Source: Butyrivibrio sp. (GTDB lineage: Bacteria; Bacillota; Clostridia; Lachnospirales; Lachnospiraceae). Taken from it: DNA of 64,000 nucleotides. This document shows positions 1-64,000 of this stretch, piece after piece. A program made the translations under genes and the position numbers. The stretch's first letter is position 1. Each line of letters opens with the position of its first letter. A model generated the notes under the pieces. It was not told the origin of the DNA. It searched no databases and saw only the letters and a program-made list of their open reading frames with translations. Location of the stretch: positions 150,033 to 214,032 of the forward strand of contig JAMPEU010000003.1 in assembly GCA_023664865.1 (NCBI GenBank), written 5' to 3'.

Positions 1-41
1 ATAAGCAGCTCCACTATCGTAAAGCCTTTCTGATTATTCAT
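1..41 (-). CDS. prepilin-type protein, N-terminal fragment (cut by window edge)
   Basis: Only the first 13 codons are present, but they read MNNQKGFTIVELL, the class III prepilin leader and start of the hydrophobic helix: basic leader, Gly before Phe (cleavage and N-methylation site) and Glu at mature position 5. The ATG at 41 is preceded by an AGAGGAA ribosome site; an in-frame ATG at 71 has no good site. It follows the 183-residue pseudopilin gene by about 60 bp on the same strand, so it is probably the next gene of the pilus operon. The rest of the protein lies outside the window. Confidence 0.75.
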   Translation of the reverse strand, partial: MNNQKGFTIVELL

Positions 42-100
42 GCAGTTTCCTCTTTCCCTTAATTTCCTCATGATACACCATGCCTTTCCGTGACCTGATA

Positions 101-652
101 TCAGTTATTCACTCCTGCCGTAACGCTGACTTTCCCGGTCAATCCCACTAATTCGATTGTATATTTGCGGGTGCCGCCCACTACTATAAAGCCTGTATAT
201 ACATCATCTTCACCCGTCGCGCCCGGTTTCTTGCTGGGCTTAAATGCGCCGGAGCCTCTGTCAAAAGCTATAAAAATTGACTTTGTACCATCTAATTCAT
301 CATATGTGCGGGTGCCGCTGTTGCTGCTGTCTTTAGTATAGGAGACATACACCTTCGCATTGCTGATTTTTTCAGCATCTTTGGACTGCCAATCGTCGCC
401 TTCCTTAATCCACTGTCTGGCATAAATGCACTGATTGGAAGAGTCTCTGTAGATTTCCAGCGCGGCGTCGCTTTTCCCCATGGCATTGACCTTGCACTGT
501 GAAATCGCATTTTTTATATCATTGGCGCAGGTCTTGGCATTCGCGCCGAACACCATGTAAATCGAGAAAAAGACTCCACCGGACAATATCACCATAATTG
601 CAATCACGATTATTATCTCTACCAAAGAATAACCCTTATTGTCCTGTTTCAT
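101..652 (-). CDS. type IV pseudopilin, GspH/FimT-like
   Basis: This 183-residue protein starts with a short leader and KGYSLVEIIIVIAIMVIL, a prepilin peptidase site followed by the hydrophobic N-terminal helix with Glu5. The C-terminal part ends in a pattern typical of minor pseudopilins of the GspH/FimT group (YTIELVGLTGKVSV). It would be cleaved by the prepilin peptidase encoded at 7392-8144 and act as a minor subunit that primes or caps the pilus. AGGAGAGG lies upstream of the ATG. It is 12 bp downstream of the large PilX-like gene. The family is inferred from the N-terminus and C-terminal pattern; which minor pilin it is cannot be fixed. Confidence 0.85.
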   Translation of the reverse strand: MKQDNKGYSLVEIIIVIAIMVILSGGVFFSIYMVFGANAKTCANDIKNAISQCKVNAMGKSDAALEIYRDSSNQCIYARQWIKEGDDWQSKDAEKISNAKVYVSYTKDSSNSGTRTYDELDGTKSIFIAFDRGSGAFKPSKKPGATGEDDVYTGFIVVGGTRKYTIELVGLTGKVSVTAGVNN

Positions 653-664
653 GATTAACCTCTC

Positions 665-3121
665 CTATTTCTTAATCCAGTTCGAGTAACGTACAATCTG
701 CGATAAATTGATATCCAGCGTTCCAGACGCGTCCACTTTGGAAGTCTCTGTGACTTCTTCCGAAAGCATTCCGTCTCCGTTTTGGAAGAAACCCATCACC
801 GTATTCGGGCTGCCCTCTTTAAGCGGGGTGTTAAGCACTTTATAGACATTGCTCTTATCCCTGTTTATCACTACGTTATTGGCGATTGTCACCTTGCCCT
901 GCGCTATAATCAAGCCGGTAAAATTACTCGTGATAGTCACATTCCCGCCAGTCACCGCACTATTAGGGGCAAGTGGATTATAATTCTTGTCTGTCGCCAC
1001 GATAAGCCTTATCTTACTGTCTGTGGGCGTATAGTCATTCCTGTTGGTTATTACCGCTTTATACCCATCCGCTGTCGTGACTTCAAAAACGCCGTCGCTT
1101 ATCAGTGATACATAGTCCGGATCATTGAAAATCTTATCTACTTCATCCCATCTGATTATGCTGTCAAACACATTCTGATTTTCCCCCGGCACGCCGCCAT
1201 CATTCGCCTTCGTCAAATCCCTGCAAAGAGAGGTATAATCGAGTTCAATCTCTGCCGCACGATCCATCGTTTGCGTCTTATCCCAAGTATTGTCAACCTC
1301 TTTAGAATTATCATCGTTTATCTCTATATCCGGATAACCAATCGCCGGAACGCCTTCATCGGCTCCTTCGCCTTCTTCTTCCGGGATTTCCATCGCATAC
1401 AAAGTCGGATTCCCCAGTACATCGCTTACTACGCTGTTGCCAAGTATCGTATACTTTGTGTTCTCAGCTCCATACTCTCCAAGAATTATGCCGCCCGTGG
1501 CGTATTTGTCGAAATATTTGTCAAGCGCCTCTTTATTGGTATTAAAATTATAATACGCTTGGAAATATTCGGCTGCGTTCTCCTCGTCCATAACCAGATA
1601 ATAATATACCAATTGTTTATTTTTATCTTCCGTGCTGTTATACTGCGCATGCACTTCACGAATATTATCGCTGCTGCTCACGCCGAAATCACTGAGTTTC
1701 TTATTGCCAAGTTTATATATAGGTTTGTCAAAAGCAAATTTTTGAAAAGTATGTTCTTCACTGTCCCCAAAATCACCATTTTCATATTTAATCAACTGAG
1801 CATAAAGTTCTGTATCCAACGGATTCCGTCCGATTACCGACTTGCCGTCCAATATGCCTATGCACTCCGCCGGCACCAGATACGCAACCTGGTCTCCCTT
1901 AACCGCTATGGACTCACCCATAAGTATAGGCGGATTATCCTTGCTTTCATCCATCAGCTCGCTGCCTGTAGTCCGATGCTGGCCTATATAGGCGCGTCCC
2001 GCTAACATCAGTTTCGTAATGCTGCTCATATCCACTGTGGCGCTCTTTCCATTTATCAGGATTGCGCTGCTCTTATCCGCCGCTACGCTATCTCCCTCCA
2101 CAAGCCCGGTATCCGTGTGCCAGCCGAAACCGTAGTATTCCCCTTTCAGGGTAGCCGTGCTGCCCGTTCCCGCGAGAATCAAATCATTGGCTACGTAAGT
2201 CTTGCCGTCCAGACTCAAAGTTCCGCTGGTAATGTCAAGCCCCGCCGCATACACTTCATTATCGGCATTGGTCGAGCCGTGTACTATAAAGCCCGCCGTC
2301 GGTCCGTCCACTTTGATATCCCCTTTGGAAATGACATATCTGCCGTTATTGACCGTCAGCGAAGTTGCCGTGCGCACGTTAATTCCGCCCGTGCCGTCGC
2401 TGTCTCCGGCATATAAGCTGCCGTCTATGGTAGAAGAACCTAATGTTGATACGATTCCGTTATTGGCAATCAACGCATAATCATATAAATCATCAATATT
2501 GCCATTCTGGTAAAACACCAGCTTAGGCACGTCTATGCAGATGTCCGTATTGACAATCGACACATAGCCGTTTTCATCAGTATAGGACACCCTGATATTA
2601 TGCAGTATCAGGCTGGAATTATTGACAATCTCCATCTTAGGCGGATATGCATAGTTATCCCACTCAGTCAGATCTACGCCGTTATTGAATAAATCTTCAT
2701 CAATATAAGACTTAAGCACATCCCTGTTGTAACAGCTGCTGTCCGTGGGAGATTTCAGGCTGCCAACCAATGCGTCCAGATAGCTTGTGGTAAATCTGGC
2801 AAAACGGCTGCCCTCGTCTCCGTCGTTATCCCAGTTCTGCATAACTTCCTGATAACTACGGCTTATAGCGGCGGACGCCTCATGCTGCATGCCCGCCATT
2901 ATCTGCTCCACAACCGTCTCGGAAGAATAGAAACTGTTCTTATTCCTGATATCGGCAAATTTAATCATGTAGTTCACATATGACGCCCACATAATCGTGC
3001 TTGCCAGAATGGATATCAGCGCAATCGCAATAATGACAAGAATAATCGCCGAACCCCTGTTATCCTTCCCTAACGCCCTATTCTTTTTTTGCTGGTTTGT
3101 CAAGTTTTTTCCGTTTTTCAT
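665..3121 (-). CDS. very large PilX-like pilus-associated protein
   Basis: An 818-residue protein with a basic N-terminus, then GSAIILVIIAIALISILAS, a PilX-type hydrophobic segment at about residues 23-45 that lacks the usual Glu5. The remaining 770 residues are extracellular, rich in Gly/Ser/Thr/Asn and short beta-strand patterns (for example residues 220-380), compatible with a repetitive beta-solenoid. Its ATG overlaps the TGA of the preceding prepilin gene by one base, indicating translational coupling. It is far larger than typical PilX (about 200 residues). It may be a tip adhesin or minor pilin; that role is inference. Confidence 0.7.
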   Translation of the reverse strand: MKNGKNLTNQQKKNRALGKDNRGSAIILVIIAIALISILASTIMWASYVNYMIKFADIRNKNSFYSSETVVEQIMAGMQHEASAAISRSYQEVMQNWDNDGDEGSRFARFTTSYLDALVGSLKSPTDSSCYNRDVLKSYIDEDLFNNGVDLTEWDNYAYPPKMEIVNNSSLILHNIRVSYTDENGYVSIVNTDICIDVPKLVFYQNGNIDDLYDYALIANNGIVSTLGSSTIDGSLYAGDSDGTGGINVRTATSLTVNNGRYVISKGDIKVDGPTAGFIVHGSTNADNEVYAAGLDITSGTLSLDGKTYVANDLILAGTGSTATLKGEYYGFGWHTDTGLVEGDSVAADKSSAILINGKSATVDMSSITKLMLAGRAYIGQHRTTGSELMDESKDNPPILMGESIAVKGDQVAYLVPAECIGILDGKSVIGRNPLDTELYAQLIKYENGDFGDSEEHTFQKFAFDKPIYKLGNKKLSDFGVSSSDNIREVHAQYNSTEDKNKQLVYYYLVMDEENAAEYFQAYYNFNTNKEALDKYFDKYATGGIILGEYGAENTKYTILGNSVVSDVLGNPTLYAMEIPEEEGEGADEGVPAIGYPDIEINDDNSKEVDNTWDKTQTMDRAAEIELDYTSLCRDLTKANDGGVPGENQNVFDSIIRWDEVDKIFNDPDYVSLISDGVFEVTTADGYKAVITNRNDYTPTDSKIRLIVATDKNYNPLAPNSAVTGGNVTITSNFTGLIIAQGKVTIANNVVINRDKSNVYKVLNTPLKEGSPNTVMGFFQNGDGMLSEEVTETSKVDASGTLDINLSQIVRYSNWIKK

Positions 3122-4611
3122 CAGTTATTCTTACTTCCTTCTATTCTTACCAAGCGCAGTGATTCAGGGAAATCCTCGTCACACGCGCCCTGTTTATAGA
3201 TGCTGACTTCTATGTCAAAAATAACCTCTGTTATTTTATCGCTCCTGATATTGGTTTCGCCTGTTCCGCGGAACTTAGTCCCTGCAAGCCCGAAGACGTT
3301 TACGCCTGTACTGTCTCCCAAGTCCGAGCCATTAAACAGATATTTAACATGGGACTTAATATCGCCATCTTCTTTTTCCACCTCGTAGGTAGGCATCTTT
3401 CCATCCGCCGGCCTTGTCACACCGCCCGCATAAGTCGAATTAACCAGATTCATGCCCAGGTTAGTCCTGATTGCGGTATTTTTTAAATCACCTGACGAAT
3501 CCTTAATATTCACATTCACCTTATATTGTTTCTCCGCAATATCAAGCTGCGAGTCAGACAATACGGGTTTCTGGTTTCCGTCGGCGTCAAGCTCGCTTGA
3601 CATCTCGACCTGTTTCACGATAAATATCTGAAACGGTTTGCCGGATTTATTGTCGATGATTATATTATCCGTCCACTCAGGAGTATTCACCTTCGCCTCA
3701 TAGAACGGATAATAGAAAAGGTAGAAATTACCGCTGGTTATATCCATGCCGCAGGGAGTGTACGGATCGGAATCATCTCCCGTAACTATAATGGTCTTCG
3801 ATGTTACGCCATCTGTACATTCATATTCAATCTTAATTTTAGCATTGCAGTAATCGACTTCTATTTCATTGCCGTCCTCATCCTTTTCCGTCTTAGTTTC
3901 TTTATCTATATCAAGCGTAATGGTGCGTTTCACACTGCCGCCCATATTTTTAAAGATATTAAAGGAAAAATCTTCCTTTACCTTATTCCCCTCCGCATCA
4001 ATCTTATCCGGCAGCGCGTCGGGATCTGTAAGCCCGAAACTATTCTGGATTTCACTAAGCGCATCTTTAGTCGTGTCCATACTCTGTATATAGCTGCCAT
4101 CCCTGCCTTTGACTACGCTGCCCGGCTGCGCCAGACCGTAAGAGGTGTTCAGCGCATTGTCATGCTTATTGTTGGAATCATCGCTTTTCAGGTTTCCTTC
4201 CTTATATACGGACGCGTCTAACTTAATCAAGGCATCATACTCCACATTCTGGATTCTGACATCCTCCATTGTGAAATAATATATGCCCGCCGCCTCATCC
4301 GTATTGTCAGTGTCTATAGCGGCGCTGCCCCTTACAAGCGAATTGTCTATCACATAAAACCCATCCTCCGGATGCGCAAACTGCTCCTTCAGCTCGTCAA
4401 TGTTATACGCCTTCAAGCCTTCCATGATGTCCTGCGCTACCGTAGTCGCGCGCTGCAGCCTTCTGGAATTGCCGTTCATGCGTGATGATGATATGAATGA
4501 GCGGGTAAAAGGAACAATGATAATCGCAAGGACGATTACCGCAATAAGCAGCTCTATCAACGAAAAACCCGCGTTCTTATTCAGTTGTACCTTCGTATTA
4601 TGTCGCTCCAT
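3121..4611 (-). CDS. large prepilin-type N-terminal cleavage/methylation protein
   Basis: A 496-residue protein with NAGFSLIELLIAVIVLAII at residues 13-32: a prepilin cleavage site, Phe at mature position 1 and Glu5. The region up to about residue 60 resembles PilV/PilW minor pilins; the rest is a long extracellular domain rich in Asp/Asn/Lys with a KETKTEKDEDGNEIEV stretch near residue 240. AGAGG precedes the ATG. It overlaps the next gene by one base and is 40 bp downstream of the pilO-like gene, so it belongs to the pilus operon. Minor pilin function is inferred from the signal and location. Confidence 0.8.
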   Translation of the reverse strand: MERHNTKVQLNKNAGFSLIELLIAVIVLAIIIVPFTRSFISSSRMNGNSRRLQRATTVAQDIMEGLKAYNIDELKEQFAHPEDGFYVIDNSLVRGSAAIDTDNTDEAAGIYYFTMEDVRIQNVEYDALIKLDASVYKEGNLKSDDSNNKHDNALNTSYGLAQPGSVVKGRDGSYIQSMDTTKDALSEIQNSFGLTDPDALPDKIDAEGNKVKEDFSFNIFKNMGGSVKRTITLDIDKETKTEKDEDGNEIEVDYCNAKIKIEYECTDGVTSKTIIVTGDDSDPYTPCGMDITSGNFYLFYYPFYEAKVNTPEWTDNIIIDNKSGKPFQIFIVKQVEMSSELDADGNQKPVLSDSQLDIAEKQYKVNVNIKDSSGDLKNTAIRTNLGMNLVNSTYAGGVTRPADGKMPTYEVEKEDGDIKSHVKYLFNGSDLGDSTGVNVFGLAGTKFRGTGETNIRSDKITEVIFDIEVSIYKQGACDEDFPESLRLVRIEGSKNN

Positions 4612-4651
4612 ATTGCTACCTCTTTGCCCTGTTTTTGTTCATATAACTTGC

Positions 4652-5470
4652 TTATTCAGCCGTTTCTCCGCCTTCTCCTTCTTCCGCGCCTTCCATATCC
4701 TCCACATCCGGCAGATTAGCCTCGCTGTTGATTACAATCGTGCCGAAGATATTGTCTGTTCCAAGCAGGACTGCCGAGAAGTTAGGCTGTACATACGGTT
4801 TATCCTGATCCGGCACCAGATACATATTCAATGTCGTCGAACCTACCAAAAGCCCGGTCGAGGTATCGAATGACGCAGTAAGCGAGTCAATCGCTACGCG
4901 GTTCGTCTGGTTACAGATATGCTGTATGCTCCTCTTAAGCCCTTCGTATGAAACCGTATAATTATATGTAGCCTGCCTGTTGCGCAGCATACCCGTGGTG
5001 CTGGTCGGATCATTAGTCTGCGTCGGCGCCTCTGCCGCCACCTCGTCCTCAACGCCAAGCACATCGCCTTCGCCCAGACCATATGTATACTCACGCTCTG
5101 TCTGCGCCGTATCCACGGTAAAATCCACATCGCTTACCAGGCTGATGCTGATGCTGTTAAGCTCCATCGGAGAAATGATTTCCTGATTAATGCCCAGCAG
5201 GATAACGTCTTCCTCACGCACGTCTACCGGGAATACCTGATAGATATCGTCTATCGCATTAAGCATCCTCTCCATCTCGGTCTCGTAGAAACCCTGATTC
5301 TGCTGCTTATTCTGCAAATCATTTATCTGCTGCTGCAGCTTGACATTCTGCGCCACCAAGTCTTCGGTTTTTTCCTGATAACTGCTGAATACGTAGAAAT
5401 AGGTGAGCGCCACCGCTAATACTCCTACCACTATCATAATAATCATGACATCTCTTTTTGATACTTTCAT
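4652..5470 (-). CDS. pilO: PilO-like type IV pilus alignment-complex protein
   Basis: A 272-residue protein with one N-terminal membrane segment (about residues 8-28), a coiled coil rich in Gln (about 32-62) and a soluble domain, the architecture of PilO/GspM. It directly follows the PilM-PilN fusion gene (12 bp), where PilO is expected. PilO forms a heterodimer with PilN and links the cytoplasmic PilM ring to the rest of the machine; in a Gram-positive organism it would act at the membrane and wall. The C-terminus is Glu/Gly rich. Sequence identity of PilO proteins is low, so the call rests on topology and gene order. Confidence 0.7.
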   Translation of the reverse strand: MKVSKRDVMIIMIVVGVLAVALTYFYVFSSYQEKTEDLVAQNVKLQQQINDLQNKQQNQGFYETEMERMLNAIDDIYQVFPVDVREEDVILLGINQEIISPMELNSISISLVSDVDFTVDTAQTEREYTYGLGEGDVLGVEDEVAAEAPTQTNDPTSTTGMLRNRQATYNYTVSYEGLKRSIQHICNQTNRVAIDSLTASFDTSTGLLVGSTTLNMYLVPDQDKPYVQPNFSAVLLGTDNIFGTIVINSEANLPDVEDMEGAEEGEGGETAE

Positions 5471-5482
5471 CTGCGCTCCCCC

Positions 5483-7183
5483 CTATTCCGACACGACGTC
5501 GCCGATATCTACGCCATGGATAATCGGCATATATGCTGCCGTAACTGAAAATTCCACTACCGATGTATTGCTTTCATCGTCGCTTTCCGTCTCCGTTATG
5601 GACGCTACCGTAACGCTTGTCGGAATCAGACTCTTAAAGGTACGCAGCTGCTCTACCGTCGCCGCCGCCTCGCTCTTGGTACTGACCTGCATGGAAATAG
5701 TAATCTGAGTCCAGTTGGTATTAAATGAAACCACGCTTACGTCCGAGGGAAGTTTCTGCTCAAGCTCCACGAAAAACTCATACAATGAGTCATTCTGGCT
5801 CTCTGTCGCCGAGTACATCGCCTCAGCTATATCATACTTCGTCTGCACGTCCAGATAATCATTATATACATCCATAATCGGCATCATCTCTTTAACCGTA
5901 TGGTTAAGCTCCACATTCGTTACGTTTGCCTCCATATATGTAAGCATCGAATAGCCCGTCATGCCGCCCGCTGCAGCCAGACATGCCACCAGAAACAGTG
6001 CGCCGATAACGATAAACTTATTGCCGTCGCCTTTTGCCGCCGGAGCGCCTTCGCCCTTTTTACCGGCCTTGCCAGACTTGCCAGACTTCGACTCCTCGCG
6101 TTTCTTAAATCCCACGGAACCCATTGACGCGCCGATGCACGCCAGATACTCGCCGAAGAACTTATCCTTAAAAAACTTCTCCAAATTCAAACCGCTTATC
6201 CGCTTAATATACTTAACCGGATAATGTACTTCCCTGCTAAGCAGTTCCGCCATTCCCAAGAAGTTCGCGCCCATACCTGTAAGCATCACTTCCTCTATGG
6301 GACTGTCCGAATTTCTTGAGGCGTAATAATCTATAACCCTGACGATACCGTTGACAACCGGAACCAAAGCGTCGGTTACGTTTCTCTGCGCCGCCTCTTC
6401 CACTGAAAGGGGAGCTCCCGCGCCCGCTGCGTCCTCGCCTTCCGATAGGTCTATACACTGATACTTCTCCACGATGCCGACCGCCTGACGTATACTGCGG
6501 ATATTTCCCCACGCCACGCTCTCCATAACCGCCTGCAGCGCGTCTTCTACGCCGTAGCCGACATTTCTCGTAAAAGCAATCGTCTGGTCTTTAACAACCA
6601 TTATCATCGTAGAACGCTCATCTATCTTCGCAATCAGGTGCGTACCCGTGGCACACTCGCCCTTAACCACCTGATACAGGCTGTTGCCGACATAATCAAT
6701 CGAGACAACTTCCATCCTCATCGCCGAGGCAAGCGCATAATACCCTTCCAAAATCGACGCCGGAATCGCCAGCACGAGGAGCTTATACTGCTGCCCGCCT
6801 TTTTTCTCCCCTATCGTCTCTAAGATGGTGTATGCCAGCTCATACTCGGATAAATCCACCGGGAAATAATCCGAGGCGTTAGCCCTTACCACGTCTTTTA
6901 TTCTGTTCTCTTTTACAAAAGGAATTACAACTTCACGGGTAGCTATCTTCGTAGAAGTTATGGAAAAGACTACTTTCCTTGTTTTGATTTTATGTTCGCG
7001 GATTGCGTCGTTAATCGCCTGAACATAATGTGAATCAACCTGAATCGCCCCGTCATTCATAACTCCTTCTACCGTCTGCACGGTAAAACTCTTAAAAACC
7101 TTGGGGGTTTTGGTGTTATAGGATACTTCACAAACCCTTGTCAGTGAATACCCTATCTCAATACTGAGAACTCTGCTCGCCAT
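5483..7183 (-). CDS. pilM: PilM-PilN fusion, type IV pilus assembly
   Basis: The start chosen is the ATG at 7183 (MASRVLSIEIGYS), preceded by AAAAGGAGAC; an upstream ATG at 7216 has no such site. Residues 1 to about 350 are an actin-like ATPase of the PilM family (N-terminal LSIEIGYSLTRV phosphate loop, later MLTGMGANFLGM). A Lys/Gly/Ala linker (about 350-370) leads to one membrane segment (about 378-400) and a PilN-like periplasmic-type domain with a coiled coil. PilM and PilN are usually separate interacting proteins; here they are covalently joined. The protein would anchor the cytoplasmic ring to the PilO-like partner encoded just downstream. Confidence 0.8.
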   Translation of the reverse strand: MASRVLSIEIGYSLTRVCEVSYNTKTPKVFKSFTVQTVEGVMNDGAIQVDSHYVQAINDAIREHKIKTRKVVFSITSTKIATREVVIPFVKENRIKDVVRANASDYFPVDLSEYELAYTILETIGEKKGGQQYKLLVLAIPASILEGYYALASAMRMEVVSIDYVGNSLYQVVKGECATGTHLIAKIDERSTMIMVVKDQTIAFTRNVGYGVEDALQAVMESVAWGNIRSIRQAVGIVEKYQCIDLSEGEDAAGAGAPLSVEEAAQRNVTDALVPVVNGIVRVIDYYASRNSDSPIEEVMLTGMGANFLGMAELLSREVHYPVKYIKRISGLNLEKFFKDKFFGEYLACIGASMGSVGFKKREESKSGKSGKAGKKGEGAPAAKGDGNKFIVIGALFLVACLAAAGGMTGYSMLTYMEANVTNVELNHTVKEMMPIMDVYNDYLDVQTKYDIAEAMYSATESQNDSLYEFFVELEQKLPSDVSVVSFNTNWTQITISMQVSTKSEAAATVEQLRTFKSLIPTSVTVASITETESDDESNTSVVEFSVTAAYMPIIHGVDIGDVVSE

Positions 7184-7391
7184 AAGTTTGTCTCCTTTTA
7201 ATTGCGGACTTTTCATTTGTCCTGTCTATCTATCCGCGCCGCTTACGCAGCTGCCATGCAGCCCTGCCGCATTTTACCGCCATCGGCGCAATAAACCTGC
7301 CGGTATTCCAAGCAGGTGTCTATTCTTCTTCAAGTCAAAATTCAAAAGCTTTCAAAATTGCACGTTTAAACTTCTAACTACCATATTCAAT

Positions 7392-8144
7392 TCAAAAAAA
7401 TCCGAAATACCAGTCTAGTATGCGGTTGCCCCACAACATCGAGATAAATACTCCCATTGAGAGGTACGGCCCCATCGCAAGAGTGTGGCTAACGCCGCTT
7501 ATCTTCATTCTTGCTACATGTATGACTGCGCCGAGTACGCAGCCTATTACAAATGCTAAAATAATCAGTTTCCAGCCTAATACCAGTCCACAAGCCGCCA
7601 TCAGCTTGACGTCGCCGCCGCCGATGCCCCTGCCTTTGCTGGCATAATAAATCACGGCTAGAAATGCACTGACACTAATGAGGCCAATCAGGTAATTCAG
7701 CCAATCAGTATAATCGGTTACTACCCTGATTAGCCCCAATGTCAGTATGAAAATATTGATTCCAAGCGGAATCTCATAAGTCCTGAAATCAATCACGCTA
7801 AGAACAATCAGCGCGGATGCAAGCAGACAGTAGAGTAGGGAATCTACGTTTGCCCCATTAACCAGCACGATTACCACATACAAAACGCCGTTCGCAGCCT
7901 CCACTAACGGATACTGCACGGACAATTTTGCTTTGCACTTGCGGCATCTGCCTTTTAGGAAAAGGTAGCTGAAGAGCGGTACTAAGTCGTACCACTCCAG
8001 CTTGTACCCACACGCCATGCAATGCGACCTTACCTTAACAATATCTTCCTTCTTCGGAATCCTGTATATACATACATTCAGGAAACTCCCGATTACAATC
8101 CCGTACAGGAATATGATTATGTAAAAAAGTACCGTCATCAGCAT
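7392..8144 (-). CDS. pilD: prepilin peptidase / N-methyltransferase
   Basis: A 250-residue multi-pass membrane protein of the A24 aspartic peptidase family. It has the N-terminal domain with two CxxC pairs (CMAC and CRKC, about residues 42-75) that bind zinc, an Asp in VIDFRTYEIP (about 130) and the second catalytic Asp in GIGGGDVKL (about 185). It removes leaders from the prepilins of this cluster and methylates the new N-terminus. It lies between pilA and the pilM-pilN gene, separated from pilA by a 450-bp noncoding stretch that contains a degenerate tandem repeat. Length and motifs are standard. Confidence 0.93.
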   Translation of the reverse strand: MLMTVLFYIIIFLYGIVIGSFLNVCIYRIPKKEDIVKVRSHCMACGYKLEWYDLVPLFSYLFLKGRCRKCKAKLSVQYPLVEAANGVLYVVIVLVNGANVDSLLYCLLASALIVLSVIDFRTYEIPLGINIFILTLGLIRVVTDYTDWLNYLIGLISVSAFLAVIYYASKGRGIGGGDVKLMAACGLVLGWKLIILAFVIGCVLGAVIHVARMKISGVSHTLAMGPYLSMGVFISMLWGNRILDWYFGFF

Positions 8145-8392
8145 GATGTAAAATCCTTTGCATTGTTAATGTGCATCTTGGTTATTTCATTCAGTTTAGT
8201 TTTAAATTTAAGTAGTTCATATCAAGTGTTGTAATTGACCGTTGTAGTCAAGTGCCATAATACTGTCTCGTACCGCCTCGCGGTATTACTACAGTGCCAG
8301 TACCGTATAACACATGCGCTGTTAGCTTGCTGTAAAGCCGTGGCTTGTCAGCGTGTGTGCAGCACTGGTGTGCCGGTAGGCGGTAATGCTGA

Positions 8393-8577
8393 TAGCTTAC
8401 TGCCGTGGCACCTCTGTGCTGCTATGCTGTATACTAATAGCTTACTGCTGTGGCACTTCTGTGCTGTTATACCGCAATGCTATTGTTTACTGCTGCGGCA
8501 CTTGTATGCTCAGCTTGCTGCTGTTAAGCTTGTGGCTTAGCAGCCGCTGTAGCTTACTGCCGTGGCACTTGTGTTAT
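8393..8577. repeat. degenerate tandem repeat between pilA and pilD
   Basis: Four imperfect copies of a unit starting TAGCTTACTGCYGTGGCAC begin near 8393, 8439, 8484 and 8549 (spacing about 45-65 bp), in a T/G/C-biased stretch within the 450-bp gap 8145-8594. Open frames across it have no ribosome site and no recognisable protein. No clear intrinsic terminator for pilA is seen here. It may be a decayed satellite or a structured untranslated region of the pilA-pilD transcript. Confidence 0.55.
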
Positions 8578-8594
8578 GTAAGGCTACCAGGATA

Positions 8595-9077
8595 CTATTC
8601 TGGAAGTTTACCTGCGCTGTCAACACCCTTTGTTGTTATATGCCATGTGTTAGTACCCTTACCAGTAGCAGGATCCTTCGCATCATACACTAATTTTATT
8701 TCAATATCAGCACCCACATACCCACTGGACTGAAGTTTAGATGTACTGTTACCACTACCATCAAAATCATCGGATGTCAGCTGTCCTGCATTTTGGAGTT
8801 GAGTTCTCAAGTCTGCAGATACATTAAGTGTATTAACGTTAGTACCTGATGTCACTGTATAAGTCTCGGTCGTCTTAAGTGCAATATCCGGATCTGCTGC
8901 CAGAACCTGCAGACTGTTAATGAACTCTACCACTGTCTGCGTATCTGATGCAACTCTTGACTTCTCAACATATTTCAGGTACTGAGGTGCAAGAACTGCG
9001 ATGAGGATTACCATGATGGCGATAACGATAATCAACTCAACCAATGAAAAACCTTTGTTATTCATTTCCTTTTTCAT
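8595..9077 (-). CDS. pilA: major type IV pilin
   Basis: The start is the ATG at 9077, preceded by AAGGAGAGATAA; the upstream in-frame ATG at 9125 has no site. The 160-residue product begins MKKEMNNKGFSLVELI: a short leader, cleavage after Gly, Phe1 and Glu5, then a long hydrophobic helix and a small globular domain of about 125 residues. Size, position next to pilD and its own promoter-like sequence upstream point to the major pilin. The mature domain has no cysteine pair, unlike many proteobacterial PilA proteins. Several minor pilins are encoded downstream. Confidence 0.88.
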   Translation of the reverse strand: MKKEMNNKGFSLVELIIVIAIMVILIAVLAPQYLKYVEKSRVASDTQTVVEFINSLQVLAADPDIALKTTETYTVTSGTNVNTLNVSADLRTQLQNAGQLTSDDFDGSGNSTSKLQSSGYVGADIEIKLVYDAKDPATGKGTNTWHITTKGVDSAGKLPE

Positions 9078-9187
9078 ATTTATCTCTCCTTTTCTTATAA
9101 GAAATATTTTGGTGTACTTAGACACCTTTTGTTTATCTTAATCGCGGCTGTTCCCTACATCTTCGCCAGCCACGGTTAATTCATGGT

Positions 9188-9216
9188 TATATTTTTAATA
9201 AGGCAAAGCCTGTCAA
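9188..9216 (-). promoter_or_regulatory. putative promoter of pilA
   Basis: On the minus strand TTGACA (9216-9211) is followed after 17-18 nt by AATATA/ATATAA (about 9193-9187). It sits at the 3' end of the DUF3791-like gene and 110 nt upstream of pilA, which would let pilA be transcribed independently of the island. The -10 match is weak. Confidence 0.45.
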
Positions 9217-9458
9217 CAATTGATATACTCATATAAAGCATCTTTTCCACCATCCAGTTCATTATCACATGCCTCACATAAATATCCATTTGTTTCAAAG
9301 AATAATCTTGTTTCTACATCTGACAAAAGCTTATAAAGTTCCATTCCCAGCAGCATTTTATACGCATCTTCATAATTTATATTTTGCCTTTTCATTAAAT
9401 GCTTTGTTAATGTCACAACACACATTCCTGTTGTGGTCACAATCTTGCTTTCTTTCAC
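9213..9458 (-). CDS. DUF3791-like small protein of a DUF3990 cassette
   Basis: An 81-residue protein with a GTG start at 9458, preceded by TGGAGGTAACACC. It resembles DUF3791 proteins, which are commonly encoded next to DUF3990 genes: a helical start followed by INYEDAYKMLLGMELYKLLSD and LFFETNGYL. It lies 4 bp after the DUF3990 gene on the same strand, so the two are coupled. Its job is unknown; neutralising or accompanying the ART-like neighbour is inferred from the constant pairing. Confidence 0.6.
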   Translation of the reverse strand: MKESKIVTTTGMCVVTLTKHLMKRQNINYEDAYKMLLGMELYKLLSDVETRLFFETNGYLCEACDNELDGGKDALYEYINC

Positions 9459-9462
9459 GGTG

Positions 9463-10014
9463 TTACCTCCAGTCTATTGTTTTCATTTCTACAATAAGCC
9501 TGTCTGCCACTTCCTGTTTCCCTATATAGTATTGTATTCCCAAATTCTCGGTCTCAAGATTGTCCAGTAATATCCTTTTGGCAGCATCTGAACCGGTCTT
9601 ACCATACAAACCATCCCAATAGGCTTTTAAACAGAATACCGTATCATCGTCAGCCGTAGGTCCAATCACCATATCATAATCATGTGGCATACCACCTTTT
9701 TCTCTGCATAACAAAACAAAACTAAGCCATTCCAGGTCAGGTTGATAAAATATTTTTAACTTCAGGTGTTCTGCATAATCGGCATCCAATATTATCTCAT
9801 ATAGTTTCTCGGAAAAGTCATCAGCATTTTTCCCCCTGCTCCTTCTTATTGCCTCCCTATATTTTTTATGCATCATTCCAATTGCCTGACTTTTTGAAAC
9901 AGCCATATAAAAGCCCCTGCCAAAATCCTTCCTTTCTTTCCCTAACTGTACATCTACTTTCTGTATTTGTGATACGGTGCCATGATACAAGGTTGTTTTA
10001 AGATTGTAAGACAT
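9463..10014 (-). CDS. DUF3990 ADP-ribosyltransferase-like putative toxin
   Basis: The chosen start is the ATG at 10014 (MSYNLKTTLYHGT), with GGGAG upstream; this gives 183 residues. The LYHGT motif near residue 9, then DFGRGFYMAVSKSQAIG (about 30-46) match the DUF3990 family, which has an ADP-ribosyltransferase-like pattern (His in the first strand, then GFY). It sits between two DUF3791-like genes, overlapping the upstream one by 17 bp. Such compact cassettes behave like toxin-antitoxin modules by organisation. The enzymatic activity and target are not shown by the sequence. Confidence 0.72.
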   Translation of the reverse strand: MSYNLKTTLYHGTVSQIQKVDVQLGKERKDFGRGFYMAVSKSQAIGMMHKKYREAIRRSRGKNADDFSEKLYEIILDADYAEHLKLKIFYQPDLEWLSFVLLCREKGGMPHDYDMVIGPTADDDTVFCLKAYWDGLYGKTGSDAAKRILLDNLETENLGIQYYIGKQEVADRLIVEMKTIDWR

Positions 10015-10210
10015 ATTGTTCAATCTCCCTTACCATTTCATCACTTGTCATGCTGTCAAATATATCAGGACATTCTGCAACATAGTTTAATATCTCATAT
10101 TGTTTATCTAACATTAAAAAATCATCTATTGAAATATTATGTTTTTCGCAATAATTTTCAGTCACTAAATACATAAGAAATATTGTATTGTTCAGTCTCT
10201 TTTCTGACAT
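9998..10210 (-). CDS. DUF3791-like small protein, first gene of the cassette
   Basis: A 70-residue protein from the ATG at 10210 (GAAAGGAT upstream; an ATG at 10216 is too close to that site). Pattern: LNNTIFLMYLVTENYCEKHNI, then FLMLDKQYEILNYVAECPDIFD, similar to DUF3791. It overlaps the DUF3990 gene by 17 bp. A TATAAT-like element lies about 60 nt upstream (near 10262). As the first gene it would be made before the putative toxin, which fits an antitoxin-like role; this is inference. Confidence 0.58.
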   Translation of the reverse strand: MSEKRLNNTIFLMYLVTENYCEKHNISIDDFLMLDKQYEILNYVAECPDIFDSMTSDEMVREIEQYVLQS

Positions 10211-10288
10211 ATTCATATCCTTTCAGGAGTTTTGCTCATAAACTGATTACTAATACTATTATATCATATCATATCCAGATACATATTT

Positions 10289-10570
10289 CTAATTCTTGAG
10301 TTTCCCCAGTTTCTTTCCCGCTTTCTCCTCGCACAATTCAACCAGCTTAACCTTCAATGCCGCTAATTTTTCTTGGACAATTGGGGAATAAATATTTTAT
10401 ACATGCTCCACTCCCAGATTCTTTCTTAGCTGCCCCGAATTAATTCCGTCTCCTGTCTTCATTCGTTTTTCAGATTCCACCAAATCCGACCTTATTTTTT
10501 GCCACGCAGCAGCTTTCCTTTTCTGTCTTGAGTATTCCATTACATTGTCAACATATATCTTATATTTCAT
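10289..10570 (-). pseudogene. partner gene of the RelB-like antitoxin, interrupted by a stop
   Basis: An ATG at 10570 overlaps the end of the RelB-like gene in an ATGA-type arrangement and reads 57 codons (MKYKIYVDNVMEYS...) to a TAA at 10399-10397. The same frame continues without further stops for 35 more codons (NIYSPIVQEKLAALK...) to a TAG at 10291-10289. The position is where a YafQ/RelE-type toxin would be, but no toxin motif is recognised. The simplest reading is a gene of about 93 codons broken by one nonsense change. The 57-residue product could still be functional. Confidence 0.45.
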
Positions 10571-10838
10571 CTAACGCCTTTCTTAACTCTCTTAAGTCTG
10601 TATACCCTTTTACATTCGGATCCCTAGCAATCCTATTCCCTTCCGCTATCGCCGCCAGTGTCACGTCATTCGGAATGTCCGGTTCCATTAGAAACGGTAT
10701 GTCATTTTCCCAAATTGTCCGTTCTAAAAACAGATTGACCGCCATATTCATACTTAAGCCAAGTTCTTCAAATATACTCTCTGCCGCCTCTTTTACTTCT
10801 TTATCTACTTGTATGTTAAAAGTTACTTGAGTCGCCAT
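10560..10838 (-). CDS. RelB/DinJ-family antitoxin
   Basis: A 92-residue protein from the ATG at 10838 (MATQVTFNIQVDKEV) with GGAG upstream. It has the ribbon-helix-helix start of the RelB/DinJ family (strand FNIQVD, then EAAESIFEELGLSMNMAVNLFLERTI) and an acidic C-terminal tail that normally wraps the toxin. Partners are usually YafQ/RelE mRNA interferases; the overlapping downstream gene is interrupted and unrecognised, so this may be an orphan antitoxin. It would autorepress its own operon. Confidence 0.8.
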   Translation of the reverse strand: MATQVTFNIQVDKEVKEAAESIFEELGLSMNMAVNLFLERTIWENDIPFLMEPDIPNDVTLAAIAEGNRIARDPNVKGYTDLRELRKALDEI

Positions 10839-10901
10839 ACTACCCAGCTCCATTTTATATAATACTATTATACTATATCCAGACAGAAATTTCTAATTCT
10901 A

Positions 10902-11201
10902 TTACAAAAAATATTGGTACGCCTGATAATATCTGTTAATCTGTTCTCCTGTGCAGTCAAGCTTATGCTCTCCGCGATAATCCTCCAGCACTTCTTTACT
11001 TATTAATAACTCTGGCAGTACATGGGCGTTTTTAGTATCTGCCATTGTAAGCTGCGTATACTGTATCGCCCTGTCCAGAAACATACTCTGCTTATCCGAC
11101 TCAGGCGGAAATTTCAATGCGCGCTTTACTTCATTTCCAATATTTACCATTTGCTGCGCAAGGGACAGTTCAAACCATTTTTCACTTAAAACTGTATCCA
11201 C
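10902..11201 (-). CDS. small conserved protein paired with DUF5674
   Basis: About 99 residues, from a GTG at 11201 (GAGGTGA upstream) or a TTG at 11207. The pattern KWFELSLAQQMVNIGNEVKRAL resembles small proteins with a WFxLSLAEQLxNIGSEV signature, which as I recall occur beside DUF5674 genes. It overlaps the upstream DUF5674 gene by 16 bp, so the two are translationally coupled. No catalytic motif is visible. The function is unknown; the compact pair inside a defence-like island suggests a toxin-antitoxin-like or phage-related role. Confidence 0.5.
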   Translation of the reverse strand: MDTVLSEKWFELSLAQQMVNIGNEVKRALKFPPESDKQSMFLDRAIQYTQLTMADTKNAHVLPELLISKEVLEDYRGEHKLDCTGEQINRYYQAYQYFL

Positions 11202-11542
11202 TTGCAAATCACCTCTGTCGCCTTTGCCCTGATATCCTCATCTAATATCCCCATTCCGCCTCGTGGGAAACCGTGAACCTGATTATTATGGATATTTATA
11301 AATGAGTCATATTCCAAGATTTCATCCATCGTCTGATTTTCCAGCCACAAATTAAAGCCCCACATATCAGTTTCTTTTGAGCCGCACTGTTCTTTCAAGT
11401 AATCGGCAAGCTCATAGTGCATCTCCGCGTCCAGCGCAACCAGCTCTTTATCTAAATCCACAACGCCTTTCACAAATCCATTTATGAATGAATTTATCTC
11501 GCCAAGCTCTTTAATTGTATGCTTTTTATCCAGAATAACCAT
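11186..11542 (-). CDS. DUF5674 family protein
   Basis: A 118-residue protein. The run FVKGVVDLDKELVALDAEMH (about 24-43), GSKETDMWGFNLW (about 53-66) and EYDSFINI followed by RGGMGILDEDIRAKATEVI match what I know of DUF5674 (a conserved WG-N-W core and a D-S-hydrophobic-N motif). The function of the family is unknown. Its start lies 8 bp after a tiny antitoxin-like frame, and it overlaps the next gene, so the set looks like a small operon. Confidence 0.65.
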   Translation of the reverse strand: MVILDKKHTIKELGEINSFINGFVKGVVDLDKELVALDAEMHYELADYLKEQCGSKETDMWGFNLWLENQTMDEILEYDSFINIHNNQVHGFPRGGMGILDEDIRAKATEVICKWIQF

Positions 11543-11550
11543 TCTTGCGC

Positions 11551-11691
11551 CTATCCCCAGACTTCTTCATGGGAATACAACTCTCCTCTTTCAATCTCCT
11601 GCTTAGCCTCTCGTATAGCCTCTACTTCATCAGGCAACGGTGCATCTTCTTCCACAACCAAATCCGTAATCTTAATTGGATACTGTCGCAT
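11551..11691 (-). CDS. antitoxin-like small frame, possibly frameshifted
   Basis: A 46-codon frame (MRQYPIKITDLVVEEDAP...) ends in an amphipathic acidic tail, EAKQEIERGELYSHEEVWG, of the kind found at the C-terminus of Phd/AbrB/RelB-type antitoxins. A second frame, 11746-11672, has the better ribosome site (AAGGTGA) and codes MLKKDFNAVCDRLEKKYRN before diverging and stopping. Joining the two by a frameshift near 11690 would give one protein of about 65 residues, so this is probably a damaged gene. Low certainty. Confidence 0.4.
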   Translation of the reverse strand: MRQYPIKITDLVVEEDAPLPDEVEAIREAKQEIERGELYSHEEVWG

Positions 11692-11770
11692 TTCTATATT
11701 TCTTCTCCAATCTGTCGCATACAGCATTAAAGTCTTTCTTTAACATTTAAATCACCTTGTATGATTTTTA

Positions 11771-12709
11771 CTACCCAAAGTTAAAACTAAGCTGTTTATA
11801 ACTTTCTTCTGTTTCATTTTGCTCCAAAGCAGAATATACTCTTTTCAATATCGGCTTTCCATTTTTGTCCCCTCTAATTGGCACTCCGCCATGTTTCAAA
11901 AAGAAAGTATTCCCTTCTGCTGTGGGCTTATTTACTCCATATTCCACGACAAATAATGGCTTTTTGTTTTTCAGGCTTTGTTCGCCTGCATTAAATGTTC
12001 CGCCTTCCATTCCGGATTCTATTAAAATCATAGCATCTGCTAATCCAATTATCGTATTATTACGTTTCATAGCATTTGCCGCAGACCATGTAAGGTTAGG
12101 CAAAAATTGAGAAACAAACAAATGGTTCTTGTCGTTAAGAAGTTCTTTCACTTCACCTTTAATTCGATTTTTCAATATACCTTCCACTATTACAAAAATT
12201 GTATCCCCGCCTGCTTGAAGGGCTGCCATATGTGCAGTAATGTCTACGCCTTTTGCATATCCACTCACAACCGTAATGCCATCTGAAGATAACTGTCTTG
12301 CTGAACTGTGAGTTATCCTTATTCCTGATTCAGAGACTTTTCTTGAACCGGTAAACCCAACACATTTATTCTTCAACAAATTATAATTTCCCTTGTAAAA
12401 TAATACGGCTGGAACATTCCCCATATCCAATTTTCTAAGCCTTGTCGGATAATTATCATCACCTATCCAACACATATCAGCTTCATCTTTATATAATTGT
12501 TCTTGCAAAATCAGGGCTTTTTCCTTGCTCTCGTAAATATTTCTTGCTACCTCCTGATTTATCCCCATAGAACACATTATCTGCTGGCTATCACAAATCT
12601 CGCTGAGCGAATACGGCAAACCACTTACAATATACTTACTAATTCTCCTTAGGGTACCATCTCCGGAACCCTTGGCTATTATTACTCTCAAAACATCGCA
12701 ATTTATCAT
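11771..12709 (-). CDS. DprA/Smf-like Rossmann protein paired with a PRTase
   Basis: A 312-residue protein with the SMF/DprA core: GFTGSRKVSESGIR at about 117-130, VVSGYAKGVDITAHMAAL, and AMKRNNTIIGLADAMILIESG (about 215-235). It is a second DprA homologue in this window, shorter and quite different from the housekeeping one at 18801. Its ATG overlaps the stop of the upstream phosphoribosyltransferase gene by 4 bp. Stand-alone DprA-like proteins paired with PRTases have been discussed as predicted conflict-system components; here the location in an island with toxin-antitoxin genes agrees. It would bind nucleic acid or a nucleotide; the true ligand is unknown. Confidence 0.75.
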   Translation of the reverse strand: MINCDVLRVIIAKGSGDGTLRRISKYIVSGLPYSLSEICDSQQIMCSMGINQEVARNIYESKEKALILQEQLYKDEADMCWIGDDNYPTRLRKLDMGNVPAVLFYKGNYNLLKNKCVGFTGSRKVSESGIRITHSSARQLSSDGITVVSGYAKGVDITAHMAALQAGGDTIFVIVEGILKNRIKGEVKELLNDKNHLFVSQFLPNLTWSAANAMKRNNTIIGLADAMILIESGMEGGTFNAGEQSLKNKKPLFVVEYGVNKPTAEGNTFFLKHGGVPIRGDKNGKPILKRVYSALEQNETEESYKQLSFNFG

Positions 12710-13569
12710 ATATTATCACTATCCTTTAAAGATTTCACGCAAACAACACCGAAAACCATTCTAGCGCCCATTTCTTTAAGAAAGCTTGCATATTGCCACA
12801 TTGTTGTACCAGACTGATATAAATCATCAATTACTATTACATTTTTACCTCTTACATTCTTATCAATTTGTACATTACCATTATAATAAATTTCTCTCCA
12901 AACCGTAACTTTATCTGCTATCGAAAGCTGTTTCATTTGAGGTTTATCACATTTCAGTTCGGCATTTATAAATGAAATGCCCATGCGATGTGCAATTTCA
13001 TCTGCTAACAACCACGCTAATTTCCCTTTTCCTGATTCTGATGCCGGCATAGGAGATAAATACCAATCATCTCTATTGTTAATAGGTATATATTTACAAT
13101 TATCCATCATTTTATTGATTATAATATCAGCATATTTCGCCCGTTCTGATCGGCTTAAATTACTAATGTTATATTTCAACTCATATTCAGCTTTCCCAAT
13201 CTCCGTTCTGCCATTTCCATAAACAAGGTCAAAATTAAAATCTGAGGCAATGCAATAATCTAACTCATCATCAAAATACGGAGATATATTTTTATTTAAA
13301 TATAGCCATAAAACATCCTGTGTCACACCAATACACCAATTCATAAAGCTTTTTACAACATTCTGATCATAACGCCCTTCCGGCAGCCACAAACTACTGT
13401 ATGTTTCACTCCGTTTCCATTTTGTCGGGCTATCATTTTCAAACATTGGAAAAAAGAAATTAATAAGTCTAACATATTTATTATTTGTTGATATATTATA
13501 TGATGCATCAGCATTTTCATAAATAGTAACCCAAAATTCACTTCTTTCCCTTTTATATTGATATTTCAA
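12706..13569 (-). CDS. phosphoribosyltransferase-domain protein, partner of the DprA-like protein
   Basis: A 287-residue protein. The C-terminal part has the PRPP-binding loop VIVIDDLYQSGTTMWQYA (about 247-264), the 13-residue signature of type I PRTases. The N-terminal 200 residues are not recognised and contain many Trp/Tyr/Asn. It is the first gene of a two-gene unit with the DprA-like gene and lies 15 bp from the stop of pilC's end. The region is visibly more A/T-rich than the pilus genes, which supports acquisition. A nucleotide-based signalling or DNA-processing role is possible but not shown. Confidence 0.7.
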   Translation of the reverse strand: MKYQYKRERSEFWVTIYENADASYNISTNNKYVRLINFFFPMFENDSPTKWKRSETYSSLWLPEGRYDQNVVKSFMNWCIGVTQDVLWLYLNKNISPYFDDELDYCIASDFNFDLVYGNGRTEIGKAEYELKYNISNLSRSERAKYADIIINKMMDNCKYIPINNRDDWYLSPMPASESGKGKLAWLLADEIAHRMGISFINAELKCDKPQMKQLSIADKVTVWREIYYNGNVQIDKNVRGKNVIVIDDLYQSGTTMWQYASFLKEMGARMVFGVVCVKSLKDSDNI

Positions 13570-13584
13570 ACCTTTTCTCCTTTG

Positions 13585-14799
13585 TTATAGGTTATCCAAT
13601 GCCGAGTACATCGTAACCATAGGTGCCAGAACCGCCCCAATCAGCAATCCGACAATGCCCGCCAGCACAATGATAATCATCGGCTCCATAGCCGCCATCA
13701 ACGACTGTACCGCCAGCTCCACTTCTTCTTCGTAATAATCAGCCAGCCTATCCAGCATCTCTTCCGTGGAACCTGCCTCTTCACCGATTCGTATCATATG
13801 ATACACCATCGGTGGGAAAATCCCCGCTGCCTGTAACGGCTGCGACAACGGCGCGCCGACCATAATCTCCTGCACGGCATTTTTCAACGCCTCTTTAAAC
13901 CATATATTCGTCATTGTATCCGACACGATATCCACTGCCTCTATCAACGGCACACCCGCACTAAGCAGCGTACTCAACGTCCTCGCCATCAACGCCGCCG
14001 CACTTTTTGTAACCAGATTCTGCACCGCCGGTATCTTCAACTGCAATTTGCCAAAAAGGTGCTTGCCCATATTTGTTTTTGCAAAAGCCCTTACTGCAAA
14101 GACAATCGCAATAATGACCGGCACGAGTATGTACCAATACGACTGTATAAATTCGCTCATTGCCACGACCGCAAGCGTGATGCCCGGCAGCTCCGTATCC
14201 AACTGCTCAAACATTTCCATGTATGAAGGGATAACCACTACCAGCATGACTACAACTACCGCCACCGCAACAACTGCGACTACGATAGGGTAAATCATCG
14301 CTTTTTTAATGAGCGCCTTGGTCTTAGCCGAACGCTCAAACTGGACCGCCATACGCTCCATGGAGATTTCCAAGCTGCCGGATGCCTCTCCGGCTCTCGC
14401 CATCTGCACCATCAGCTCTGTGAATACTTTCGGGTGTTTCGCAAGGGAGTCTCCGAATGTCTCGCCCTTCTCAACGTCCGCCCTAACGGCGTACAACGCC
14501 GCCTGCATCTTTTTATTCTCGGTTGACTCAGCGAGCATGTTCAGCGCGTCGATAATCGTTACGCCCGCGCGCGTAATACTCGCAAACTGTCTACAGAATA
14601 CGCCCAAGTCTCTAGGTGTCGGCTTGCCCCCGATGTCGAAGTTGATGTCCTTAGTCATGACATTCTGCTCGGTCACTTCGAGTACAATCAAGCCCTGATT
14701 TTTTAACTCTCTTACAACTTGGTCTTCGCTGTTGCCCTCTCTTGAGCCTTTTATCTCTTTTCCGCTTTTATCAATGGCAACGTATCCCCAATCCGCCAT
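13585..14799 (-). CDS. pilC: type IV pilus inner-membrane platform protein
   Basis: A 404-residue protein of the GspF/PilC family. Two homologous helical domains with membrane segments: residues about 170-195, 215-240 and 375-400; the motif FCRQFASITRAGVTIIDAL at about 68-86 and its counterpart LMARTLSTLLSAGVPLIEAV at about 270-290 are typical of each half. GGAGG precedes the ATG. It forms the platform on which PilB and PilT act. The cluster order is normally pilB-pilT-pilC; here Rpn genes separate pilB from pilC, and the accessory island follows pilC. Confidence 0.92.
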   Translation of the reverse strand: MADWGYVAIDKSGKEIKGSREGNSEDQVVRELKNQGLIVLEVTEQNVMTKDINFDIGGKPTPRDLGVFCRQFASITRAGVTIIDALNMLAESTENKKMQAALYAVRADVEKGETFGDSLAKHPKVFTELMVQMARAGEASGSLEISMERMAVQFERSAKTKALIKKAMIYPIVVAVVAVAVVVVMLVVVIPSYMEMFEQLDTELPGITLAVVAMSEFIQSYWYILVPVIIAIVFAVRAFAKTNMGKHLFGKLQLKIPAVQNLVTKSAAALMARTLSTLLSAGVPLIEAVDIVSDTMTNIWFKEALKNAVQEIMVGAPLSQPLQAAGIFPPMVYHMIRIGEEAGSTEEMLDRLADYYEEEVELAVQSLMAAMEPMIIIVLAGIVGLLIGAVLAPMVTMYSALDNL

Positions 14800-15017
14800 G
14801 AGCGAACCTCCATTATCTCTTATTTGGTGTTTCTATTTATGTATCTATTTATTATTTATGTAACTATTATTTACGTATTTATGTTTATTGCCTGCAGTTG
14901 CAAACACTTTATGCCGCTAGTTGCATAGCGGTTACATAATTGTTATGTTTAATTGCTTTAACGCTAACCGCTACAAATTGCAAATTTATAGCGAAAAGAA
15001 GAAATATAATTGAAATT

Positions 15018-15046
15018 ATTATACTATTTTTGTCCCAAAGATGCAA
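15018..15046 (-). promoter_or_regulatory. putative promoter of pilC and downstream genes
   Basis: TTGCAT (15046-15041) and TATAAT (15023-15018) are separated by exactly 17 nt on the minus strand. The predicted transcript would have a leader of about 210 nt before pilC. The gap 14800-15229 otherwise holds only A/T-rich sequence, a run of nine C (15053-15061) just upstream of the -35, and a small hairpin at 15154-15176. Confidence 0.6.
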
Positions 15047-15052
15047 GCCTTA

Positions 15053-15061
15053 CCCCCCCCC
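15053..15061. repeat. homopolymeric tract (9 C on plus strand, 9 G on minus)
   Basis: Nine consecutive C on the plus strand, which is nine G on the strand read by the pilC promoter. It ends 6 nt upstream of the -35 hexamer. Runs of this length are prone to slipped-strand changes in length. Confidence 0.9.
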
Positions 15062-15153
15062 GAAACATTCAGCATATTCCACAAAAATTGCCTGCAATTT
15101 TTTGCTTTTTTGCATAATTACAACTGATATTAAATCAATTTCTTAAGATTGCA

Positions 15154-15176
15154 GGCGATATCAAATCGCCTTTTTT
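15154..15176 (+). terminator. hairpin with T run, plus orientation
   Basis: GGCGAT and ATCGCC arms with a 5-nt loop are followed by six T. It has the form of an intrinsic terminator on the plus strand, though no plus-strand gene precedes it. It lies 50 bp downstream of the Rpn-like fragment on the other strand and could block antisense transcription. Confidence 0.35.
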
Positions 15177-15229
15177 GACATTACACATGTTATTGAATCA
15201 TTGATGGGGCATTGGGCTTCGGATTTGAG

Positions 15230-15637
15230 TCAGTTTCTTACTTTATAACGTTTCTTGGCATGTGCCTTTAATACTTTCCTAGAGTCCTTATAATACTTAT
15301 TTACCTGTTCTTTTGATATATTCCGGTATTCTTCGTTCCTTATAACAGCCTGATGCACCGCATCAAGGCTTGGCAGCAGCAGGCTCAGCGAAAATACGAG
15401 GGCGCGCAAGCCCTCTTCTCTGCCTTTTTCTATTCCTTTTTCTATTCCTTTTTCTATCCCTTCTTCCAGCCCTTCTGCTCTTCCTTCCATTCTGCCATCT
15501 TCAATAAGCTCTTTAAGCGCTTTGCACATATCCACTTTACCGTCCTTTCCATAATAATCGTCTTTTGTTTCTATCAGTTCTGCCGCATTGGTGTACTGCG
15601 CCACTACGTCATAGGCGTCAATAATACTCTTCCGCAT
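15230..15637 (-). CDS. C-terminal remnant of an Rpn-family protein
   Basis: A 135-residue frame that aligns with the C-terminal third of Rpn/PD-(D/E)XK transposase-like proteins: VDMCKALKELIEDG followed by repeated EGIEKG units encoded by near-identical 12-bp repeats. No nuclease core is present. It overlaps the 3' end of the full-length Rpn gene by 20 bp and corresponds to the same segment of that protein (YDMCKAFEDMRLEG). The likely history is two adjacent copies, one of which lost its N-terminal part. Whether it is translated is uncertain. Confidence 0.5.
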   Translation of the reverse strand: MRKSIIDAYDVVAQYTNAAELIETKDDYYGKDGKVDMCKALKELIEDGRMEGRAEGLEEGIEKGIEKGIEKGREEGLRALVFSLSLLLPSLDAVHQAVIRNEEYRNISKEQVNKYYKDSRKVLKAHAKKRYKVRN

Positions 15638-16583
15638 ACTTTCCTGCGCTTTCCAACGCTATATCAAACTTCTCTGCACATTTTTGTATAATGGTTTCCT
15701 TAGATAACCCTAATTCCTGGCATGTTTGAATTAGTATGCGTATACCCTTTTCTATGCCAGCCGCTATACCTTCAGTTCTTCCAGCTGCCATGCCCTCTTC
15801 ATATCCTTCAAGTCTCATATCCTCAAACGCTTTACACATATCATATCTCTCCTTTCCGTTTTCTTCGGTTTTAAAATTTTCCGATATCCTTATGTTCGCT
15901 ACTACTTCAAGCATATCCTTTGTTTCACTGTCTATATTACTGTATGCTTCTTTGTTCTCTTCCATAACTTGCTTAAACCTCTCCTTGTCCTTTGAATACC
16001 TGACTGCCTCAAACACCTGTCTTAAACCAGTGCGGTACTCGTTAAAAGTATCATGTTCCTGACAGTCATATAAATTAATTTTGTAGTTCGTCACGTATTC
16101 TTTTAATTCATCGTCAATGTCCAGTAAGTCATACAGGCATCTTGCCCCATCCCACTTGTGTTCGTTCCCGAAATATACCACCAGCGTAATAATGGGTGCG
16201 AACTTCTCGTCCTTCTTTATCCCTGAAAGGTACTCGTCCTTGCCTTTTAAATCCCTCGAAACTTTATGCCGCCGTTTCTTTTGCTTCCATTGTTTTCGAT
16301 AGCCAATGCCATCTGAAAGAATATTACGCAGCACCATCTGGTAATCGACGTAGTTCTGGTTCTCCACTACAAGTATGTGGAGTTTCCTGCCTTTCCAGGT
16401 ACGTGCCTTGTCCACGACCGTCTTATTGTTTCCACTTCCCGTACTTACAATCTGCGAGTCTTCCGGCTCCAGCTCTTCCGGTTTTACAACCTGTGTTCCT
16501 TTGAATAATGCTCCGTTTATCTGGTCTGCAAACCTTGCGTTGTCGTCCAGATAATCAAACTGATAATCGTCTTTTCTCCCCAT
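15618..16583 (-). CDS. Rpn family recombination-promoting nuclease
   Basis: A 321-residue protein of the PD-(D/E)XK nuclease family often annotated as transposase (Rpn). Features: N-terminal FADQINGALFKGTQVV, the region KLHILVVENQNYVDYQMVLR (about 68-87) carrying the E-x-Q type active-site strand, APIITLVVYFGNEHKWDG (about 129-146), and a C-terminal tail with MAAGRTEGIAAGIEKG repeats. Rpn proteins cut DNA and have been tied to RecA-independent recombination and, for some, phage defence. It interrupts the pilB-pilC gene order, and a long palindrome lies just upstream. It is not followed by terminal repeats of an insertion sequence. Confidence 0.8.
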   Translation of the reverse strand: MGRKDDYQFDYLDDNARFADQINGALFKGTQVVKPEELEPEDSQIVSTGSGNNKTVVDKARTWKGRKLHILVVENQNYVDYQMVLRNILSDGIGYRKQWKQKKRRHKVSRDLKGKDEYLSGIKKDEKFAPIITLVVYFGNEHKWDGARCLYDLLDIDDELKEYVTNYKINLYDCQEHDTFNEYRTGLRQVFEAVRYSKDKERFKQVMEENKEAYSNIDSETKDMLEVVANIRISENFKTEENGKERYDMCKAFEDMRLEGYEEGMAAGRTEGIAAGIEKGIRILIQTCQELGLSKETIIQKCAEKFDIALESAGKYAEEYY

Positions 16584-16741
16584 CAGTCGTCCTCCCTTAT
16601 TTTATTGTCCATATAAGGGATTCAGATTCCATGACGTGAAAAAAGATTTTCCAGAAATTAAGACTCCCAGATATGTTTAGTTAATCATAACATAGTTGAT
16701 GCAATTTTGTAAAGTAGAATTTTAAAATATTTAAAATCTAA

Positions 16742-16928
16742 TAACAGTTCAGCCCTCAGGCGGCATGGACGCATATGTTTCTCCGCCGAGGTCCTTAAAA
16801 AACGCCGGTAGTTGGTGAAAAAGACGCAAAGCGGCTTTTGAACTTAGTACCGCTGCGTTTTTTACGGAATGAGAGTGTGCCTCAAGGAGAAACATATGCG
16901 TCCATACCGCCTGAGGGCTGAACTGTTA
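16742..16928. repeat. long palindromic element A (187 bp)
   Basis: Arms TAACAGTTCAGCCCTCAGG and their complement pair over 42 bp with one G-U type mismatch; the inner core contains AACGCCGGTA and TTAGTACCGCTGCG, pairing around a short loop. Lies downstream of pilB, beyond its terminator. Member of a family of seven in this window (A to G). Confidence 0.9.
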
Positions 16929-16935
16929 AAAAACG

Positions 16936-16979
16936 TAAAAAACGCCAAGTGCGATAAAATCACTTCCGCACTCGGCGTT
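16936..16979 (-). terminator. intrinsic terminator of pilB
   Basis: On the minus strand, AACGCCGAGTGCG pairs with CGCACTTGGCGTT (12 of 13 pairs) across a 13-nt loop and runs into five T. It begins 15 nt after the pilB stop codon. Confidence 0.85.
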
Positions 16980-16994
16980 CCTAAAAATCAAGCA

Positions 16995-18689
16995 TTATGA
17001 GTCAAACGATACCTTAATCATTTCATTGACCGACGTAATTCCCGCCAACACATAGTCGGTCGCGCACATACGCAAGGTGTGCATGCCTTCAACGAGCGCT
17101 TTTTCTTTGATGTCTTCTGCGCTCCCGTTCTTACTGATAATACTTCTTAAAGGCTGTGTCATTTCCATAATCTCATATACGCCGATTCGGCCTTTATAAC
17201 CTGTGCCGTCGCATCTCGGGCAGCCGCCGGGAGCGTATATTGTGATATCCTCATCAGGTTTTTTGTTTAGCAGTTCAAGTTCATCGGCATCGGCTTTTTT
17301 CGCCTTTTTACATTCAGGGCACAAGCGGCGCACCAGACGCTGTGCAATAACTCCGATAGTGGAGTCTGCAATCAAATACGGCTCAATACCCATATCTTCA
17401 AGACGTGTAATCGTACTTGCCGCCGAGTTGGTATGCAGGGTAGATACAACCAAGTGTCCTGTGATGGATGCCTGGACCGCTATGCTTGCCGTTTCCTGGT
17501 CACGAATCTCACCAATCATGATTATATCCGGATCCTGACGCAGAATGGAACGCAGCGCGCTGGCAAAGGTCAGGTTGGCTTTCGGATTAACCTGAACCTG
17601 ATTGATTCCGTCGATATTTGCCTCTACGGGATCCTCTACCGTGATAATATTAACATCTTCTCTGTTTAATTCGCTGAGCGCGGTATAAAGCGTGGTAGAC
17701 TTACCGCTGCCGGTAGGTCCCGTTACCAGAAGGATGCCGTGAGGGTTCTGTAAAATATGGTCGAATTTCTTCATATCCGCAGGTCCCAATCCCAACTGGC
17801 TCTTCTCTTTGGTAAGCGCATTCTTGGAAGTAAGACGCATAACCACTTTTTCGCCGTATACCGTAGGAAGGATTGATACACGGATATCAAATTCCTGACG
17901 GTCTACAACCTGTGTGATACGTCCGTCCTGCGGCTTTCTTTTTTCCGCAATATCCATGCCGCCGATAATCTTAATTCTTGCCACCATTGCCGGAAGGAGC
18001 CTGATGCTGTAAGTTGCCTTTTCATACAAGGCGCCGTCAATCCTGTAACGTATGCGCACCTGACGCTCCATCGGCTCGATATGTATATCAGACGCCCTTT
18101 GTCTGACCGCCTGTTCAATCATGCCTTTAACCAGCTGTACAATCGGAGAATTGTTGACGTCTTCGCTGTACATGTCTTCCTGTTCCACCATCTGGCTTTC
18201 TTTTTCCTTGGCATACTCTTCCAGCGCGGAATTAACTTCGGTATTCCCATAATATTTATCCAGCGCAAGCATGATGCTGCGGGTAGTCGAAACCACCGGC
18301 TCCACTTGGAGGTTCGTAATGATATTTACATCGTCAATCGCCGCCATGTCCATCGGATCCGCCATCGCCACACGAAGTATGTTCATGTTGTCCGGTGAAT
18401 ATTCAAACGGAATCATTTTGTTTTTCTTTAATACGTTGACGGGAATAAGGGAAATCACGTTTTCCTCAATCGTAACGTTTTGAAGGTCAATAGTGCTAAG
18501 ATTAAGCTGGCTGCTCAAGGCGCGCACAATATTTTCTTCCGTTACAAGGCCTTCGTCTACAAGTGTCTCTCCGAGCTTGCGTCCGCTGCCTTTCTGTAGC
18601 TGCAATCCTCTCTCTAACTGCTCTTCCGATATAACGCCACTATTTACGAGAACGTCTCCAAGACGCAGTTTTTTCCTACTGCTCTCCAT
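16995..18689 (-). CDS. pilB: type IV pilus extension ATPase
   Basis: A 564-residue GspE/PilB ATPase. Order: N-terminal GspE-N domain (about 1-150), then the AAA domain with Walker A GPTGSGKSTT near residue 325, the Asp box, Walker B DPDIIMIGEIRDQET, the His box TGHLVVSTLHTN, and a four-cysteine zinc motif (CPEC ... CPRC, about 455-490). It drives pilus extension with PilC. A strong terminator follows its stop, so it ends a transcription unit that starts farther upstream. Length and all motifs are standard. Confidence 0.95.
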   Translation of the reverse strand: MESSRKKLRLGDVLVNSGVISEEQLERGLQLQKGSGRKLGETLVDEGLVTEENIVRALSSQLNLSTIDLQNVTIEENVISLIPVNVLKKNKMIPFEYSPDNMNILRVAMADPMDMAAIDDVNIITNLQVEPVVSTTRSIMLALDKYYGNTEVNSALEEYAKEKESQMVEQEDMYSEDVNNSPIVQLVKGMIEQAVRQRASDIHIEPMERQVRIRYRIDGALYEKATYSIRLLPAMVARIKIIGGMDIAEKRKPQDGRITQVVDRQEFDIRVSILPTVYGEKVVMRLTSKNALTKEKSQLGLGPADMKKFDHILQNPHGILLVTGPTGSGKSTTLYTALSELNREDVNIITVEDPVEANIDGINQVQVNPKANLTFASALRSILRQDPDIIMIGEIRDQETASIAVQASITGHLVVSTLHTNSAASTITRLEDMGIEPYLIADSTIGVIAQRLVRRLCPECKKAKKADADELELLNKKPDEDITIYAPGGCPRCDGTGYKGRIGVYEIMEMTQPLRSIISKNGSAEDIKEKALVEGMHTLRMCATDYVLAGITSVNEMIKVSFDS

Positions 18690-18800
18690 AACGCATACCC
18701 CTTTTCCCTTATACTTGCCATATTTAATGCCGCTGCCTTACAATATGGCTCATAATAGATTTGCATAAATTATATATTTATTTTACTCTTTTTTAACGCT

Positions 18801-19961
18801 TTACGCAAGATGGAAATAACTGTTTCCTGTCTGTCTAACTAATCCATATAAATTTAGTTTCATAAGCTGATTCAAAACCTCTGACAGCGGGATGTCGCGT
18901 CTGAATTTGGATAACATCTGTTCTTTTATAATTTCGGCAGACTTTGGAGTTTCTTCCAGCGTCTGCATCAGTTCACTCTGAATATCTGTTAAAAACGTCG
19001 TTTGCGGCTTATTTTGAGTGTGTAATGCGGTCTGTGCGCGAGATATATTCTGTGTGTAAGGTGTGCTTTCCATAATCGTCTTTACAATATCCTGTGCAGA
19101 TAACGCCAGTCCCGCGCCCTGTTGTATCAGGCGGTTACAGCCCTCGCTAAGCGCATCGGACGTCCTTCCGGGCAGGGCGTATACTTCCTTGCCCTGCTCC
19201 AATGCCATATCCACGGTAATTAATGTGCCGCTCCTTTTTTTGGATTCAATTACCAGCACGATATCCGCAAGCCCGCTTATAATGCGGTTTCTTGGCGGAA
19301 AAAGTGTGTTTTTCGGAGCTGTCCCCGGCGGATATTCCGAACACACTCCGCCCTGCATACAGAGTCTATCGTATAGACGGCGGTTCTCATTCGGATAGCA
19401 GATATCCACGCCGCAGCCAAGGACGCCCAGCGAATATCCTCCTGTATCCAATGCCGCCATTTGCCCTATTCCGTCTATCCCCCTCGCCATGCCGCTGATG
19501 ACCTGTACTCCCATAATCGCAAGCTCACTCCCGAACTGCATCGCCATCTGTCTTCCGTATTCCGAGCAGTTCCTTGCGCCTATTATAGCTGCCGCCGGTT
19601 TGTCCTGCCCGGGGAGTTTCCCCTTATAATAAATCCCATATGGAGAATCCGGAATGTCCTTAAGCCTGTACGGATAATCCGCATGCCCTATGCAGGTAAA
19701 TTTAATCTTTTTATCCGCAAGGGCGGCATATTCTTTGTCAATGTCAAAATTATTTCTTGAGTCCGCAATCCTGTCGGCAAGTTTGGCTTTATTGCACGAG
19801 GGCGGCAGTACGCCTTCCATTTTTTCTCTTTTCATTCCATACAACGCCTCCGGCGTTCCAACCCGCCCAAGCATATGTCTGATTGTTTTTGCGCCAACGC
19901 CCTCAATGCTGTGCAGCCAGTGCGCATAAGGCAGGCTGTTGTCTTCTATTTTTATATCCAT
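18801..19961 (-). CDS. dprA: DNA-processing protein DprA
   Basis: A 386-residue DprA. An N-terminal helical SAM-like domain (YAHWLHSIEGVGAKTIRHML), the Rossmann core with AAIIGARNCSEYGRQMA (about 125-141), GVQVISGMARGIDGIGQ and FPPRNRIISGLADIVLVIES, and a C-terminal winged-helix DML1-like domain (about 320-386). It loads RecA on incoming single-stranded DNA in natural transformation. The gene sits between comM and pilB, which joins DNA uptake machinery with DNA processing. A long palindrome (H) separates it from comM. Confidence 0.93.
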   Translation of the reverse strand: MDIKIEDNSLPYAHWLHSIEGVGAKTIRHMLGRVGTPEALYGMKREKMEGVLPPSCNKAKLADRIADSRNNFDIDKEYAALADKKIKFTCIGHADYPYRLKDIPDSPYGIYYKGKLPGQDKPAAAIIGARNCSEYGRQMAMQFGSELAIMGVQVISGMARGIDGIGQMAALDTGGYSLGVLGCGVDICYPNENRRLYDRLCMQGGVCSEYPPGTAPKNTLFPPRNRIISGLADIVLVIESKKRSGTLITVDMALEQGKEVYALPGRTSDALSEGCNRLIQQGAGLALSAQDIVKTIMESTPYTQNISRAQTALHTQNKPQTTFLTDIQSELMQTLEETPKSAEIIKEQMLSKFRRDIPLSEVLNQLMKLNLYGLVRQTGNSYFHLA

Positions 19962-19992
19962 TCTATATTTTCCTTTCGTGTACTCATATTTT

Positions 19993-20197
19993 AAGTAATT
20001 GCAAAACTCAATATTTCACAACATGAGTTGCTCAATATATACAAAACATAAGTAAGGCGCTCTGCCGCCGTCGGTACTTAGGCACTGTTTTTTAGTGCCT
20101 TATGTACCGCTACTGGCGGCAATGCAGCGAAAGCGTGCCTTACGTTGTTTTGTATATATTGCGCAACGTGATATGTTAAATAACAATGGTTTTGCAA
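19993..20197. repeat. long palindromic element H (205 bp)
   Basis: Arms of about 60 bp start ATTGCAAAAC and share CAATATATACAAAACA and GTAAGGC with their complements. The centre keeps GGTACTTA/TATGTACC and GCGAAAGCGTGCC, found also in elements A to G, but the outer arms are different. It ends 3 bp from the stop codon of comM. Confidence 0.8.
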
Positions 20198-20200
20198 TTA

Positions 20201-21748
20201 TCATCCCATCTTCCCAAGCTCCGCCACCCTATAGCAAAGTGCCTCGGTCAGATGCCTCTCCCTGATATCCGTATCTCCCGCCAAATCGGCAATGGTTCTT
20301 GCCACTTTTAAGACGCGGTGATAGCTCCTTGCCGTCAGATTGAGCTTATGGAAAAAGCTTTCCATCAGCCGTTCTTCGGACAATCCTAATTTACAGTGCC
20401 TGCGAATGTCTTCTACGCCCATATCGGCGTTGAAACGAAGCCTTGTTCCCTCGAAACGTTTCTGCTGAATCTTTCTTGCCTCAAGGATGTGCTCGCGTAT
20501 CTGTGCGCTGCTTTCCTTCCCCTTGCCGAAGGACAGCTCGGTCATTTTAAGGGCGGGCGCCTCTACGCAGATATCGATTCTGTCAAGTATAGGTCCTGAT
20601 ATCCGCTCCAGATATCTGTGTATCTCATAAGGAGTGCAGCTGCATCTGTGCATATCGGGGTAGTATCCGCATGGACACGGATTCATGGCTCCAACCAGCA
20701 TAAAATCCGCCGGATATATGTAACTTCCGCTGTTTCTGGCTATCTGTATATGCCGATCCTCTAACGGCTGTCTTAAAATATCAATGGTTTCGCGCTTAAA
20801 TTCCGGGAGTTCATCAAGAAAAAGCACGCCCCTATGGGCAAGCGTTATCATGCCCGGCAGCGGCATTTTGCCTCCGCCCGCTAACGCCTGTCTGGTTATG
20901 GTATGGTGCGGGGCTATGAACGGACGCCTCGTAATAAGCACGTCCTCATGGGAAAGCAGACCGGATATGCTGTAAACTGCAGATACTTCCATGCTCTCTT
21001 CTAATGACATGGGCGGCAGAATGGTTGGAATCCTTTTGGCAATCATGGTTTTGCCGGAACCGGGCGGTCCGACGATAAGAAGGTGGTGGAAACCCGCCGC
21101 CGCTATCTGCGCCGCTCTTTTTACTCCTTCTTGTCCGTTTACCTCTGAAAAATCCAGCTCCGCATCATTCAGGTTTCTTGCAAGCAGCGACTCTACATCT
21201 ATCTTAGCAGGCAAAATCAGCTCATGCCGCATCTCCTCGTCCACACGCAGATAGGAAAGCACTTCTTTGATATCTGTGACTCCTATTACCTCAATGTCCT
21301 GCACGACCGCGCCCTCCGGGGCGTTTTCTCTGGGGAGGATACAGCGTTTCAAGCCCTGTCTTTTCGCCTCGGCGACTATGGGCAGCACTCCTTTTACCGG
21401 CTTGACTTCTCCGTTTAACCCCAGTTCGCCGATAACAAGCGTATTTTCCGCGCTATTTTGCGGAAGGTATTCCAACGCGGTCAGAATACCGACAGCCACA
21501 GGCAAGTCAAACAATGCGCCCCCTTTATGTATATCCGCCGGAGACAGATTTACATTGATACTCATAGGCGGCAGCGGCATCCCTACATTCTTTAGGGCGA
21601 CTTTGACGCGCTCCCTTGCCTCTCTGACCTCGCTGCCAAGCAGCCCCACCATTTGAAAACATGGCAGTCCTTTTGACGCATCCACCTCAACCTGAATCAG
21701 ATAACTCCCGATTCCGTGAATTGCGCCCGATGTAATTGAACTAAACAA
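20201..21748 (-). CDS. comM: ComM/YifB family Mg-chelatase-like ATPase
   Basis: About 515 residues. The preferred start is a TTG at 21748 (MFSSITSGAIHGIG), 8 nt after AGGAGG; an ATG at 21754 is only 2 nt from it. Domains: N-terminal ChlI-like fold (about 1-170), AAA+ core with GPPGSGKTMIAKRIP (about 205-219) and Walker B VLFLDELPEF, NPCPCGYYPD (zinc-like pattern) and a C-terminal helical domain. ComM is a hexameric helicase that promotes branch migration in natural transformation. It lies between dprA and pilT, with palindromes on both sides. Confidence 0.92.
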   Translation of the reverse strand: MFSSITSGAIHGIGSYLIQVEVDASKGLPCFQMVGLLGSEVREARERVKVALKNVGMPLPPMSINVNLSPADIHKGGALFDLPVAVGILTALEYLPQNSAENTLVIGELGLNGEVKPVKGVLPIVAEAKRQGLKRCILPRENAPEGAVVQDIEVIGVTDIKEVLSYLRVDEEMRHELILPAKIDVESLLARNLNDAELDFSEVNGQEGVKRAAQIAAAGFHHLLIVGPPGSGKTMIAKRIPTILPPMSLEESMEVSAVYSISGLLSHEDVLITRRPFIAPHHTITRQALAGGGKMPLPGMITLAHRGVLFLDELPEFKRETIDILRQPLEDRHIQIARNSGSYIYPADFMLVGAMNPCPCGYYPDMHRCSCTPYEIHRYLERISGPILDRIDICVEAPALKMTELSFGKGKESSAQIREHILEARKIQQKRFEGTRLRFNADMGVEDIRRHCKLGLSEERLMESFFHKLNLTARSYHRVLKVARTIADLAGDTDIRERHLTEALCYRVAELGKMG

Positions 21749-21917
21749 ATACATTTCCTCCTTTTTTATATTTAGTTTGTACAAAACTTAGTACACCATT
21801 GAATTGACCGGCGATACGCCGCGATTCATACTATAGAATAATTCTTGATATGAACTATATATATTTATAAATTCTTTAAACTATATCAAATTATACTTAA
21901 ATTAACACTCTTAAATG

Positions 21918-22104
21918 AATATTCTGTAGGCGGCATGGATACATATGTTTCCTTTTGAGGCTCTTGGAAAACGCCGGTACTTAGTGAAAAAGACGCAAAG
22001 CGGCTTTTGAACTTAGTACCGCTGCGATTTTCCACGAAGCGAAAGCGTGCCTCAAATGGAAACATATGTATCCATGCCGTCCCAACAACCTCTTTTCAGA
22101 ATAT
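21918..22104. repeat. long palindromic element B (core 21925-22085)
   Basis: Arms GGCGGCATGGATACATATG and ACATATGTATCCATGCCG, with the common core of the family (ACGCCGGTACTTAGTGAAAA / CTTTTGAACTTAGTACCGC). The outermost pairs (AATATTCTG/CAGAATATC) extend into the last codons of pilT, so the stop codon of that gene lies inside the arm. Confidence 0.88.
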
Positions 22105-23151
22105 CTTACTCTGCATTCCGTCAGGATCAACCGCAAACTGAATCGCCATTTCCCTGTCGATTTTTCCTTCAAAGTATAACTGCGTAATGCTCTCGTCCAT
22201 CGTAATCATTCCCATCTTACGGTTGGTCTGCATAACGGACACAAGCTGGTGCGATTTGCCCTCACGAATCAGGTTCCTTACCGCATGGTTGGCGTGCATG
22301 ACCTCGAATGCCGCCACACGCCCTCTTCCATCCATCGTAGGTATGAGCTGCTGTGAAATAACCGCCTCTAAAACATTCGCGAACTGTACGCGGATCTGCT
22401 GCTGCTGGTGCGGCGGGAAAACATCAATAACACGGTCAACCGTGCTTGCAGCACCGATGGTATGCAGCGTGGATAAAACAAGATGTCCTGTTTCAGCCGC
22501 GGTAATTGCCACGCTGATAGTCTCAAAATCACGCATCTCTCCTACCAGAATAACGTCAGGATCCTCACGCAGTGCGGCACGCAGCGCGTTGGCGTAACTT
22601 TGCGAGTCCAGTCCGATTTCCCTCTGGTTTACCATTGACATTTTATGCTGGTGCAGATATTCGATAGGATCTTCAAGCGTAATTACATGCGCATCCCTGT
22701 TATTATTTATTTTATCTATAATCGCCGCAAGCGTAGTGGATTTACCACTTCCGGTAGGCCCTGTAACAAGAATCAGCCCTCTTTTCCGCTCGTATAGATT
22801 GATAACCGATTCCGGAACGCCCAGCACTTCCGGAGCCGGCACCTGTGTGCTTACAAGACGCAGCGCCATAGCGCAGGTTCCTCTCTGCTTATAGGCATTT
22901 ACACGGTAACGTCCAAGTTCGGGGATGGAAAACGACATATCGTATTCTCCGCGTTCCTCAAAACGTTCCCGCTGAACCTCTGTCATAACTTCTAAAACTA
23001 TCTCCAGCGTATCCGCCGGAAGCATTTTTGGATAATCCATTGTAACAAGGTTGCCGTTGACACGCATTTTAGGCGGCACGCCTACTGTTATATGTACGTC
23101 GGACGCTCCGGCGTCATGTGCAGTCCTCATAATCTCATTTATCGTCGGCAT
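22096..23151 (-). CDS. pilT: type IV pilus retraction ATPase
   Basis: A 351-residue PilT. N-terminal PAS-like domain with HDAGASDVHI, then Walker A GPTGSGKSTT (about 126-135), Asp box ITLEDPIEYLH, Walker B DPDVILVGEMRDFET, His box TGHLVLSTLHT, and the C-terminal AIRNLIREGK-like signature (here AVRNLIREGK, about 275). It depolymerises the pilus and powers twitching or DNA uptake. It follows the HD-GYP-like gene by 35 bp. Its 3' end merges with palindromic element B. Confidence 0.95.
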   Translation of the reverse strand: MPTINEIMRTAHDAGASDVHITVGVPPKMRVNGNLVTMDYPKMLPADTLEIVLEVMTEVQRERFEERGEYDMSFSIPELGRYRVNAYKQRGTCAMALRLVSTQVPAPEVLGVPESVINLYERKRGLILVTGPTGSGKSTTLAAIIDKINNNRDAHVITLEDPIEYLHQHKMSMVNQREIGLDSQSYANALRAALREDPDVILVGEMRDFETISVAITAAETGHLVLSTLHTIGAASTVDRVIDVFPPHQQQQIRVQFANVLEAVISQQLIPTMDGRGRVAAFEVMHANHAVRNLIREGKSHQLVSVMQTNRKMGMITMDESITQLYFEGKIDREMAIQFAVDPDGMQSKIF

Positions 23152-23186
23152 CTGTCAAACCCTTCTTTCTGCAACTTATATATCTA

Positions 23187-24335
23187 TCACTGTTCTGCCG
23201 CAATCTGCGTATCTTTCGCATAAACAGTTTCTCCGCTATTTATCCCCTGTCGTTTGAGCATATCCATATCCATGACGTAGCGGTTATCCATCGTCTTCAT
23301 AATATCTTTAATCTCCAGCCGCCTGTCATATGCACGGTTGCTTAGGTCAATCAGCCTGTTATCGCCAAAGGTAAGCACCAGTGGTTTAAGAATATTCGCC
23401 CTGTTCTCAACCAGCACAAGCGCCTTGGCTCCCGTAGAAAGCTCCACGCTGACGCCGGGGAAAAGAATATTGATGGAGTCAAGCAGCGCTTTTACCACTT
23501 TTTCATCAAAATACCTGTCGTTCTCCTGAAGGAATTTAATCGCTGCGACTTCGGAAGACGCTTCCACGGCATCAATCTGAACGGACGTCATAGTATCGAA
23601 AGTTTCCGCCACTGACAATATTTTAGCGCCTACAACCATTTTGGATATGTCGTTATCTTTGCCTTTTTTCAGACATTCCAGATTATTCTGCGACTGTACG
23701 CAGATGCGCTTGATATTCGGCGAGAGTGCAAACACCTGCTCAATCAGTCCAAAACCCGCTATTTCCGCCGCCTGGATTCTTTCTTTGTCGGCATCTTCCC
23801 ATACGTCTTTAATCATGATTTCCTTAGGCGCGGAAAGCTTTCCGATATCGTGGACTACCGCGGAAGTAACCGCATCAAGCTGTTCCGATACCGTAACGTT
23901 CATTGTATGCGCAATCAGCGCGCAAAGAATCGCCACATTCAGCGAGTGTTTATAAATATAATCGTCTTTACTGCGCAAATTCTGCATAAAGTTGATTTTT
24001 CTGTCCAAATGGCCGTAATTTCTGATGATATTAGAAGTAATCGCCTGTATTTTAGTCGAACGCGATTTTAACAGAATACTGTCCAGTTCTTCACGGATTG
24101 AAAACACGCAGATAGTCTGAAAACGCTCAAACTCAACATCGTCGCGCGTCATTGGCGGCACGGGTTCCGCAGGCTCCAACACAAAAATTCCAAGCAGTCC
24201 GAAGTTTTTAATGCTGTTGATGCCCTGAACCGTAAGTTTTGAGTCCCTTTCATACAAAAGAACGCCGTCTTTATTGTAAATAGGGCGGGCAAGCCGCATA
24301 CCTGTCTTTAAGTCATCCCTTTTTACAAAAATCAT
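23187..24335 (-). CDS. HD-GYP-like protein with degenerate second motif
   Basis: A 382-residue protein. A basic N-terminal DUF3391-like part (FVKRDDLKTGMRLARPIYN), then an HD domain: KHSLNVAILCALIAH (about 130) and VVHDIGKLSAPKEI (about 157-170), followed by AETFDTMTS and the C-terminal FPGVSVELSTGAKALVL typical of HD-GYP enzymes. The HHExxDGxGYP segment expected at about residue 200-215 is replaced by a sequence without those residues. So it may bind rather than cleave c-di-GMP, or act on something else. It lies between sigK (25 bp) and pilT (35 bp). Confidence 0.75.
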   Translation of the reverse strand: MIFVKRDDLKTGMRLARPIYNKDGVLLYERDSKLTVQGINSIKNFGLLGIFVLEPAEPVPPMTRDDVEFERFQTICVFSIREELDSILLKSRSTKIQAITSNIIRNYGHLDRKINFMQNLRSKDDYIYKHSLNVAILCALIAHTMNVTVSEQLDAVTSAVVHDIGKLSAPKEIMIKDVWEDADKERIQAAEIAGFGLIEQVFALSPNIKRICVQSQNNLECLKKGKDNDISKMVVGAKILSVAETFDTMTSVQIDAVEASSEVAAIKFLQENDRYFDEKVVKALLDSINILFPGVSVELSTGAKALVLVENRANILKPLVLTFGDNRLIDLSNRAYDRRLEIKDIMKTMDNRYVMDMDMLKRQGINSGETVYAKDTQIAAEQ

Positions 24336-24360
24336 CGTGCTTTATCCTCCCGTTTATCTG

Positions 24361-24990
24361 CTAGCCAAAGCCCTCCCGCAGTTTTTCCAAAGCTTTTTTC
24401 TCTATTCTGGAAACATAACTTCTGGAAATTCCCAGATATTTGCCTATCTCCCGCTGCGTAATCTCGTGACTGCCTTTAAGCCCGTAACGCATGGTTAGAA
24501 TTTCCTTTTCGCGTTTATTCAACTTTTTATCCAATAGTCCGGATAAACATTTCAGATGTTCTTCCACTTCCATCTGCTCTATAATGTCAGGCTGTTCCTG
24601 TTCAATTATGTCCAACAGGTTAATTTCATTACCCTCTCTGTCCGTTCCAATCGGCTCATAAAGGGAGACTTCCCTGGAAGTTTTCTTTTTTGCCCTAAGC
24701 AGCATCAGCAATTCGTTATCTATGCACCTTGAGGCGTATGTGCTGAGTTTTCCCTTGCCGGCGTCAAAAGAATCTATCGCTTTAATGAGTCCTATCGTTC
24801 CTGTTGATATCAAATCTTCCATGTCCTCATCAACGTTTTGATACTTTTTGGCAATGTGTGCCACCAGACGAAGGTTATGTTCAATAAGCGTCTCTTTGGC
24901 AAGCTGCTTTAGCCTGCCGTCTCCTTCTTTTAACTGGCGCAGGTACGCGGCTTCTTCTTTCGCCGTCAGCGGTTGCTTAAATGTTTTCAA
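24361..24990 (-). CDS. sigK: sporulation sigma factor SigK
   Basis: A 209-residue sigma-70 family protein with a TTG start at 24990. Region 2 is NLRLVAHIAKKYQN...EDLISTGTIGLIKAIDSFD, region 4 is KLNKREKEILTMRYGL...REIGKYLGISRSYVSRIEKKAL. The best match I know is SigK of Clostridia: PLTAKEEAAYL at the start and EPIGTDREGNEINLLDII in the centre. No N-terminal pro-sequence and no skin-type interruption are present, as in C. difficile-like SigK. It is the first gene of a unit running into the HD-GYP-like gene and pilT. SigE is the main alternative but usually is longer and next to spoIIGA. Confidence 0.85.
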   Translation of the reverse strand: MKTFKQPLTAKEEAAYLRQLKEGDGRLKQLAKETLIEHNLRLVAHIAKKYQNVDEDMEDLISTGTIGLIKAIDSFDAGKGKLSTYASRCIDNELLMLLRAKKKTSREVSLYEPIGTDREGNEINLLDIIEQEQPDIIEQMEVEEHLKCLSGLLDKKLNKREKEILTMRYGLKGSHEITQREIGKYLGISRSYVSRIEKKALEKLREGFG

Positions 24991-25163
24991 AAGAAGCCCC
25001 CAAAGTTCATTTACTTTATTCTATGACTTCGGGACAGTTCAAGTGCCTTTCCATAAAAATAAAAGTTTTGCAATGCCTTATTATGTAATATTATACAGGC
25101 ATATTGCACAAAATTCAATACAATTTTGCATGAGTTAGTTGTGAAATTGTGAAATTGCCATGA

Positions 25164-25342
25164 GTTCAAGCTCACAGGCGGCATAGGCACATATGCTTCC
25201 CCTTGAGACACGCTCTCGCTCCGTGAAAAATCGCAGCGGTACTAAGTTCAAAAGCTAAAAGCAGCTTTTTCACTAAGTACCGGCGTTTTTCAAGGGTCTC
25301 TGCACGAAAGCATATGTGCCTATGCCGCCTGTGAGCTTGAAC
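25164..25342. repeat. long palindromic element C (179 bp)
   Basis: Arms GTTCAAGCTCACAGGCGGCA and exact complements pair over about 37 bp, with GGCACATATGCTT in the arm. The common core is in the opposite orientation to A and B. Ends 2 bp from the hemW stop codon. Confidence 0.9.
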
Positions 25343-25344
25343 AA

Positions 25345-26577
25345 TTACAATATGAACTCTGACATAACGTAATTGCTTATATCGGTTCCATAGGGAGTGA
25401 GGCGGATGTGTCCGTCTACGGTAAGCAGCTTATCCTTCTGCATTTTCTCCAATGTCTTACCGTATATGTCCTCTATCGGCACTCCGAATTTCTTCTTAAA
25501 TTCTGCTCTGTCTACGCCCGCTGTCAGGCGCAGTCCCAGAAACATAAATTCTTCCATCTGCTCAGTCTGGGTAAGATATTGAATGTCTTCTCCGAACCTT
25601 GTACGTGCCTCATTCAGATTCGTATCGCCAGCATGCGACGTATACGCATCGCCTAAATCGCCAGTCGGTCCCATAACCGCATCATACAAATCTCTTGATG
25701 ATGTATCTTGTGACATCACCGCCGCGGCATAGTCCTTCATCACGCGTTTATTGCTCCAGCGCACCTCGTCTACAAGCGACGCCGCCCCCAGACCGAAACC
25801 TGCATAGCTGCCCCTAGTCCAATAACGCTTGTTATGAATACATTCAAAGCCTTCTTTGGCATAATTGGAAATCTCATATCTGTGATAGCCGTTATCTGAA
25901 AGCATCTTCGCCGTAAGCTCATACATCTGTCTGTCTTCCTCTTCCGTAGGAAATGCCAGCTCGCCGCGATGCTCATAGAACCATGTGCCCTCTTCTACAA
26001 TCAGGCTGTATGCCGAGATATGTTCCGGTTCAAGCGCTATAATCTTCTCAAGCGTCTTCCTATATGACTCGCAGCTCTGCCCGGATATAGCCGATATTAA
26101 ATCTACATTGATATTTTTAAAACCTAACTTCCTTGCCAGCTCATACGCATTAAGAAATGTCCGATAATCATGAATTCTTCCCAGCGTCTTAAGCTCCTCA
26201 TCATCGGCAGACTGCAGCCCTATACTCAACCTGTTCACTCCCGCATTAAGATAAGCTGTAAGTTTATCCCCCGTCACTGTGTCAGGGTTGACTTCTACCG
26301 TAATTTCGGGGTTTTTAGCAATGTTAAATCTGGATTTAACCGTATTTAAAAGTCTTTCTATCGACCTTCCTTCTAATATTGAAGGCGTTCCCCCGCCGAC
26401 GAATATGGAAACCACTTGAAAGTCTTTATAAAATAACGATTGTTTTTCTATTTCCATAGTAAGCAGTTCGACATACCCTTCTCTTTCAGACTCTTCCGCT
26501 GCATAGGATAGGAAATCACAATATTTACACTTTCTTACGCAGAAAGGTATATGGAGATAAATGCTTAAATCTTTCAT
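25345..26577 (-). CDS. hemW: radical SAM HemW (coproporphyrinogen oxidase-like heme chaperone)
   Basis: 410 residues from the ATG at 26577; a TTG two codons earlier is also possible. The radical SAM motif is in IPFCVRKCKYCDF (CxxxCxxC), followed by VGGGTPSIL and NPDTVTG. The C-terminal HemN-like domain has GLGAASL. It lacks the extra N-terminal segment of true HemN, which matches HemW, a heme-binding protein. It starts 2 bp after the lepA stop, the usual lepA-hemW pairing in Firmicutes. Confidence 0.9.
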   Translation of the reverse strand: MKDLSIYLHIPFCVRKCKYCDFLSYAAEESEREGYVELLTMEIEKQSLFYKDFQVVSIFVGGGTPSILEGRSIERLLNTVKSRFNIAKNPEITVEVNPDTVTGDKLTAYLNAGVNRLSIGLQSADDEELKTLGRIHDYRTFLNAYELARKLGFKNINVDLISAISGQSCESYRKTLEKIIALEPEHISAYSLIVEEGTWFYEHRGELAFPTEEEDRQMYELTAKMLSDNGYHRYEISNYAKEGFECIHNKRYWTRGSYAGFGLGAASLVDEVRWSNKRVMKDYAAAVMSQDTSSRDLYDAVMGPTGDLGDAYTSHAGDTNLNEARTRFGEDIQYLTQTEQMEEFMFLGLRLTAGVDRAEFKKKFGVPIEDIYGKTLEKMQKDKLLTVDGHIRLTPYGTDISNYVMSEFIL

Positions 26578-26579
26578 AA

Positions 26580-28394
26580 TCAATCGTCGTCCAGCTTAAG
26601 AACGCTCATAAAGGCTTTCTGCGGAATTTCAACGTTTCCTATCTGGCGCATACGTTTTTTGCCTTCTTTTTGTTTCTCGAGCAGTTTCTTCTTGCGGGTG
26701 ATATCTCCGCCGTAGCATTTGGCAAGGACGTCCTTGCGCATCGCCTTAACCGTTTCTCTGGCGATAATCCTGCCGCCTACAGCCGCCTGAATCGGAATTT
26801 CAAAAAGGTGTCTGGGAATTTCTTCCTTGAGTTTCTCGCACATCTTCCTGCCCCGCTCATACGCGCTGTCAGAATGGACGATGAAGGAAAGCGCGTCCAC
26901 TTCTTCATGATTGATAAGAATGTCCAGTTTGGCAAGCTTGGACTCCTCATAGCCTTTAAGTTCATAATCAAAAGACGCATATCCTCTGGAACGCGATTTC
27001 AGCGCGTCGAAAAAATCATAGATAATCTCATTGAGCGGCAGCTCATATTTAAGCAGTGCGCGCGAACTTTCAATATATTCCGTGCTGATGTAGCGCCCCC
27101 TTCGCTCTTGGCATAACTGCATGATGGAACCGATAAATTCCGAAGTTACCATGATTTCAGCATCTACCACAGGTTCTTCCATATATGCTATTTCGGAAGG
27201 ATCGGGCAGATTGGAAGGGTTGGTCAGCTCTATCATTTCTCCGTTGGTCTTATGCACGCGGTATATTACGCTGGGCGCAGTCGTTACCAAATCCAGATTG
27301 TATTCCCGCTCCAAGCGTTCCTGTATGATTTCCAGATGCAGAAGGCCTAAGAAACCGCAGCGGAAGCCAAATCCCAGCGCAATAGAAGTCTCAGGTTCAT
27401 AGTTAAGCGAAGCGTCATTCAATTTAAGTTTCTCCAGGGCATCGCGCAAATCCGGATATTTAGCTCCGTCAGCCGGATACATTCCGCAGTACACCATCGA
27501 ATTAACTTTCTTATAACCCGGGAGCGGCTCTTTGCAAGGATTAGTAACATCTGTTATTGTATCTCCAACCGCGGTATCTTTGACATTTTTAATCGAGGCG
27601 GTCAGATATCCCACCATGCCTGCCGAAAGTTCTTCACATGGAATGAACTGCCCCGCTCCAAAATACCCGACTTCCACGACTTCAGCGGTTGCGCCTGTCG
27701 CCATCATTTTTATATTTGTCCCCTTACGCACCCTGCCGTCCATAACGCGGAAGAACACGATAACGCCCTTATATGAATCGTATATCGAATCAAAGATAAG
27801 CGCCTTCAAAGGCTTGTCCAAGCTGCCACAAGGCGCGGGAATCTTAGCCACTATCGCCTCAAGCACGTCTTCAATGCCTATTCCGTTCTTCGCGGAAATA
27901 AGGGGGGCGTCCTGCGCTTCTATCCCTATTACGTCCTCTATTTCGTTTTTTACCCGCTCAGGCTCTGCACTCGGAAGGTCGATTTTATTAATAACAGGAA
28001 AAACGTCTAAGTCATGGTCAAGCGCTAAATATACATTCGCCAGCGTCTGCGCCTCTATGCCCTGAGCTGCGTCCACCACAAGAATCGCGCCGTCGCACGC
28101 CGCAAGGCTCCTGCTGACCTCATAGTTAAAGTCCACATGTCCGGGAGTGTCAATCAAATTAAAAATATACTCCTGTCCGTCATTCGCCTTATATATCGTG
28201 CGGACAGTCTGCGCCTTTATGGTAATGCCGCGCTCCCTCTCAAGCTCCATATTATCAAGGACCTGCGCCTGCATCTCCCTACTGGTTAAAAGCCCTGTCT
28301 TTTCTATAATTCTGTCGGCAAGCGTGGATTTGCCGTGGTCTATATGCGCAACGATGCAAAAATTCCTGATTCTGCTTTGGTCTATAGCTGCCAT
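26580..28394 (-). CDS. lepA: elongation factor 4 (LepA)
   Basis: A 604-residue translational GTPase with all G motifs: [14 protein letters not shown] (G1), the switch DTPGHVDF (G3), [10 protein letters not shown] (G4), SAKNG (G5), plus the LepA-specific C-terminal domain ending in [22 protein letters not shown]4 back-translocates stalled ribosomes and affects initiation. Cluster order gpr-spoIIP-(others)-lepA-hemW is typical for Clostridia, although GNAT and Rpn genes are inserted here. Length is normal. Confidence 0.97.
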
Positions 28395-28481
28395 TTTATT
28401 TATATGCCTTTCTTTATAATAATCTTTCTGTATTATAGCAAATTACGGCAGTTATGGCAAACTGCTTGGAACACTTGTTTT

Positions 28482-29567
28482 CTACGGATTACCCGCTTTA
28501 GACTTTCTTTCTGCTTCTGTCTCTTGAACAAGTTTTACCGCTTTGCGATAATCATCCACTGTAATGTCCTGAATTTCACATGCCTTCTCTAATGGCATAT
28601 TCAATTTTTTCACTATATTGTCAATATCTAATATTAGTCTGCGTGAATCAGCATACTGACTACCTTCATTCCATACCCTGTTCCATATCTTATCGGATTC
28701 CAGTTCCAAAATTACTCCGCCCATAATATTTCCCATCCTTTCCTTATAATCTTCATTTTCTTTCCCTACATAATCTAAAATTCTTTGAGTCAATACGGCA
28801 AGTTCATAATACAGTCTTGGTTCATTTATGGAATTTCCTTCTATGGTAAGCTGCTTCTTAATATATTCATACTCGCCTTTCAGCTTGCCTAAGATTTCAT
28901 TCTTTCCAGCTTTTATATCTTTCTCATACCGAAGTACATAAAACGGTATAAGTATCAGAAGCCTTTTCTGAAACATCTCTTCTTTAGAAAAATTCTGTAC
29001 CTGTAATACCGGTACTTCATACAGAACATTTTCCCCGCTTGGCATAACAATCTGCAGTTTTAGGACATCTTTCTTTTCTATTCCCGGTCTTACACACACC
29101 ATACAGGATTGAGGAAACCGAAAAATGAAAGGTTCTTTGTTTCTTTCCCCAAGTTTCTTTTTGAGTTCATTAGTTAATATATTTCTTGTCTCTTCAATGG
29201 CAATCCTAAAATCATACTCTATCATGCGTATGACCATTAGCCCGTCATTAGTGCTCTGGCATTCTATATGGTAAATCTTATCCCTTATCCTGAGCATTGC
29301 ATCATTGATTACCTTGCCATCTAAGCTATGGTATTCATTCCTGCCATGAATAACCACTTCATCCTCGGCATAATCAACATGGAATACTTCATTAATCAAC
29401 GCTACTGCAAGCATTGGGAATCTCTGCAGGAGCGTTTTGAATACGCTGTCGAAAATGTCAGTTGTATTCTCGTTTAGATTTTCCGCTGATTTTGAATCTG
29501 CTGCTTTGCTATCTCGGATATTGTCTGCAACAGTAAGTTTCTCGTGTTTCTTTCTTTTTTTCTCCAT
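28482..29567 (-). CDS. Rpn family / PD-(D/E)XK nuclease transposase-like protein
   Basis: A 361-residue protein. Residues 35-75 (FDSVFKTLLQRFPMLAVALINEVF) and DAMLRIRDKIYHIECQS (about 90-106, the D...ExQ active site of this PD-(D/E)XK branch), then RIAIEE, FPQSCMVCVRP and EEMFQKRLLILIPFYVLRYEKD are typical of the family. The C-terminal part carries a helical region (LNMPLEKACEIQDITVDDYRKAV). It is unlike the Rpn gene at 15618 in detail. Function: DNA cleavage linked with recombination or defence, inferred from the family. Confidence 0.82.
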   Translation of the reverse strand: MEKKRKKHEKLTVADNIRDSKAADSKSAENLNENTTDIFDSVFKTLLQRFPMLAVALINEVFHVDYAEDEVVIHGRNEYHSLDGKVINDAMLRIRDKIYHIECQSTNDGLMVIRMIEYDFRIAIEETRNILTNELKKKLGERNKEPFIFRFPQSCMVCVRPGIEKKDVLKLQIVMPSGENVLYEVPVLQVQNFSKEEMFQKRLLILIPFYVLRYEKDIKAGKNEILGKLKGEYEYIKKQLTIEGNSINEPRLYYELAVLTQRILDYVGKENEDYKERMGNIMGGVILELESDKIWNRVWNEGSQYADSRRLILDIDNIVKKLNMPLEKACEIQDITVDDYRKAVKLVQETEAERKSKAGNP

Positions 29568-29811
29568 AGTTTCCTCCTGTATCTTGCAGGAGTTTCTGTG
29601 AAAACCCCCGCTTTTTATTGTGTTTTGTTATTAGCATGGGATTTTCGATAGAGAATCTGCCATGAACACAGGCGGTTTAGCCGCACTGCATATAGAAAAT
29701 AACTGATAGACGTAGTATAACATATTTATGACCAGAAAAGCAATACCGGATTTGAATTCGTAGAAAGTGAAACGAGCAGTTACCATTATAGATAACTGCC
29801 CGTCAATGCTT

Positions 29812-29871
29812 TTATTCCTGATATGTATAATTTTGCTGCAAAACGTTTTTGTTTTCTAATGTCATATCCAT
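29812..29871 (-). other. 19-codon leader-like frame upstream of the Rpn gene, followed by a hairpin
   Basis: An ATG at 29871 has AAGGAGA 8 nt upstream and reads 19 codons (MDMTLENKNVLQQNYTYQE) to a TAA. About 10 nt later a hairpin (29773-29801, GGGCAGTTA/TAACTGCTC) follows. A TATAAT-like box lies at 29942-29937. It could be a leader peptide of the Rpn transcript or the start of a lost gene. The rest of the gap 29568-29990 has no other signal I can support. Confidence 0.3.
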
Positions 29872-29990
29872 ATTAACCGTTCTCCTTACTTCTTTCATTT
29901 ATATCTACAAATAGTGTTTCCTTATTGCACAATCCTATTATACCACAATATTAAATTTTTTCATTATGATACCTATATATAAACTGGAAT

Positions 29991-30629
29991 TTATCCTCTT
30001 AACATTTTTCTCATTACAACCATGTTTTTTTCATGAACAAATGGAGTAAAGCCAACTTTCTCATAAAAATGAATTGTTCCAGTAAAAGCTAAAACGTTAA
30101 ATTGTTCTTGCTCTGTGGGGTAAGCTTCCACGAAATCATATCCCTCCTTCTCCGCATCCAAACATACCCGTTCAAGTAACTTGGTGGCTATCCCTCTGCC
30201 GCGATATTCAGGAGCTATTTCAAAACAGACAATGGATTTAATTTGCCCTTTCTTCTGACATTCGATAGGTTCTTCATCCGCAGGCACGTTGCCTAAATCA
30301 AAATCTCCCACACGATAATAATTCATTCTGTCATTGGCATTACACCACCCAACAGACAATCCATTTTCAAAAGCCAGATATCCCTGAATCTCGCCTGACC
30401 TCACCATTTGAACGGCTGATTCACGTAATGCCTTTTTCCAACCGTCTATCCCTCCACCATAACTTTCAGCCTTCCCCAGTAATTCTATACTAATCTGTTC
30501 TTTACTCATGTTAAACGCATTGCAATAGCACGGATAATAAGGTGAGCCGTCTGAAAAAGCACGATTATCAAAAAAGTCAAAATATTCTTCCTCCAAATCT
30601 CGTGTTAACGCCTTAATCGTCAAATTCAT
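29991..30629 (-). CDS. GNAT family N-acetyltransferase
   Basis: A 212-residue acetyltransferase. The acetyl-CoA binding motif A is IVCFEIAPEYRGRGIATKLLERVC (R-G-x-G-I-A, about residues 131-155), followed by a motif B region GYDFVEAYP and FYEKVGFTPF near the C-terminus. The N-terminal part has YPCYCNAF and GWCNANDRMNYYRV, seen in a subgroup of uncharacterised GNATs. The substrate cannot be inferred. It lies between the Rpn gene and palindrome D, not part of an obvious operon. Confidence 0.82.
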   Translation of the reverse strand: MNLTIKALTRDLEEEYFDFFDNRAFSDGSPYYPCYCNAFNMSKEQISIELLGKAESYGGGIDGWKKALRESAVQMVRSGEIQGYLAFENGLSVGWCNANDRMNYYRVGDFDLGNVPADEEPIECQKKGQIKSIVCFEIAPEYRGRGIATKLLERVCLDAEKEGYDFVEAYPTEQEQFNVLAFTGTIHFYEKVGFTPFVHEKNMVVMRKMLRG

Positions 30630-30794
30630 TTTCCGTTTACCTCCTCAAATGCCGATTTATCTGTCCTACCACAACTTTCCATCTATTGTCCCCAGTCTAA
30701 CATATCAAACTACCTACATCAAGTTTTTTCTTAACGCACTCGCCAAAATCCAAAACGCCAATACCAATATGCTCTCCCCAGAAATCTCGTACCA

Positions 30795-30965
30795 GTTCAG
30801 CCAAAGCGTCAGGGGCACATATGCTCACTGAAAAGGTCCTTGAAAGACGTCGGTACTTAGTGAAAAAGCTGCTTTTTAGCTTTTGAACTTAGTACCGCTA
30901 CGCTCTTTCACGGAGCGAAAGCGCGCCTTTTCAGTGAGCATATGTGCCCCTGACGCCCCCCGAAC
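30795..30965. repeat. long palindromic element D (171 bp)
   Basis: Arms GTTCAGCCAAAGCGTCAGGGG and complement pair with a few mismatches, with GGCACATATGCTCACTG inside; the core is the same orientation as A. Ends 19 bp from the spoIIP stop. The remaining gap to the GNAT gene (30630-30794) has an open frame on the minus strand ending in a hydrophobic WILASALRKNLM tail, perhaps a gene remnant. Confidence 0.88.
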
Positions 30966-30984
30966 AGCACGAGTTCCCTCACCC

Positions 30985-32346
30985 CTACTCCACATCCGGC
31001 TCATCCCCGATAAACACCAGATTAAGGATATGCGCCAGCGGCTCTATCGCGTTCATTATCTCTTCCACGGTATTATTCTGCGCCCCCAGCTCAATAAGTA
31101 TGGATTTAGGGCGCAGATGCAGATTATAGCGGTACGCTTTAAGATATATCCTTCTGGCAATCCCCGGATAATACTCATTACTCGCTATCTGCAGCTGGAA
31201 TGAAAAAGCAAGGTTGTCTTCAATATAGGGATTTTCCAGATATTCAATCGCCCCGTTTTTTGCCGTGCGGCTTAGACCGTTAAAAAACATAAACTGCGCC
31301 GTAGGTCTGCCCTGCAAATCCACAACCAGCTTTTTGTCTTCGGGCACAGCATCCCTATGCAAATCGATAACCACTTCTATGGATGGATTATTTAATAACA
31401 CCTGTTCTATTTCCGGCAGCGCGTTGCTGTAGGCATAATCACGCGACTCCGCATCATAGCTGACCGTATGGTGTATGACGTTATAACCGTATTTGTCATG
31501 CAGTACCTGTGCAAGCTTATCGCCCGCCCCAACAATCGTAGTGGATTGGTCATTCGGCACTGAGTCCGCGAACGCCTCCTGTGAATGGGTATGATAGATT
31601 AAAATCTGCGGATTCTCGTTTCCGCCCTTCATGCGCATATCTTTTTCAAGCAGCTTATCCGCATCGAGGAGTTCCGCCCCTGCTTTCGTCGTCGAGTCTA
31701 TGGCATAGAAAGCCTTTACCAGTTCCTCGTAGCTTTGCAGGTTCTCCCATCTGTAGCGGAACAACGGTTCCTCTATCTCATGGAAAACCGAATAGTCCGC
31801 ACTCTGTTCTAAAGTCAGGGCATTTTCGTCCACGCTTTCCCCTATGCCTTGTTCCGCCTGAATTGTGCCATTTTCCGCCAAAAACGCATCTTCTAAGCTT
31901 TTATCGAGATGTATCGCATCGTCCCCATATTCCAGCGACTCCGCATCGATATCCTTCTTATCTTCGTCCGTGCCTTCAAGCAGGAGCAGTTCCTCATAGC
32001 TGCTCTCTCCCGTGGCAAGGAAAACATCTTCCCCGGATTCTTCCATACCGTAAAGCAGCACGGGAAAGTTATCCATTATGAGGCGCTCTATTATATTATA
32101 GCTGTAGCCTGCCTGTTCCGCCTCAATGGATGAGAGTCCCGGCAGATAGATATTCATTATCGACTGTTCAAGCCATTGCTGAACTTTACCGCTCTCCTCT
32201 TTTTTAGCACTATCAAAAGCGCGGTATGCCTCCCACATAAAAGACATGGCTGCCATAATGCACAAAAACGCCAGTAAAATACGCAGGATACCGCGCCCTA
32301 TATGAATCTGATTATTCTGTCTTAGCCGTAACAATCTTTTCCTCAT
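30985..32346 (-). CDS. spoIIP: stage II sporulation protein P (SpoIIP)
   Basis: A 453-residue protein with a membrane segment at about 20-42 and a long variable acidic region, then the SpoIIP amidase/endopeptidase domain: ILIYHTHSQEAF (about 248-259, zinc-binding His), VVIDLHRDAVPED (about 317-329) and the C-terminal block YPGIARRIYLKAYRYNLHLRPKSILIELGAQNNT. With SpoIID and SpoIIM it degrades septal peptidoglycan during engulfment. It lies 63 bp downstream of gpr, the standard order. Confidence 0.93.
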   Translation of the reverse strand: MRKRLLRLRQNNQIHIGRGILRILLAFLCIMAAMSFMWEAYRAFDSAKKEESGKVQQWLEQSIMNIYLPGLSSIEAEQAGYSYNIIERLIMDNFPVLLYGMEESGEDVFLATGESSYEELLLLEGTDEDKKDIDAESLEYGDDAIHLDKSLEDAFLAENGTIQAEQGIGESVDENALTLEQSADYSVFHEIEEPLFRYRWENLQSYEELVKAFYAIDSTTKAGAELLDADKLLEKDMRMKGGNENPQILIYHTHSQEAFADSVPNDQSTTIVGAGDKLAQVLHDKYGYNVIHHTVSYDAESRDYAYSNALPEIEQVLLNNPSIEVVIDLHRDAVPEDKKLVVDLQGRPTAQFMFFNGLSRTAKNGAIEYLENPYIEDNLAFSFQLQIASNEYYPGIARRIYLKAYRYNLHLRPKSILIELGAQNNTVEEIMNAIEPLAHILNLVFIGDEPDVE

Positions 32347-32409
32347 ATATCATTTATATGCAGGATTACGGTCCAGACATGCAGAAATGATTTAATGATA
32401 CCGATAAGA

Positions 32410-33282
32410 TTAAGCTTTGGAAAGGTCCAGGGCTTTATTCAGCGCATCGCAGAGAATATGGGCGATTTGCTGTACCTGAAAATCTACGTCTTTACTTGTC
32501 ACATACATATTGTTAAGCTCTGATAAGGCGCTTGGGTATTCGCCTATAGCGTCTCCCACGATTGTCGCGGCGTCTACTACGGTAGGAACTCCTATCGCCA
32601 TGACCGGCACTTGAAGGCTCTCTTTGGTCAGCGCGTTTCTGTGGTTTCCAACGCCTGAACCCGGATGTATGCCGGTATCAGTTATCTGTATGGTACGGTT
32701 TAAGCGTTTGGTTGACCTTGCGGCAAGCGCGTCTATAACGATAACCTGGTCGGGATGAGTCTGTTCAATAACACCTTTTATTATTTCCGCCGATTCCATT
32801 CCGGTCTTCGCCATAACGCCCGGCACCAGACTGCTTACCATGTGCATTTTAGAGCAGTTGTACGCCAATTTGCCATATTCCATTACGATATGTCTGTTGA
32901 TAAAAAGATTATCCACTACATCCGGTCCCAATGAGTCTGCGGTTACGTCCCTGTTGCCTAAGCCTACCACGAGAATCGACTTTTCTTTATCCGGCTCAGA
33001 CAGCAGATTCCTTATCTCCCTTGCCAGAATATCGGAGATTTCCTGATGATAATCGTCTTCCGGTTCAATCATGGCGGGAGCTTCCAGCGTCACATAGTTT
33101 CCCATAGGTTTGCCCATCGCCTTAGCGCCGTTCTTCGTTTCAATGATAACTTTAGTGATATGCACGTCACTGTCCTTATCATAGTCTTCTTCTATTTTTA
33201 CTCCGCGAATTTCATCTTCTTTTCCGTCAATACTTTCCTTAGCCTCTAACGCTAAGTCTGTTCTGACCTGAAACCAACCCAT
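32410..33282 (-). CDS. gpr: germination protease GPR
   Basis: A 290-residue GPR. The N-terminal RTDLALEAKE region resembles the SASP-like pro-sequence that is removed on activation. The catalytic core has VVGLGNRDVTADSLGPDVVD (about 107-126) with the essential Asp residues and VIDALAARS (about 190). It cleaves small acid-soluble spore proteins at germination and is made in the forespore under SigG. Followed by spoIIP on the same strand and divergent from rpsT. Confidence 0.95.
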   Translation of the reverse strand: MGWFQVRTDLALEAKESIDGKEDEIRGVKIEEDYDKDSDVHITKVIIETKNGAKAMGKPMGNYVTLEAPAMIEPEDDYHQEISDILAREIRNLLSEPDKEKSILVVGLGNRDVTADSLGPDVVDNLFINRHIVMEYGKLAYNCSKMHMVSSLVPGVMAKTGMESAEIIKGVIEQTHPDQVIVIDALAARSTKRLNRTIQITDTGIHPGSGVGNHRNALTKESLQVPVMAIGVPTVVDAATIVGDAIGEYPSALSELNNMYVTSKDVDFQVQQIAHILCDALNKALDLSKA

Positions 33283-33361
33283 ACCCTCATCCTCGTTTCT
33301 TCTTTCTGTGTTCTTAATTTATCATATGCAGTTAGCAAAGATTATGCAAATGTACGATATG

Positions 33362-33549
33362 GGTAACAGTTCAGCCATGCAGAAATGATTGTACAACTTG
33401 ACTGTGGGAGCTTGCTCACTAAAGGCAAGTTGCACAATCATTTCTATAGGGCGGACGCCCGACATGAAATAAGTTGCCAACCATAGAGTTATCTGTTTGT
33501 GAGAATATATATTTTGGCAACTTATGAATGACATGGCTGAACTGTTACC
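33362..33549. repeat. long palindromic element I, three-way junction (188 bp)
   Basis: The outer stem GGTAACAGTTCAGCCATG pairs perfectly with CATGGCTGAACTGTTACC (18 bp). Inside are two further hairpins: AGAAATGATTGT...ACAATCATTTCT (about 33380-33445) and ATAAGTTGCCAA...TTGGCAACTTAT (about 33470-33525). The interior is unrelated to A-G but the ends are the same as in A. It lies between gpr and rpsT starts. A fragment CATGCAGAAATGATT also occurs near 32380. Confidence 0.85.
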
Positions 33550-33589
33550 TACATGGCTTTAGTTTTCGCAGAAAATTTAAAAATATGTA

Positions 33590-33618
33590 TTGACAGAAAT
33601 TGTGACGTATTTTACAAT
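33590..33618 (+). promoter_or_regulatory. promoter of rpsT
   Basis: TTGACA (33590-33595), a 17-nt spacer and TACAAT (33613-33618). The leader to the TTG start codon at 33737 is about 110 nt, long enough for a regulatory structure. Confidence 0.85.
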
Positions 33619-33736
33619 AATATCTGTGTTTCCATTAAAACGTCCGTGTCCGGATTTAATGAGACACTTTCCTTAAAAAGTAACTGTTTAATGCTTTCAT
33701 AGTTACAAAAAAGATTATAATTAGGAGGTGTGCATC

Positions 33737-34000
33737 TTGGCTAATATCAAGTCTGCAAAGAAGAGGATTTTAGTAAACAGAACAAAGGCTGAAAGAAATA
33801 AATCTATCAAATCCGGCGTTAAGACTTCTGTTAAAAAGGTAAATGCTGCTATTGCCGCTAACGACAAGGAGGCTGCAGCACAGGCATTGCTCGCTGCCAC
33901 AGCTACCATTGATAAAGCCGCTTCTAAAGGCGTGTTCCATAAGAATACAGCTTCAAGAAAAGTATCACGGCTGGCACAGGCAGTTAATAAGATGGCTTAA
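33737..34000 (+). CDS. rpsT: 30S ribosomal protein S20
   Basis: An 87-residue bS20 starting at the TTG at 33737 (MANIKSAKKRILVNRT), 8 nt after AGGAGG; a GTG three codons earlier overlaps that site and is unlikely. Highly basic, with the usual KSAKKR...RNKSIKS core and ...VFHKNTASRKVSRLAQAVNKM end. It binds 16S rRNA early in 30S assembly. Divergent from gpr. A non-ATG start is common for S20 and used in its translational control in other bacteria. Confidence 0.97.
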   Translation: MANIKSAKKRILVNRTKAERNKSIKSGVKTSVKKVNAAIAANDKEAAAQALLAATATIDKAASKGVFHKNTASRKVSRLAQAVNKMA

Positions 34001-34048
34001 GGCTGTAAATTTATCTTATTAATTATTATAAATTAAGAGAACTCATTA

Positions 34049-34080
34049 AAACAACTCATATTGTCCAGTGAGTTGTTTTT
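34049..34080 (+). terminator. intrinsic terminator of rpsT
   Basis: AACAACTCA and TGAGTTGTT arms with a 10-nt loop run into five T. It lies 50 bp after rpsT and 26 bp before the next start codon. Confidence 0.85.
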
Positions 34081-34105
34081 CGTTAAGGCAGAATGGAGGA
34101 ATACA

Positions 34106-35512
34106 ATGGGTGGTTTTTTTGGCGTAGCTTCAAAGGAAGACTGTACATTTGATTTATTTTTTGGCACTGATTATCATTCCCATCTTGGGACAAGACGCGC
34201 CGGAATGGTGGTGTATGATAAGGAAAAGGGCTTTGACAGGGCTATACATAATATAGAAAATTCACCCTTTAGAACCAAATTCGATAAAGACGTAAACACT
34301 ATGCACGGGCATATGGGAATAGGCTGTATATCCGACTATGAGCCGCAGCCGCTGATTATCCGTTCACACCACGGCACATATGCCATTACGACAGTCGGCA
34401 GGATAAATAACAAAGACGAAATTGAAAAGATGCTCTTTAAGAGCGGGCATGCCCATTTCATGGAACTGAGCGGGGGCGAAATCAACGCCACGGAACTTGT
34501 CGCCGCCATAATCAACCAAAAAGACAATTTAATAGAGGGCCTGCAGTATGCGCAGGAGTTAATCGAAGGCTCCATGACTATACTGCTGATGACGCCCAAA
34601 GGCATATACGCCGCGAGGGACCGTTTAGGGCGCACCCCTGTGACAATCGGCAAGAAAAATAATGCCTGCTGCATTTCTTTTGAAAGCTTTGCTTACCTGA
34701 ATCTCGGCTATAACGAGCATAGGGAGCTTGGTCCTGGCGAAATAGCGATAGTTACGCCGGAAGGCGCAAGAACGCTTATTAAAGCCGGCAATGAGATGAA
34801 AATATGCACGTTTCTGTGGATTTATTACGGCTATCCTTCCTCTTCTTACGAAGGCATCAGTGTGGAAAAAATGCGCTACAACTGCGGTTCCATGCTTGCC
34901 AAGCGCGACGATGCCAAGCCTGATATAGTGGCGGGAGTTCCAGACTCAGGAACCGCCCATGCAATCGGTTATGCCAACGAATCCGGCATTCCGTTTTCGC
35001 GGCCTTTTGTCAAATATACTCCCACTTGGCCGCGTTCATTCATGCCGACCATACAGAGCAAGCGCAACCTTATTGCTAAAATGAAGCTTATTCCTGTGCA
35101 TGACCTTATTAAAGACAGAAAACTTCTGCTGATTGACGATTCTATCGTACGCGGCACGCAGCTTCGTGAGACCACGGAATTTTTATATCAGAGCGGGGCA
35201 AAAGAGGTGCATATCCGTCCTGCATGTCCGCCGCTTTTATTCGGCTGTAAGTACCTGAATTTCTCACGCTCCACATCGGAAATGGAGCTGATTACGCGTC
35301 AGGTGATAAAAGATATAGAAGCAGATAATAAATATCCGAATCTGTCGGCTTATGCAGATCCGGATTCCACGGAATATCATGTTATGCTGGAAAAAATAAG
35401 AGAGAAACTTAATTTCACTTCTCTGCGTTACCACCGTTTAGACGACATGATTGCCTCCGTAGGCATCGACAAATCCAAACTGTGTACATATTGCTGGGAC
35501 GGCCGCGAATAG
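34106..35512 (+). CDS. PurF-like amidophosphoribosyltransferase homologue lacking the N-terminal Cys
   Basis: 468 residues from the ATG at 34106 (GGAGG upstream). The fold is class II glutamine amidotransferase plus type I PRTase: DYHSHLGTRRAG (about 23-34), CISDYEPQPL, GRTPVTIGK; PRPP loop LLLIDDSIVRGTQLRE (about 345-360); C-terminal RPACPPLLFGC and KLCTYCWDG cysteines, as in Fe-S type PurF. But the start reads MGGFFGV where active enzymes have MCGIFGI: the catalytic Cys is replaced by Gly. So glutaminase activity should be absent; it may use ammonia or have another role. No other pur genes are nearby. Confidence 0.85.
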   Translation: MGGFFGVASKEDCTFDLFFGTDYHSHLGTRRAGMVVYDKEKGFDRAIHNIENSPFRTKFDKDVNTMHGHMGIGCISDYEPQPLIIRSHHGTYAITTVGRINNKDEIEKMLFKSGHAHFMELSGGEINATELVAAIINQKDNLIEGLQYAQELIEGSMTILLMTPKGIYAARDRLGRTPVTIGKKNNACCISFESFAYLNLGYNEHRELGPGEIAIVTPEGARTLIKAGNEMKICTFLWIYYGYPSSSYEGISVEKMRYNCGSMLAKRDDAKPDIVAGVPDSGTAHAIGYANESGIPFSRPFVKYTPTWPRSFMPTIQSKRNLIAKMKLIPVHDLIKDRKLLLIDDSIVRGTQLRETTEFLYQSGAKEVHIRPACPPLLFGCKYLNFSRSTSEMELITRQVIKDIEADNKYPNLSAYADPDSTEYHVMLEKIREKLNFTSLRYHRLDDMIASVGIDKSKLCTYCWDGRE

Positions 35513-35523
35513 CCGTCCTTTTT
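35497..35523 (+). terminator. intrinsic terminator of the PurF-like gene
   Basis: GGACGGC and GCCGTCC arms with an 8-nt loop and a following T run; the stem overlaps the last codons and stop of the gene. The next gene is convergent. Confidence 0.88.
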
Positions 35524-35535
35524 ATTCCTTAGATG

Positions 35536-36459
35536 CTATTGTTTGAGGAAACCGTTGATAATCTGCTCTTCCGCCTCCGCTTCCGTAAGCCCGAGCGTCA
35601 TAAGCTTGATAATCTGTTCCCCTGCAATCTTGCCGATTGCCGCTTCATGTATAAGCGCGGCGTCTATGTCATTTGCCTCAAGCTGCGGAACCGCCAGTAT
35701 CTTTGCCTTATCCATAATAATCGCGTCGCACTCGGTATGGCCGCTGCATGGCTTGTTTCCTATGATGCGGGAGTCAAACTTCTGGTATGACGTATCTTTT
35801 GCCACGGAACGCGAAACAACGTCAGCGCCCGCGCCCGCGCCGTTAAGCTCCACTTCATAACTGCTAAACGCCTGCTGCTCCCCATGCGTCATAAGCCGCT
35901 CATGCACCACAAGGCGCGCTCCTTCCCCGACCTTCGCTATCGTCTTTCTATCAGTCGAGTCCACGCCCTTAATCTGCACCATTTCCATTTCCATGAAGCT
36001 GCCGTCTTCCATATAGACTTCCGTGACCGGATTTAAAATCCGCTTTCCCGCGCCGTCGCCTGAACCATAATGTTTTTCGACATACTTTACCTTGGAATTT
36101 TTCCCCAGATAAAATCTGTGTATGCCATCATGCTGTGAATCCTGCCCGCCGCAGTTGTCTATGCCGCAGCCCGCTACGATTACCACGTCTGCATCCGCGC
36201 CTATATAAAAATCATTATACACTGTCTCCTTAATGCCGCTCTGGCTTAAAACGACAGGAATATGGACGCTCTCGTTCTTGGTCCCTTCTTTAATCCGAAT
36301 GTCGATGCCGCTTTTATCCTGCTTGGAGGCGATATCGATATTTGCCGTGGTGTTCCTGCCCTCAAGCTGTCCGTTCGCGCGGATATTGTAAGCGCCTTCA
36401 GGTATTTTATGCAAATCCGCCACTTCTTCTAAGAGGCGTTTCTGTATTGTGTCAATCAT
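35536..36459 (-). CDS. SufB/SufD-like Fe-S cluster scaffold protein of a two-gene Suf module
   Basis: 307 residues from the ATG at 36459 (AGGG upstream; an ATG at 36486 would lie deep inside the preceding gene). It has the SufB/D beta-helix core: GCGIDNCGGQDSQHDGIHRF with cysteines and a His (about 100-120), SEVELNGAGAGADVVSR-like region, and C-terminal GHTECDAI, IHEAAIGKIAGEQ (about 265-290). It overlaps the SufC-like ATPase by 8 bp. No SufS, SufU or a second scaffold gene is next to it, so this is a minimal ATPase-plus-scaffold system as known in anaerobes. Confidence 0.85.
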   Translation of the reverse strand: MIDTIQKRLLEEVADLHKIPEGAYNIRANGQLEGRNTTANIDIASKQDKSGIDIRIKEGTKNESVHIPVVLSQSGIKETVYNDFYIGADADVVIVAGCGIDNCGGQDSQHDGIHRFYLGKNSKVKYVEKHYGSGDGAGKRILNPVTEVYMEDGSFMEMEMVQIKGVDSTDRKTIAKVGEGARLVVHERLMTHGEQQAFSSYEVELNGAGAGADVVSRSVAKDTSYQKFDSRIIGNKPCSGHTECDAIIMDKAKILAVPQLEANDIDAALIHEAAIGKIAGEQIIKLMTLGLTEAEAEEQIINGFLKQ

Positions 36460-37216
36460 ATGCTTTTTTCCCTCCGTTTCCTTCATTTCCCGTACATGGA
36501 TTTATCGCGGAGGGCGTTCCCAGAAGTTTGGGCAAAATCGCGTCCTTGTCCCCTTTATCGGCAATCCTGCCGTCCGCAATCACTACGATTTCGTCCGCTA
36601 TATTCAAGATGCGTTCCTGATGCGAAATAATAAGGATAGAGCCGTTCCCGTTCTTTTTCTGCATCCTCTCAAAAACATGTATAAGATTCTGAAAGCTCCA
36701 CAAATCAATCCCCGCCTCCGGCTCGTCGAATACGGAGAGCCTGCTGCTACGCGCCAAAAGCGTCGCAATCTCAATGCGCTTAAGTTCTCCGCCTGAAAGG
36801 CTGGCGTTCACTTCGCGGTTGATATAATCCCTCGCGCAGAGTCCGACCTCGGAAAGATATTCGCAGGCGTCGGACGCGGACAGCTTTCTGCCCGACGCAA
36901 TCCTAAGCAAATCAAGCACCTCAATGCCTTTGAACCTCACGGGCTGCTGAAAGGCAAAGCCTATCCCCATGCCCGCGCGCTCCGTGATGCCCTTATCCGT
37001 AATGTCTACGCCGTCAAAATAAATCTGCCCCGAAGTCGGTTTCTCAATTCCCGCAATCAGCTTGGCAAGCGTGGACTTACCACTGCCGTTAGGTCCCGTA
37101 ATCACCACGAACTTACGCTCGTCAATCGTTAAGCTGATATCGCGCACTATTTCCTTATGGCTGTTTTCTTTATCTTCATCTGACACTTCAAAAGATATAT
37201 TCTTAAGCTCCAGCAT
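36452..37216 (-). CDS. sufC: SufC-like ABC ATPase
   Basis: A 254-residue cytosolic ABC ATPase: Walker A GPNGSGKSTLAKLIAG (about 39-54), the Q-loop segment MGIGFAFQQP, the signature NASLSGGELKRIEIA (about 138-152) and Walker B SVFDEPEAGIDLWS. These features are those of SufC. It pairs with the SufB/D-like scaffold encoded next. A longer N-terminal insertion KENSHKEIV is present. The ATPase would drive conformational changes for Fe-S cluster assembly. Confidence 0.88.
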   Translation of the reverse strand: MLELKNISFEVSDEDKENSHKEIVRDISLTIDERKFVVITGPNGSGKSTLAKLIAGIEKPTSGQIYFDGVDITDKGITERAGMGIGFAFQQPVRFKGIEVLDLLRIASGRKLSASDACEYLSEVGLCARDYINREVNASLSGGELKRIEIATLLARSSRLSVFDEPEAGIDLWSFQNLIHVFERMQKKNGNGSILIISHQERILNIADEIVVIADGRIADKGDKDAILPKLLGTPSAINPCTGNEGNGGKKAYD

Positions 37217-37319
37217 GTTGCACCTCTATATCTATAGTATTTTCTTTGCTTATATATCATATCTCTTTTTGAGTGTGTGTGTAAAGAAGTTTGTGCAAAG
37301 TTTTTATAATATTATGGTG

Positions 37320-37495
37320 GTTCAGCCAGCGGCGGTATAGGCATATATACTTCCCCTTGAGGCACACTTTCGTTCCGTGGAAAATCGCAGCGGTACTAAG
37401 TTCAAAAGCTACAAAACAGCTTTTTCACTAAGTACCGGCGTTTTCCAAGGACCTCTGCGGGGAAGTATATATGCCTATACCGCCGCTGGCTGAAC
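37320..37495. repeat. long palindromic element E (176 bp)
   Basis: Arms GTTCAGCCAGCGGCGGTATA and perfect complements; includes GGCATATATACTTCCCC. The core is in the same orientation as C. It ends 18 bp from the ABC permease stop. Confidence 0.9.
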
Positions 37496-37513
37496 TTTGG
37501 CAACTTTTATATT

Positions 37514-38395
37514 TTATTCCAAATTCAACTTCTTCGTCATCATGTGAAGATTGATGAAGTACATCGCCACCCCTATAATAATCGTGATAATCAATGTTAA
37601 ATTCATGGTCGGGGACATCATGCCAAAAGCTGTGTATTTCCTGTTGTACGAAACGGTATTCAGCATTCTTCCATACATTGGCAAGATGGCTATAAACGAC
37701 ACAAGGATCTGCTGGATAAAATGTACCGCTATATATGCTGCTATGGCTCCAATAACACGGTGCTTTGCATAAAGCTGTCCGAGTGAGACGCAGCCTAAAA
37801 CCGTAATGATATTAGAAATCAATGACACCAGATAAAAAACAAGCATATACGCAACATACGCGCCGAGGCTTATTCCCATATAATCTTTAAAATTGTCAAA
37901 CGCCAGCGCCATTGCCCTTGACATTTCCCTGCGCATGTCCGCAATATCAGCAGCGCTCTCACTGTTCTTAGCTGCGGCAATCGCCAGAATATGGTCTATA
38001 CCCACATTTAAAATAACAATTATGGTCACAAACATAACCAGCGTTGTAGCCAATACCATAAGGAATGAAGCAATAATTTTAACATTCAGCATCTTTTGCG
38101 CCGAAACCGGAAGCGTATGCGTCAGATAGCCCTGATCGCTGTAGCAGGTTTTATAAAAGCGTATCGCTACAATCAGTATCACACCCAGCGAACAGCCTAT
38201 GAGTCCAAAATAGTACAGCATGATGGAAACAACCAAAGAGAATACGGAATATCCTTCAAACGCCTCATCAAACTGTGGGTTGATGCTCAATATCATGCCG
38301 CATGTAAGCGCCGTCGTTCCAAGCATCACTATCAACATGACAAGCAAAGGGAATCTGAATCCCTTCCATTCGTATTTAAAAAGTTTTCCTAACAT
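37514..38395 (-). CDS. ABC-2 type transporter permease
   Basis: A 293-residue membrane protein with about six hydrophobic segments (roughly 15-40, 55-85, 108-135, 175-200, 205-230, 260-280). The start is GKLFKYEWKGFRFPLLVMLIVML, typical for GntR/YtrA-controlled exporters. Its ATG overlaps the ATPase gene stop by 7 bp. With the ATPase it probably exports or senses a lipophilic or peptide compound; the substrate is unknown. Confidence 0.82.
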   Translation of the reverse strand: MLGKLFKYEWKGFRFPLLVMLIVMLGTTALTCGMILSINPQFDEAFEGYSVFSLVVSIMLYYFGLIGCSLGVILIVAIRFYKTCYSDQGYLTHTLPVSAQKMLNVKIIASFLMVLATTLVMFVTIIVILNVGIDHILAIAAAKNSESAADIADMRREMSRAMALAFDNFKDYMGISLGAYVAYMLVFYLVSLISNIITVLGCVSLGQLYAKHRVIGAIAAYIAVHFIQQILVSFIAILPMYGRMLNTVSYNRKYTAFGMMSPTMNLTLIITIIIGVAMYFINLHMMTKKLNLE

Positions 38396-39123
38396 GCGTA
38401 CACCTCCCTAAAGTAAGCGTCTACCGACTTGCCCATCTGCCCCCTTATGGATTCGACAGACGTATACAGCATAAGCGAACCGTTTTTCATAAAAATCACA
38501 TCGTCCAGCACGTTTTCAATATCCGATATCAGATGCGTGGATAAAATAATCGTCGAACCGGGGTTGTAGTTGGTTATAATCGTGCGCAGGATATAATCCC
38601 TTGCCGCAGGATCAACTCCGGCTATCGGCTCGTCAAGTATGTAAAGCTGTGCCTGCCTGCTCATAACCAGTATTAACTGCACCTTTTCCTTCGTACCCTT
38701 CGATAAGGTCTTAAGCCTTGCCTCTATGTTGACGCCGAGTGCATTTAGCATCTGAAAAGCCTTGTCGGATGAAAAATCTTCATAAAAATCCGCATAATAT
38801 TCCACCATCTGCATTACTTTCATGCTGTTGTCAAGGCATGTGCGCTCCGGAAGATAAGATATGACCTTCTTAGTCTCTGCGCACGGATTTAAACCGTTTA
38901 TTAACACCTCGCCGCTTGTCGGCGCAAGCAGTCCGTTTATCATCTTTATTAATGTGGTCTTGCCGCAGCCGTTTGGTCCTAACAGCCCGATTATCCTGCC
39001 TCTTGGTATATTCAGGCTCATATGGAATACGGACATATAGCTGCCCATTCCGGGGTAGCGTTTACAGATATCATTAAGCTGCAAAAGCGGCATCTGCTCA
39101 TAAATCAAGGTATTGTTATCCAT
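38389..39123 (-). CDS. ABC transporter ATP-binding protein
   Basis: A 244-residue ATPase: Walker A GLLGPNGCGKTTLIKMI (about 46-62), a somewhat degenerate signature LSKGTKEKVQLILVM (about 140-154) in place of LSGGQ, Walker B LYILDEPIAGVDPAARD, and the His switch STHLISD. LSKG signatures are common in YtrB/BcrA-type exporters. Second gene of a GntR-ATPase-permease operon. Confidence 0.88.
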   Translation of the reverse strand: MDNNTLIYEQMPLLQLNDICKRYPGMGSYMSVFHMSLNIPRGRIIGLLGPNGCGKTTLIKMINGLLAPTSGEVLINGLNPCAETKKVISYLPERTCLDNSMKVMQMVEYYADFYEDFSSDKAFQMLNALGVNIEARLKTLSKGTKEKVQLILVMSRQAQLYILDEPIAGVDPAARDYILRTIITNYNPGSTIILSTHLISDIENVLDDVIFMKNGSLMLYTSVESIRGQMGKSVDAYFREVYAC

Positions 39124-39210
39124 TCTTTTTTCCTCCCTAATATTTCTTAAGTAATTGCAATGGATTGTATAATATATACAATCATAACATCATATCAAAC
39201 TGTCTTACAA

Positions 39211-39576
39211 TTACTCTGTAGTCACTATATTATTTATCAGCTCCATTGCTTCTTTATCCGTATACCCGAGTTCCCGCATATTCGCGAAAAAGCTGTTTAT
39301 CTGTTTCATCGCCAGCCCATGCCTTGCGTTGCCAATCATCTGCATATCCCCCGTTACGACGCGTCCGGCATTACGCTGCGTCACGACAAGCCCGCTGCGT
39401 TCCAGTTCGGTAAACGCCCGCTGCATCGTGTTCGGGTTGACATTTGCTTCCGCCGCCAAATCCCTTACGCTCGGCAGACGGGTTCCGGCTTTGTATACGC
39501 CGCATACGATACGCACGAGTATCTTATCATACAGCTGCGTATAGATAGGGCGGTCAGAATCCATTTCCCATGCCAT
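39211..39576 (-). CDS. GntR family (YtrA-type) transcriptional regulator
   Basis: A 121-residue protein: winged helix DRPIYTQLYDKILVRIVCGVYKAGTRLPSVRDLAAEANVNPNTMQRAF (about 8-56) and a short C-terminal dimerisation helix, which is the YtrA subfamily. AAGGAGGAG precedes the ATG. It is the first gene of the ABC exporter operon and probably represses it by binding the AGTnnACT-like sites in the promoter. The effector is not known. Confidence 0.9.
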   Translation of the reverse strand: MAWEMDSDRPIYTQLYDKILVRIVCGVYKAGTRLPSVRDLAAEANVNPNTMQRAFTELERSGLVVTQRNAGRVVTGDMQMIGNARHGLAMKQINSFFANMRELGYTDKEAMELINNIVTTE

Positions 39577-39628
39577 ATTTGCTCCTCCTTTTTGTAGTCG
39601 TCAATTAATTGTGAGATTGTGTAATATG

Positions 39629-39725
39629 TAGTGTACTATATTGTAGGCTAGTGTAATATGCCATATTGCAATGTATTATTTAATTAGTACACTAATACAA
39701 TAATACATATGTGTGGGATTGTCAA
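39629..39725 (-). promoter_or_regulatory. promoter and two operator-like sites of the GntR-ABC operon
   Basis: TTGACA (39725-39720), a 17-nt spacer and TATTGT (39702-39697). Directly downstream of the -10 is TAGTACACTA (39685-39694) and a second, inverted match TAGTGTACTA lies at 39629-39638. Paired sites of this type fit a YtrA-like repressor covering the start site. The remaining gap to 39883 is A/T rich and has no gene signal. Confidence 0.6.
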
Positions 39726-39883
39726 TAGGGATTTGTAGAAATTTTTCTTACAGAAGTTACTATTTAAAAAAGCCCTATAAATTCATGGTTTATAGGACTT
39801 TTATCAATATTTTTTTATTCATAATTCACCTATACCTTTTGCATCATACCACAAACATTTTTTAACTGCTATAATCATAATAT

Positions 39884-40479
39884 CTATTTCTTCCTTCTGA
39901 CTGATTTGATTATATCTTCAACATCGTTTTCATTATATCCAACAGACATTGCCCACTCCCTCGCCTCGTCCAACGAAGCTTCAAACTCTTCTACAGAAGG
40001 AAGTTTCAAAGTTTTAAGCATAATAGCATCTCCCAAAAGATATGCTGCTAATTTATGTATGTCCTGTTTCTTAGCCAGATATGTACATTTCATATAATAC
40101 GTTTCATTATATTCTTTACAAAAAATTGCTAATACCTTACAAGTAGGCTGTGTCAATTTCCTTATATCTTCATTATATAACGTTACAGGAAAATCTATAT
40201 TTTTCCCTTACGGAACCCTATACTTAATACCGCTTTCGTATTTCCAACAAAATAATCCGCTTTAATGCAAATTCCACTATTGATAAACTCACCAATCATA
40301 CAATTGTTATAGAGCAAATCCGGAAGATAGTTAAAATCACGAAATCCCACCTGTGTAGTTTTAATATTTTCATTTCTTTGATAGATAATTAGAAAATGTT
40401 TGTTCTTTAAATTTTTATCATAGTTTTCCGACACATCTATTATTATCTTTAGCGCCTGCTCTTTACTGTATTTTTTCAT
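39884..40479 (-). pseudogene. PBECR4-type nuclease toxin gene, frameshifted (locus 1)
   Basis: From the ATG at 40479 (GAGGTG upstream) the frame runs 94 codons (MKKYSKEQALKIIIDVSENY...GFRKGKI) and stops at 40195. The -1 frame continues from the same spot as FPVTLYNEDIRKL...CKVLAIFCKEYNETYYMKCTYLAKK and on to 39884. The pieces align in order with the intact paralogue at 40822-41520: KLLFLSAEQYQKNLENRNLLLI, GVKACVGF, YVPNTVLKMDIRD and LRIIATYRKSRIDEKYSEIVYKAKK. The switch falls at GGGAAAA / a run of five T on the plus strand (40200-40204), so either one base was lost or -1 frameshifting is used. The middle of the domain is shorter than in the paralogue. The C-terminal 45 residues differ. Confidence 0.75.
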
Positions 40480-40498
40480 TCGCACCTCATATAGTAAC

Positions 40499-40527
40499 AA
40501 AAAGGCTGCCCTAATGGACAACCTTTT
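40499..40527 (-). terminator. intrinsic terminator between repeat RNA and PBECR4 locus 1
   Basis: On the minus strand AAAAGGTTGTCC pairs with GGGCAGCCTTTT (G-U pairs included, 4-nt loop) and is followed by T. It sits between the tandem repeats and the ribosome site of the nuclease gene. Confidence 0.75.
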
Positions 40528-40543
40528 CTTTTAATAATCTGCT

Positions 40544-40676
40544 GATTTTTCTGTTGTCTGCCAACTGTCCGCCCTATCATATGCGGCATAAATATGGAGT
40601 TTTTCTGTTGCTCCCCAACTGTCCGTCCTATCATATACGGCATATCTATCAGATTTTTATGGTGTCAGCACACCTG
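40544..40676. repeat. 54-bp tandem repeat, 2.4 copies (locus 1)
   Basis: Full copies at 40544-40597 and 40598-40651 and a partial third copy at 40652-40676, all starting with GATTTTT or GTTTTT on the plus strand. The shared part is CTGTTGYYSCCCAACTGTCC-like followed by CTATCATAT. The period of 54 bp is exact across all three. Confidence 0.88.
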
Positions 40677-40703
40677 AAAAGACATTTCTGCCTTTCTAAT
40701 ATT

Positions 40704-40732
40704 ATTATATTAAGCGGCAATTTTTATGTCAA
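40704..40732 (-). promoter_or_regulatory. consensus promoter of the locus 1 repeat RNA
   Basis: TTGACA (40732-40727), exactly 17 nt, TATAAT (40709-40704): a perfect sigma-A consensus on the minus strand. It is directed into the tandem repeats, with the predicted start near 40697. Confidence 0.88.
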
Positions 40733-40821
40733 GAAAATTTCTTAATTCCATCAATAAATTCCATCAATAAACTTTCATCAGCTAAACATAACCACACAAA
40801 TGTTAATCCCAATTTATTGCA

Positions 40822-41520
40822 TCATGAGGAATTGTCCCGTTTTTTCCTGTCCCTTCGTCCTTCATCTAGTGCTTGTAACTCATCCGGCAAAGGGGCATCT
40901 TCGAGTTTCTTAAGATATTCATATTCTTTTGGAAACATAATTTTTGTCCAATTAACTTTCTTTGCTTTATATACAATTTCGGAATATTTTTCATCTATAC
41001 GGCTTTTCCGATATGTAGCAATAATCCTTAAGCGATTAGCAATGTTATCCCTTATATCCATCTTCAATACTGTATTTGGTACATAACATTTTCTGGATTT
41101 ATCATATACAAACCCCACGCATGCTTTAACGCCGCCTGCTAATTTTTCAGTAAATAGAGCAGGTCTCCTGGCATTATAATCGCCAATCATATTGGCGGAC
41201 AAGCCCGCCGATGAAACAATCGGTAAAAGTACAGACAATTTCTGTTCTGTCGTTCCATCTTCGGCAAGTTCAAAGTCATTGAGCGACAAACGCTTTGTCA
41301 GACACAGCATATAGAAAGTATCCGGGGGCAATCGCTTTCCTTCCTGAAACTTTACCCCTGTCAAGTGCATAAAATTTTTGGCTTCAAATTGCATTTTTAC
41401 TGCAGTAGTCTTATTCATACTCGCATTTGTACAAATTAAGAGTAAATTTCTATTTTCCAAATTCTTTTGATATTGTTCTGCAGATAAGAACAATAATTTT
41501 AGCGCTTCTGTTTTTTTCAA
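40822..41520 (-). CDS. PBECR4-type (BECR-fold) nuclease, putative toxin (locus 2)
   Basis: A 232-residue protein with a TTG start at 41520 and AAAGGACG upstream. It matches the PBECR4 pattern (phage Barnase-EndoU-ColicinE5/D-RelE-like nuclease): EALKLLFLSAEQYQKNLENRNLLLI, FMHLTGVKF, FYMLCLTKRLSLNDFELAEDGTTEQKLSVL, MIGDYN, GGVKACVGFVYD, YVPNTVLKMDIRD and RIIATYRKSRIDEKYSEIVYKAKK. A charged tail ends the protein. The fold is that of metal-independent RNases. Upstream are a terminator, tandem repeats and a promoter, like locus 1. Toxicity and the identity of its antitoxin are inferred. Confidence 0.75.
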   Translation of the reverse strand: MKKTEALKLLFLSAEQYQKNLENRNLLLICTNASMNKTTAVKMQFEAKNFMHLTGVKFQEGKRLPPDTFYMLCLTKRLSLNDFELAEDGTTEQKLSVLLPIVSSAGLSANMIGDYNARRPALFTEKLAGGVKACVGFVYDKSRKCYVPNTVLKMDIRDNIANRLRIIATYRKSRIDEKYSEIVYKAKKVNWTKIMFPKEYEYLKKLEDAPLPDELQALDEGRRDRKKRDNSS

Positions 41521-41550
41521 TTATTTACGTCCTTTGTTATTATAAATTTT

Positions 41551-41590
41551 AAAAGGAGACACATACACCGCAGTGTTGTGTGTCTCCTTT
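41551..41590 (-). terminator. intrinsic terminator between repeat RNA and PBECR4 locus 2
   Basis: On the minus strand AAAGGAGACACA pairs with TGTGTCTCCTTT (12 bp) around an inner ACAC/GTGT pairing, followed by TTTT. It ends 30 nt before the TTG start codon of the nuclease. A close copy of this hairpin is found after gdhA at 42571-42612. Confidence 0.88.
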
Positions 41591-41597
41591 AATGACT

Positions 41598-41720
41598 GAT
41601 TTTATCGTTGTCCGCCAACTCACAAGTCTTTAACCTTGCATCTCTTTCGGATTTTATCGTTGTCCGCCAACTCACAAGTCTTTAGCCTTGCATCTCTTTC
41701 GGATTTTAGATGTCAGCCCA
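41598..41720. repeat. 52-bp tandem repeat, 2.3 copies (locus 2)
   Basis: Full copies at 41598-41649 and 41650-41701 differ at one base (TTTAACC / TTTAGCC); a partial third starts at 41702 (GATTTTAGATGTCAGCCCA). There are no CRISPR-like spacers. Confidence 0.92.
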
Positions 41721-41751
41721 TCAGCAGATTGACGTCTGCTCTCCTACATCT

Positions 41752-41780
41752 ATTATATTCAAAATATAATACATTATCAA
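41752..41780 (-). promoter_or_regulatory. promoter of the locus 2 repeat RNA
   Basis: TTGATA (41780-41775), exactly 17 nt and TATAAT (41757-41752) on the minus strand, directed into the repeats. Five of six bases match consensus at -35 and all at -10. Confidence 0.85.
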
Positions 41781-41787
41781 CTACTTT

Positions 41788-41970
41788 TCACACTTCCTGT
41801 AAAATGTTCTTGTACTTCTTATTATTTCTTATACGCCTTATAGTTTCGTGATTCTGTTGAATATTTCTGTCTAATTCTTCTTTTTCTATATCATACTCTG
41901 TTTTATTATTTCTGATAACATCAATAGATATAGGAAATGTCCAGTCATCTAAAATAATATCTGCTGCCAT
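41788..41970 (-). CDS. small hypothetical protein
   Basis: 60 residues from the ATG at 41970, 6 nt after AGGAGGG, one of the best ribosome sites in this area. MAADIILDDWTFPISIDVI is followed by a charged helical half (EKEELDRNIQQNHETIRRIRNNKKYKNIL). I do not recognise it. It is the last of three overlapping or closely spaced small genes (42426 to 41788) upstream of the repeat-RNA promoter of locus 2. Confidence 0.6.
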   Translation of the reverse strand: MAADIILDDWTFPISIDVIRNNKTEYDIEKEELDRNIQQNHETIRRIRNNKKYKNILQEV

Positions 41971-41981
41971 AACCAACCCTC

Positions 41982-42146
41982 CTAACTATAATATATTCCT
42001 GCTTCACTGCATACCGCTAAAAAAGAAAGTGCCGCATAATACAATTCTTTTATAGTCGATTTCTCATCAAGCCCTGTTATACATTCTTTCCACAGAATAG
42101 CAGCCTCGTCTAAATTAAATGCTTTATCTTTATATAAATAATGCAC
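41982..42146 (-). CDS. small hypothetical protein (54 codons)
   Basis: A GTG at 42146 overlaps the end of the preceding gene by 17 bp and reads VHYLYKDKAFNLDEAAILWKE... to a TAG at 41984. The frame is open farther upstream, so it might also be the second half of a frameshifted gene. It ends 12 bp before the next start codon. No family is recognised; composition looks protein-like (helical, acidic). Confidence 0.4.
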   Translation of the reverse strand: MHYLYKDKAFNLDEAAILWKECITGLDEKSTIKELYYAALSFLAVCSEAGIYYS

Positions 42147-42426
42147 TTTGCCATAATTTGAAACTACTGAAATGATTTGACAAAGTATCAGCTGCTATTG
42201 TTACACTATGCTCATCTCCATAACTGATTCCATAATTTTCCAATGGGTTATCAGATAAAATATCAAAAGTGATTGCCACTTCATTACTGTCATTTTCTTC
42301 TTTTGATAAAATGAGTACCTCTTGCGTAAGCCTTCGCATAATAATATTCTGTTTTTCTGAAAATCCCCTATATTCTATATAGGGAACCTTACTGATGGCA
42401 ACATCAGTTATCTCAATCCTTTTCAT
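42130..42426 (-). CDS. hypothetical protein
   Basis: 98 residues from an ATG at 42426 (weak AGAG site); a TTG at 42462 would add 12. MKRIEITDVAISKVPYIEYRGF, then EVAITFDILSDNPLENYGISYGDEHSVTIAADTL and a SFKLWQSALFI end suggest a compact alpha/beta protein. Not recognised. The upstream hairpin (terminator of gdhA) is a copy of the one before the locus 2 nuclease gene, so this operon may come from a rearranged third locus; this is speculation. Confidence 0.5.
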   Translation of the reverse strand: MKRIEITDVAISKVPYIEYRGFSEKQNIIMRRLTQEVLILSKEENDSNEVAITFDILSDNPLENYGISYGDEHSVTIAADTLSNHFSSFKLWQSALFI

Positions 42427-42570
42427 TATATCTCTGGATTGTTTCAGTTCATTCTCATTCAAATAATTTTTCGTCCAATCTTTTATCGATTATTATGTTT
42501 CTTATTATTAATTCTATATTACCATAATTCTCGCTTATATTCCATACGATTTTCATTTTGCAATTATAAA

Positions 42571-42612
42571 TTTTAAAAGGAGACACATACACCAAAGTGT
42601 TGTATCTCCTTT
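42571..42612 (-). terminator. intrinsic terminator of gdhA
   Basis: On the minus strand a stem of AAAGGAGA with TCTCCTTTT (partner of a GTGTATGTGTCTCC arm) is followed by TTTT, 45 nt after the gdhA stop. It is near-identical to the hairpin at 41551-41590, including the flanking TTGACTGATTTT-like and ATAAATTTT segments. Confidence 0.75.
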
Positions 42613-42655
42613 ATTGACTGATTTTTCACAATTTATATGCGAATTTTAACGCCTT

Positions 42656-43993
<1,338 letters not shown>

Positions 43994-44097
43994 TCATGTC
44001 CTCCTTTAACTGTAATGTTGCAGACCTTGCGTTTCGGGCATCATGTTAATTATCACACCCCTACTTAAGTCTGCACTAACTGCATTGTCCACGTTCC

Positions 44098-44126
44098 ATT
44101 ATAGTATGTCCGCAGTAAATTCACAA
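44098..44126 (-). promoter_or_regulatory. promoter of gdhA
   Basis: TTGTGA (44126-44121), 17 nt, TATAAT (44103-44098) on the minus strand; the leader is about 100 nt. Confidence 0.75.
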
Positions 44127-44217
44127 GCCTGATTTTATATGCTGATGCGTAAAAATTTCATGCACATTTTTATACAAATTGTACAATAATGCGTGGATAA
44201 TTGTATGCGTGTATGCA

Positions 44218-44392
44218 GTTCAGGCGACAGATACATGGACGCATATGTTCTCCTGACGCGGCCCTTGAAAAACGCCGGTACTAAGTTCAAAAGCTGCTCT
44301 TCAGCTTTTGAACTTAGTACCGCTGCGTTTTTTACGGAACGAAAGTGTGCCGCAAAGGAGAACATATGCGTCCATGTATCTGCCGTCTGAAC
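44218..44392. repeat. long palindromic element F (175 bp)
   Basis: Arms GTTCAGGCGACAGATACATGG and complement, containing GGACGCATATGTTCTCC as in A. Its centre is an almost perfect hairpin (TACTAAGTTCAAAAGCTG / CAGCTTTTGAACTTAGTA). It starts 20 bp from the stop of the 143-residue gene. Confidence 0.9.
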
Positions 44393-44412
44393 CGTTACGG
44401 GCTATCATCATC

Positions 44413-44844
44413 TTACAAATAGTCCTTCATCTGCTCAATACTCTTTTCTTCAAAATCCATAAATTCTTTCGCCAGTTCCACGGAACGCTCGTCAGCGAAT
44501 GAGTTATGCTTGACTGCCTTGTACATGCTGGTGAGTCCTTTGTTAGAGCCTTGTATCATCATTTCCGCCAGATGGCTTGTGCTTGTATTAAGTATGGTTC
44601 CCAAATGCAGGCTGCCGCGCAGCGCCATATCCGCCGCCTGATTGCTTCTGTATGGGCTGCTCTGCTCTTCCATCAGCTGTTCCACGGCGTCATTATGGAT
44701 TTTGGCATATCCTAGGGATTGTTTGGAGAGTTTCAGGGTAAATTCGTCGTCCTGCGTCTTATCTAAGAGCGTATCTATGGTTGCCATCGCTATATGTGCG
44801 TTTTTCTGGATTTCCTTTAAAATTGAAATATCGTCCCGTCTCAT
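44413..44844 (-). CDS. hypothetical helical protein
   Basis: 143 residues, all-helical by composition: MRRDDISILKEIQKNAHIAMATIDTLLDKTQDDEF then SLGYAKIHNDAVEQLMEEQSSPYRSNQAADMALRGSLHLGTILNTSTSHLAEMMIQGSNKGLTSMYKAV. It looks like a ferritin-like or four-helix bundle, without an obvious metal set. Similar proteins occur in Lachnospiraceae without function. It lies between the terminator of the SH3-domain gene and palindrome F. Confidence 0.7.
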   Translation of the reverse strand: MRRDDISILKEIQKNAHIAMATIDTLLDKTQDDEFTLKLSKQSLGYAKIHNDAVEQLMEEQSSPYRSNQAADMALRGSLHLGTILNTSTSHLAEMMIQGSNKGLTSMYKAVKHNSFADERSVELAKEFMDFEEKSIEQMKDYL

Positions 44845-44865
44845 TTTTCACACTTGCCTCCATCA

Positions 44866-44898
44866 TAAAAAGAGTATAGGGGGTATCCTATACTCTTT
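44866..44898 (-). terminator. intrinsic terminator of the SH3-domain gene
   Basis: AAAGAGTATAGG and CCTATACTCTTT form a 12-bp stem with a 6-nt loop; on the minus strand TTTTT follows. It begins about 95 nt after the stop at 44995. Confidence 0.85.
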
Positions 44899-44994
44899 AA
44901 TCTTGCCATATTTTATTTCTTTAATCCCATCTTTAAAAATTCAATCCATCTTTTGCCATATCACAATCCCATTCCTGTCGTACGCATTTAAATT

Positions 44995-46236
44995 TTACTC
45001 CACATAATCAGATTTCACATACGCAGGATGTCCGTTATACATTATCTTAGTCCAGCCGTTATCCTGCTGCTCTATCATGTCGAGTTTCTGCCCTTCGTAA
45101 GCAAGTCCAAGTTTGTCGCTGGTTTCGCTTGCTTCGCTTCTGATTCTGACATTGGCTGTTGCCGTAACGGTTCCGGTCACGGTATTATTTTCTTCTTCGT
45201 TATCAGCCCCTGTATCGGACTGCGTTTCGGAAGCCATTTCTTCAAACTCGACGTCTTCCAGATACATGCTCTTGATATATGCTGGAGAACCTTCATATTC
45301 AACCTTGCTCCAGCCGTTGCCAATCTTTTCAATCAGCTTAAATTCATCACCGACTGCCGCTTTGCCAAGCTTATCTGCCGTCTCACTGTCAGATGAACGG
45401 ATATTGACTACGTCCATAGCCCTGACTTTAGTTGCCACTTTGATGGTTTCAGGCTCTTGTGTTCCATCCTCGCCGCCTGCCATGGCAGTCTCCGCCGCAT
45501 TGTTCTCTTCTGCAATTGCCAGCGCTTCTCCGACGTTTTTCTCAATTTCCGCCTTGAAATCCGCAAGGAAGTGTTTCAATTCCTCGTCGCCCGCCACCAT
45601 GTTATTATATTCTACGTTAATTTTATTGCTCAAATCTATAACGTCTTCCTGAAGGCTTGCTATCCTCATATATTCCAGCTCGCTCTCGTCTGAGCTGTCG
45701 CTATAGTTTATATAATATCTGCCGTTTGCATCTACGCAGACATACCTGACTTCCATACCCGGTATCGGATTCTCGTAATCCTTAAATTTCTCCTGAAGGG
45801 AAATATACACAAGGTACGAGTTATCTACCGGTCCCGGCTTGGTATAAATATCCAGCGTAGGAAAATCTTCCAGATATTTACTGGTTTCTTCAATTCTGAG
45901 TGCCTCTGAATCATCAAGAACGTCCACAAGGCTGCGAATCGTATCAAGATCCCCTTCTACCTGTGCCGCATAGTATTTCTCAATCAGTTCTTTAATCTCA
46001 GGTATGTCGTTCTCTTTAAGCAGCATTTCCTGCGACTGTGCTGTTGCCGCATCATCTTCAACCACATCTTCGATTACTATGTTATTTACTTCAATATCCT
46101 CTTCCCGTGTATCTTCTTTCTTGCTGGCGCTAATTGAGATAAAAACGGTAATCATAACACAAACCGCCAAAACCGCAGGCATGACAAACTTGGCATTTTT
46201 TACAAACCACATCTTAACATTTTCCAATTTCGCCAT
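44995..46236 (-). CDS. membrane-anchored protein with two bacterial SH3 domains
   Basis: The ATG at 46236 (GGGGGAT upstream) gives 413 residues; an ATG at 46272 is also possible. One membrane segment (about 16-36) is followed by an extracellular region rich in Glu and two C-terminal SH3b domains (about 280-345 and 355-413) with NIRSSDSETADKLGKA and RIRSEASETSDKLGLA and GWxKVEYEGSPAYIKS / GWTKIMYNGHPAYVKS. SH3b domains bind cell-wall peptides. No catalytic domain is visible, so a wall-sensing or structural role is likely. The central part (about 80-200) resembles a NTF2-like fold, low confidence. Confidence 0.8.
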   Translation of the reverse strand: MAKLENVKMWFVKNAKFVMPAVLAVCVMITVFISISASKKEDTREEDIEVNNIVIEDVVEDDAATAQSQEMLLKENDIPEIKELIEKYYAAQVEGDLDTIRSLVDVLDDSEALRIEETSKYLEDFPTLDIYTKPGPVDNSYLVYISLQEKFKDYENPIPGMEVRYVCVDANGRYYINYSDSSDESELEYMRIASLQEDVIDLSNKINVEYNNMVAGDEELKHFLADFKAEIEKNVGEALAIAEENNAAETAMAGGEDGTQEPETIKVATKVRAMDVVNIRSSDSETADKLGKAAVGDEFKLIEKIGNGWSKVEYEGSPAYIKSMYLEDVEFEEMASETQSDTGADNEEENNTVTGTVTATANVRIRSEASETSDKLGLAYEGQKLDMIEQQDNGWTKIMYNGHPAYVKSDYVE

Positions 46237-46310
46237 AGTATCCCCCTTTTTATCACTATTTGTTGTATCCATAATCTACGACCTTTCCTTTTTGTACCAA
46301 ATGATGTAAA

Positions 46311-46383
46311 TGCACCCGACAGGAATCGAACCTGCATCAAAGGCGTCGGAGGCCTACGTTCTATCCGTTAGACTACGGGTGCA
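46311..46383 (-). tRNA. tRNA-Arg (anticodon CCG)
   Basis: A 73-nt cloverleaf on the minus strand: acceptor TGCACCC/GGGTGCA, anticodon arm AGGC-CTCCGAC-GCCT giving anticodon CCG (codon CGG), T arm CAGG-TTCGATT-CCTG. CCA is not encoded. It lies between the DUF5688 gene with element J and the SH3-domain gene. Confidence 0.9.
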
Positions 46384-46460
46384 TATGTTACAAATTTGTT
46401 ACATCATTATTTACATAATATCATACATCTCGTATATTGTCCAGTAAAATCGAAAAGGTA

Positions 46461-46670
46461 AAATTTTCTCACCTGTGCGGTTGCAATCCAATAGTCTGAC
46501 TGCATGCAATTTATTGCGATGCAGGCGGACTGTTGGATTAGCAACTCACTCCCAAATGAACAAAACGCGGATGCGTAAGCAGACGCAAAAGTGCGTAAGC
46601 ACGGGTTTTGTGAATGTGGGAGCTAGGTTGGAGGCTCTTTAGAGCATCCAACCGCACAGGTAGAAAATTT
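46461..46670. repeat. long palindromic element J, multi-branched (210 bp)
   Basis: The outer stem AAATTTTCTCACCTGTGCGGTTG pairs with its complement with one bulge. Inside are an arm around CCAATAGTCTGACTGCAT / ATGCAGGCGGACTGTTGG, a long arm CTCCCAAATGAACAAAAC / GTTTTGTGAATGTGGGAG with two GTAA-loop hairpins at its tip, and GGTTGGAGGCTC-TTTA-GAGCATCCAACC. The last hairpin competes with the outer stem. It lies 15 bp from the stop of the DUF5688 gene. Neither core nor ends match elements A to G. Confidence 0.75.
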
Positions 46671-46685
46671 GCTTTATTCTAATCC

Positions 46686-47591
46686 CTACATCACGCTTAT
46701 TTCATGTGAAAACCTGTCGTAGTAGTAAACGTTATAGGACAGTCTCTCTTCCGGATCGACCTGCGTGTCGTTGACGTCTCTTACCATTTCCTTATAAAAA
46801 TCTTTCTCCGTAAGCCCGTCGTCCGGCACAAGCAGAACTTCGTGTACGGAACTTGGCAGGATAATCAGGTTTTTATTAAGCTTGCCTGTCAGCGTCTTTA
46901 ATGAGTCAGAATACAGGAGCGCCGACGCGCCGTAAAGCCTGTCGCGGTTGCTTAAGACATACATTGCCACTTCGGGTACGTCTTCCGGTCTGATTTGTTT
47001 CGAGGTATTCTTCGTCACTATCTCGCTTATCATCTGGTTGATGGGGAGCATTTCCTCCGGGCAGAGCCTAAGCATATTTGCGCCTGCGTTTTTATATAAC
47101 TCTGAGCATGTGGTCTTCCACATATTAAGATGGCTGTTATGGATCAGTATGGTAGCTTTTCCGAAACGTGTATCTTCAAATGAATAGTAAAATACCAGCG
47201 CAAGGTCATTCCACTCAATATACGGAATATCCGCCAAAAGCGTCCGGTTGCTCTCACGATGGATAAGCTTATATAAAATCCTGTCCTTCACCTTGTCGAA
47301 ATGTGTGAAAAACTCCATATCCATGCGTATTTCCCTGGCATTGCGCCGGTAAACGCATAGAATGTCATATACGATATCTCCAAACGTCCTGCCCTCTTCA
47401 TAATCTTCATAAAGGTCGTCGATATATATCGCAGGAGACACATTGCTCCCCTTTTTGCCGATTATGACTGCATGAAGGCAGACTCCGTTATTCTTGGACA
47501 CCTCTTTATATTCGGCGTCATAACCCGCACCCAGCGCCTCTTTAACTGCATCACATATCCTCTTTCCAAATTGTTCAATTTTCAATGTCAT
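46686..47591 (-). CDS. DUF5688 family protein
   Basis: 301 residues from the ATG at 47591 (AGAGAGGAC upstream); an in-frame ATG at 47714 has no site. The pattern FGKRICDAVKEALG...YKEVSKNNGVCLHAVIIGKKGSNVSPAIYIDDLYEDYEEG and LIHRESNRTLLADIPYIEWNDLALVFYY fits DUF5688, common in Lachnospiraceae and other gut Firmicutes. No known function. The later ILPSSVHEVLLVPD segment is also typical. It is monocistronic between efp and tRNA-Arg. Confidence 0.8.
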   Translation of the reverse strand: MTLKIEQFGKRICDAVKEALGAGYDAEYKEVSKNNGVCLHAVIIGKKGSNVSPAIYIDDLYEDYEEGRTFGDIVYDILCVYRRNAREIRMDMEFFTHFDKVKDRILYKLIHRESNRTLLADIPYIEWNDLALVFYYSFEDTRFGKATILIHNSHLNMWKTTCSELYKNAGANMLRLCPEEMLPINQMISEIVTKNTSKQIRPEDVPEVAMYVLSNRDRLYGASALLYSDSLKTLTGKLNKNLIILPSSVHEVLLVPDDGLTEKDFYKEMVRDVNDTQVDPEERLSYNVYYYDRFSHEISVM

Positions 47592-47694
47592 ATTGTCCTC
47601 TCTTTCCATTCTCTCCGGACAATAAATAAAATCGCTCCGCGATTTTCTTGGAAATAACCTTCGGTTCTTCCGCTCTTTAATATAATTTGTAACG

Positions 47695-47730
47695 CAAAAA
47701 AGACAATGAATCACAACGGTTCATTGTCTT
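47695..47730 (-). terminator. intrinsic terminator of efp
   Basis: AAGACAATGAA and TTCATTGTCTT form an 11-bp stem with a 9-nt loop; on the minus strand six T follow. It begins 24 nt after the stop of efp. Confidence 0.88.
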
Positions 47731-47753
47731 ATAGGCTTATAGAAACAAATGTA

Positions 47754-48311
47754 TTATACTCTTGAGAGATACTCGCCGGTTCTGGTATCAATCTTAATCA
47801 CTTCACCCTGATTAACGAATAAAGGCACCATAACCTTGGCTCCGGTCTCTACGATTGCGGGCTTCGATGCGCCTGTCGCGGTATCGCCCTTAAATCCCGG
47901 TTCGGTATCTGTAATCTCAAGTTCTACGAATAACGGCGGCTCGATGGCAAAAACACTGCCATTATAGGAACATACTTTAACCATTTCATTCTCTTTAACG
48001 AACTTCAGGGCATCACCCACTGTCTCTGCGTTCAAAGCAACCTGATCATAGGTCTCCGTATCCATAAAGTTGTACAAATCACCGTCTGAGTATAAATACT
48101 GCATATCTTTTCTATCAATACGTGCCTGTGGGCATTTCTCAGTAGGTCTGAAAGTTCTCTCTACCACGCCTCCATTGATAACGTTTTTCAGCTTGGTCCT
48201 GACGAACGCCGCGCCTTTGCCGGGCTTTACATGCTGGAACTCAATAATCTGATAAACGCTGCCTTCTAACTCAATGGTAATGCCATTCCTGAAATCGCCT
48301 GCCGATATCAT
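47754..48311 (-). CDS. efp: translation elongation factor P
   Basis: A 185-residue EF-P with three OB-like domains: [18 protein letters not shown] (about 25-42) has the Lys at the tip of domain I, then TYDQVALN and the C-terminal [15 protein letters not shown] precedes the ATG. It relieves ribosome stalling at poly-proline. Standard length. The tip loop PGKGAA suggests the lysine-type factor without a PoxA gene in this window. Confidence 0.97.
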
Positions 48312-48416
48312 AAAATAATCCTCCTAAATTCTCACAAATATAATTCTTTTCTAGTTTATACTATAAATTTGCTTTTTTCAACCTCTAATGCTAAAAAAGT
48401 TGAATTTTTTGTATCA

Positions 48417-48578
48417 GTTCAGCAGGCAGACGAATGGACACATATGTTTCCCCTCGTGGCACGCTCTCGCTCCGTGAAAAACGCAGTGGTACTAAGCTCG
48501 AAAATACCTCGCTAAGTACCAGCGTCTTTCAAGGACCACAAAGGGAAACATATGTGTCCATTCGTCTGCCTGCTGAAC
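48417..48578. repeat. long palindromic element G (162 bp)
   Basis: Arms GTTCAGCAGGCAGACGAATGG with perfect complements; contains GGACACATATGTTTCCCC. The core is as in C and E but the central arm is shorter (AAGCTCGAAAATACCTCGCT). It ends 13 bp from the peptidase stop codon. Confidence 0.9.
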
Positions 48579-48591
48579 TATTACTTAATAT

Positions 48592-50295
48592 CTATGCAAT
48601 CCCTGACAAATCGTAATTATCCAGCCATTCCTTCGCGGTCTTACATACGGTGCGCAGGCAGCTTTCTTCAAACGGCGTATCCAGCCCTGCATTCTTCAAA
48701 AGCTGTGTAAACACTACGCTGCCGCCCTGCTTCGTATATGCCATATAGTGTTCCCATGCGTTCTTACGGTTTTCCTGAATCATAGCCCAGAACTGCAGGG
48801 CAACCGTCTGTGCCAGACAATAGTCAATATAATAAAACGGTCTTTCATATATATGGTGCTGTCTCTGCCAACCTTCTCCGTCCGCATAGAAGGGAATATC
48901 CCCATCCAGGCGTATCCACGGCATATAGACTCCGAGAAGCTCTTTCCATACGGCATGGCGCTCATACGGCGTCATATCCGGCTTAGCATATACTTCATGC
49001 TGGAAATGGTCAACCATTGTGCCATAAGGGATAAATGTCAGTGCATCGGCAAGATGCGCATAAAGGAACTTACGCGAATCAGCGCCAAAGAATCCTTCCG
49101 CCCACGGCCAGGCAAAAAACTCCATGGACATAGAGTGTACCTCGCAGCCTTCAAGCGACGGCAGAACGCTGTCAGAAGGAATGCGTGAACGGTTCATCCA
49201 CATGGCAAAAGCATGCCCCGCCTCATGGGTAACTACTTCCACATCATGCTTGGTTCCGTTAAAATTAGCAAAAATGAACGGAACCTCATAGTCGGCAATG
49301 CTCGTACAGTAGCCTCCCCCTTTCTTTCCTTCCGTAGAAAGCACATCAAGAAGCCCTCCGTCCAGCATCATGCGGAAAAACTCGCTTGTCTCAGGGCTTA
49401 GTTCATCATAAAACTTTCTTCCCTGAAGAATAATGTCGTCCGGCGTACCGGCAGGCTTCGCATTGCCCGAGCGGAATGAAAGCGCATTGTCGGCAAAGCT
49501 CATCGGATATTCTTTTCCAAGACGCTTCGCCTGTTCACGGTAAATACTGTCGGCTACGGGAACCAGATATTTCACTACTGCTGCACGGAACTTCTCCACA
49601 TCTTCTTTCGTATAGCAGTTTCTCTTCATGCGGTAATAACCAAGTTCAGTATAGCCGTCGTAACCTAGTTTTCTGCCTATACCATCGCGCAGATGAACAA
49701 GTTCGTCATATATGCCGTCCAGCCTTTCCTGATTATCCTTATACCACTGTCCTTCCGCTTTCCATGCGGCAAGGCGGCGCGCATCATCAGGATCGTTCTT
49801 AAACGGAGCCATCTGTGAAATCGTATACACGCCCTGCTCAAAAGGAATCTGTGCCGACGCCAGCAGTTTCGAATATTCCTGACACAGATTATTTTCTTTC
49901 TGTAATTCGGGAATAATCTCGGGTGAAAAAGTTTTCAGCTCCATTTCCGTATTGGTGAACATTAAATCGCCGTACTGATTGGCAAAGTCCTGACGGTATC
50001 CGCTCTTTAGCATGGCAAGACTCCACTGCTGGGTATATTCCTGAAGTTCCGGCATCGCCGCATGCCAGAATTTTACTTCTTCGTCATAAAACTCGTCGCG
50101 GGTATCAATGTCGTTGTGAATCTTAGCAAGCGTATCCTGCGTTATGACCTTCTTACTCAATTTTTCCATTTTCAAAAAAGCTTCTCTTGCTTCTTCATAA
50201 CTTCCTGCAGCTTTCAAGTCATTAGTCAGTTCTTTAATCTGAATCTTTATGTCTTCTACATCAAGACGGGTATACTGCATTTCGGAAAATTTCAT
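48592..50295 (-). CDS. M3 family oligoendopeptidase
   Basis: 567 residues from the ATG at 50295 (AGGAGGAGC upstream; an upstream ATG at 50325 is inside that site). It has the zinc motif THEAGHAFAMW (HExxH plus downstream Glu) at about residue 350 and the GGGYCTSIADYEVPFIFANFNGT block that is typical for PepF-type M3B enzymes. It cleaves short peptides in the cytoplasm and fits the neighbouring peptide importer operon in role. Length is normal for this group. Confidence 0.92.
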   Translation of the reverse strand: MKFSEMQYTRLDVEDIKIQIKELTNDLKAAGSYEEAREAFLKMEKLSKKVITQDTLAKIHNDIDTRDEFYDEEVKFWHAAMPELQEYTQQWSLAMLKSGYRQDFANQYGDLMFTNTEMELKTFSPEIIPELQKENNLCQEYSKLLASAQIPFEQGVYTISQMAPFKNDPDDARRLAAWKAEGQWYKDNQERLDGIYDELVHLRDGIGRKLGYDGYTELGYYRMKRNCYTKEDVEKFRAAVVKYLVPVADSIYREQAKRLGKEYPMSFADNALSFRSGNAKPAGTPDDIILQGRKFYDELSPETSEFFRMMLDGGLLDVLSTEGKKGGGYCTSIADYEVPFIFANFNGTKHDVEVVTHEAGHAFAMWMNRSRIPSDSVLPSLEGCEVHSMSMEFFAWPWAEGFFGADSRKFLYAHLADALTFIPYGTMVDHFQHEVYAKPDMTPYERHAVWKELLGVYMPWIRLDGDIPFYADGEGWQRQHHIYERPFYYIDYCLAQTVALQFWAMIQENRKNAWEHYMAYTKQGGSVVFTQLLKNAGLDTPFEESCLRTVCKTAKEWLDNYDLSGIA

Positions 50296-50331
50296 TTTTG
50301 CTCCTCCTGAACCTATAATTATCAATATTAA

Positions 50332-50523
50332 TCACAATACCGCAAAGAGAAAATAGCATACTCCCCCAAGCAGCAGCAAAATCAGCAGAACCGGAAGAAA
50401 AATCGATATCGCCGCCGCTAAGAGCATCGCGGGTATATCGCCTTTTTCCAACGGTTCTTTCCTTAATTGTTCTTCTTTCTCGTAATCAATTTCTTTCGGT
50501 ATCCTGCCCCGAAACAGCTTCAT
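50332..50523 (-). CDS. small membrane protein
   Basis: 63 residues: a charged start (KLFRGRIPKEIDYEKEEQLRKEPLEKGDIP) and one long hydrophobic stretch (AMLLAAAISIFLPVLLILLLLGG). It lies between oppF and the M3 peptidase, 19 bp after the oppF stop. I do not recognise it; it may be part of the opp operon. Confidence 0.55.
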   Translation of the reverse strand: MKLFRGRIPKEIDYEKEEQLRKEPLEKGDIPAMLLAAAISIFLPVLLILLLLGGVCYFLFAVL

Positions 50524-50542
50524 TAATAATCATGTCCCTTCA

Positions 50543-52129
50543 TTATCTCTGATTCGTAGTAAGTTTAACGTCAAACAGATAATTTCCGTCTGCATCCACT
50601 TTTTGCTGCTCGGCAAAATGGCACGCCACGAAATGACCGGGCTTAACTTCCGTCAGAGTCGGTGGAACCACTTTACATTTATCGCAAGCCATGAAACAGC
50701 GCGTATGGAACTTACAGCCTGTCGGCGGCTTAATCGGGCTTGGGATATTGCCCTCCAGAATGATTCTGTCTTTCGTCAGACTGTCTGGATCCGTGGTTGG
50801 AATCGAGGAAAGCAGCGCAATCGTATAAGGATGCCTCGGATCGCTGAACATCTCGTCGGTTTCAGCTACCTCAACCATATTTCCCAGATACATTACGCCG
50901 ATACGATCCGATATGTAACGCACAACCGAGAGGTTATGGGAAATAAACAGGTATGTCAGTCCGTCTTTCTCCTTCAATTCCTGTAAAAGGTTGATGATCT
51001 GTGACTGTATGGACACATCCAGCGCGGAAACACACTCGTCGCAGACCACAAACTTAGGCTTTACAGCCAAAGAACGGGCTATACATATTCTCTGGCGCTG
51101 TCCGCCCGAAAACTGATGCGGGTAGCGGTTATACATATATTTTTGCAGACCGCAGGAATCCATGACATCAAACACATAATCCTGCATCTTCTTAGAACCC
51201 GATTTAAAAAACTTATGAGTCAGCAAACCTTCCTCGATGATACGTCCGACCGTCATACGCGGATTAAGGGACGAATAGGGATCTTGGAAAATAATCTGCA
51301 AATCCTTGCGCAGATGGCGCATCTCGTTGTATTTAAGACGTTTTAAATCCACGCCGTCATCAAGCATTGCATCATATTCCGCAAATTCCGCATCATCTGA
51401 ATACTGCGCCTTTAACTCGGAGATCTTTTTTTCTATTTCCTCTGCGGAAGACAGGAGTTTCTTACGCTCTACACTAAGCTCGTCGCGTTTCTTATTTAAC
51501 GCATTAATCTTTTCGCGGATTTTCTGTGACTTTTCAGGATTTTCCTCAATAAGCCCTTCTTTGGCGTCTATGTCCAGCATGATATCGTCAATCTTTGCTT
51601 CGATTTTGGCCGCCTGAAAGGTAAGCTTATACTTATCTGTCAGCAAAGACGCCCCTTTACGGGTATCGCGCACCATAAAACCGCCCAGAATCTTAGCGCA
51701 GTAATCAAGCGCGGTTTTGGCGTCACATTCCGCAAGATTCTTTTCCTGTATATCGAAAAACGTCGCAGAATCTCCAAGTTCCTCGCATTTTTTCTCCAGT
51801 TCCTGTGCATGCGCCTTTGCCTTATGATATTTATCAATATATTTCTCCGCATTTGAAAGCGTATCCATCACATAATGAGGAGCTACAGCCTCTATGGTCC
51901 GTCCGTAATACATCGTGCTGCCCGCCGTCTGCTCGTAAAGCTGGAGCAGTACGCGTCCGAATGTGGACTTTCCGCATCCCGACTCTCCTACCAGACCGAA
52001 AGTCTCGCCTTTGTATATATCGATTGAAATGTCCTCATTGGCGCGGACATACATCTGTTTTGCAAATATAGAGGATTTGGCTACAGGAAAATACTTTTTC
52101 AAGTTAGTTATGGACAACAATTTTTCCAT
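50543..52129 (-). CDS. oppF: oligopeptide ABC transporter ATPase OppF with coiled-coil insertion
   Basis: 528 residues from the ATG at 52129 (GGGGGAG upstream). Walker A GLVGESGCGKSTFGRVLL near 47-64 is followed not by the usual Q-loop but by about 200 residues with coiled coil (KAHAQELEKKCEELG, then KIEAKIDDIMLDIDAKEG...KKISELKAQY). The ATPase resumes at LRKDLQIIFQDPYSSLNPRMTVG, signature HQFSGGQRQRICIARSL, Walker B FVVCDECVSALDVSIQ and the C-terminal oligopeptide/dipeptide domain with Cys residues. Usual OppF length is about 320. The gene overlaps oppD by 26 bp. Confidence 0.9.
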   Translation of the reverse strand: MEKLLSITNLKKYFPVAKSSIFAKQMYVRANEDISIDIYKGETFGLVGESGCGKSTFGRVLLQLYEQTAGSTMYYGRTIEAVAPHYVMDTLSNAEKYIDKYHKAKAHAQELEKKCEELGDSATFFDIQEKNLAECDAKTALDYCAKILGGFMVRDTRKGASLLTDKYKLTFQAAKIEAKIDDIMLDIDAKEGLIEENPEKSQKIREKINALNKKRDELSVERKKLLSSAEEIEKKISELKAQYSDDAEFAEYDAMLDDGVDLKRLKYNEMRHLRKDLQIIFQDPYSSLNPRMTVGRIIEEGLLTHKFFKSGSKKMQDYVFDVMDSCGLQKYMYNRYPHQFSGGQRQRICIARSLAVKPKFVVCDECVSALDVSIQSQIINLLQELKEKDGLTYLFISHNLSVVRYISDRIGVMYLGNMVEVAETDEMFSDPRHPYTIALLSSIPTTDPDSLTKDRIILEGNIPSPIKPPTGCKFHTRCFMACDKCKVVPPTLTEVKPGHFVACHFAEQQKVDADGNYLFDVKLTTNQR

Positions 52130-53123
52130 GAGATTCACTCCCCCTTTCTGCTTTATCCGGATAGAAACAGCGGATCAACTGTCCCTCGGCCACCTGCTCA
52201 AGCGGCGGCTCTTCATCAATACATTTCTGCGTACAGTATTTGCAGCGCGGCGCAAACTTACACCCTTTAGGCAGATCCAAAGGATGCGGCACGACGCCCG
52301 GAATCGGATCCAGCTTCTCCCTTTCGTCATTCAGACGCGGGATGGAGTGCATCAGCCCCTCGGTATATGGATGGCTCTGTTTGCAGTCAGTAAATATAAG
52401 CCTTGCCGGAGCCTGCTCTACCACCTGTCCGCAGTACATAACCACTACATCATCCGCCATCTCGTTAATTACGCCCAAATCATGGGTAATAAACATAATC
52501 GCGGTGCCGTTTTCCTTCTGCAGTTCGTTCATCAGCCTTAAAATCTGCGCCTGAATGGTTACGTCTAACGCCGTAGTCGGCTCATCCGCTATAAGGATAT
52601 CCGGCTTACATGCAAGCGCCATGGCTATCATTACACGCTGCCGCATACCGCCTGATAACTGGTGCGGATACTGTTTCGCAACTGCCTCCGGGTTGGGTAT
52701 CTGTACGGCGCGCAGCATTTCTATACATTTCTGCTCCGCTTCCTTCTTCTTCATGTTCTGATGAATCATGAACGGCTCCGATAGCTGTCTTTTTACTGAA
52801 AAAACAGGGTTGAGGCTCGTCATGGGTTCCTGGAAGATTACCGAAATACGGTTGCCTCTGATATTATACATCTGCTGCGTTGTCACTTTGGCAAGGTCCT
52901 GACCGTCAAAGGTCACGGTTCCGCCCGCAATATAGCCGTTGGCGTCCAAAAGGCGCAGAACGCTCATTGCAGAAACGCTCTTACCTGAGCCTGACTCTCC
53001 TACGATGCCCAGGGTACGCCCCGGATATATGGAATATGACACATCATTTACGGCTTTAACAGTGCCGTTTCGTGTTTTAAAAAAAGTACGAAGGTTCTTT
53101 ACTTCTAGTAACGGTCCAGACAT
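52104..53123 (-). CDS. oppD: oligopeptide ABC transporter ATPase OppD
   Basis: A 339-residue ATPase of standard length: Walker [21 protein letters not shown] (about 35-54), [12 protein letters not shown], signature [17 protein letters not shown], Walker [17 protein letters not shown], and the C-terminal cluster [14 protein letters not shown], which probably holds a Fe-S cluster as in Opp/Dpp ATPases. Its ATG overlaps the oppC stop by one base. It energises peptide import with OppF. Confidence 0.95.
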
Positions 53124-55048
53124 TATTTTTCCACCTCCGATTTAGGATCAAGTACATCTCTGAGCGTATCGCCTATAATGTTGATACAGATAACGACAAT
53201 TGACAAAAACAGCGCCGGAAATACCCATCGCCACCAGTATGAACTGATAACCAGCTCACTACGCGAGCCGTTCAGCATATTTCCCCATGTAGGGCGCGGC
53301 AGCTGCACGCCGAATCCCAGATAAGATAACTGCGACTCTGTCAGCATACAGCCTGCAAAGTCCAGTGTAACGGTAACCAGTATAACCGAAATTATATTCG
53401 GAAGTATATGCAGGAAGGCAATACGTTTCTCTTTAACGCCCATGGAACGCGCAGCCGTAACAAATTCCTTTTCCCTTTCCGCCAGAATCTGACCTCTTAC
53501 CAGTTTGGCAAGACTCGTCCATGAAAGTACGCCCAGAATAATCATAATGATAACTATACGCATATTCTCCGTTATATTCGTAGCACGGAATATTGCCGAA
53601 AGGCACAAGGCAAACGGCAGAAACGGTATCGCCCCGAAAATCTCTGTCACGCGCATGAGCAGAATATCTACAATTCCGCCGAAATAACCGGAAATACAGC
53701 CTACTATGATGCCGATAATGGTTGAGACTATAACCGCTACTGCGCCGACCGTCATAGTCATCTTGCCGCCGTTCATGATACGGTTAAATACATCCCTGCC
53801 CATCTCGTCGGTTCCCATAATATAGCCTTTCAAACCCCAGCTGCCTACATAGCTGCCGTCTTTGAAGGCATAGTTCTGAAAACCGCTGGCAATTACGGTA
53901 TCCACTGCGCCTTCTTCCATAAGCGAATCAGGAACGTTGCACTGGTTGCGGTAATTCTGTCCCCAGGCATACACCCTGCCTTTATCCGTCAAAAGGGTAA
54001 AATGCCTCGTGCCGCCCGAAACAGCCACTGCTTCTTCTCCGTCAAGCAGCTCAGGCAGAGCCTCCTTCATTCCTGAAACAATGATTTCACCATCATCCGT
54101 TACCAGGGCTATCGCATTGCCGGTAGCGGCGATATCAACTACCTTACGTTCACCTATATATTCGTATATATCTACCGTTTTGTTTCTTCCGTTCTCATCC
54201 TGAACCGTAATAAGGTCAAACTTGGTACTCTTTCCGCTGACAAAGCTTCCCGCCTCATCTATTCCGTAGATGCCGTCATTGGTAAATACAAGCTTCACAA
54301 GCTTGCTCTCATTCTTACCGTGTTTGATTACGGAAGAAAGGTTAGTCGCGCTCAGTCCGTCATTTCCCCACGCATACACGGTTCCGTCTTCCATGAGGAT
54401 CGCGCTCACCTGATTACCGCAGATAAGCTGGCGGATCTGTGAAACATCAATCGTTCCGTTCAACAGTTCATCCGGTTCTTTACGCGCGGAGGCAATCATG
54501 GTGCCGTCTAAGCCGTACTGGCCGTTATCATATTCCCCCCATGCGTAAACCTTTCCTTCCGCCGATATCGCCACACAATGGTCGGAACCCGCCGCCACAT
54601 GGACAATCTTACTATTTTTTACTTCTTCAGGCACATTCATTACATCACGCGCCTCGTCGCCCGATACGTTGAAATAATATCCCCACATCTCAACATTTCC
54701 ATCGGTATCTACGCCGATTGTAAACGTACCTCTCGATGAAATGTCCACAACGCCGTCCTTCATTGACTCCGGCAGTTTCATCAGGCTCTGCGTAGGCGCC
54801 ATATTGGTATGCAGCATCTCGCTGCCCGTCTCTGTTAAATCCACAGGGGATATCGCAGAACCAATGAATACAAAGAGAAACATTCCTATTAACACGATTA
54901 CCGCCCCTGTTGCCAACGGTTTACGAAAGAAACGTTTAACAGCAAGCTTAGAAGGACTATCATAGCGCTCGTCAGCTACAGTCAGTTCCTTGGACGCACC
55001 GAAGAACATTCTGCGCAGCCATTTGAAAGGGGTAAATCCTTTGCTCAT
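53123..55048 (-). CDS. oppC: OppC permease with an extracellular RCC1-like beta-propeller insertion
   Basis: 641 residues versus about 300 for OppC. N-terminal cytoplasmic part, TM1 at about 40-62, then about 310 extracellular residues with RCC1 repeats: HVAAGSDHCVAISAEGKVYAW (about 150-170), RQLICGNQVSAILMEDGTVYAWG (about 207-229), DIAATGNAIALVTDDGEII, AVSGGTRHFTLLTDKGRVYAWG and IASGFQNYAFKDG. The rest, from GTDEMGRDVFNRIMNGGKMTM (about 420), is a normal binding-protein-dependent permease with the EAA-like motif VTAARSMGVKEKRIAFLHILPN. So a propeller domain is placed between TM1 and the core. Second permease of the opp operon. Confidence 0.92.
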   Translation of the reverse strand: MSKGFTPFKWLRRMFFGASKELTVADERYDSPSKLAVKRFFRKPLATGAVIVLIGMFLFVFIGSAISPVDLTETGSEMLHTNMAPTQSLMKLPESMKDGVVDISSRGTFTIGVDTDGNVEMWGYYFNVSGDEARDVMNVPEEVKNSKIVHVAAGSDHCVAISAEGKVYAWGEYDNGQYGLDGTMIASARKEPDELLNGTIDVSQIRQLICGNQVSAILMEDGTVYAWGNDGLSATNLSSVIKHGKNESKLVKLVFTNDGIYGIDEAGSFVSGKSTKFDLITVQDENGRNKTVDIYEYIGERKVVDIAATGNAIALVTDDGEIIVSGMKEALPELLDGEEAVAVSGGTRHFTLLTDKGRVYAWGQNYRNQCNVPDSLMEEGAVDTVIASGFQNYAFKDGSYVGSWGLKGYIMGTDEMGRDVFNRIMNGGKMTMTVGAVAVIVSTIIGIIVGCISGYFGGIVDILLMRVTEIFGAIPFLPFALCLSAIFRATNITENMRIVIIMIILGVLSWTSLAKLVRGQILAEREKEFVTAARSMGVKEKRIAFLHILPNIISVILVTVTLDFAGCMLTESQLSYLGFGVQLPRPTWGNMLNGSRSELVISSYWWRWVFPALFLSIVVICINIIGDTLRDVLDPKSEVEK

Positions 55049-55062
55049 ACTCTCTTCCTCCT

Positions 55063-56091
55063 TTACTTGTTTACCCGGACTCTCGGATCGGCGATACCAT
55101 AAGCTATATCGACAACCAGATTTCCGACAAGGCCAAGGATAACGTAGAACATCTGCAGCAGCAGAACTACCTCGAAGTCCTTATTATCCAAACTAAGTAT
55201 GTAAATTCGGCCCACTCCGTTGAGACCGAAGATATTTTCAAGAACAATGGAACCCGAAAAAATCCCGATAAACCAGCCGATTACCAAGGTAATAATCGGA
55301 ATAAGGGCATTCCTAAAAGCATGTGAATAAATAACCGTCTTCTCCGCTAATCCTTTGGCTCTTGCCGTGCGGATACAGTCAAGCGACAATGCTTCCAGCA
55401 TAGATGCACGCACATAACGCGTCATGCCGCCAAGCGAAGAAAATGTCATAACAATCAAAGGAAGAGCCATATAGTACATCTCATCCTTAAATTTGGCTAA
55501 TCCCGTATAGTTAGAACCCGGGGTTTTCATTCCCGATACCGGAAACCAGCCTATCTTTATGGCGAATAACCATATAAAAACAATAGCAGTGATAAATGAT
55601 GGGATGCTGTAACCGACAATGGTTCCCACCTGAACGGCGGTATCCCGTCTGCTGCCTCTGTGGACAGCGCAGAAAATGCCTAAAGGAATCGTAATTCCCA
55701 GACCTAAAACAGTCGCAAAAATATTTATGAATATCGTATTCTTCATCGGTTCGGTTATGACTTCACGCGCTGAGCGGTCATACTGGTAACTGTAACCCAG
55801 ATTCCCCTGAAGAAGCCCGTTGTATTTGCCGTTAATCGGAGCTAAACCCATCCAGCCCAGATAACGCACTACTACATTCTGATCCGTTCCCAGTTCACGG
55901 CGCAGTTCCTCTATCTTTGCATTATAGAGTTCGCCCGCATTAGGGTTGTTTTTCAGACTCTGCTTATACTGATCCGCTTCCGCCACCGCCCGGTCAAAGG
56001 GAATGATGGAGTAGACGAAGAACATTATAAATGAGAGTATCATCAGAACAACAACCATATAACCCAGTCTTTTTAGTATATACTTGCCCAT
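55063..56091 (-). CDS. oppB: oligopeptide ABC transporter permease OppB
   Basis: 342 residues from the ATG at 56091 (AAAGGGG upstream; an ATG at 56142 gives a longer, unlikely N-terminus). YILKRLGYMVVVLMILSFIMFFVYS is TM1, with an extended extracellular loop (about 33-85), then IFINIFATVLGLGITIPLG and the EAA-like RTARAKGLAEKTVIYSHAFRNALIPI (about 235-260) and the usual C-terminal GRIYILSLDNKDFEVVLLLQMF. It forms the channel with OppC. Confidence 0.94.
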   Translation of the reverse strand: MGKYILKRLGYMVVVLMILSFIMFFVYSIIPFDRAVAEADQYKQSLKNNPNAGELYNAKIEELRRELGTDQNVVVRYLGWMGLAPINGKYNGLLQGNLGYSYQYDRSAREVITEPMKNTIFINIFATVLGLGITIPLGIFCAVHRGSRRDTAVQVGTIVGYSIPSFITAIVFIWLFAIKIGWFPVSGMKTPGSNYTGLAKFKDEMYYMALPLIVMTFSSLGGMTRYVRASMLEALSLDCIRTARAKGLAEKTVIYSHAFRNALIPIITLVIGWFIGIFSGSIVLENIFGLNGVGRIYILSLDNKDFEVVLLLQMFYVILGLVGNLVVDIAYGIADPRVRVNK

Positions 56092-56123
56092 AGCATACCC
56101 CTTTTCCATTACTATTCTTAATG

Positions 56124-56164
56124 GGAATGGGGCACTCGCCATTAAGGCTCTGTTGCCCCATTCC
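56124..56164 (-). promoter_or_regulatory. hairpin between oppA and oppB
   Basis: GGAATGGGGC and GCCCCATTCC pair perfectly (10 bp) with a 21-nt loop, in the 60-bp gap between oppA and the chosen oppB start. No T run follows. Such hairpins protect the abundant binding-protein message or limit read-through into the membrane subunits. Confidence 0.65.
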
Positions 56165-56202
56165 GATTTATTTCATCTTAAATTTATTCCAATTCCTGAA
56201 TC

Positions 56203-58383
56203 TTAATAACCCTTTACATTAGCATAGACAATAGCCCTACGCTGATCAAAGAAAGGCGTGGTATTGAAATTCTCAAGCTTGGAATTGTATACGTCATAGT
56301 AATAATTGGAGTAGAGCGGAATATCAGGCATCAGCTCATTCCATCTCTCGATATAAGCCATCCACCACTCATTGTACTCATCCTCTGTGGTTGCATTATA
56401 TACCATAGCCATGGACAGATAATCCATACCGAGCTTATCTCCGGAAGCCTCTACAGCTTCTGCATATGTCAGTCTATCTGCCGATAAATCATAAGGGAAA
56501 TCCTTATCATATTCATCATATACTTTGTTTACAGAGTAATCAAAATATGCCGGATCCAAAGACCAGTTATAGGCATAATCATATACAGCGCTGTTCCAGC
56601 CTGTAGCAAGGTTGAACATGCCGTAGGTAGGAGTGCCGCCATAGCCATAGCTTGACTCACGGTAAATCTCACCCTGAAGCTGTGTGAAATCGCCTGTAGT
56701 TGAACGAATCACCATGCCTGCCGCTGCAACGTCAGAGCTGTTAGAAAGCGTGGTTGAAAGCAAGTCGGTTACAGAGTTAGGCGTAGAGCCGAACCAGTTG
56801 ATAGCAAGGGGCATATAATACTCTCCATTAACCTCAACGGTCTGATATGTCACGCCGTCTGTATTTGCCACAGACGCATAAGTCTTATTTACGCCGTCTA
56901 AAGTATTAGCCTCTTCTTCCGTAAGCTTCTTATAACGTACTGCGTCAACGCCGCTCTGGCCTTCTTCATAAGGCTCGCCTTTTGAATTATAAATCCAGCC
57001 TCCGTCTTCAAGCACTTTAATTGCCGTCTCAGGAGAATAGCTGTAATCAGTCAGTTCAATGTCATCCCTTACTGCCTGCCACATATCAAAGTCAGGGCTG
57101 TAAGGTCCGTCAACTACGACTCCGTATCCGCCTGTGAATGACTGGCAGAACTCTGTACGGTTTAACAGATAAGCGATAGCCTGACGCACTTCTTTAAACA
57201 TGGTAGGGCTGAAGTCGCAGTCAAACTGAATCTTACCATATCCTGCCCTCTGATAATGAACTTCCGAGAAGTTCTCATCATCTACAACAGCAAGTGCAGC
57301 CGCAGTCAGTTCGCCGCCGGTAATTCCCGAGAGAACGTCTACGCCGCCGCTTGTAAGTTCAGCAACCTGTGTCTCTTCAATAATCTTCGTATATACAATC
57401 GTCTCTATGGAAGGAACCTGGCCTTCGAAATTACCCTTGTACTCAGGGTTGATTGTCAGCGTAGCCTGCTTAGTAGTAGCGTCCCACTCTGAAATCACAT
57501 AAGGACCTGAGAAAGGATATTTGGTCACGTCATAACGGTTTTCCAAAATTTCTGCCGCCTTCACATAGCTGTCGCCATCCTTCTCATAGAAAGAATCGCT
57601 CAGATATGCGCCGTTGCCATCATCCAGGACATCTACGCCCTCTCCGCAGAACAAACCAAGCGGAGCCGGCTCTAACGCCGCATAAGTAGATGCAAAGTAA
57701 TAAGGCAGATACTCACTTGCAACTGTAAGCGAGAATGTATAATCATCTATTAAACGGATTCCCGTGAATTCCTTGGAAGTGCCTTCCGCTTCTTCTCCGG
57801 TATATGCACTAAACTCCGCATAACCTACAAACGACTGACCCATGATTCCCGGATTACCGGTCTCAACGCCTACAGGGCTTGAAAACGCCAATACCCTTCC
57901 TATATAGTTCTTCGCAGTAAGGGGAGAACCATCGCTAAATGTAAGTCCTTCGTTAATCGTTACAGTATAGGTAGCTGTGCCGTCCGCATTTTCCGTCTCG
58001 GAATGATCCTTTACAACAGTCTCATTCCATACATAAGCTCCACCCTGATTGGTTTCCTGTGTGCTGTATCCTACAGTCAGATACCAGATAGCCTGGTCAG
58101 AAGCTCCTGCTGAACTCCCCCCCCATGAAGGATAACGGAAATCCCCGCTCAGCTCTGTGATATCACCCAGAATAACCTTGTTTTCATAAGTAACATTGTC
58201 ATTGTTTCCAGCCTCTTGAGTCGTGTCTGTTTCCTGGCCGGTTGTTTCCCCGCTGTCTGTCGGCGTAGTCTCTGTATTGGTATTAGTATTAGTATCTGTA
58301 TTCGTATCGGAATTATTACCGCATGCAGTCATACTTAATACCATGGCAGAAGCCAGCAAAACAGCAAGCAATTTTCTTTTCAT
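56203..58383 (-). CDS. oppA: oligopeptide-binding lipoprotein OppA
   Basis: A 726-residue family 5 extracellular solute-binding protein. Signal peptide with lipobox MVLSMTAC (Cys at 21), then a long Asn/Thr/Asp-rich linker (about 23-65), then the SBP_bac_5 domain starting DITELSGDFRYPSWGGSSAGAS with YTVTINEGLTFSDGSPLTAKNY (about 150-171). It is longer than typical OppA (about 540) by insertions around 440-560. It captures peptides at the cell surface for OppBCDF. First gene of the operon. Confidence 0.93.
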   Translation of the reverse strand: MKRKLLAVLLASAMVLSMTACGNNSDTNTDTNTNTNTETTPTDSGETTGQETDTTQEAGNNDNVTYENKVILGDITELSGDFRYPSWGGSSAGASDQAIWYLTVGYSTQETNQGGAYVWNETVVKDHSETENADGTATYTVTINEGLTFSDGSPLTAKNYIGRVLAFSSPVGVETGNPGIMGQSFVGYAEFSAYTGEEAEGTSKEFTGIRLIDDYTFSLTVASEYLPYYFASTYAALEPAPLGLFCGEGVDVLDDGNGAYLSDSFYEKDGDSYVKAAEILENRYDVTKYPFSGPYVISEWDATTKQATLTINPEYKGNFEGQVPSIETIVYTKIIEETQVAELTSGGVDVLSGITGGELTAAALAVVDDENFSEVHYQRAGYGKIQFDCDFSPTMFKEVRQAIAYLLNRTEFCQSFTGGYGVVVDGPYSPDFDMWQAVRDDIELTDYSYSPETAIKVLEDGGWIYNSKGEPYEEGQSGVDAVRYKKLTEEEANTLDGVNKTYASVANTDGVTYQTVEVNGEYYMPLAINWFGSTPNSVTDLLSTTLSNSSDVAAAGMVIRSTTGDFTQLQGEIYRESSYGYGGTPTYGMFNLATGWNSAVYDYAYNWSLDPAYFDYSVNKVYDEYDKDFPYDLSADRLTYAEAVEASGDKLGMDYLSMAMVYNATTEDEYNEWWMAYIERWNELMPDIPLYSNYYYDVYNSKLENFNTTPFFDQRRAIVYANVKGY

Positions 58384-58553
58384 AATTTTTTCCTCCTTCT
58401 TTTATTTTTCTTACATATTGCTACGCACTGTATCCTGACTTATGTATATCTGTATATCAAAATTAACAAAAAGGGATTGAAGAATATTTCCTTAAAAATA
58501 TATCAGTCACTCCCTTGTGGATATTTGAATACTTGTATACAATCCATGCAGTA

Positions 58554-58599
58554 TACAATACGTATTGTACATTTTACAATAGCAAGCGTGGATTGTCAA
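58554..58599 (-). promoter_or_regulatory. opp operon promoter with a 16-bp perfect palindrome
   Basis: TTGACA (58599-58594), 17 nt, TAAAAT (58576-58571) on the minus strand; immediately downstream is the perfect palindrome TACAATACGTATTGTA (58554-58569), and GTATAC repeats follow (58536-58556). The palindrome would cover the start site, as expected for a repressor operator. The leader to oppA is about 180 nt. The rest of the gap 58384-58719 has no other feature I can support. Confidence 0.7.
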
Positions 58600-58719
58600 G
58601 GGGTTTTTGTTGGGGGATATTGGGGATATTGGAATATTGGGTGATATTGGCATAATATAAAAGGGCGCTTATTGATAAATAAAAGAGCGCCAAAATGGAT
58701 TGACACTCTTTGAAAATAC

Positions 58720-58896
58720 TCATTCACTTGTAAGCGGCGGTTTCTGATATAGTTTGCGGTTAATCTCTTTTTTCAAGATATCAATTTCGATTTCAGCCGC
58801 TTCTTTACCACCGTTTTTTAAATGCCGTTCTATTCTTTCAACCAAAGTAAGCTGATCAAACAAATTGGCATTCAATTCTTTTTCATTTGATGGCAT
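58720..58896 (-). CDS. small hypothetical protein (58 residues)
   Basis: An ATG at 58896 with AAGGGGGTGA upstream reads MPSNEKELNANLFDQLTLVERIERHLKNGG... and is all-helical and charged. It follows the 60-residue gene by 37 bp on the same strand, downstream of the SbcC-like gene. I do not recognise a family. Confidence 0.5.
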   Translation of the reverse strand: MPSNEKELNANLFDQLTLVERIERHLKNGGKEAAEIEIDILKKEINRKLYQKPPLTSE

Positions 58897-58933
58897 ACCG
58901 CTTCACCCCCTTATTGTTTGATTATGTTGAATT

Positions 58934-59116
58934 CTATTCTTTGATTCGGTCTAACTCTGTGATATTTACGCCTGAAAATGCAAGAATAACTTTTAAATCT
59001 GTATAGCGTATTTTCATTGAGTTGTATGCTTCAGAATCTTTATCCACTAAAAGCATATAACGCTGCAGTCTGGAAAATTCCTCCACGGAAAGTTTTAACA
59101 TCTCGCCCTCTGTCAT
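58934..59116 (-). CDS. small hypothetical protein (60 residues)
   Basis: Strong ribosome site GGAGGTGAG before the ATG. MTEGEMLKLSVEEFSRLQRYMLLVDKDSEAYNSMKIRYTDLKVILAFSGVNITELDRIKE looks like a short helical protein. It begins about 115 bp after the stop of the SbcC-like gene. Function unknown; together with the next small gene it may form a two-gene unit. Confidence 0.6.
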   Translation of the reverse strand: MTEGEMLKLSVEEFSRLQRYMLLVDKDSEAYNSMKIRYTDLKVILAFSGVNITELDRIKE

Positions 59117-59232
59117 ATGCTCACCTCCAAAATATAGAAAATAGTTACTGTGTTACATTCAATATAACATAATCGGGTGATAAAGTCTATCATTTTCTAG
59201 CGCTTCATTATTTATTATTTATCTGCCAAATA

Positions 59233-62200
59233 CTATAAATTACCATGACATGTAAAATATACCAGTTGGTATTCTTTGGCAATCGCGTCAAGAAGTTTAA
59301 TAGCCCCTTTTATTTTATCATCATCGAGATTGACAAACGGATCGTCGAAAATAACAAAGGGCTTTTCACCTTCATACATCGCGTCTATCAAAGCCATGCG
59401 CAGACAGATGCCGACCATATCCTTATAGCCCGTGCTTAAGAAGTCCGTTTTTCTCGGCATCCCCTGTTCCATGACGGACATATCCAGGTTTGCGTCAAGC
59501 TGGTAGTTTAGCGCCTCTATGCCGGATAAGATATTGAAATATTTATCAAATCCGTCTTTTATGGGTTTCGTATATCTGGCAGTCAGCGAGATTTTAGCCT
59601 GCTCAAGGTATATTTTCGTCTTTTTCAAAATATTCAGTTTCTTTTCATTAGCTGCATACTGTTCAAGAAGTTCTTCGAGTTCTCTCTCTAAATCCGCAAT
59701 GCCGTCCCTCTTCTCCTGAAGTTCTTCAAGCCTGCGCTCATATGAGAGTATGCCGTTATGGTTCTTCTCAAGTTCTTCGGAAATCGCACTAAGACGCTCT
59801 TCAATCTCGGTCAGGGAAGAGGCTTCTTCCTGCTCTACAATTTCTGTTTCTTTCAGCTTGTCAATATCCGCACTATTTTCTTCAAACTTCTTTTTTAGTT
59901 CCGCAGCGCGATTGTACTCTCTTAATGTGCTGCCATACTCGCGCAGCGCAGTGCTGATATTCTGCAATTGGGCGCGCATATCCTGCTCCGGCTCCATCTC
60001 TAAGCCACGCAGGAAATCTTTGATGCGCCCTGTGTTCCTTATGTATTCGCCATGCGCCGCCTCATATTTTCCATGCTTTTCCTTAATGCGCTTATAGTCC
60101 GCTGCGGCGTTCTCAAGCTTGTGGAGGGCGTTTATGCAGCGGGGAATGGTGTCTCCTGTCGGGTTCTGCGCATCAGCTGCACCGCTTACCGTGTCGGTTG
60201 TAGGCTGCGGCATAAATATGTCCCCTGTGGTTCTCATTGAGTCGGAGTCAGCGTCAAATCCGTATCTGTATAAGAAACTCTTAATACTTCCGCATATCTC
60301 ATCATATTGCCTGAGCATATTTTCGGTTTCTATGTTTTGCGACTTTTTTCTTATAGTCTCATATTGTCTGATATCCTCGCCAAACCTGTATAAATTATCG
60401 GCAACGTTTAGTTCGTCATATTCAATGCCGTACTTTTCGCAAAACTGCCGTATCTCGTTCTCGGCATCGGAGATGAATTTCTCGTCGTCGGCTATCGCGT
60501 TTCGCATGGCAAGATACGGCTCGGAAGAGTCAGCGTCAGAAAAGGCAGTGTCAGCAGAAGTAACTGCATCGGCTCGGTCTGTGTCTGAGTATTCCGTTTC
60601 GACGTGTTCTGTATCCGAGTATTCTATGTAAGAATGTCGTATGTCATCAAGCTCTAGGTCTGAACGCCTTGCATTATTATATTCTGCATCTGAATAGTCC
60701 ATGTCGGAATGCCGTGTAATCCTGCGCCGTCCCGTAAACAGCAATGCCAGCCCCACTACGGCAAGCGCCGCCCCCATAAGCGGAAGAACAGACTCAAGCG
60801 GCACTCCTGACGCTGCCGCCACAAGCGCAGCCACAATAATCATAAGCAGCGCCGCCGTAAGCAGCACCAGTGTAAACTTCTTTCGCCGCTTGTCTTTTTC
60901 TTTCCTCGCGCTTTCTATTCTTTCGCTTTCCCTTCTTGCGTTCTCTAATTCCTCCTGTTTTCTTGCGGCTTCGTTTTCTTTCTTTGCCTTATCTGCTAAT
61001 TCAAGCATCTCGGCAGCAGCCGTCTTCGCGCTGAGCATATTCTTCTTCTCGTTTCTTTGCCGCCATAGGTTTATCAGCCTGTCCACCGTATCCTTTGAGG
61101 GAACGCCGTCTTTATGGATTTCCTCAAAAGACTTAAGGCTGTTTCGTTCCTCGTCCGTAAGTATAGCTTTCTCAATATTCCGCCAAAGATTCTGAAGGAC
61201 GCCGATTTGCTTATTCTGCTCTTCTATGTCTTCTTCATGGGGAACGCCATCTGCAAAACGCCCACTATACTGCTCAAGTTCGCGTTTCTCATCATCGGTC
61301 AGGCTATAAATGTCCAGTTCCTTTTTAAGCCCTGCCGTACTGTTTTCAAGCTTTATGTATTCGCCAAGTTCATCTTCTCCCGGCAGCCCTCCTGCGAAAA
61401 ACGTCTTTTTTTCCGCCAGTTCCTTCTGCTTTTGTTCTTCCGCCTTACATAAATGCTCATATTCCTTTTTTCTGACAGCGATATCCTTATATTCGCTTAT
61501 CGCTTTCTGCTTTTTTTGCAGCGCGCCCTGTTCTTCTTTTAAATCCGCGTATGCACTGTGTAAACCGCCCTTCATACGCATAATCTCTTCCATAGACGCG
61601 TCAATGCCTTCGCCGCTTTTTATCTCCTGCTTAAGGGCGGCAATCTTTTCCTTCTGCTTATACATGATTCCGGTTTTGCGCGTTGCGGACAGCGAATTAA
61701 GCATATCGCCAATCTTTTTATCCGCGCTCTCGTAGTTGTTCAAATCGTTCGTGTTGTCCGTCAGATTTCCCAATTTAGCATTAATTGCATCAGTCGTCGC
61801 AGTTACGCAGTCATTTTGTGAAATAAATATGCTGCGCATAAACGACGCGCGGTCAATCTGAAAAAGCTCTTCCCCTATATTGCTTGAAAAATCCGTAGAT
61901 TCCAGCATGGTGTCGGCGTTTCTAAGCATAAATTCATCATTTTTTTCCTTACTGCCAAAGGTACGTGACATTATATAAGTCCTGCCGCCCGCCTCAAAAG
62001 TAAGCTGACCGCCGTACACGCCGCCCTGCCACGGTCTGTAATGCTGACGCTCATTCTCCACCTCGCTGCGCCTGCCTTCGTTATCGAAACCGTAAAACAT
62101 GACCTTGATATACGTCGCAAGAGTGCTTTTCCCCCAACCGTTGTTTTCACATATTACCTTTATTCCATTATCGGAGTCAAAGGAAAGCGTAAAATCACTT

Positions 62201-62241
62201 AGCTTTCCGAAATTTTCAATATGGCAGGAAATCAGCCGCAT
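59233..62241 (-). CDS. SbcC/YhaN-like SMC-type ATPase with a membrane hairpin
   Basis: 1002 residues. The N-terminal half-site ISCHIENFGKLSDFTLSFD and NNGWGKSTLATYIKVMFYGFDNE (about 31-53), long coiled coils, then two membrane segments (about 455-480 and 488-508; TLVLLTAALLMIIVAALVAA and LMGAALAVVGLALLF) in the coiled coil, an acidic repetitive insertion (about 515-575, YSDTEHVETEYSDTD), and the C-terminal FLSTGYKDMVGICLRMALIDA signature with VIFDDPFVNLDD. A membrane hairpin in the coil is typical of YhaN rather than SbcC. Works with the nuclease encoded 3 bp upstream. Confidence 0.85.
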   Translation of the reverse strand: MRLISCHIENFGKLSDFTLSFDSDNGIKVICENNGWGKSTLATYIKVMFYGFDNEGRRSEVENERQHYRPWQGGVYGGQLTFEAGGRTYIMSRTFGSKEKNDEFMLRNADTMLESTDFSSNIGEELFQIDRASFMRSIFISQNDCVTATTDAINAKLGNLTDNTNDLNNYESADKKIGDMLNSLSATRKTGIMYKQKEKIAALKQEIKSGEGIDASMEEIMRMKGGLHSAYADLKEEQGALQKKQKAISEYKDIAVRKKEYEHLCKAEEQKQKELAEKKTFFAGGLPGEDELGEYIKLENSTAGLKKELDIYSLTDDEKRELEQYSGRFADGVPHEEDIEEQNKQIGVLQNLWRNIEKAILTDEERNSLKSFEEIHKDGVPSKDTVDRLINLWRQRNEKKNMLSAKTAAAEMLELADKAKKENEAARKQEELENARRESERIESARKEKDKRRKKFTLVLLTAALLMIIVAALVAAASGVPLESVLPLMGAALAVVGLALLFTGRRRITRHSDMDYSDAEYNNARRSDLELDDIRHSYIEYSDTEHVETEYSDTDRADAVTSADTAFSDADSSEPYLAMRNAIADDEKFISDAENEIRQFCEKYGIEYDELNVADNLYRFGEDIRQYETIRKKSQNIETENMLRQYDEICGSIKSFLYRYGFDADSDSMRTTGDIFMPQPTTDTVSGAADAQNPTGDTIPRCINALHKLENAAADYKRIKEKHGKYEAAHGEYIRNTGRIKDFLRGLEMEPEQDMRAQLQNISTALREYGSTLREYNRAAELKKKFEENSADIDKLKETEIVEQEEASSLTEIEERLSAISEELEKNHNGILSYERRLEELQEKRDGIADLERELEELLEQYAANEKKLNILKKTKIYLEQAKISLTARYTKPIKDGFDKYFNILSGIEALNYQLDANLDMSVMEQGMPRKTDFLSTGYKDMVGICLRMALIDAMYEGEKPFVIFDDPFVNLDDDKIKGAIKLLDAIAKEYQLVYFTCHGNL

Positions 62242-62244
62242 CTT

Positions 62245-63351
62245 CTACACCTCCTCGCCGGCAAGAATCCGGATTCCGCAGCGGATTATATCGGCTTTTT
62301 CTTCTTCGCTTAAATCATCGACATTCATCAAGGTGCGCACAAACTCACCCTTAAGAGAAACGTCGCGGGCAAACTCTCCATAGTCCACATGCAGCCCGGT
62401 TTCATCATAGATTTTAAGAAAATAAAAGCGGTCTTCATACTGCTTAAGCAAATAGGCAACATCTTTTTCACATTCAACGTCCACTTCGCCGACCAGAATA
62501 AATTTCATCAGGCTGCTTTCGGGATAAATATTTTCGGAAAGTTCCGCATCAATACGACTCACGATATCCATAGTGGTATTGCAGCCCGTGACGTCAATAT
62601 CCACGGCGTATATATTCCGTTTCGCTATAGGCACAAATGTCCTTGTGTTGCGACGTTTTTCTTCATCAATATCTATAATTACAAAGCCGTGTTCTCCACA
62701 TTCGTCGAAGCCGCGCCCCTCAAGGCAGCCCGGATAGCAGTACGTCCCCCTACTGTCCAACGGCTCTTCCTTATATGAATGGATATGTCCAAGCGCCAGA
62801 TAATCTATGCCTTTATTTTTAAGGCTGCGGATATTTATAACTTCTGTCTTGTCTTTGGACGTATGCTCCGCTTCCTGGCCGTGGAGCATGACGATATTGA
62901 AACAGTCATAGTCAAGCACCAGCGAATCATAAGCGCTGCCCGAATTGTCCGCGTTTAATTCTATTCCGTTTATAGTTACCCTAAGACCGCTTTCGCCTTC
63001 TAACTCGTAGCTTGTCCATGAATCCCCGAACAGCTTAAGGTTTACAGGAATCTCTTCCATATCCTCAAGAAGGCTTTCCACGTCATGATTGCCCTGAAGA
63101 TAAAAAAATTCTATCTGCGGGTGCATGTCTATAGCCTGCCGCACGATGGAAAGCGCAGTCCTGCTCACCTTTTTCTTATCAAAAAGGTCGCCCGCTATAA
63201 GTATCGCCCTGACGTCGTTATCAAGCGCATATTGAATCATTCTGTTAAACGTCATAAGAAGTTCATTCTTACGCTCCTTGGCTTTCTCTTTGGTAAGATT
63301 CGACGTCATATTAGAATCAAGGTGCAAGTCGGCACAATGTAGGATTTTCAT
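62245..63351 (-). CDS. SbcD/YhaO-like metallophosphoesterase DNA nuclease
   Basis: 368 residues from the ATG at 63351 (AAAGGAAC upstream; a TTG at 63363 is too close to that site). Calcineurin-like active-site motifs in order: CADLHLDS (D-x-H), IAGDLFDKKKVS (GD), YLQGNHDVES (GNHD), MLHGQE (H) and GHIHSYKE (GHxH). A C-terminal capping domain follows. With the ATPase it would form an SbcCD/Mre11-Rad50-like complex that cleaves hairpins and blocked DNA ends. The pair is in operon-like order. Confidence 0.9.
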   Translation of the reverse strand: MKILHCADLHLDSNMTSNLTKEKAKERKNELLMTFNRMIQYALDNDVRAILIAGDLFDKKKVSRTALSIVRQAIDMHPQIEFFYLQGNHDVESLLEDMEEIPVNLKLFGDSWTSYELEGESGLRVTINGIELNADNSGSAYDSLVLDYDCFNIVMLHGQEAEHTSKDKTEVINIRSLKNKGIDYLALGHIHSYKEEPLDSRGTYCYPGCLEGRGFDECGEHGFVIIDIDEEKRRNTRTFVPIAKRNIYAVDIDVTGCNTTMDIVSRIDAELSENIYPESSLMKFILVGEVDVECEKDVAYLLKQYEDRFYFLKIYDETGLHVDYGEFARDVSLKGEFVRTLMNVDDLSEEEKADIIRCGIRILAGEEV

Positions 63352-63487
63352 ATACGTATACAAGTTCCTTTCAAAAGAAGTAAAATATTAGGCGTTTGCA
63401 AAACTATTAGTTGCTTTCACGAAAAGAAGTTTCGCAATTGTCTAGAAGGAAAATATTATTCATAAACTATTCCGATTTCAATAACCA

Positions 63488-63573
63488 GAGTTCACACAAC
63501 ATGAACAAAATAAGGGGCGACTTACCGCTTTTCAGGCATTGGAGCCCCGTTTTTGTCCATGCTGCGTGAACTC
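63488..63573. repeat. long palindromic element K (86 bp)
   Basis: GAGTTCACACAACATGAACAAAA pairs with its near complement, with AGGGGC/GCCCC closing the inner stem. Its ends (GAGTTCA) resemble those of element C but the core is not shared. It lies 26 bp from the stop of aroQ. Confidence 0.75.
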
Positions 63574-63599
63574 GTGACAGCACGAAACAATTATCAATC

Positions 63600-64000
63600 T
63601 TATTTCCCAAGTATAAAATCAATCGCCATCAAATACCCTTCCAGCCCTTTGCCATATATCTGCTTATCGCAGACCGGGGCGGTCACGGACACTTTGCGGA
63701 AGTCTTCGCGCTCCATGATGTTTGAAATATGTATTTCCACTTTGGGTACTTTGATAGTTTCAAGCGCATCCCTTATCGCATAGCTGTAATGCGTAAAAGC
63801 CCCCGGATTAATAACGATGCCTTCCGTACCGTCAAAATAAGCGTCCTGAATCCTGTCGATGATAGCGCCTTCATGATTGCTCTGGAATACTTCCAAAGTG
63901 CAGTTTTCCTGCTTTCCCTTCTCTGCTATCATGTTAAGCAGATAATCGTAGTCCTGCGCACCGTATACGTTTTTATCGCGAATGCCCAGAAAGTTAAGGT
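63600..64000 (-). CDS. aroQ: type II 3-dehydroquinate dehydratase, partial at 5' end
   Basis: The frame reads from the window edge LNFLGIRDKNVYGAQDYDYLLNMIAEKG..., so only the first few codons are missing. Catalytic features of type II dehydroquinase: Arg and Tyr in LGIR..VYG, QSNHEGAIIDRI, INPGAFTHYSYAIRDAL and VEIHISN with the catalytic His. It converts 3-dehydroquinate to 3-dehydroshikimate in aromatic amino acid synthesis. The visible internal ATG at 63932 is not the start. Confidence 0.93.
   Translation of the reverse strand, partial: LNFLGIRDKNVYGAQDYDYLLNMIAEKGKQENCTLEVFQSNHEGAIIDRIQDAYFDGTEGIVINPGAFTHYSYAIRDALETIKVPKVEIHISNIMEREDFRKVSVTAPVCDKQIYGKGLEGYLMAIDFILGK

Follow-up and report, generated by a model that had tools for sequence, protein, structure and literature searches.

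The locus studied here raises the question of whether a predicted nuclease of the PBECR4 family (PF18813) can be held in check by an RNA encoded just upstream, in the manner of the toxins of type III toxin-antitoxin systems. In the window, by which we mean the whole 64,000-nt stretch of Butyrivibrio sp. DNA that was analysed, two consecutive cassettes lie on the minus strand, each made of a promoter, two units of about 52-55 nt, a terminator and a PBECR4 gene (Table 1). In the upstream cassette (cassette 2) the toxin is intact; in the downstream one (cassette 1) the toxin is broken and the RNA intact. A preliminary description of this DNA had already reported two such loci on one strand, with near-consensus promoters, a 17-nt spacer in both and intrinsic terminators, and this outline holds. 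Judged by hexamer consensus only, the two promoters are the best of 19 promoter-like sites between 39800 and 42700, where shuffled sequences led us to expect 14.6. Folding with flanking sequence gave the terminators a 12-bp outer helix (-21.2 kcal/mol) in cassette 2 and 13 bp (-17.8 kcal/mol) in cassette 1; a pattern scanner requiring a 3-8 nt loop and a T tail immediately after the stem found no terminator. Two other points of the description stand in part. It counted about 2.4 tandem copies, and TRF does find the repeats (52 nt x 2.1, 98%, at 41598-41708; 54 nt x 2.3, 80%, at 40544-40666), but each array consists of two full units beside a leader hairpin, which we take to explain the higher count. 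It also placed a PBECR4 gene in both loci, and both match PF18813, but just one of the two, which encodes 232 aa, is intact. In the broken toxin, the first part (frame 40195-40521) matches the profile with E 2.5e-11, lacks profile positions 41-89, including the HLTG motif, and is continued in another frame.

Table 1. Elements of the PBECR4 cassettes, in window coordinates
Feature	Position	Strand	Basis or detail
Third cassette remnant, s3 and terminator only	42575..42625	-	folding
Promoter of cassette 2, TTGATA-17-TATAAT	41752..41780	-	11/12 consensus bases
Leader hairpin H0 of RNA 2	41709..41722	-	loop GGCTGA pairs with s3
RNA 2 unit 1	41653..41704	-	5' tetramer s1 TCCG, hairpin loop l1 CGGA; TRF and R1 covariance-model alignment
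RNA 2 unit 2	41601..41652	-	s2 TCCG, l2 CGGA; TRF and R1 alignment
s3 of RNA 2, TCAGTC	41594..41599	-	partner of RNA 2 leader loop
Intrinsic terminator hairpin of cassette 2	41551..41590	-	folding
Intact PBECR4 toxin, 232 aa, TTG start	40822..41520	-	PF18813 E 5.6e-27
Promoter of cassette 1, TTGACA-17-TATAAT	40704..40732	-	12/12 consensus bases
Leader hairpin H0 of RNA 1	40661..40674	-	R1 alignment and pairing analysis
RNA 1 unit 1	40600..40654	-	s1 TCTG, l1 GGAG; TRF and R1 alignment
RNA 1 unit 2	40546..40599	-	s2 CTCC, l2 CAGA; TRF and R1 alignment
s3 of RNA 1, TCAGCA	40540..40545	-	partner of RNA 1 leader loop
Intrinsic terminator of cassette 1	40499..40527	-	folding
Broken PBECR4 toxin, N-terminal part	40195..40479	-	internal deletion takes out HLTG motif
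Broken PBECR4 toxin, C-terminal part, other frame	39884..40194	-	PBECR4 profile E 9.4e-15

Three smaller observations belong to the window itself. The C-terminal frame of the broken toxin (39884-40000) ends in a tail, VEEFEASLDEAREWAMSVGYNENDVEDIIKSVRRKK, that is absent from the aligned relatives and for which a family search gave no confident match. The ORF at 42130-42462, next to the third-cassette remnant, has no Pfam match. Elsewhere, a 45 nt x 2.8 tandem repeat (8385-8510) lies between two ORFs that we named by eye as prepilin peptidase-like and pilin-like.

The order of parts in the cassettes is that of ToxIN, CptIN and TenpIN, in which promoter, repeat RNA, Rho-independent terminator and RNase toxin follow one another (available text of PMC5086642), the RNase being a predicted one in our case; TenpI and CptI units are given in the accessible part of PMC12373285 as 50 and 45 nt, repeated 2.1 times. 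A type III system is recognised by a single promoter before the RNA, a tandem-repeat RNA upstream of the toxin, a Rho-independent terminator between the two and homology of the toxin to ToxN/AbiQ. In the window, the promoter is there by consensus only, the terminator as folded hairpins that the pattern scanner does not report, and the tandem repeats directly, relatives keeping the two-unit fold and often not simple repeats. The differences begin with the toxin, which shows no sequence relation to ToxN: PBECR4 gave no PF13958 match at E 1, and hhalign assigned the pair a probability of 0.2%. Searched against PDB sequences, the PBECR4 profile found no ToxN chain, whereas the ToxN profile does find one there, and the same search returned no relative of PBECR4 with a solved structure; a match to Csm5 (E 0.016) was taken as noise.

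Membership of the intact toxin in PBECR4 is clear, with 95.8 bits against a curated cut-off of 27, and the nearest toxin among named genomes, from a Lachnospiraceae MAG, is 77% identical. Pfam predicts for this family the nuclease fold of a BECR RNase. PBECR domains of polyvalent phage proteins are likewise predicted BECR-fold RNases, and solo phage versions are mentioned (Iyer et al., 2017, PMC5512222, available sections); in those sections they appear as effectors, often fused in large proteins, and no RNA partner is mentioned, and the name PBECR4 was not found in the text of that paper. That paper also assigns a His to the active site of PBECR domains. In PBECR4, the His of an H-L-T-G-like motif is invariant in our alignment A7 (20 rows), which omits seven of the 26 named loci, namely L148, L150 and L155 (stop in the matched stretch), L163 (frameshift), and L164, L166 and L168 (partial), and it is present in 30 of 30 rows of a further alignment. 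A similar motif was found in 14 of 15 additional loci of other classes, the exception being L113. We infer that this His corresponds to the active-site residue of the PBECR domains.

The second difference from the known type III systems lies in the RNA, whose two units pair with each other. Read by eye upstream of homologues, these RNAs (class A) share one plan, composed of a leader hairpin H0, two units, s3 and the terminator. Each unit opens with an A-rich joint that leads to a tetramer s, followed by one hairpin and then by a second, small one (H) whose loop l has 5 nt. The tetramer at the 5' end of unit 1 pairs with the hairpin loop of unit 2 (s1 with l2) and the reverse (s2 with l1), and the leader loop pairs with the 3' end (s3). 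RNAalifold, given 14 sequences and unprompted, recovered two of these long pairings, leader loop-s3 and l1-s2. We trained a covariance model, R1, on 18 sequences, and its alignment of 49 matches from 49 hand-chosen sources yielded 31 motif sets; RNAs with one or three units, fragments, repeat copies from a single place, and L170 were not among the sources, and L077 and L113, which were, did not reach the threshold. Rows L006 and L008 were left out as duplicates of L004 and L001. Of the 27 sets that allow a decision, 25 show complete cross pairing, with one pair missing in each of the other two (L071 and L133), and none shows complete self pairing; the alternative of pairing within each unit, no better than shuffles, was rejected. 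Over 47 distinct rows, the full structure pairs 97.5% of cells, with two-sided changes at 22 of 26 pairs; none of 500 shuffles did as well, and slid versions pair 28-59%. The rows are related, and two of the long helices formed part of R1, but the s1-l2 helix, which lies outside the model, reaches 99.5% pairing, and each of its four pairs shows two-sided changes. Of the later rows, L170 and L188, neither of them used before, show complete cross pairing, L170 (read by eye) with new letters (CTAG/CTAG, and leader GTGCGA with TCGCAC), and L189 pairs both ways and decides nothing between cross and self.

The preliminary description proposed that homologues be checked for upstream tandem repeats, whose lack in nearly all genomes would count against its reading. 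Taken literally, the repeats are indeed lacking in most: TRF sees them in four of 35 upstream regions, in a survey that missed even one of the window's own arrays, and we rejected simple tandem repeats as a hallmark of the family. What stands in their place is a structured RNA, and the conserved feature is the cross-paired fold. That repeats and a nuclease gene are neighbours by chance could appeal to this scarcity, and to the ease with which short two-copy repeats arise, but recurrence and covariation together leave such a coincidence a negligible probability. Four single-unit RNAs were seen (L032, L136, L140 and L166), each before a truncated or missing toxin, which fits a requirement for both units, four cases being few. 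As a separate observation, L134 carries a three-unit class A RNA before a toxin without its N-terminal half.

Class A RNA is a recurrent neighbour of PBECR4, lying upstream of it in Clostridia as well as on Bacilli plasmids and phages. Starting from the protein in named genomes, an R1 match lies upstream in 25 of 26 loci, or 24 of 25 once L156 is set aside, whose locus coincides with that of a training sequence. In two of the 25 the contig end leaves no more than a fragment of the RNA (L169, E 9e-5; L167, E 0.014), and in L152 and L153 the RNA stands 166 and 378 nt before the toxin match. The exception, L168, has a toxin match that begins at residue 85. Among plasmid and phage records, 83 had a tblastn match, and the seven examined (Enterococcus, Macrococcoides, Erysipelothrix, Streptococcus and Lactococcus, two of them near-identical) all carry a class A RNA by eye. 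Five of the seven entered R1 training; of the other two, L072 has an R1 match with E 5.6e-6 and L074 was not submitted to R1. Two viral-contig loci never used in model building also match R1. No viral relative turned up when the query was the window protein, a protein of the drum clade or one of class C; a second protein of the drum clade and one from Enterococcus each retrieved two, among them L187, which begins within the gene and lacks the DNA upstream of it. In L073, an Enterococcus phage record marked unverified, three matches to the RatA type I antitoxin lie near the PBECR4 gene.

In the reverse direction, R1 was run over 299 genomes of the window's bacterial family and matched at 34 places in 28 of them. 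At 20 of these places, 13 being training sequences, a PBECR4 match follows on the same strand at a distance of 85-200 nt. The 21 places outside training divide into seven with a PBECR4 match, four of them broken (G281, G205, G130 and G212), three with a toxin remnant (L128, E 5e-10; L134, E 4e-24; L136, E 0.005) and 11 without a detected toxin, among which L139, L141 and L142 are weak or partial RNA matches. As a control for specificity, R1 was tried on 12 ToxN loci, where no match was better than E 0.03. At one ToxN locus, a DUF3800-XI RNA (Rfam) lies downstream of the ToxN gene on the same strand (L180:1115-1164, minus strand). A hairpin followed by a T run was detected upstream of 65 of 93 toxins and 38 of 164 control genes. 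When strong hairpins were counted regardless of type, at -14 kcal/mol, they preceded 78 of 87 toxins and 66 of 150 control genes. T-run hairpins are only moderately distinctive and, by that rule, not universal upstream of the toxins.

The cross-paired fold recurs, but much of the family has other RNAs, above all drum (RF02958). The drum RNA was reportedly first described by Weinberg and colleagues in 2017. An Rfam search of 20 PBECR4 loci placed drum upstream in ten. Over the 299 family genomes, drum has 33 matches in 27 genomes, 31 of them above the gathering score, and 25 of the 33 stand 14-142 nt upstream of PBECR4 on the same strand. The other eight comprise L044, at a contig end, L047, where the last 33 positions of the toxin profile follow (E 5e-9), and six without a detected toxin. 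Drum also precedes PBECR4 in a viral contig (L186) and in a genome outside the family (L183); in L184, another PBECR4 genome outside the family, neither drum nor class A was found upstream. The window's own RNAs are not drum: they match no Rfam family above the gathering score, and drum gave no match in window 39500-43000 even at E 1. The toxins associated with drum form a sister clade of the window toxin, and PBECR4 differs from the known type III systems also in that its sister clades use RNAs without such repeats. In a literature search that left most subscription journals outside its scope, no paper named PBECR4 or PF18813, no link of PBECR4 or drum to an antitoxin was found, and the mentions of drum or RF02958, as far as their text was accessible, carry nothing on function.

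Further RNA types became apparent upstream of 49 long-frame toxins (frame of at least 180 aa, no stop, match starting in the first 16 profile positions; G212 belongs to this set though its C-terminus is truncated). An R1 match (E 1e-5 or better) precedes 14 of them, drum 19 and class C six; four have types D, E and F, which were defined by eye, one has a weak class A variant (L113, R1 E 0.043), and five fit no type that we can name (L002, L080, L092, L098 and L103). Class C is a pair of units of about 32 nt, each a candidate pseudoknot formed by a loop and a downstream partner; all seven positions can pair in 10 of 12 units, and six of the seven in the remaining two (G-U allowed, best register). 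An Rfam search of ten loci of classes C to F gave no match above the gathering score; two microRNA models matched L096 without reaching their gathering scores, and these matches were taken as noise. In the window's own genome (G000), the seven PBECR4 loci carry between them at least three kinds of RNA (class A, drum and the pseudoknot pair); two of its three drum matches lie beside PBECR4, one drum RNA has no toxin (L067), and there are three ToxN matches.

The type of RNA agrees with the phylogeny of the toxins. Mapped onto a tree of 70 proteins, the RNA labels require six changes, the least possible being five, and shuffled labels require 32.2 on average, with none of 200 shuffles as low; drum, C, D and E account for one change each, A for two and U for three. 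Labels for drum and most of A came from the models and the rest were set by eye, and the tree lacks class F (L086 and L105), which the profiles did not retrieve. This is co-evolution of RNA and toxin.

Based on the order of parts, the two-unit RNA, the toxin family, the recurrence in other genomes and this co-evolution, all of which support the earlier proposal of a type III-like system whose toxin is PBECR4 instead of ToxN, we consider it likely that each cassette is a type III-like toxin-antitoxin module, in which the PBECR4 toxin is held by the RNA, with drum and others taking this part in sister clades. One promoter would give mostly an RNA of about 195 nt that stops at the terminator, and occasional read-through would give the PBECR4 protein, a predicted BECR-fold RNase. 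The RNA interlocks through its leader hairpin and two units (s1-l2, s2-l1 and leader loop-3' end), and one toxin may be bound per unit, in a complex that would be wired in advance for two toxins, much like the CptIN heterotetramer. A 2:2 composition is given for CptIN (available text of PMC5086642), and by analogy the cross-paired two-unit fold suggests the same stoichiometry here. The RNA would act in trans, and the toxin would be released once RNA synthesis stops, for example upon phage infection. The sister clades may control the same toxin family by other RNAs, chiefly drum, which would account for the function of that RNA. A precedent exists in AbiF/RCd22 of Clostridioides difficile, where the antitoxin was shown to be an RNA carrying the Rfam abiF motif (RF03085) and the ncRNA acts in trans by direct interaction with the protein (accessible part of PMC12373285). 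As in the window cassettes, this ncRNA lies upstream of the toxin gene and is built of two copies, there of an Rfam motif; in contrast, the AbiF toxin belongs to the Abi_2/AbiD/F family, and the window RNAs have no Rfam assignment.

The terminator directly before the gene is also what an attenuator would look like, and the RNA might then be a leader acting in cis, which attenuates or senses to set read-through into the PBECR4 gene and is no antitoxin. Such a role would be compatible with the cassettes in so far as binding of RNA to protein is our reading of them, but RNAs with their terminator persist without a detected toxin (11 of 34 class A places and 6 of 33 drum matches, besides the remnants), though these could be decaying, and RNA type tracks toxin clade; we regard a purely cis-acting leader as unlikely. 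The tight genetic pairing and the co-evolution would look identical if the RNA were there to activate the nuclease or to direct it, as a cofactor or guide. However, no variable guide-like segment was seen, the loops pair inside the RNA, and termination ahead of the toxin gene is in keeping with an RNA more abundant than its protein, which makes this role very improbable. We favour an RNA antitoxin acting on the protein because of the order of parts, the excess of RNA expected from termination, the RNAs without toxin, the co-evolution and the AbiF/RCd22 precedent.

If this is true, a type III-like system would be about as common as ToxIN in the window's bacterial family, because PBECR4 occurs in 57 of 299 genomes and the ToxN family in 45 of 299. 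Outside that family PBECR4 is rare, with four of 398 genomes drawn across the phylum, two of the four lying inside the family. We further think it more probable than not that the PBECR4 toxins make up one RNA-neutralised superfamily, which has taken partners from at least six unrelated RNA folds (the interlocked two-unit fold, drum, tandem pseudoknots of about 32 nt and others). The orphan Rfam RNA drum gains a testable role, and on the superfamily reading its function would be explained. PBECR4 would also offer a clean case of RNA-protein co-evolution, one toxin family with several changes of RNA partner, and RNA antitoxins would, if the superfamily reading is true, be the fast-changing partner of one toxin fold.
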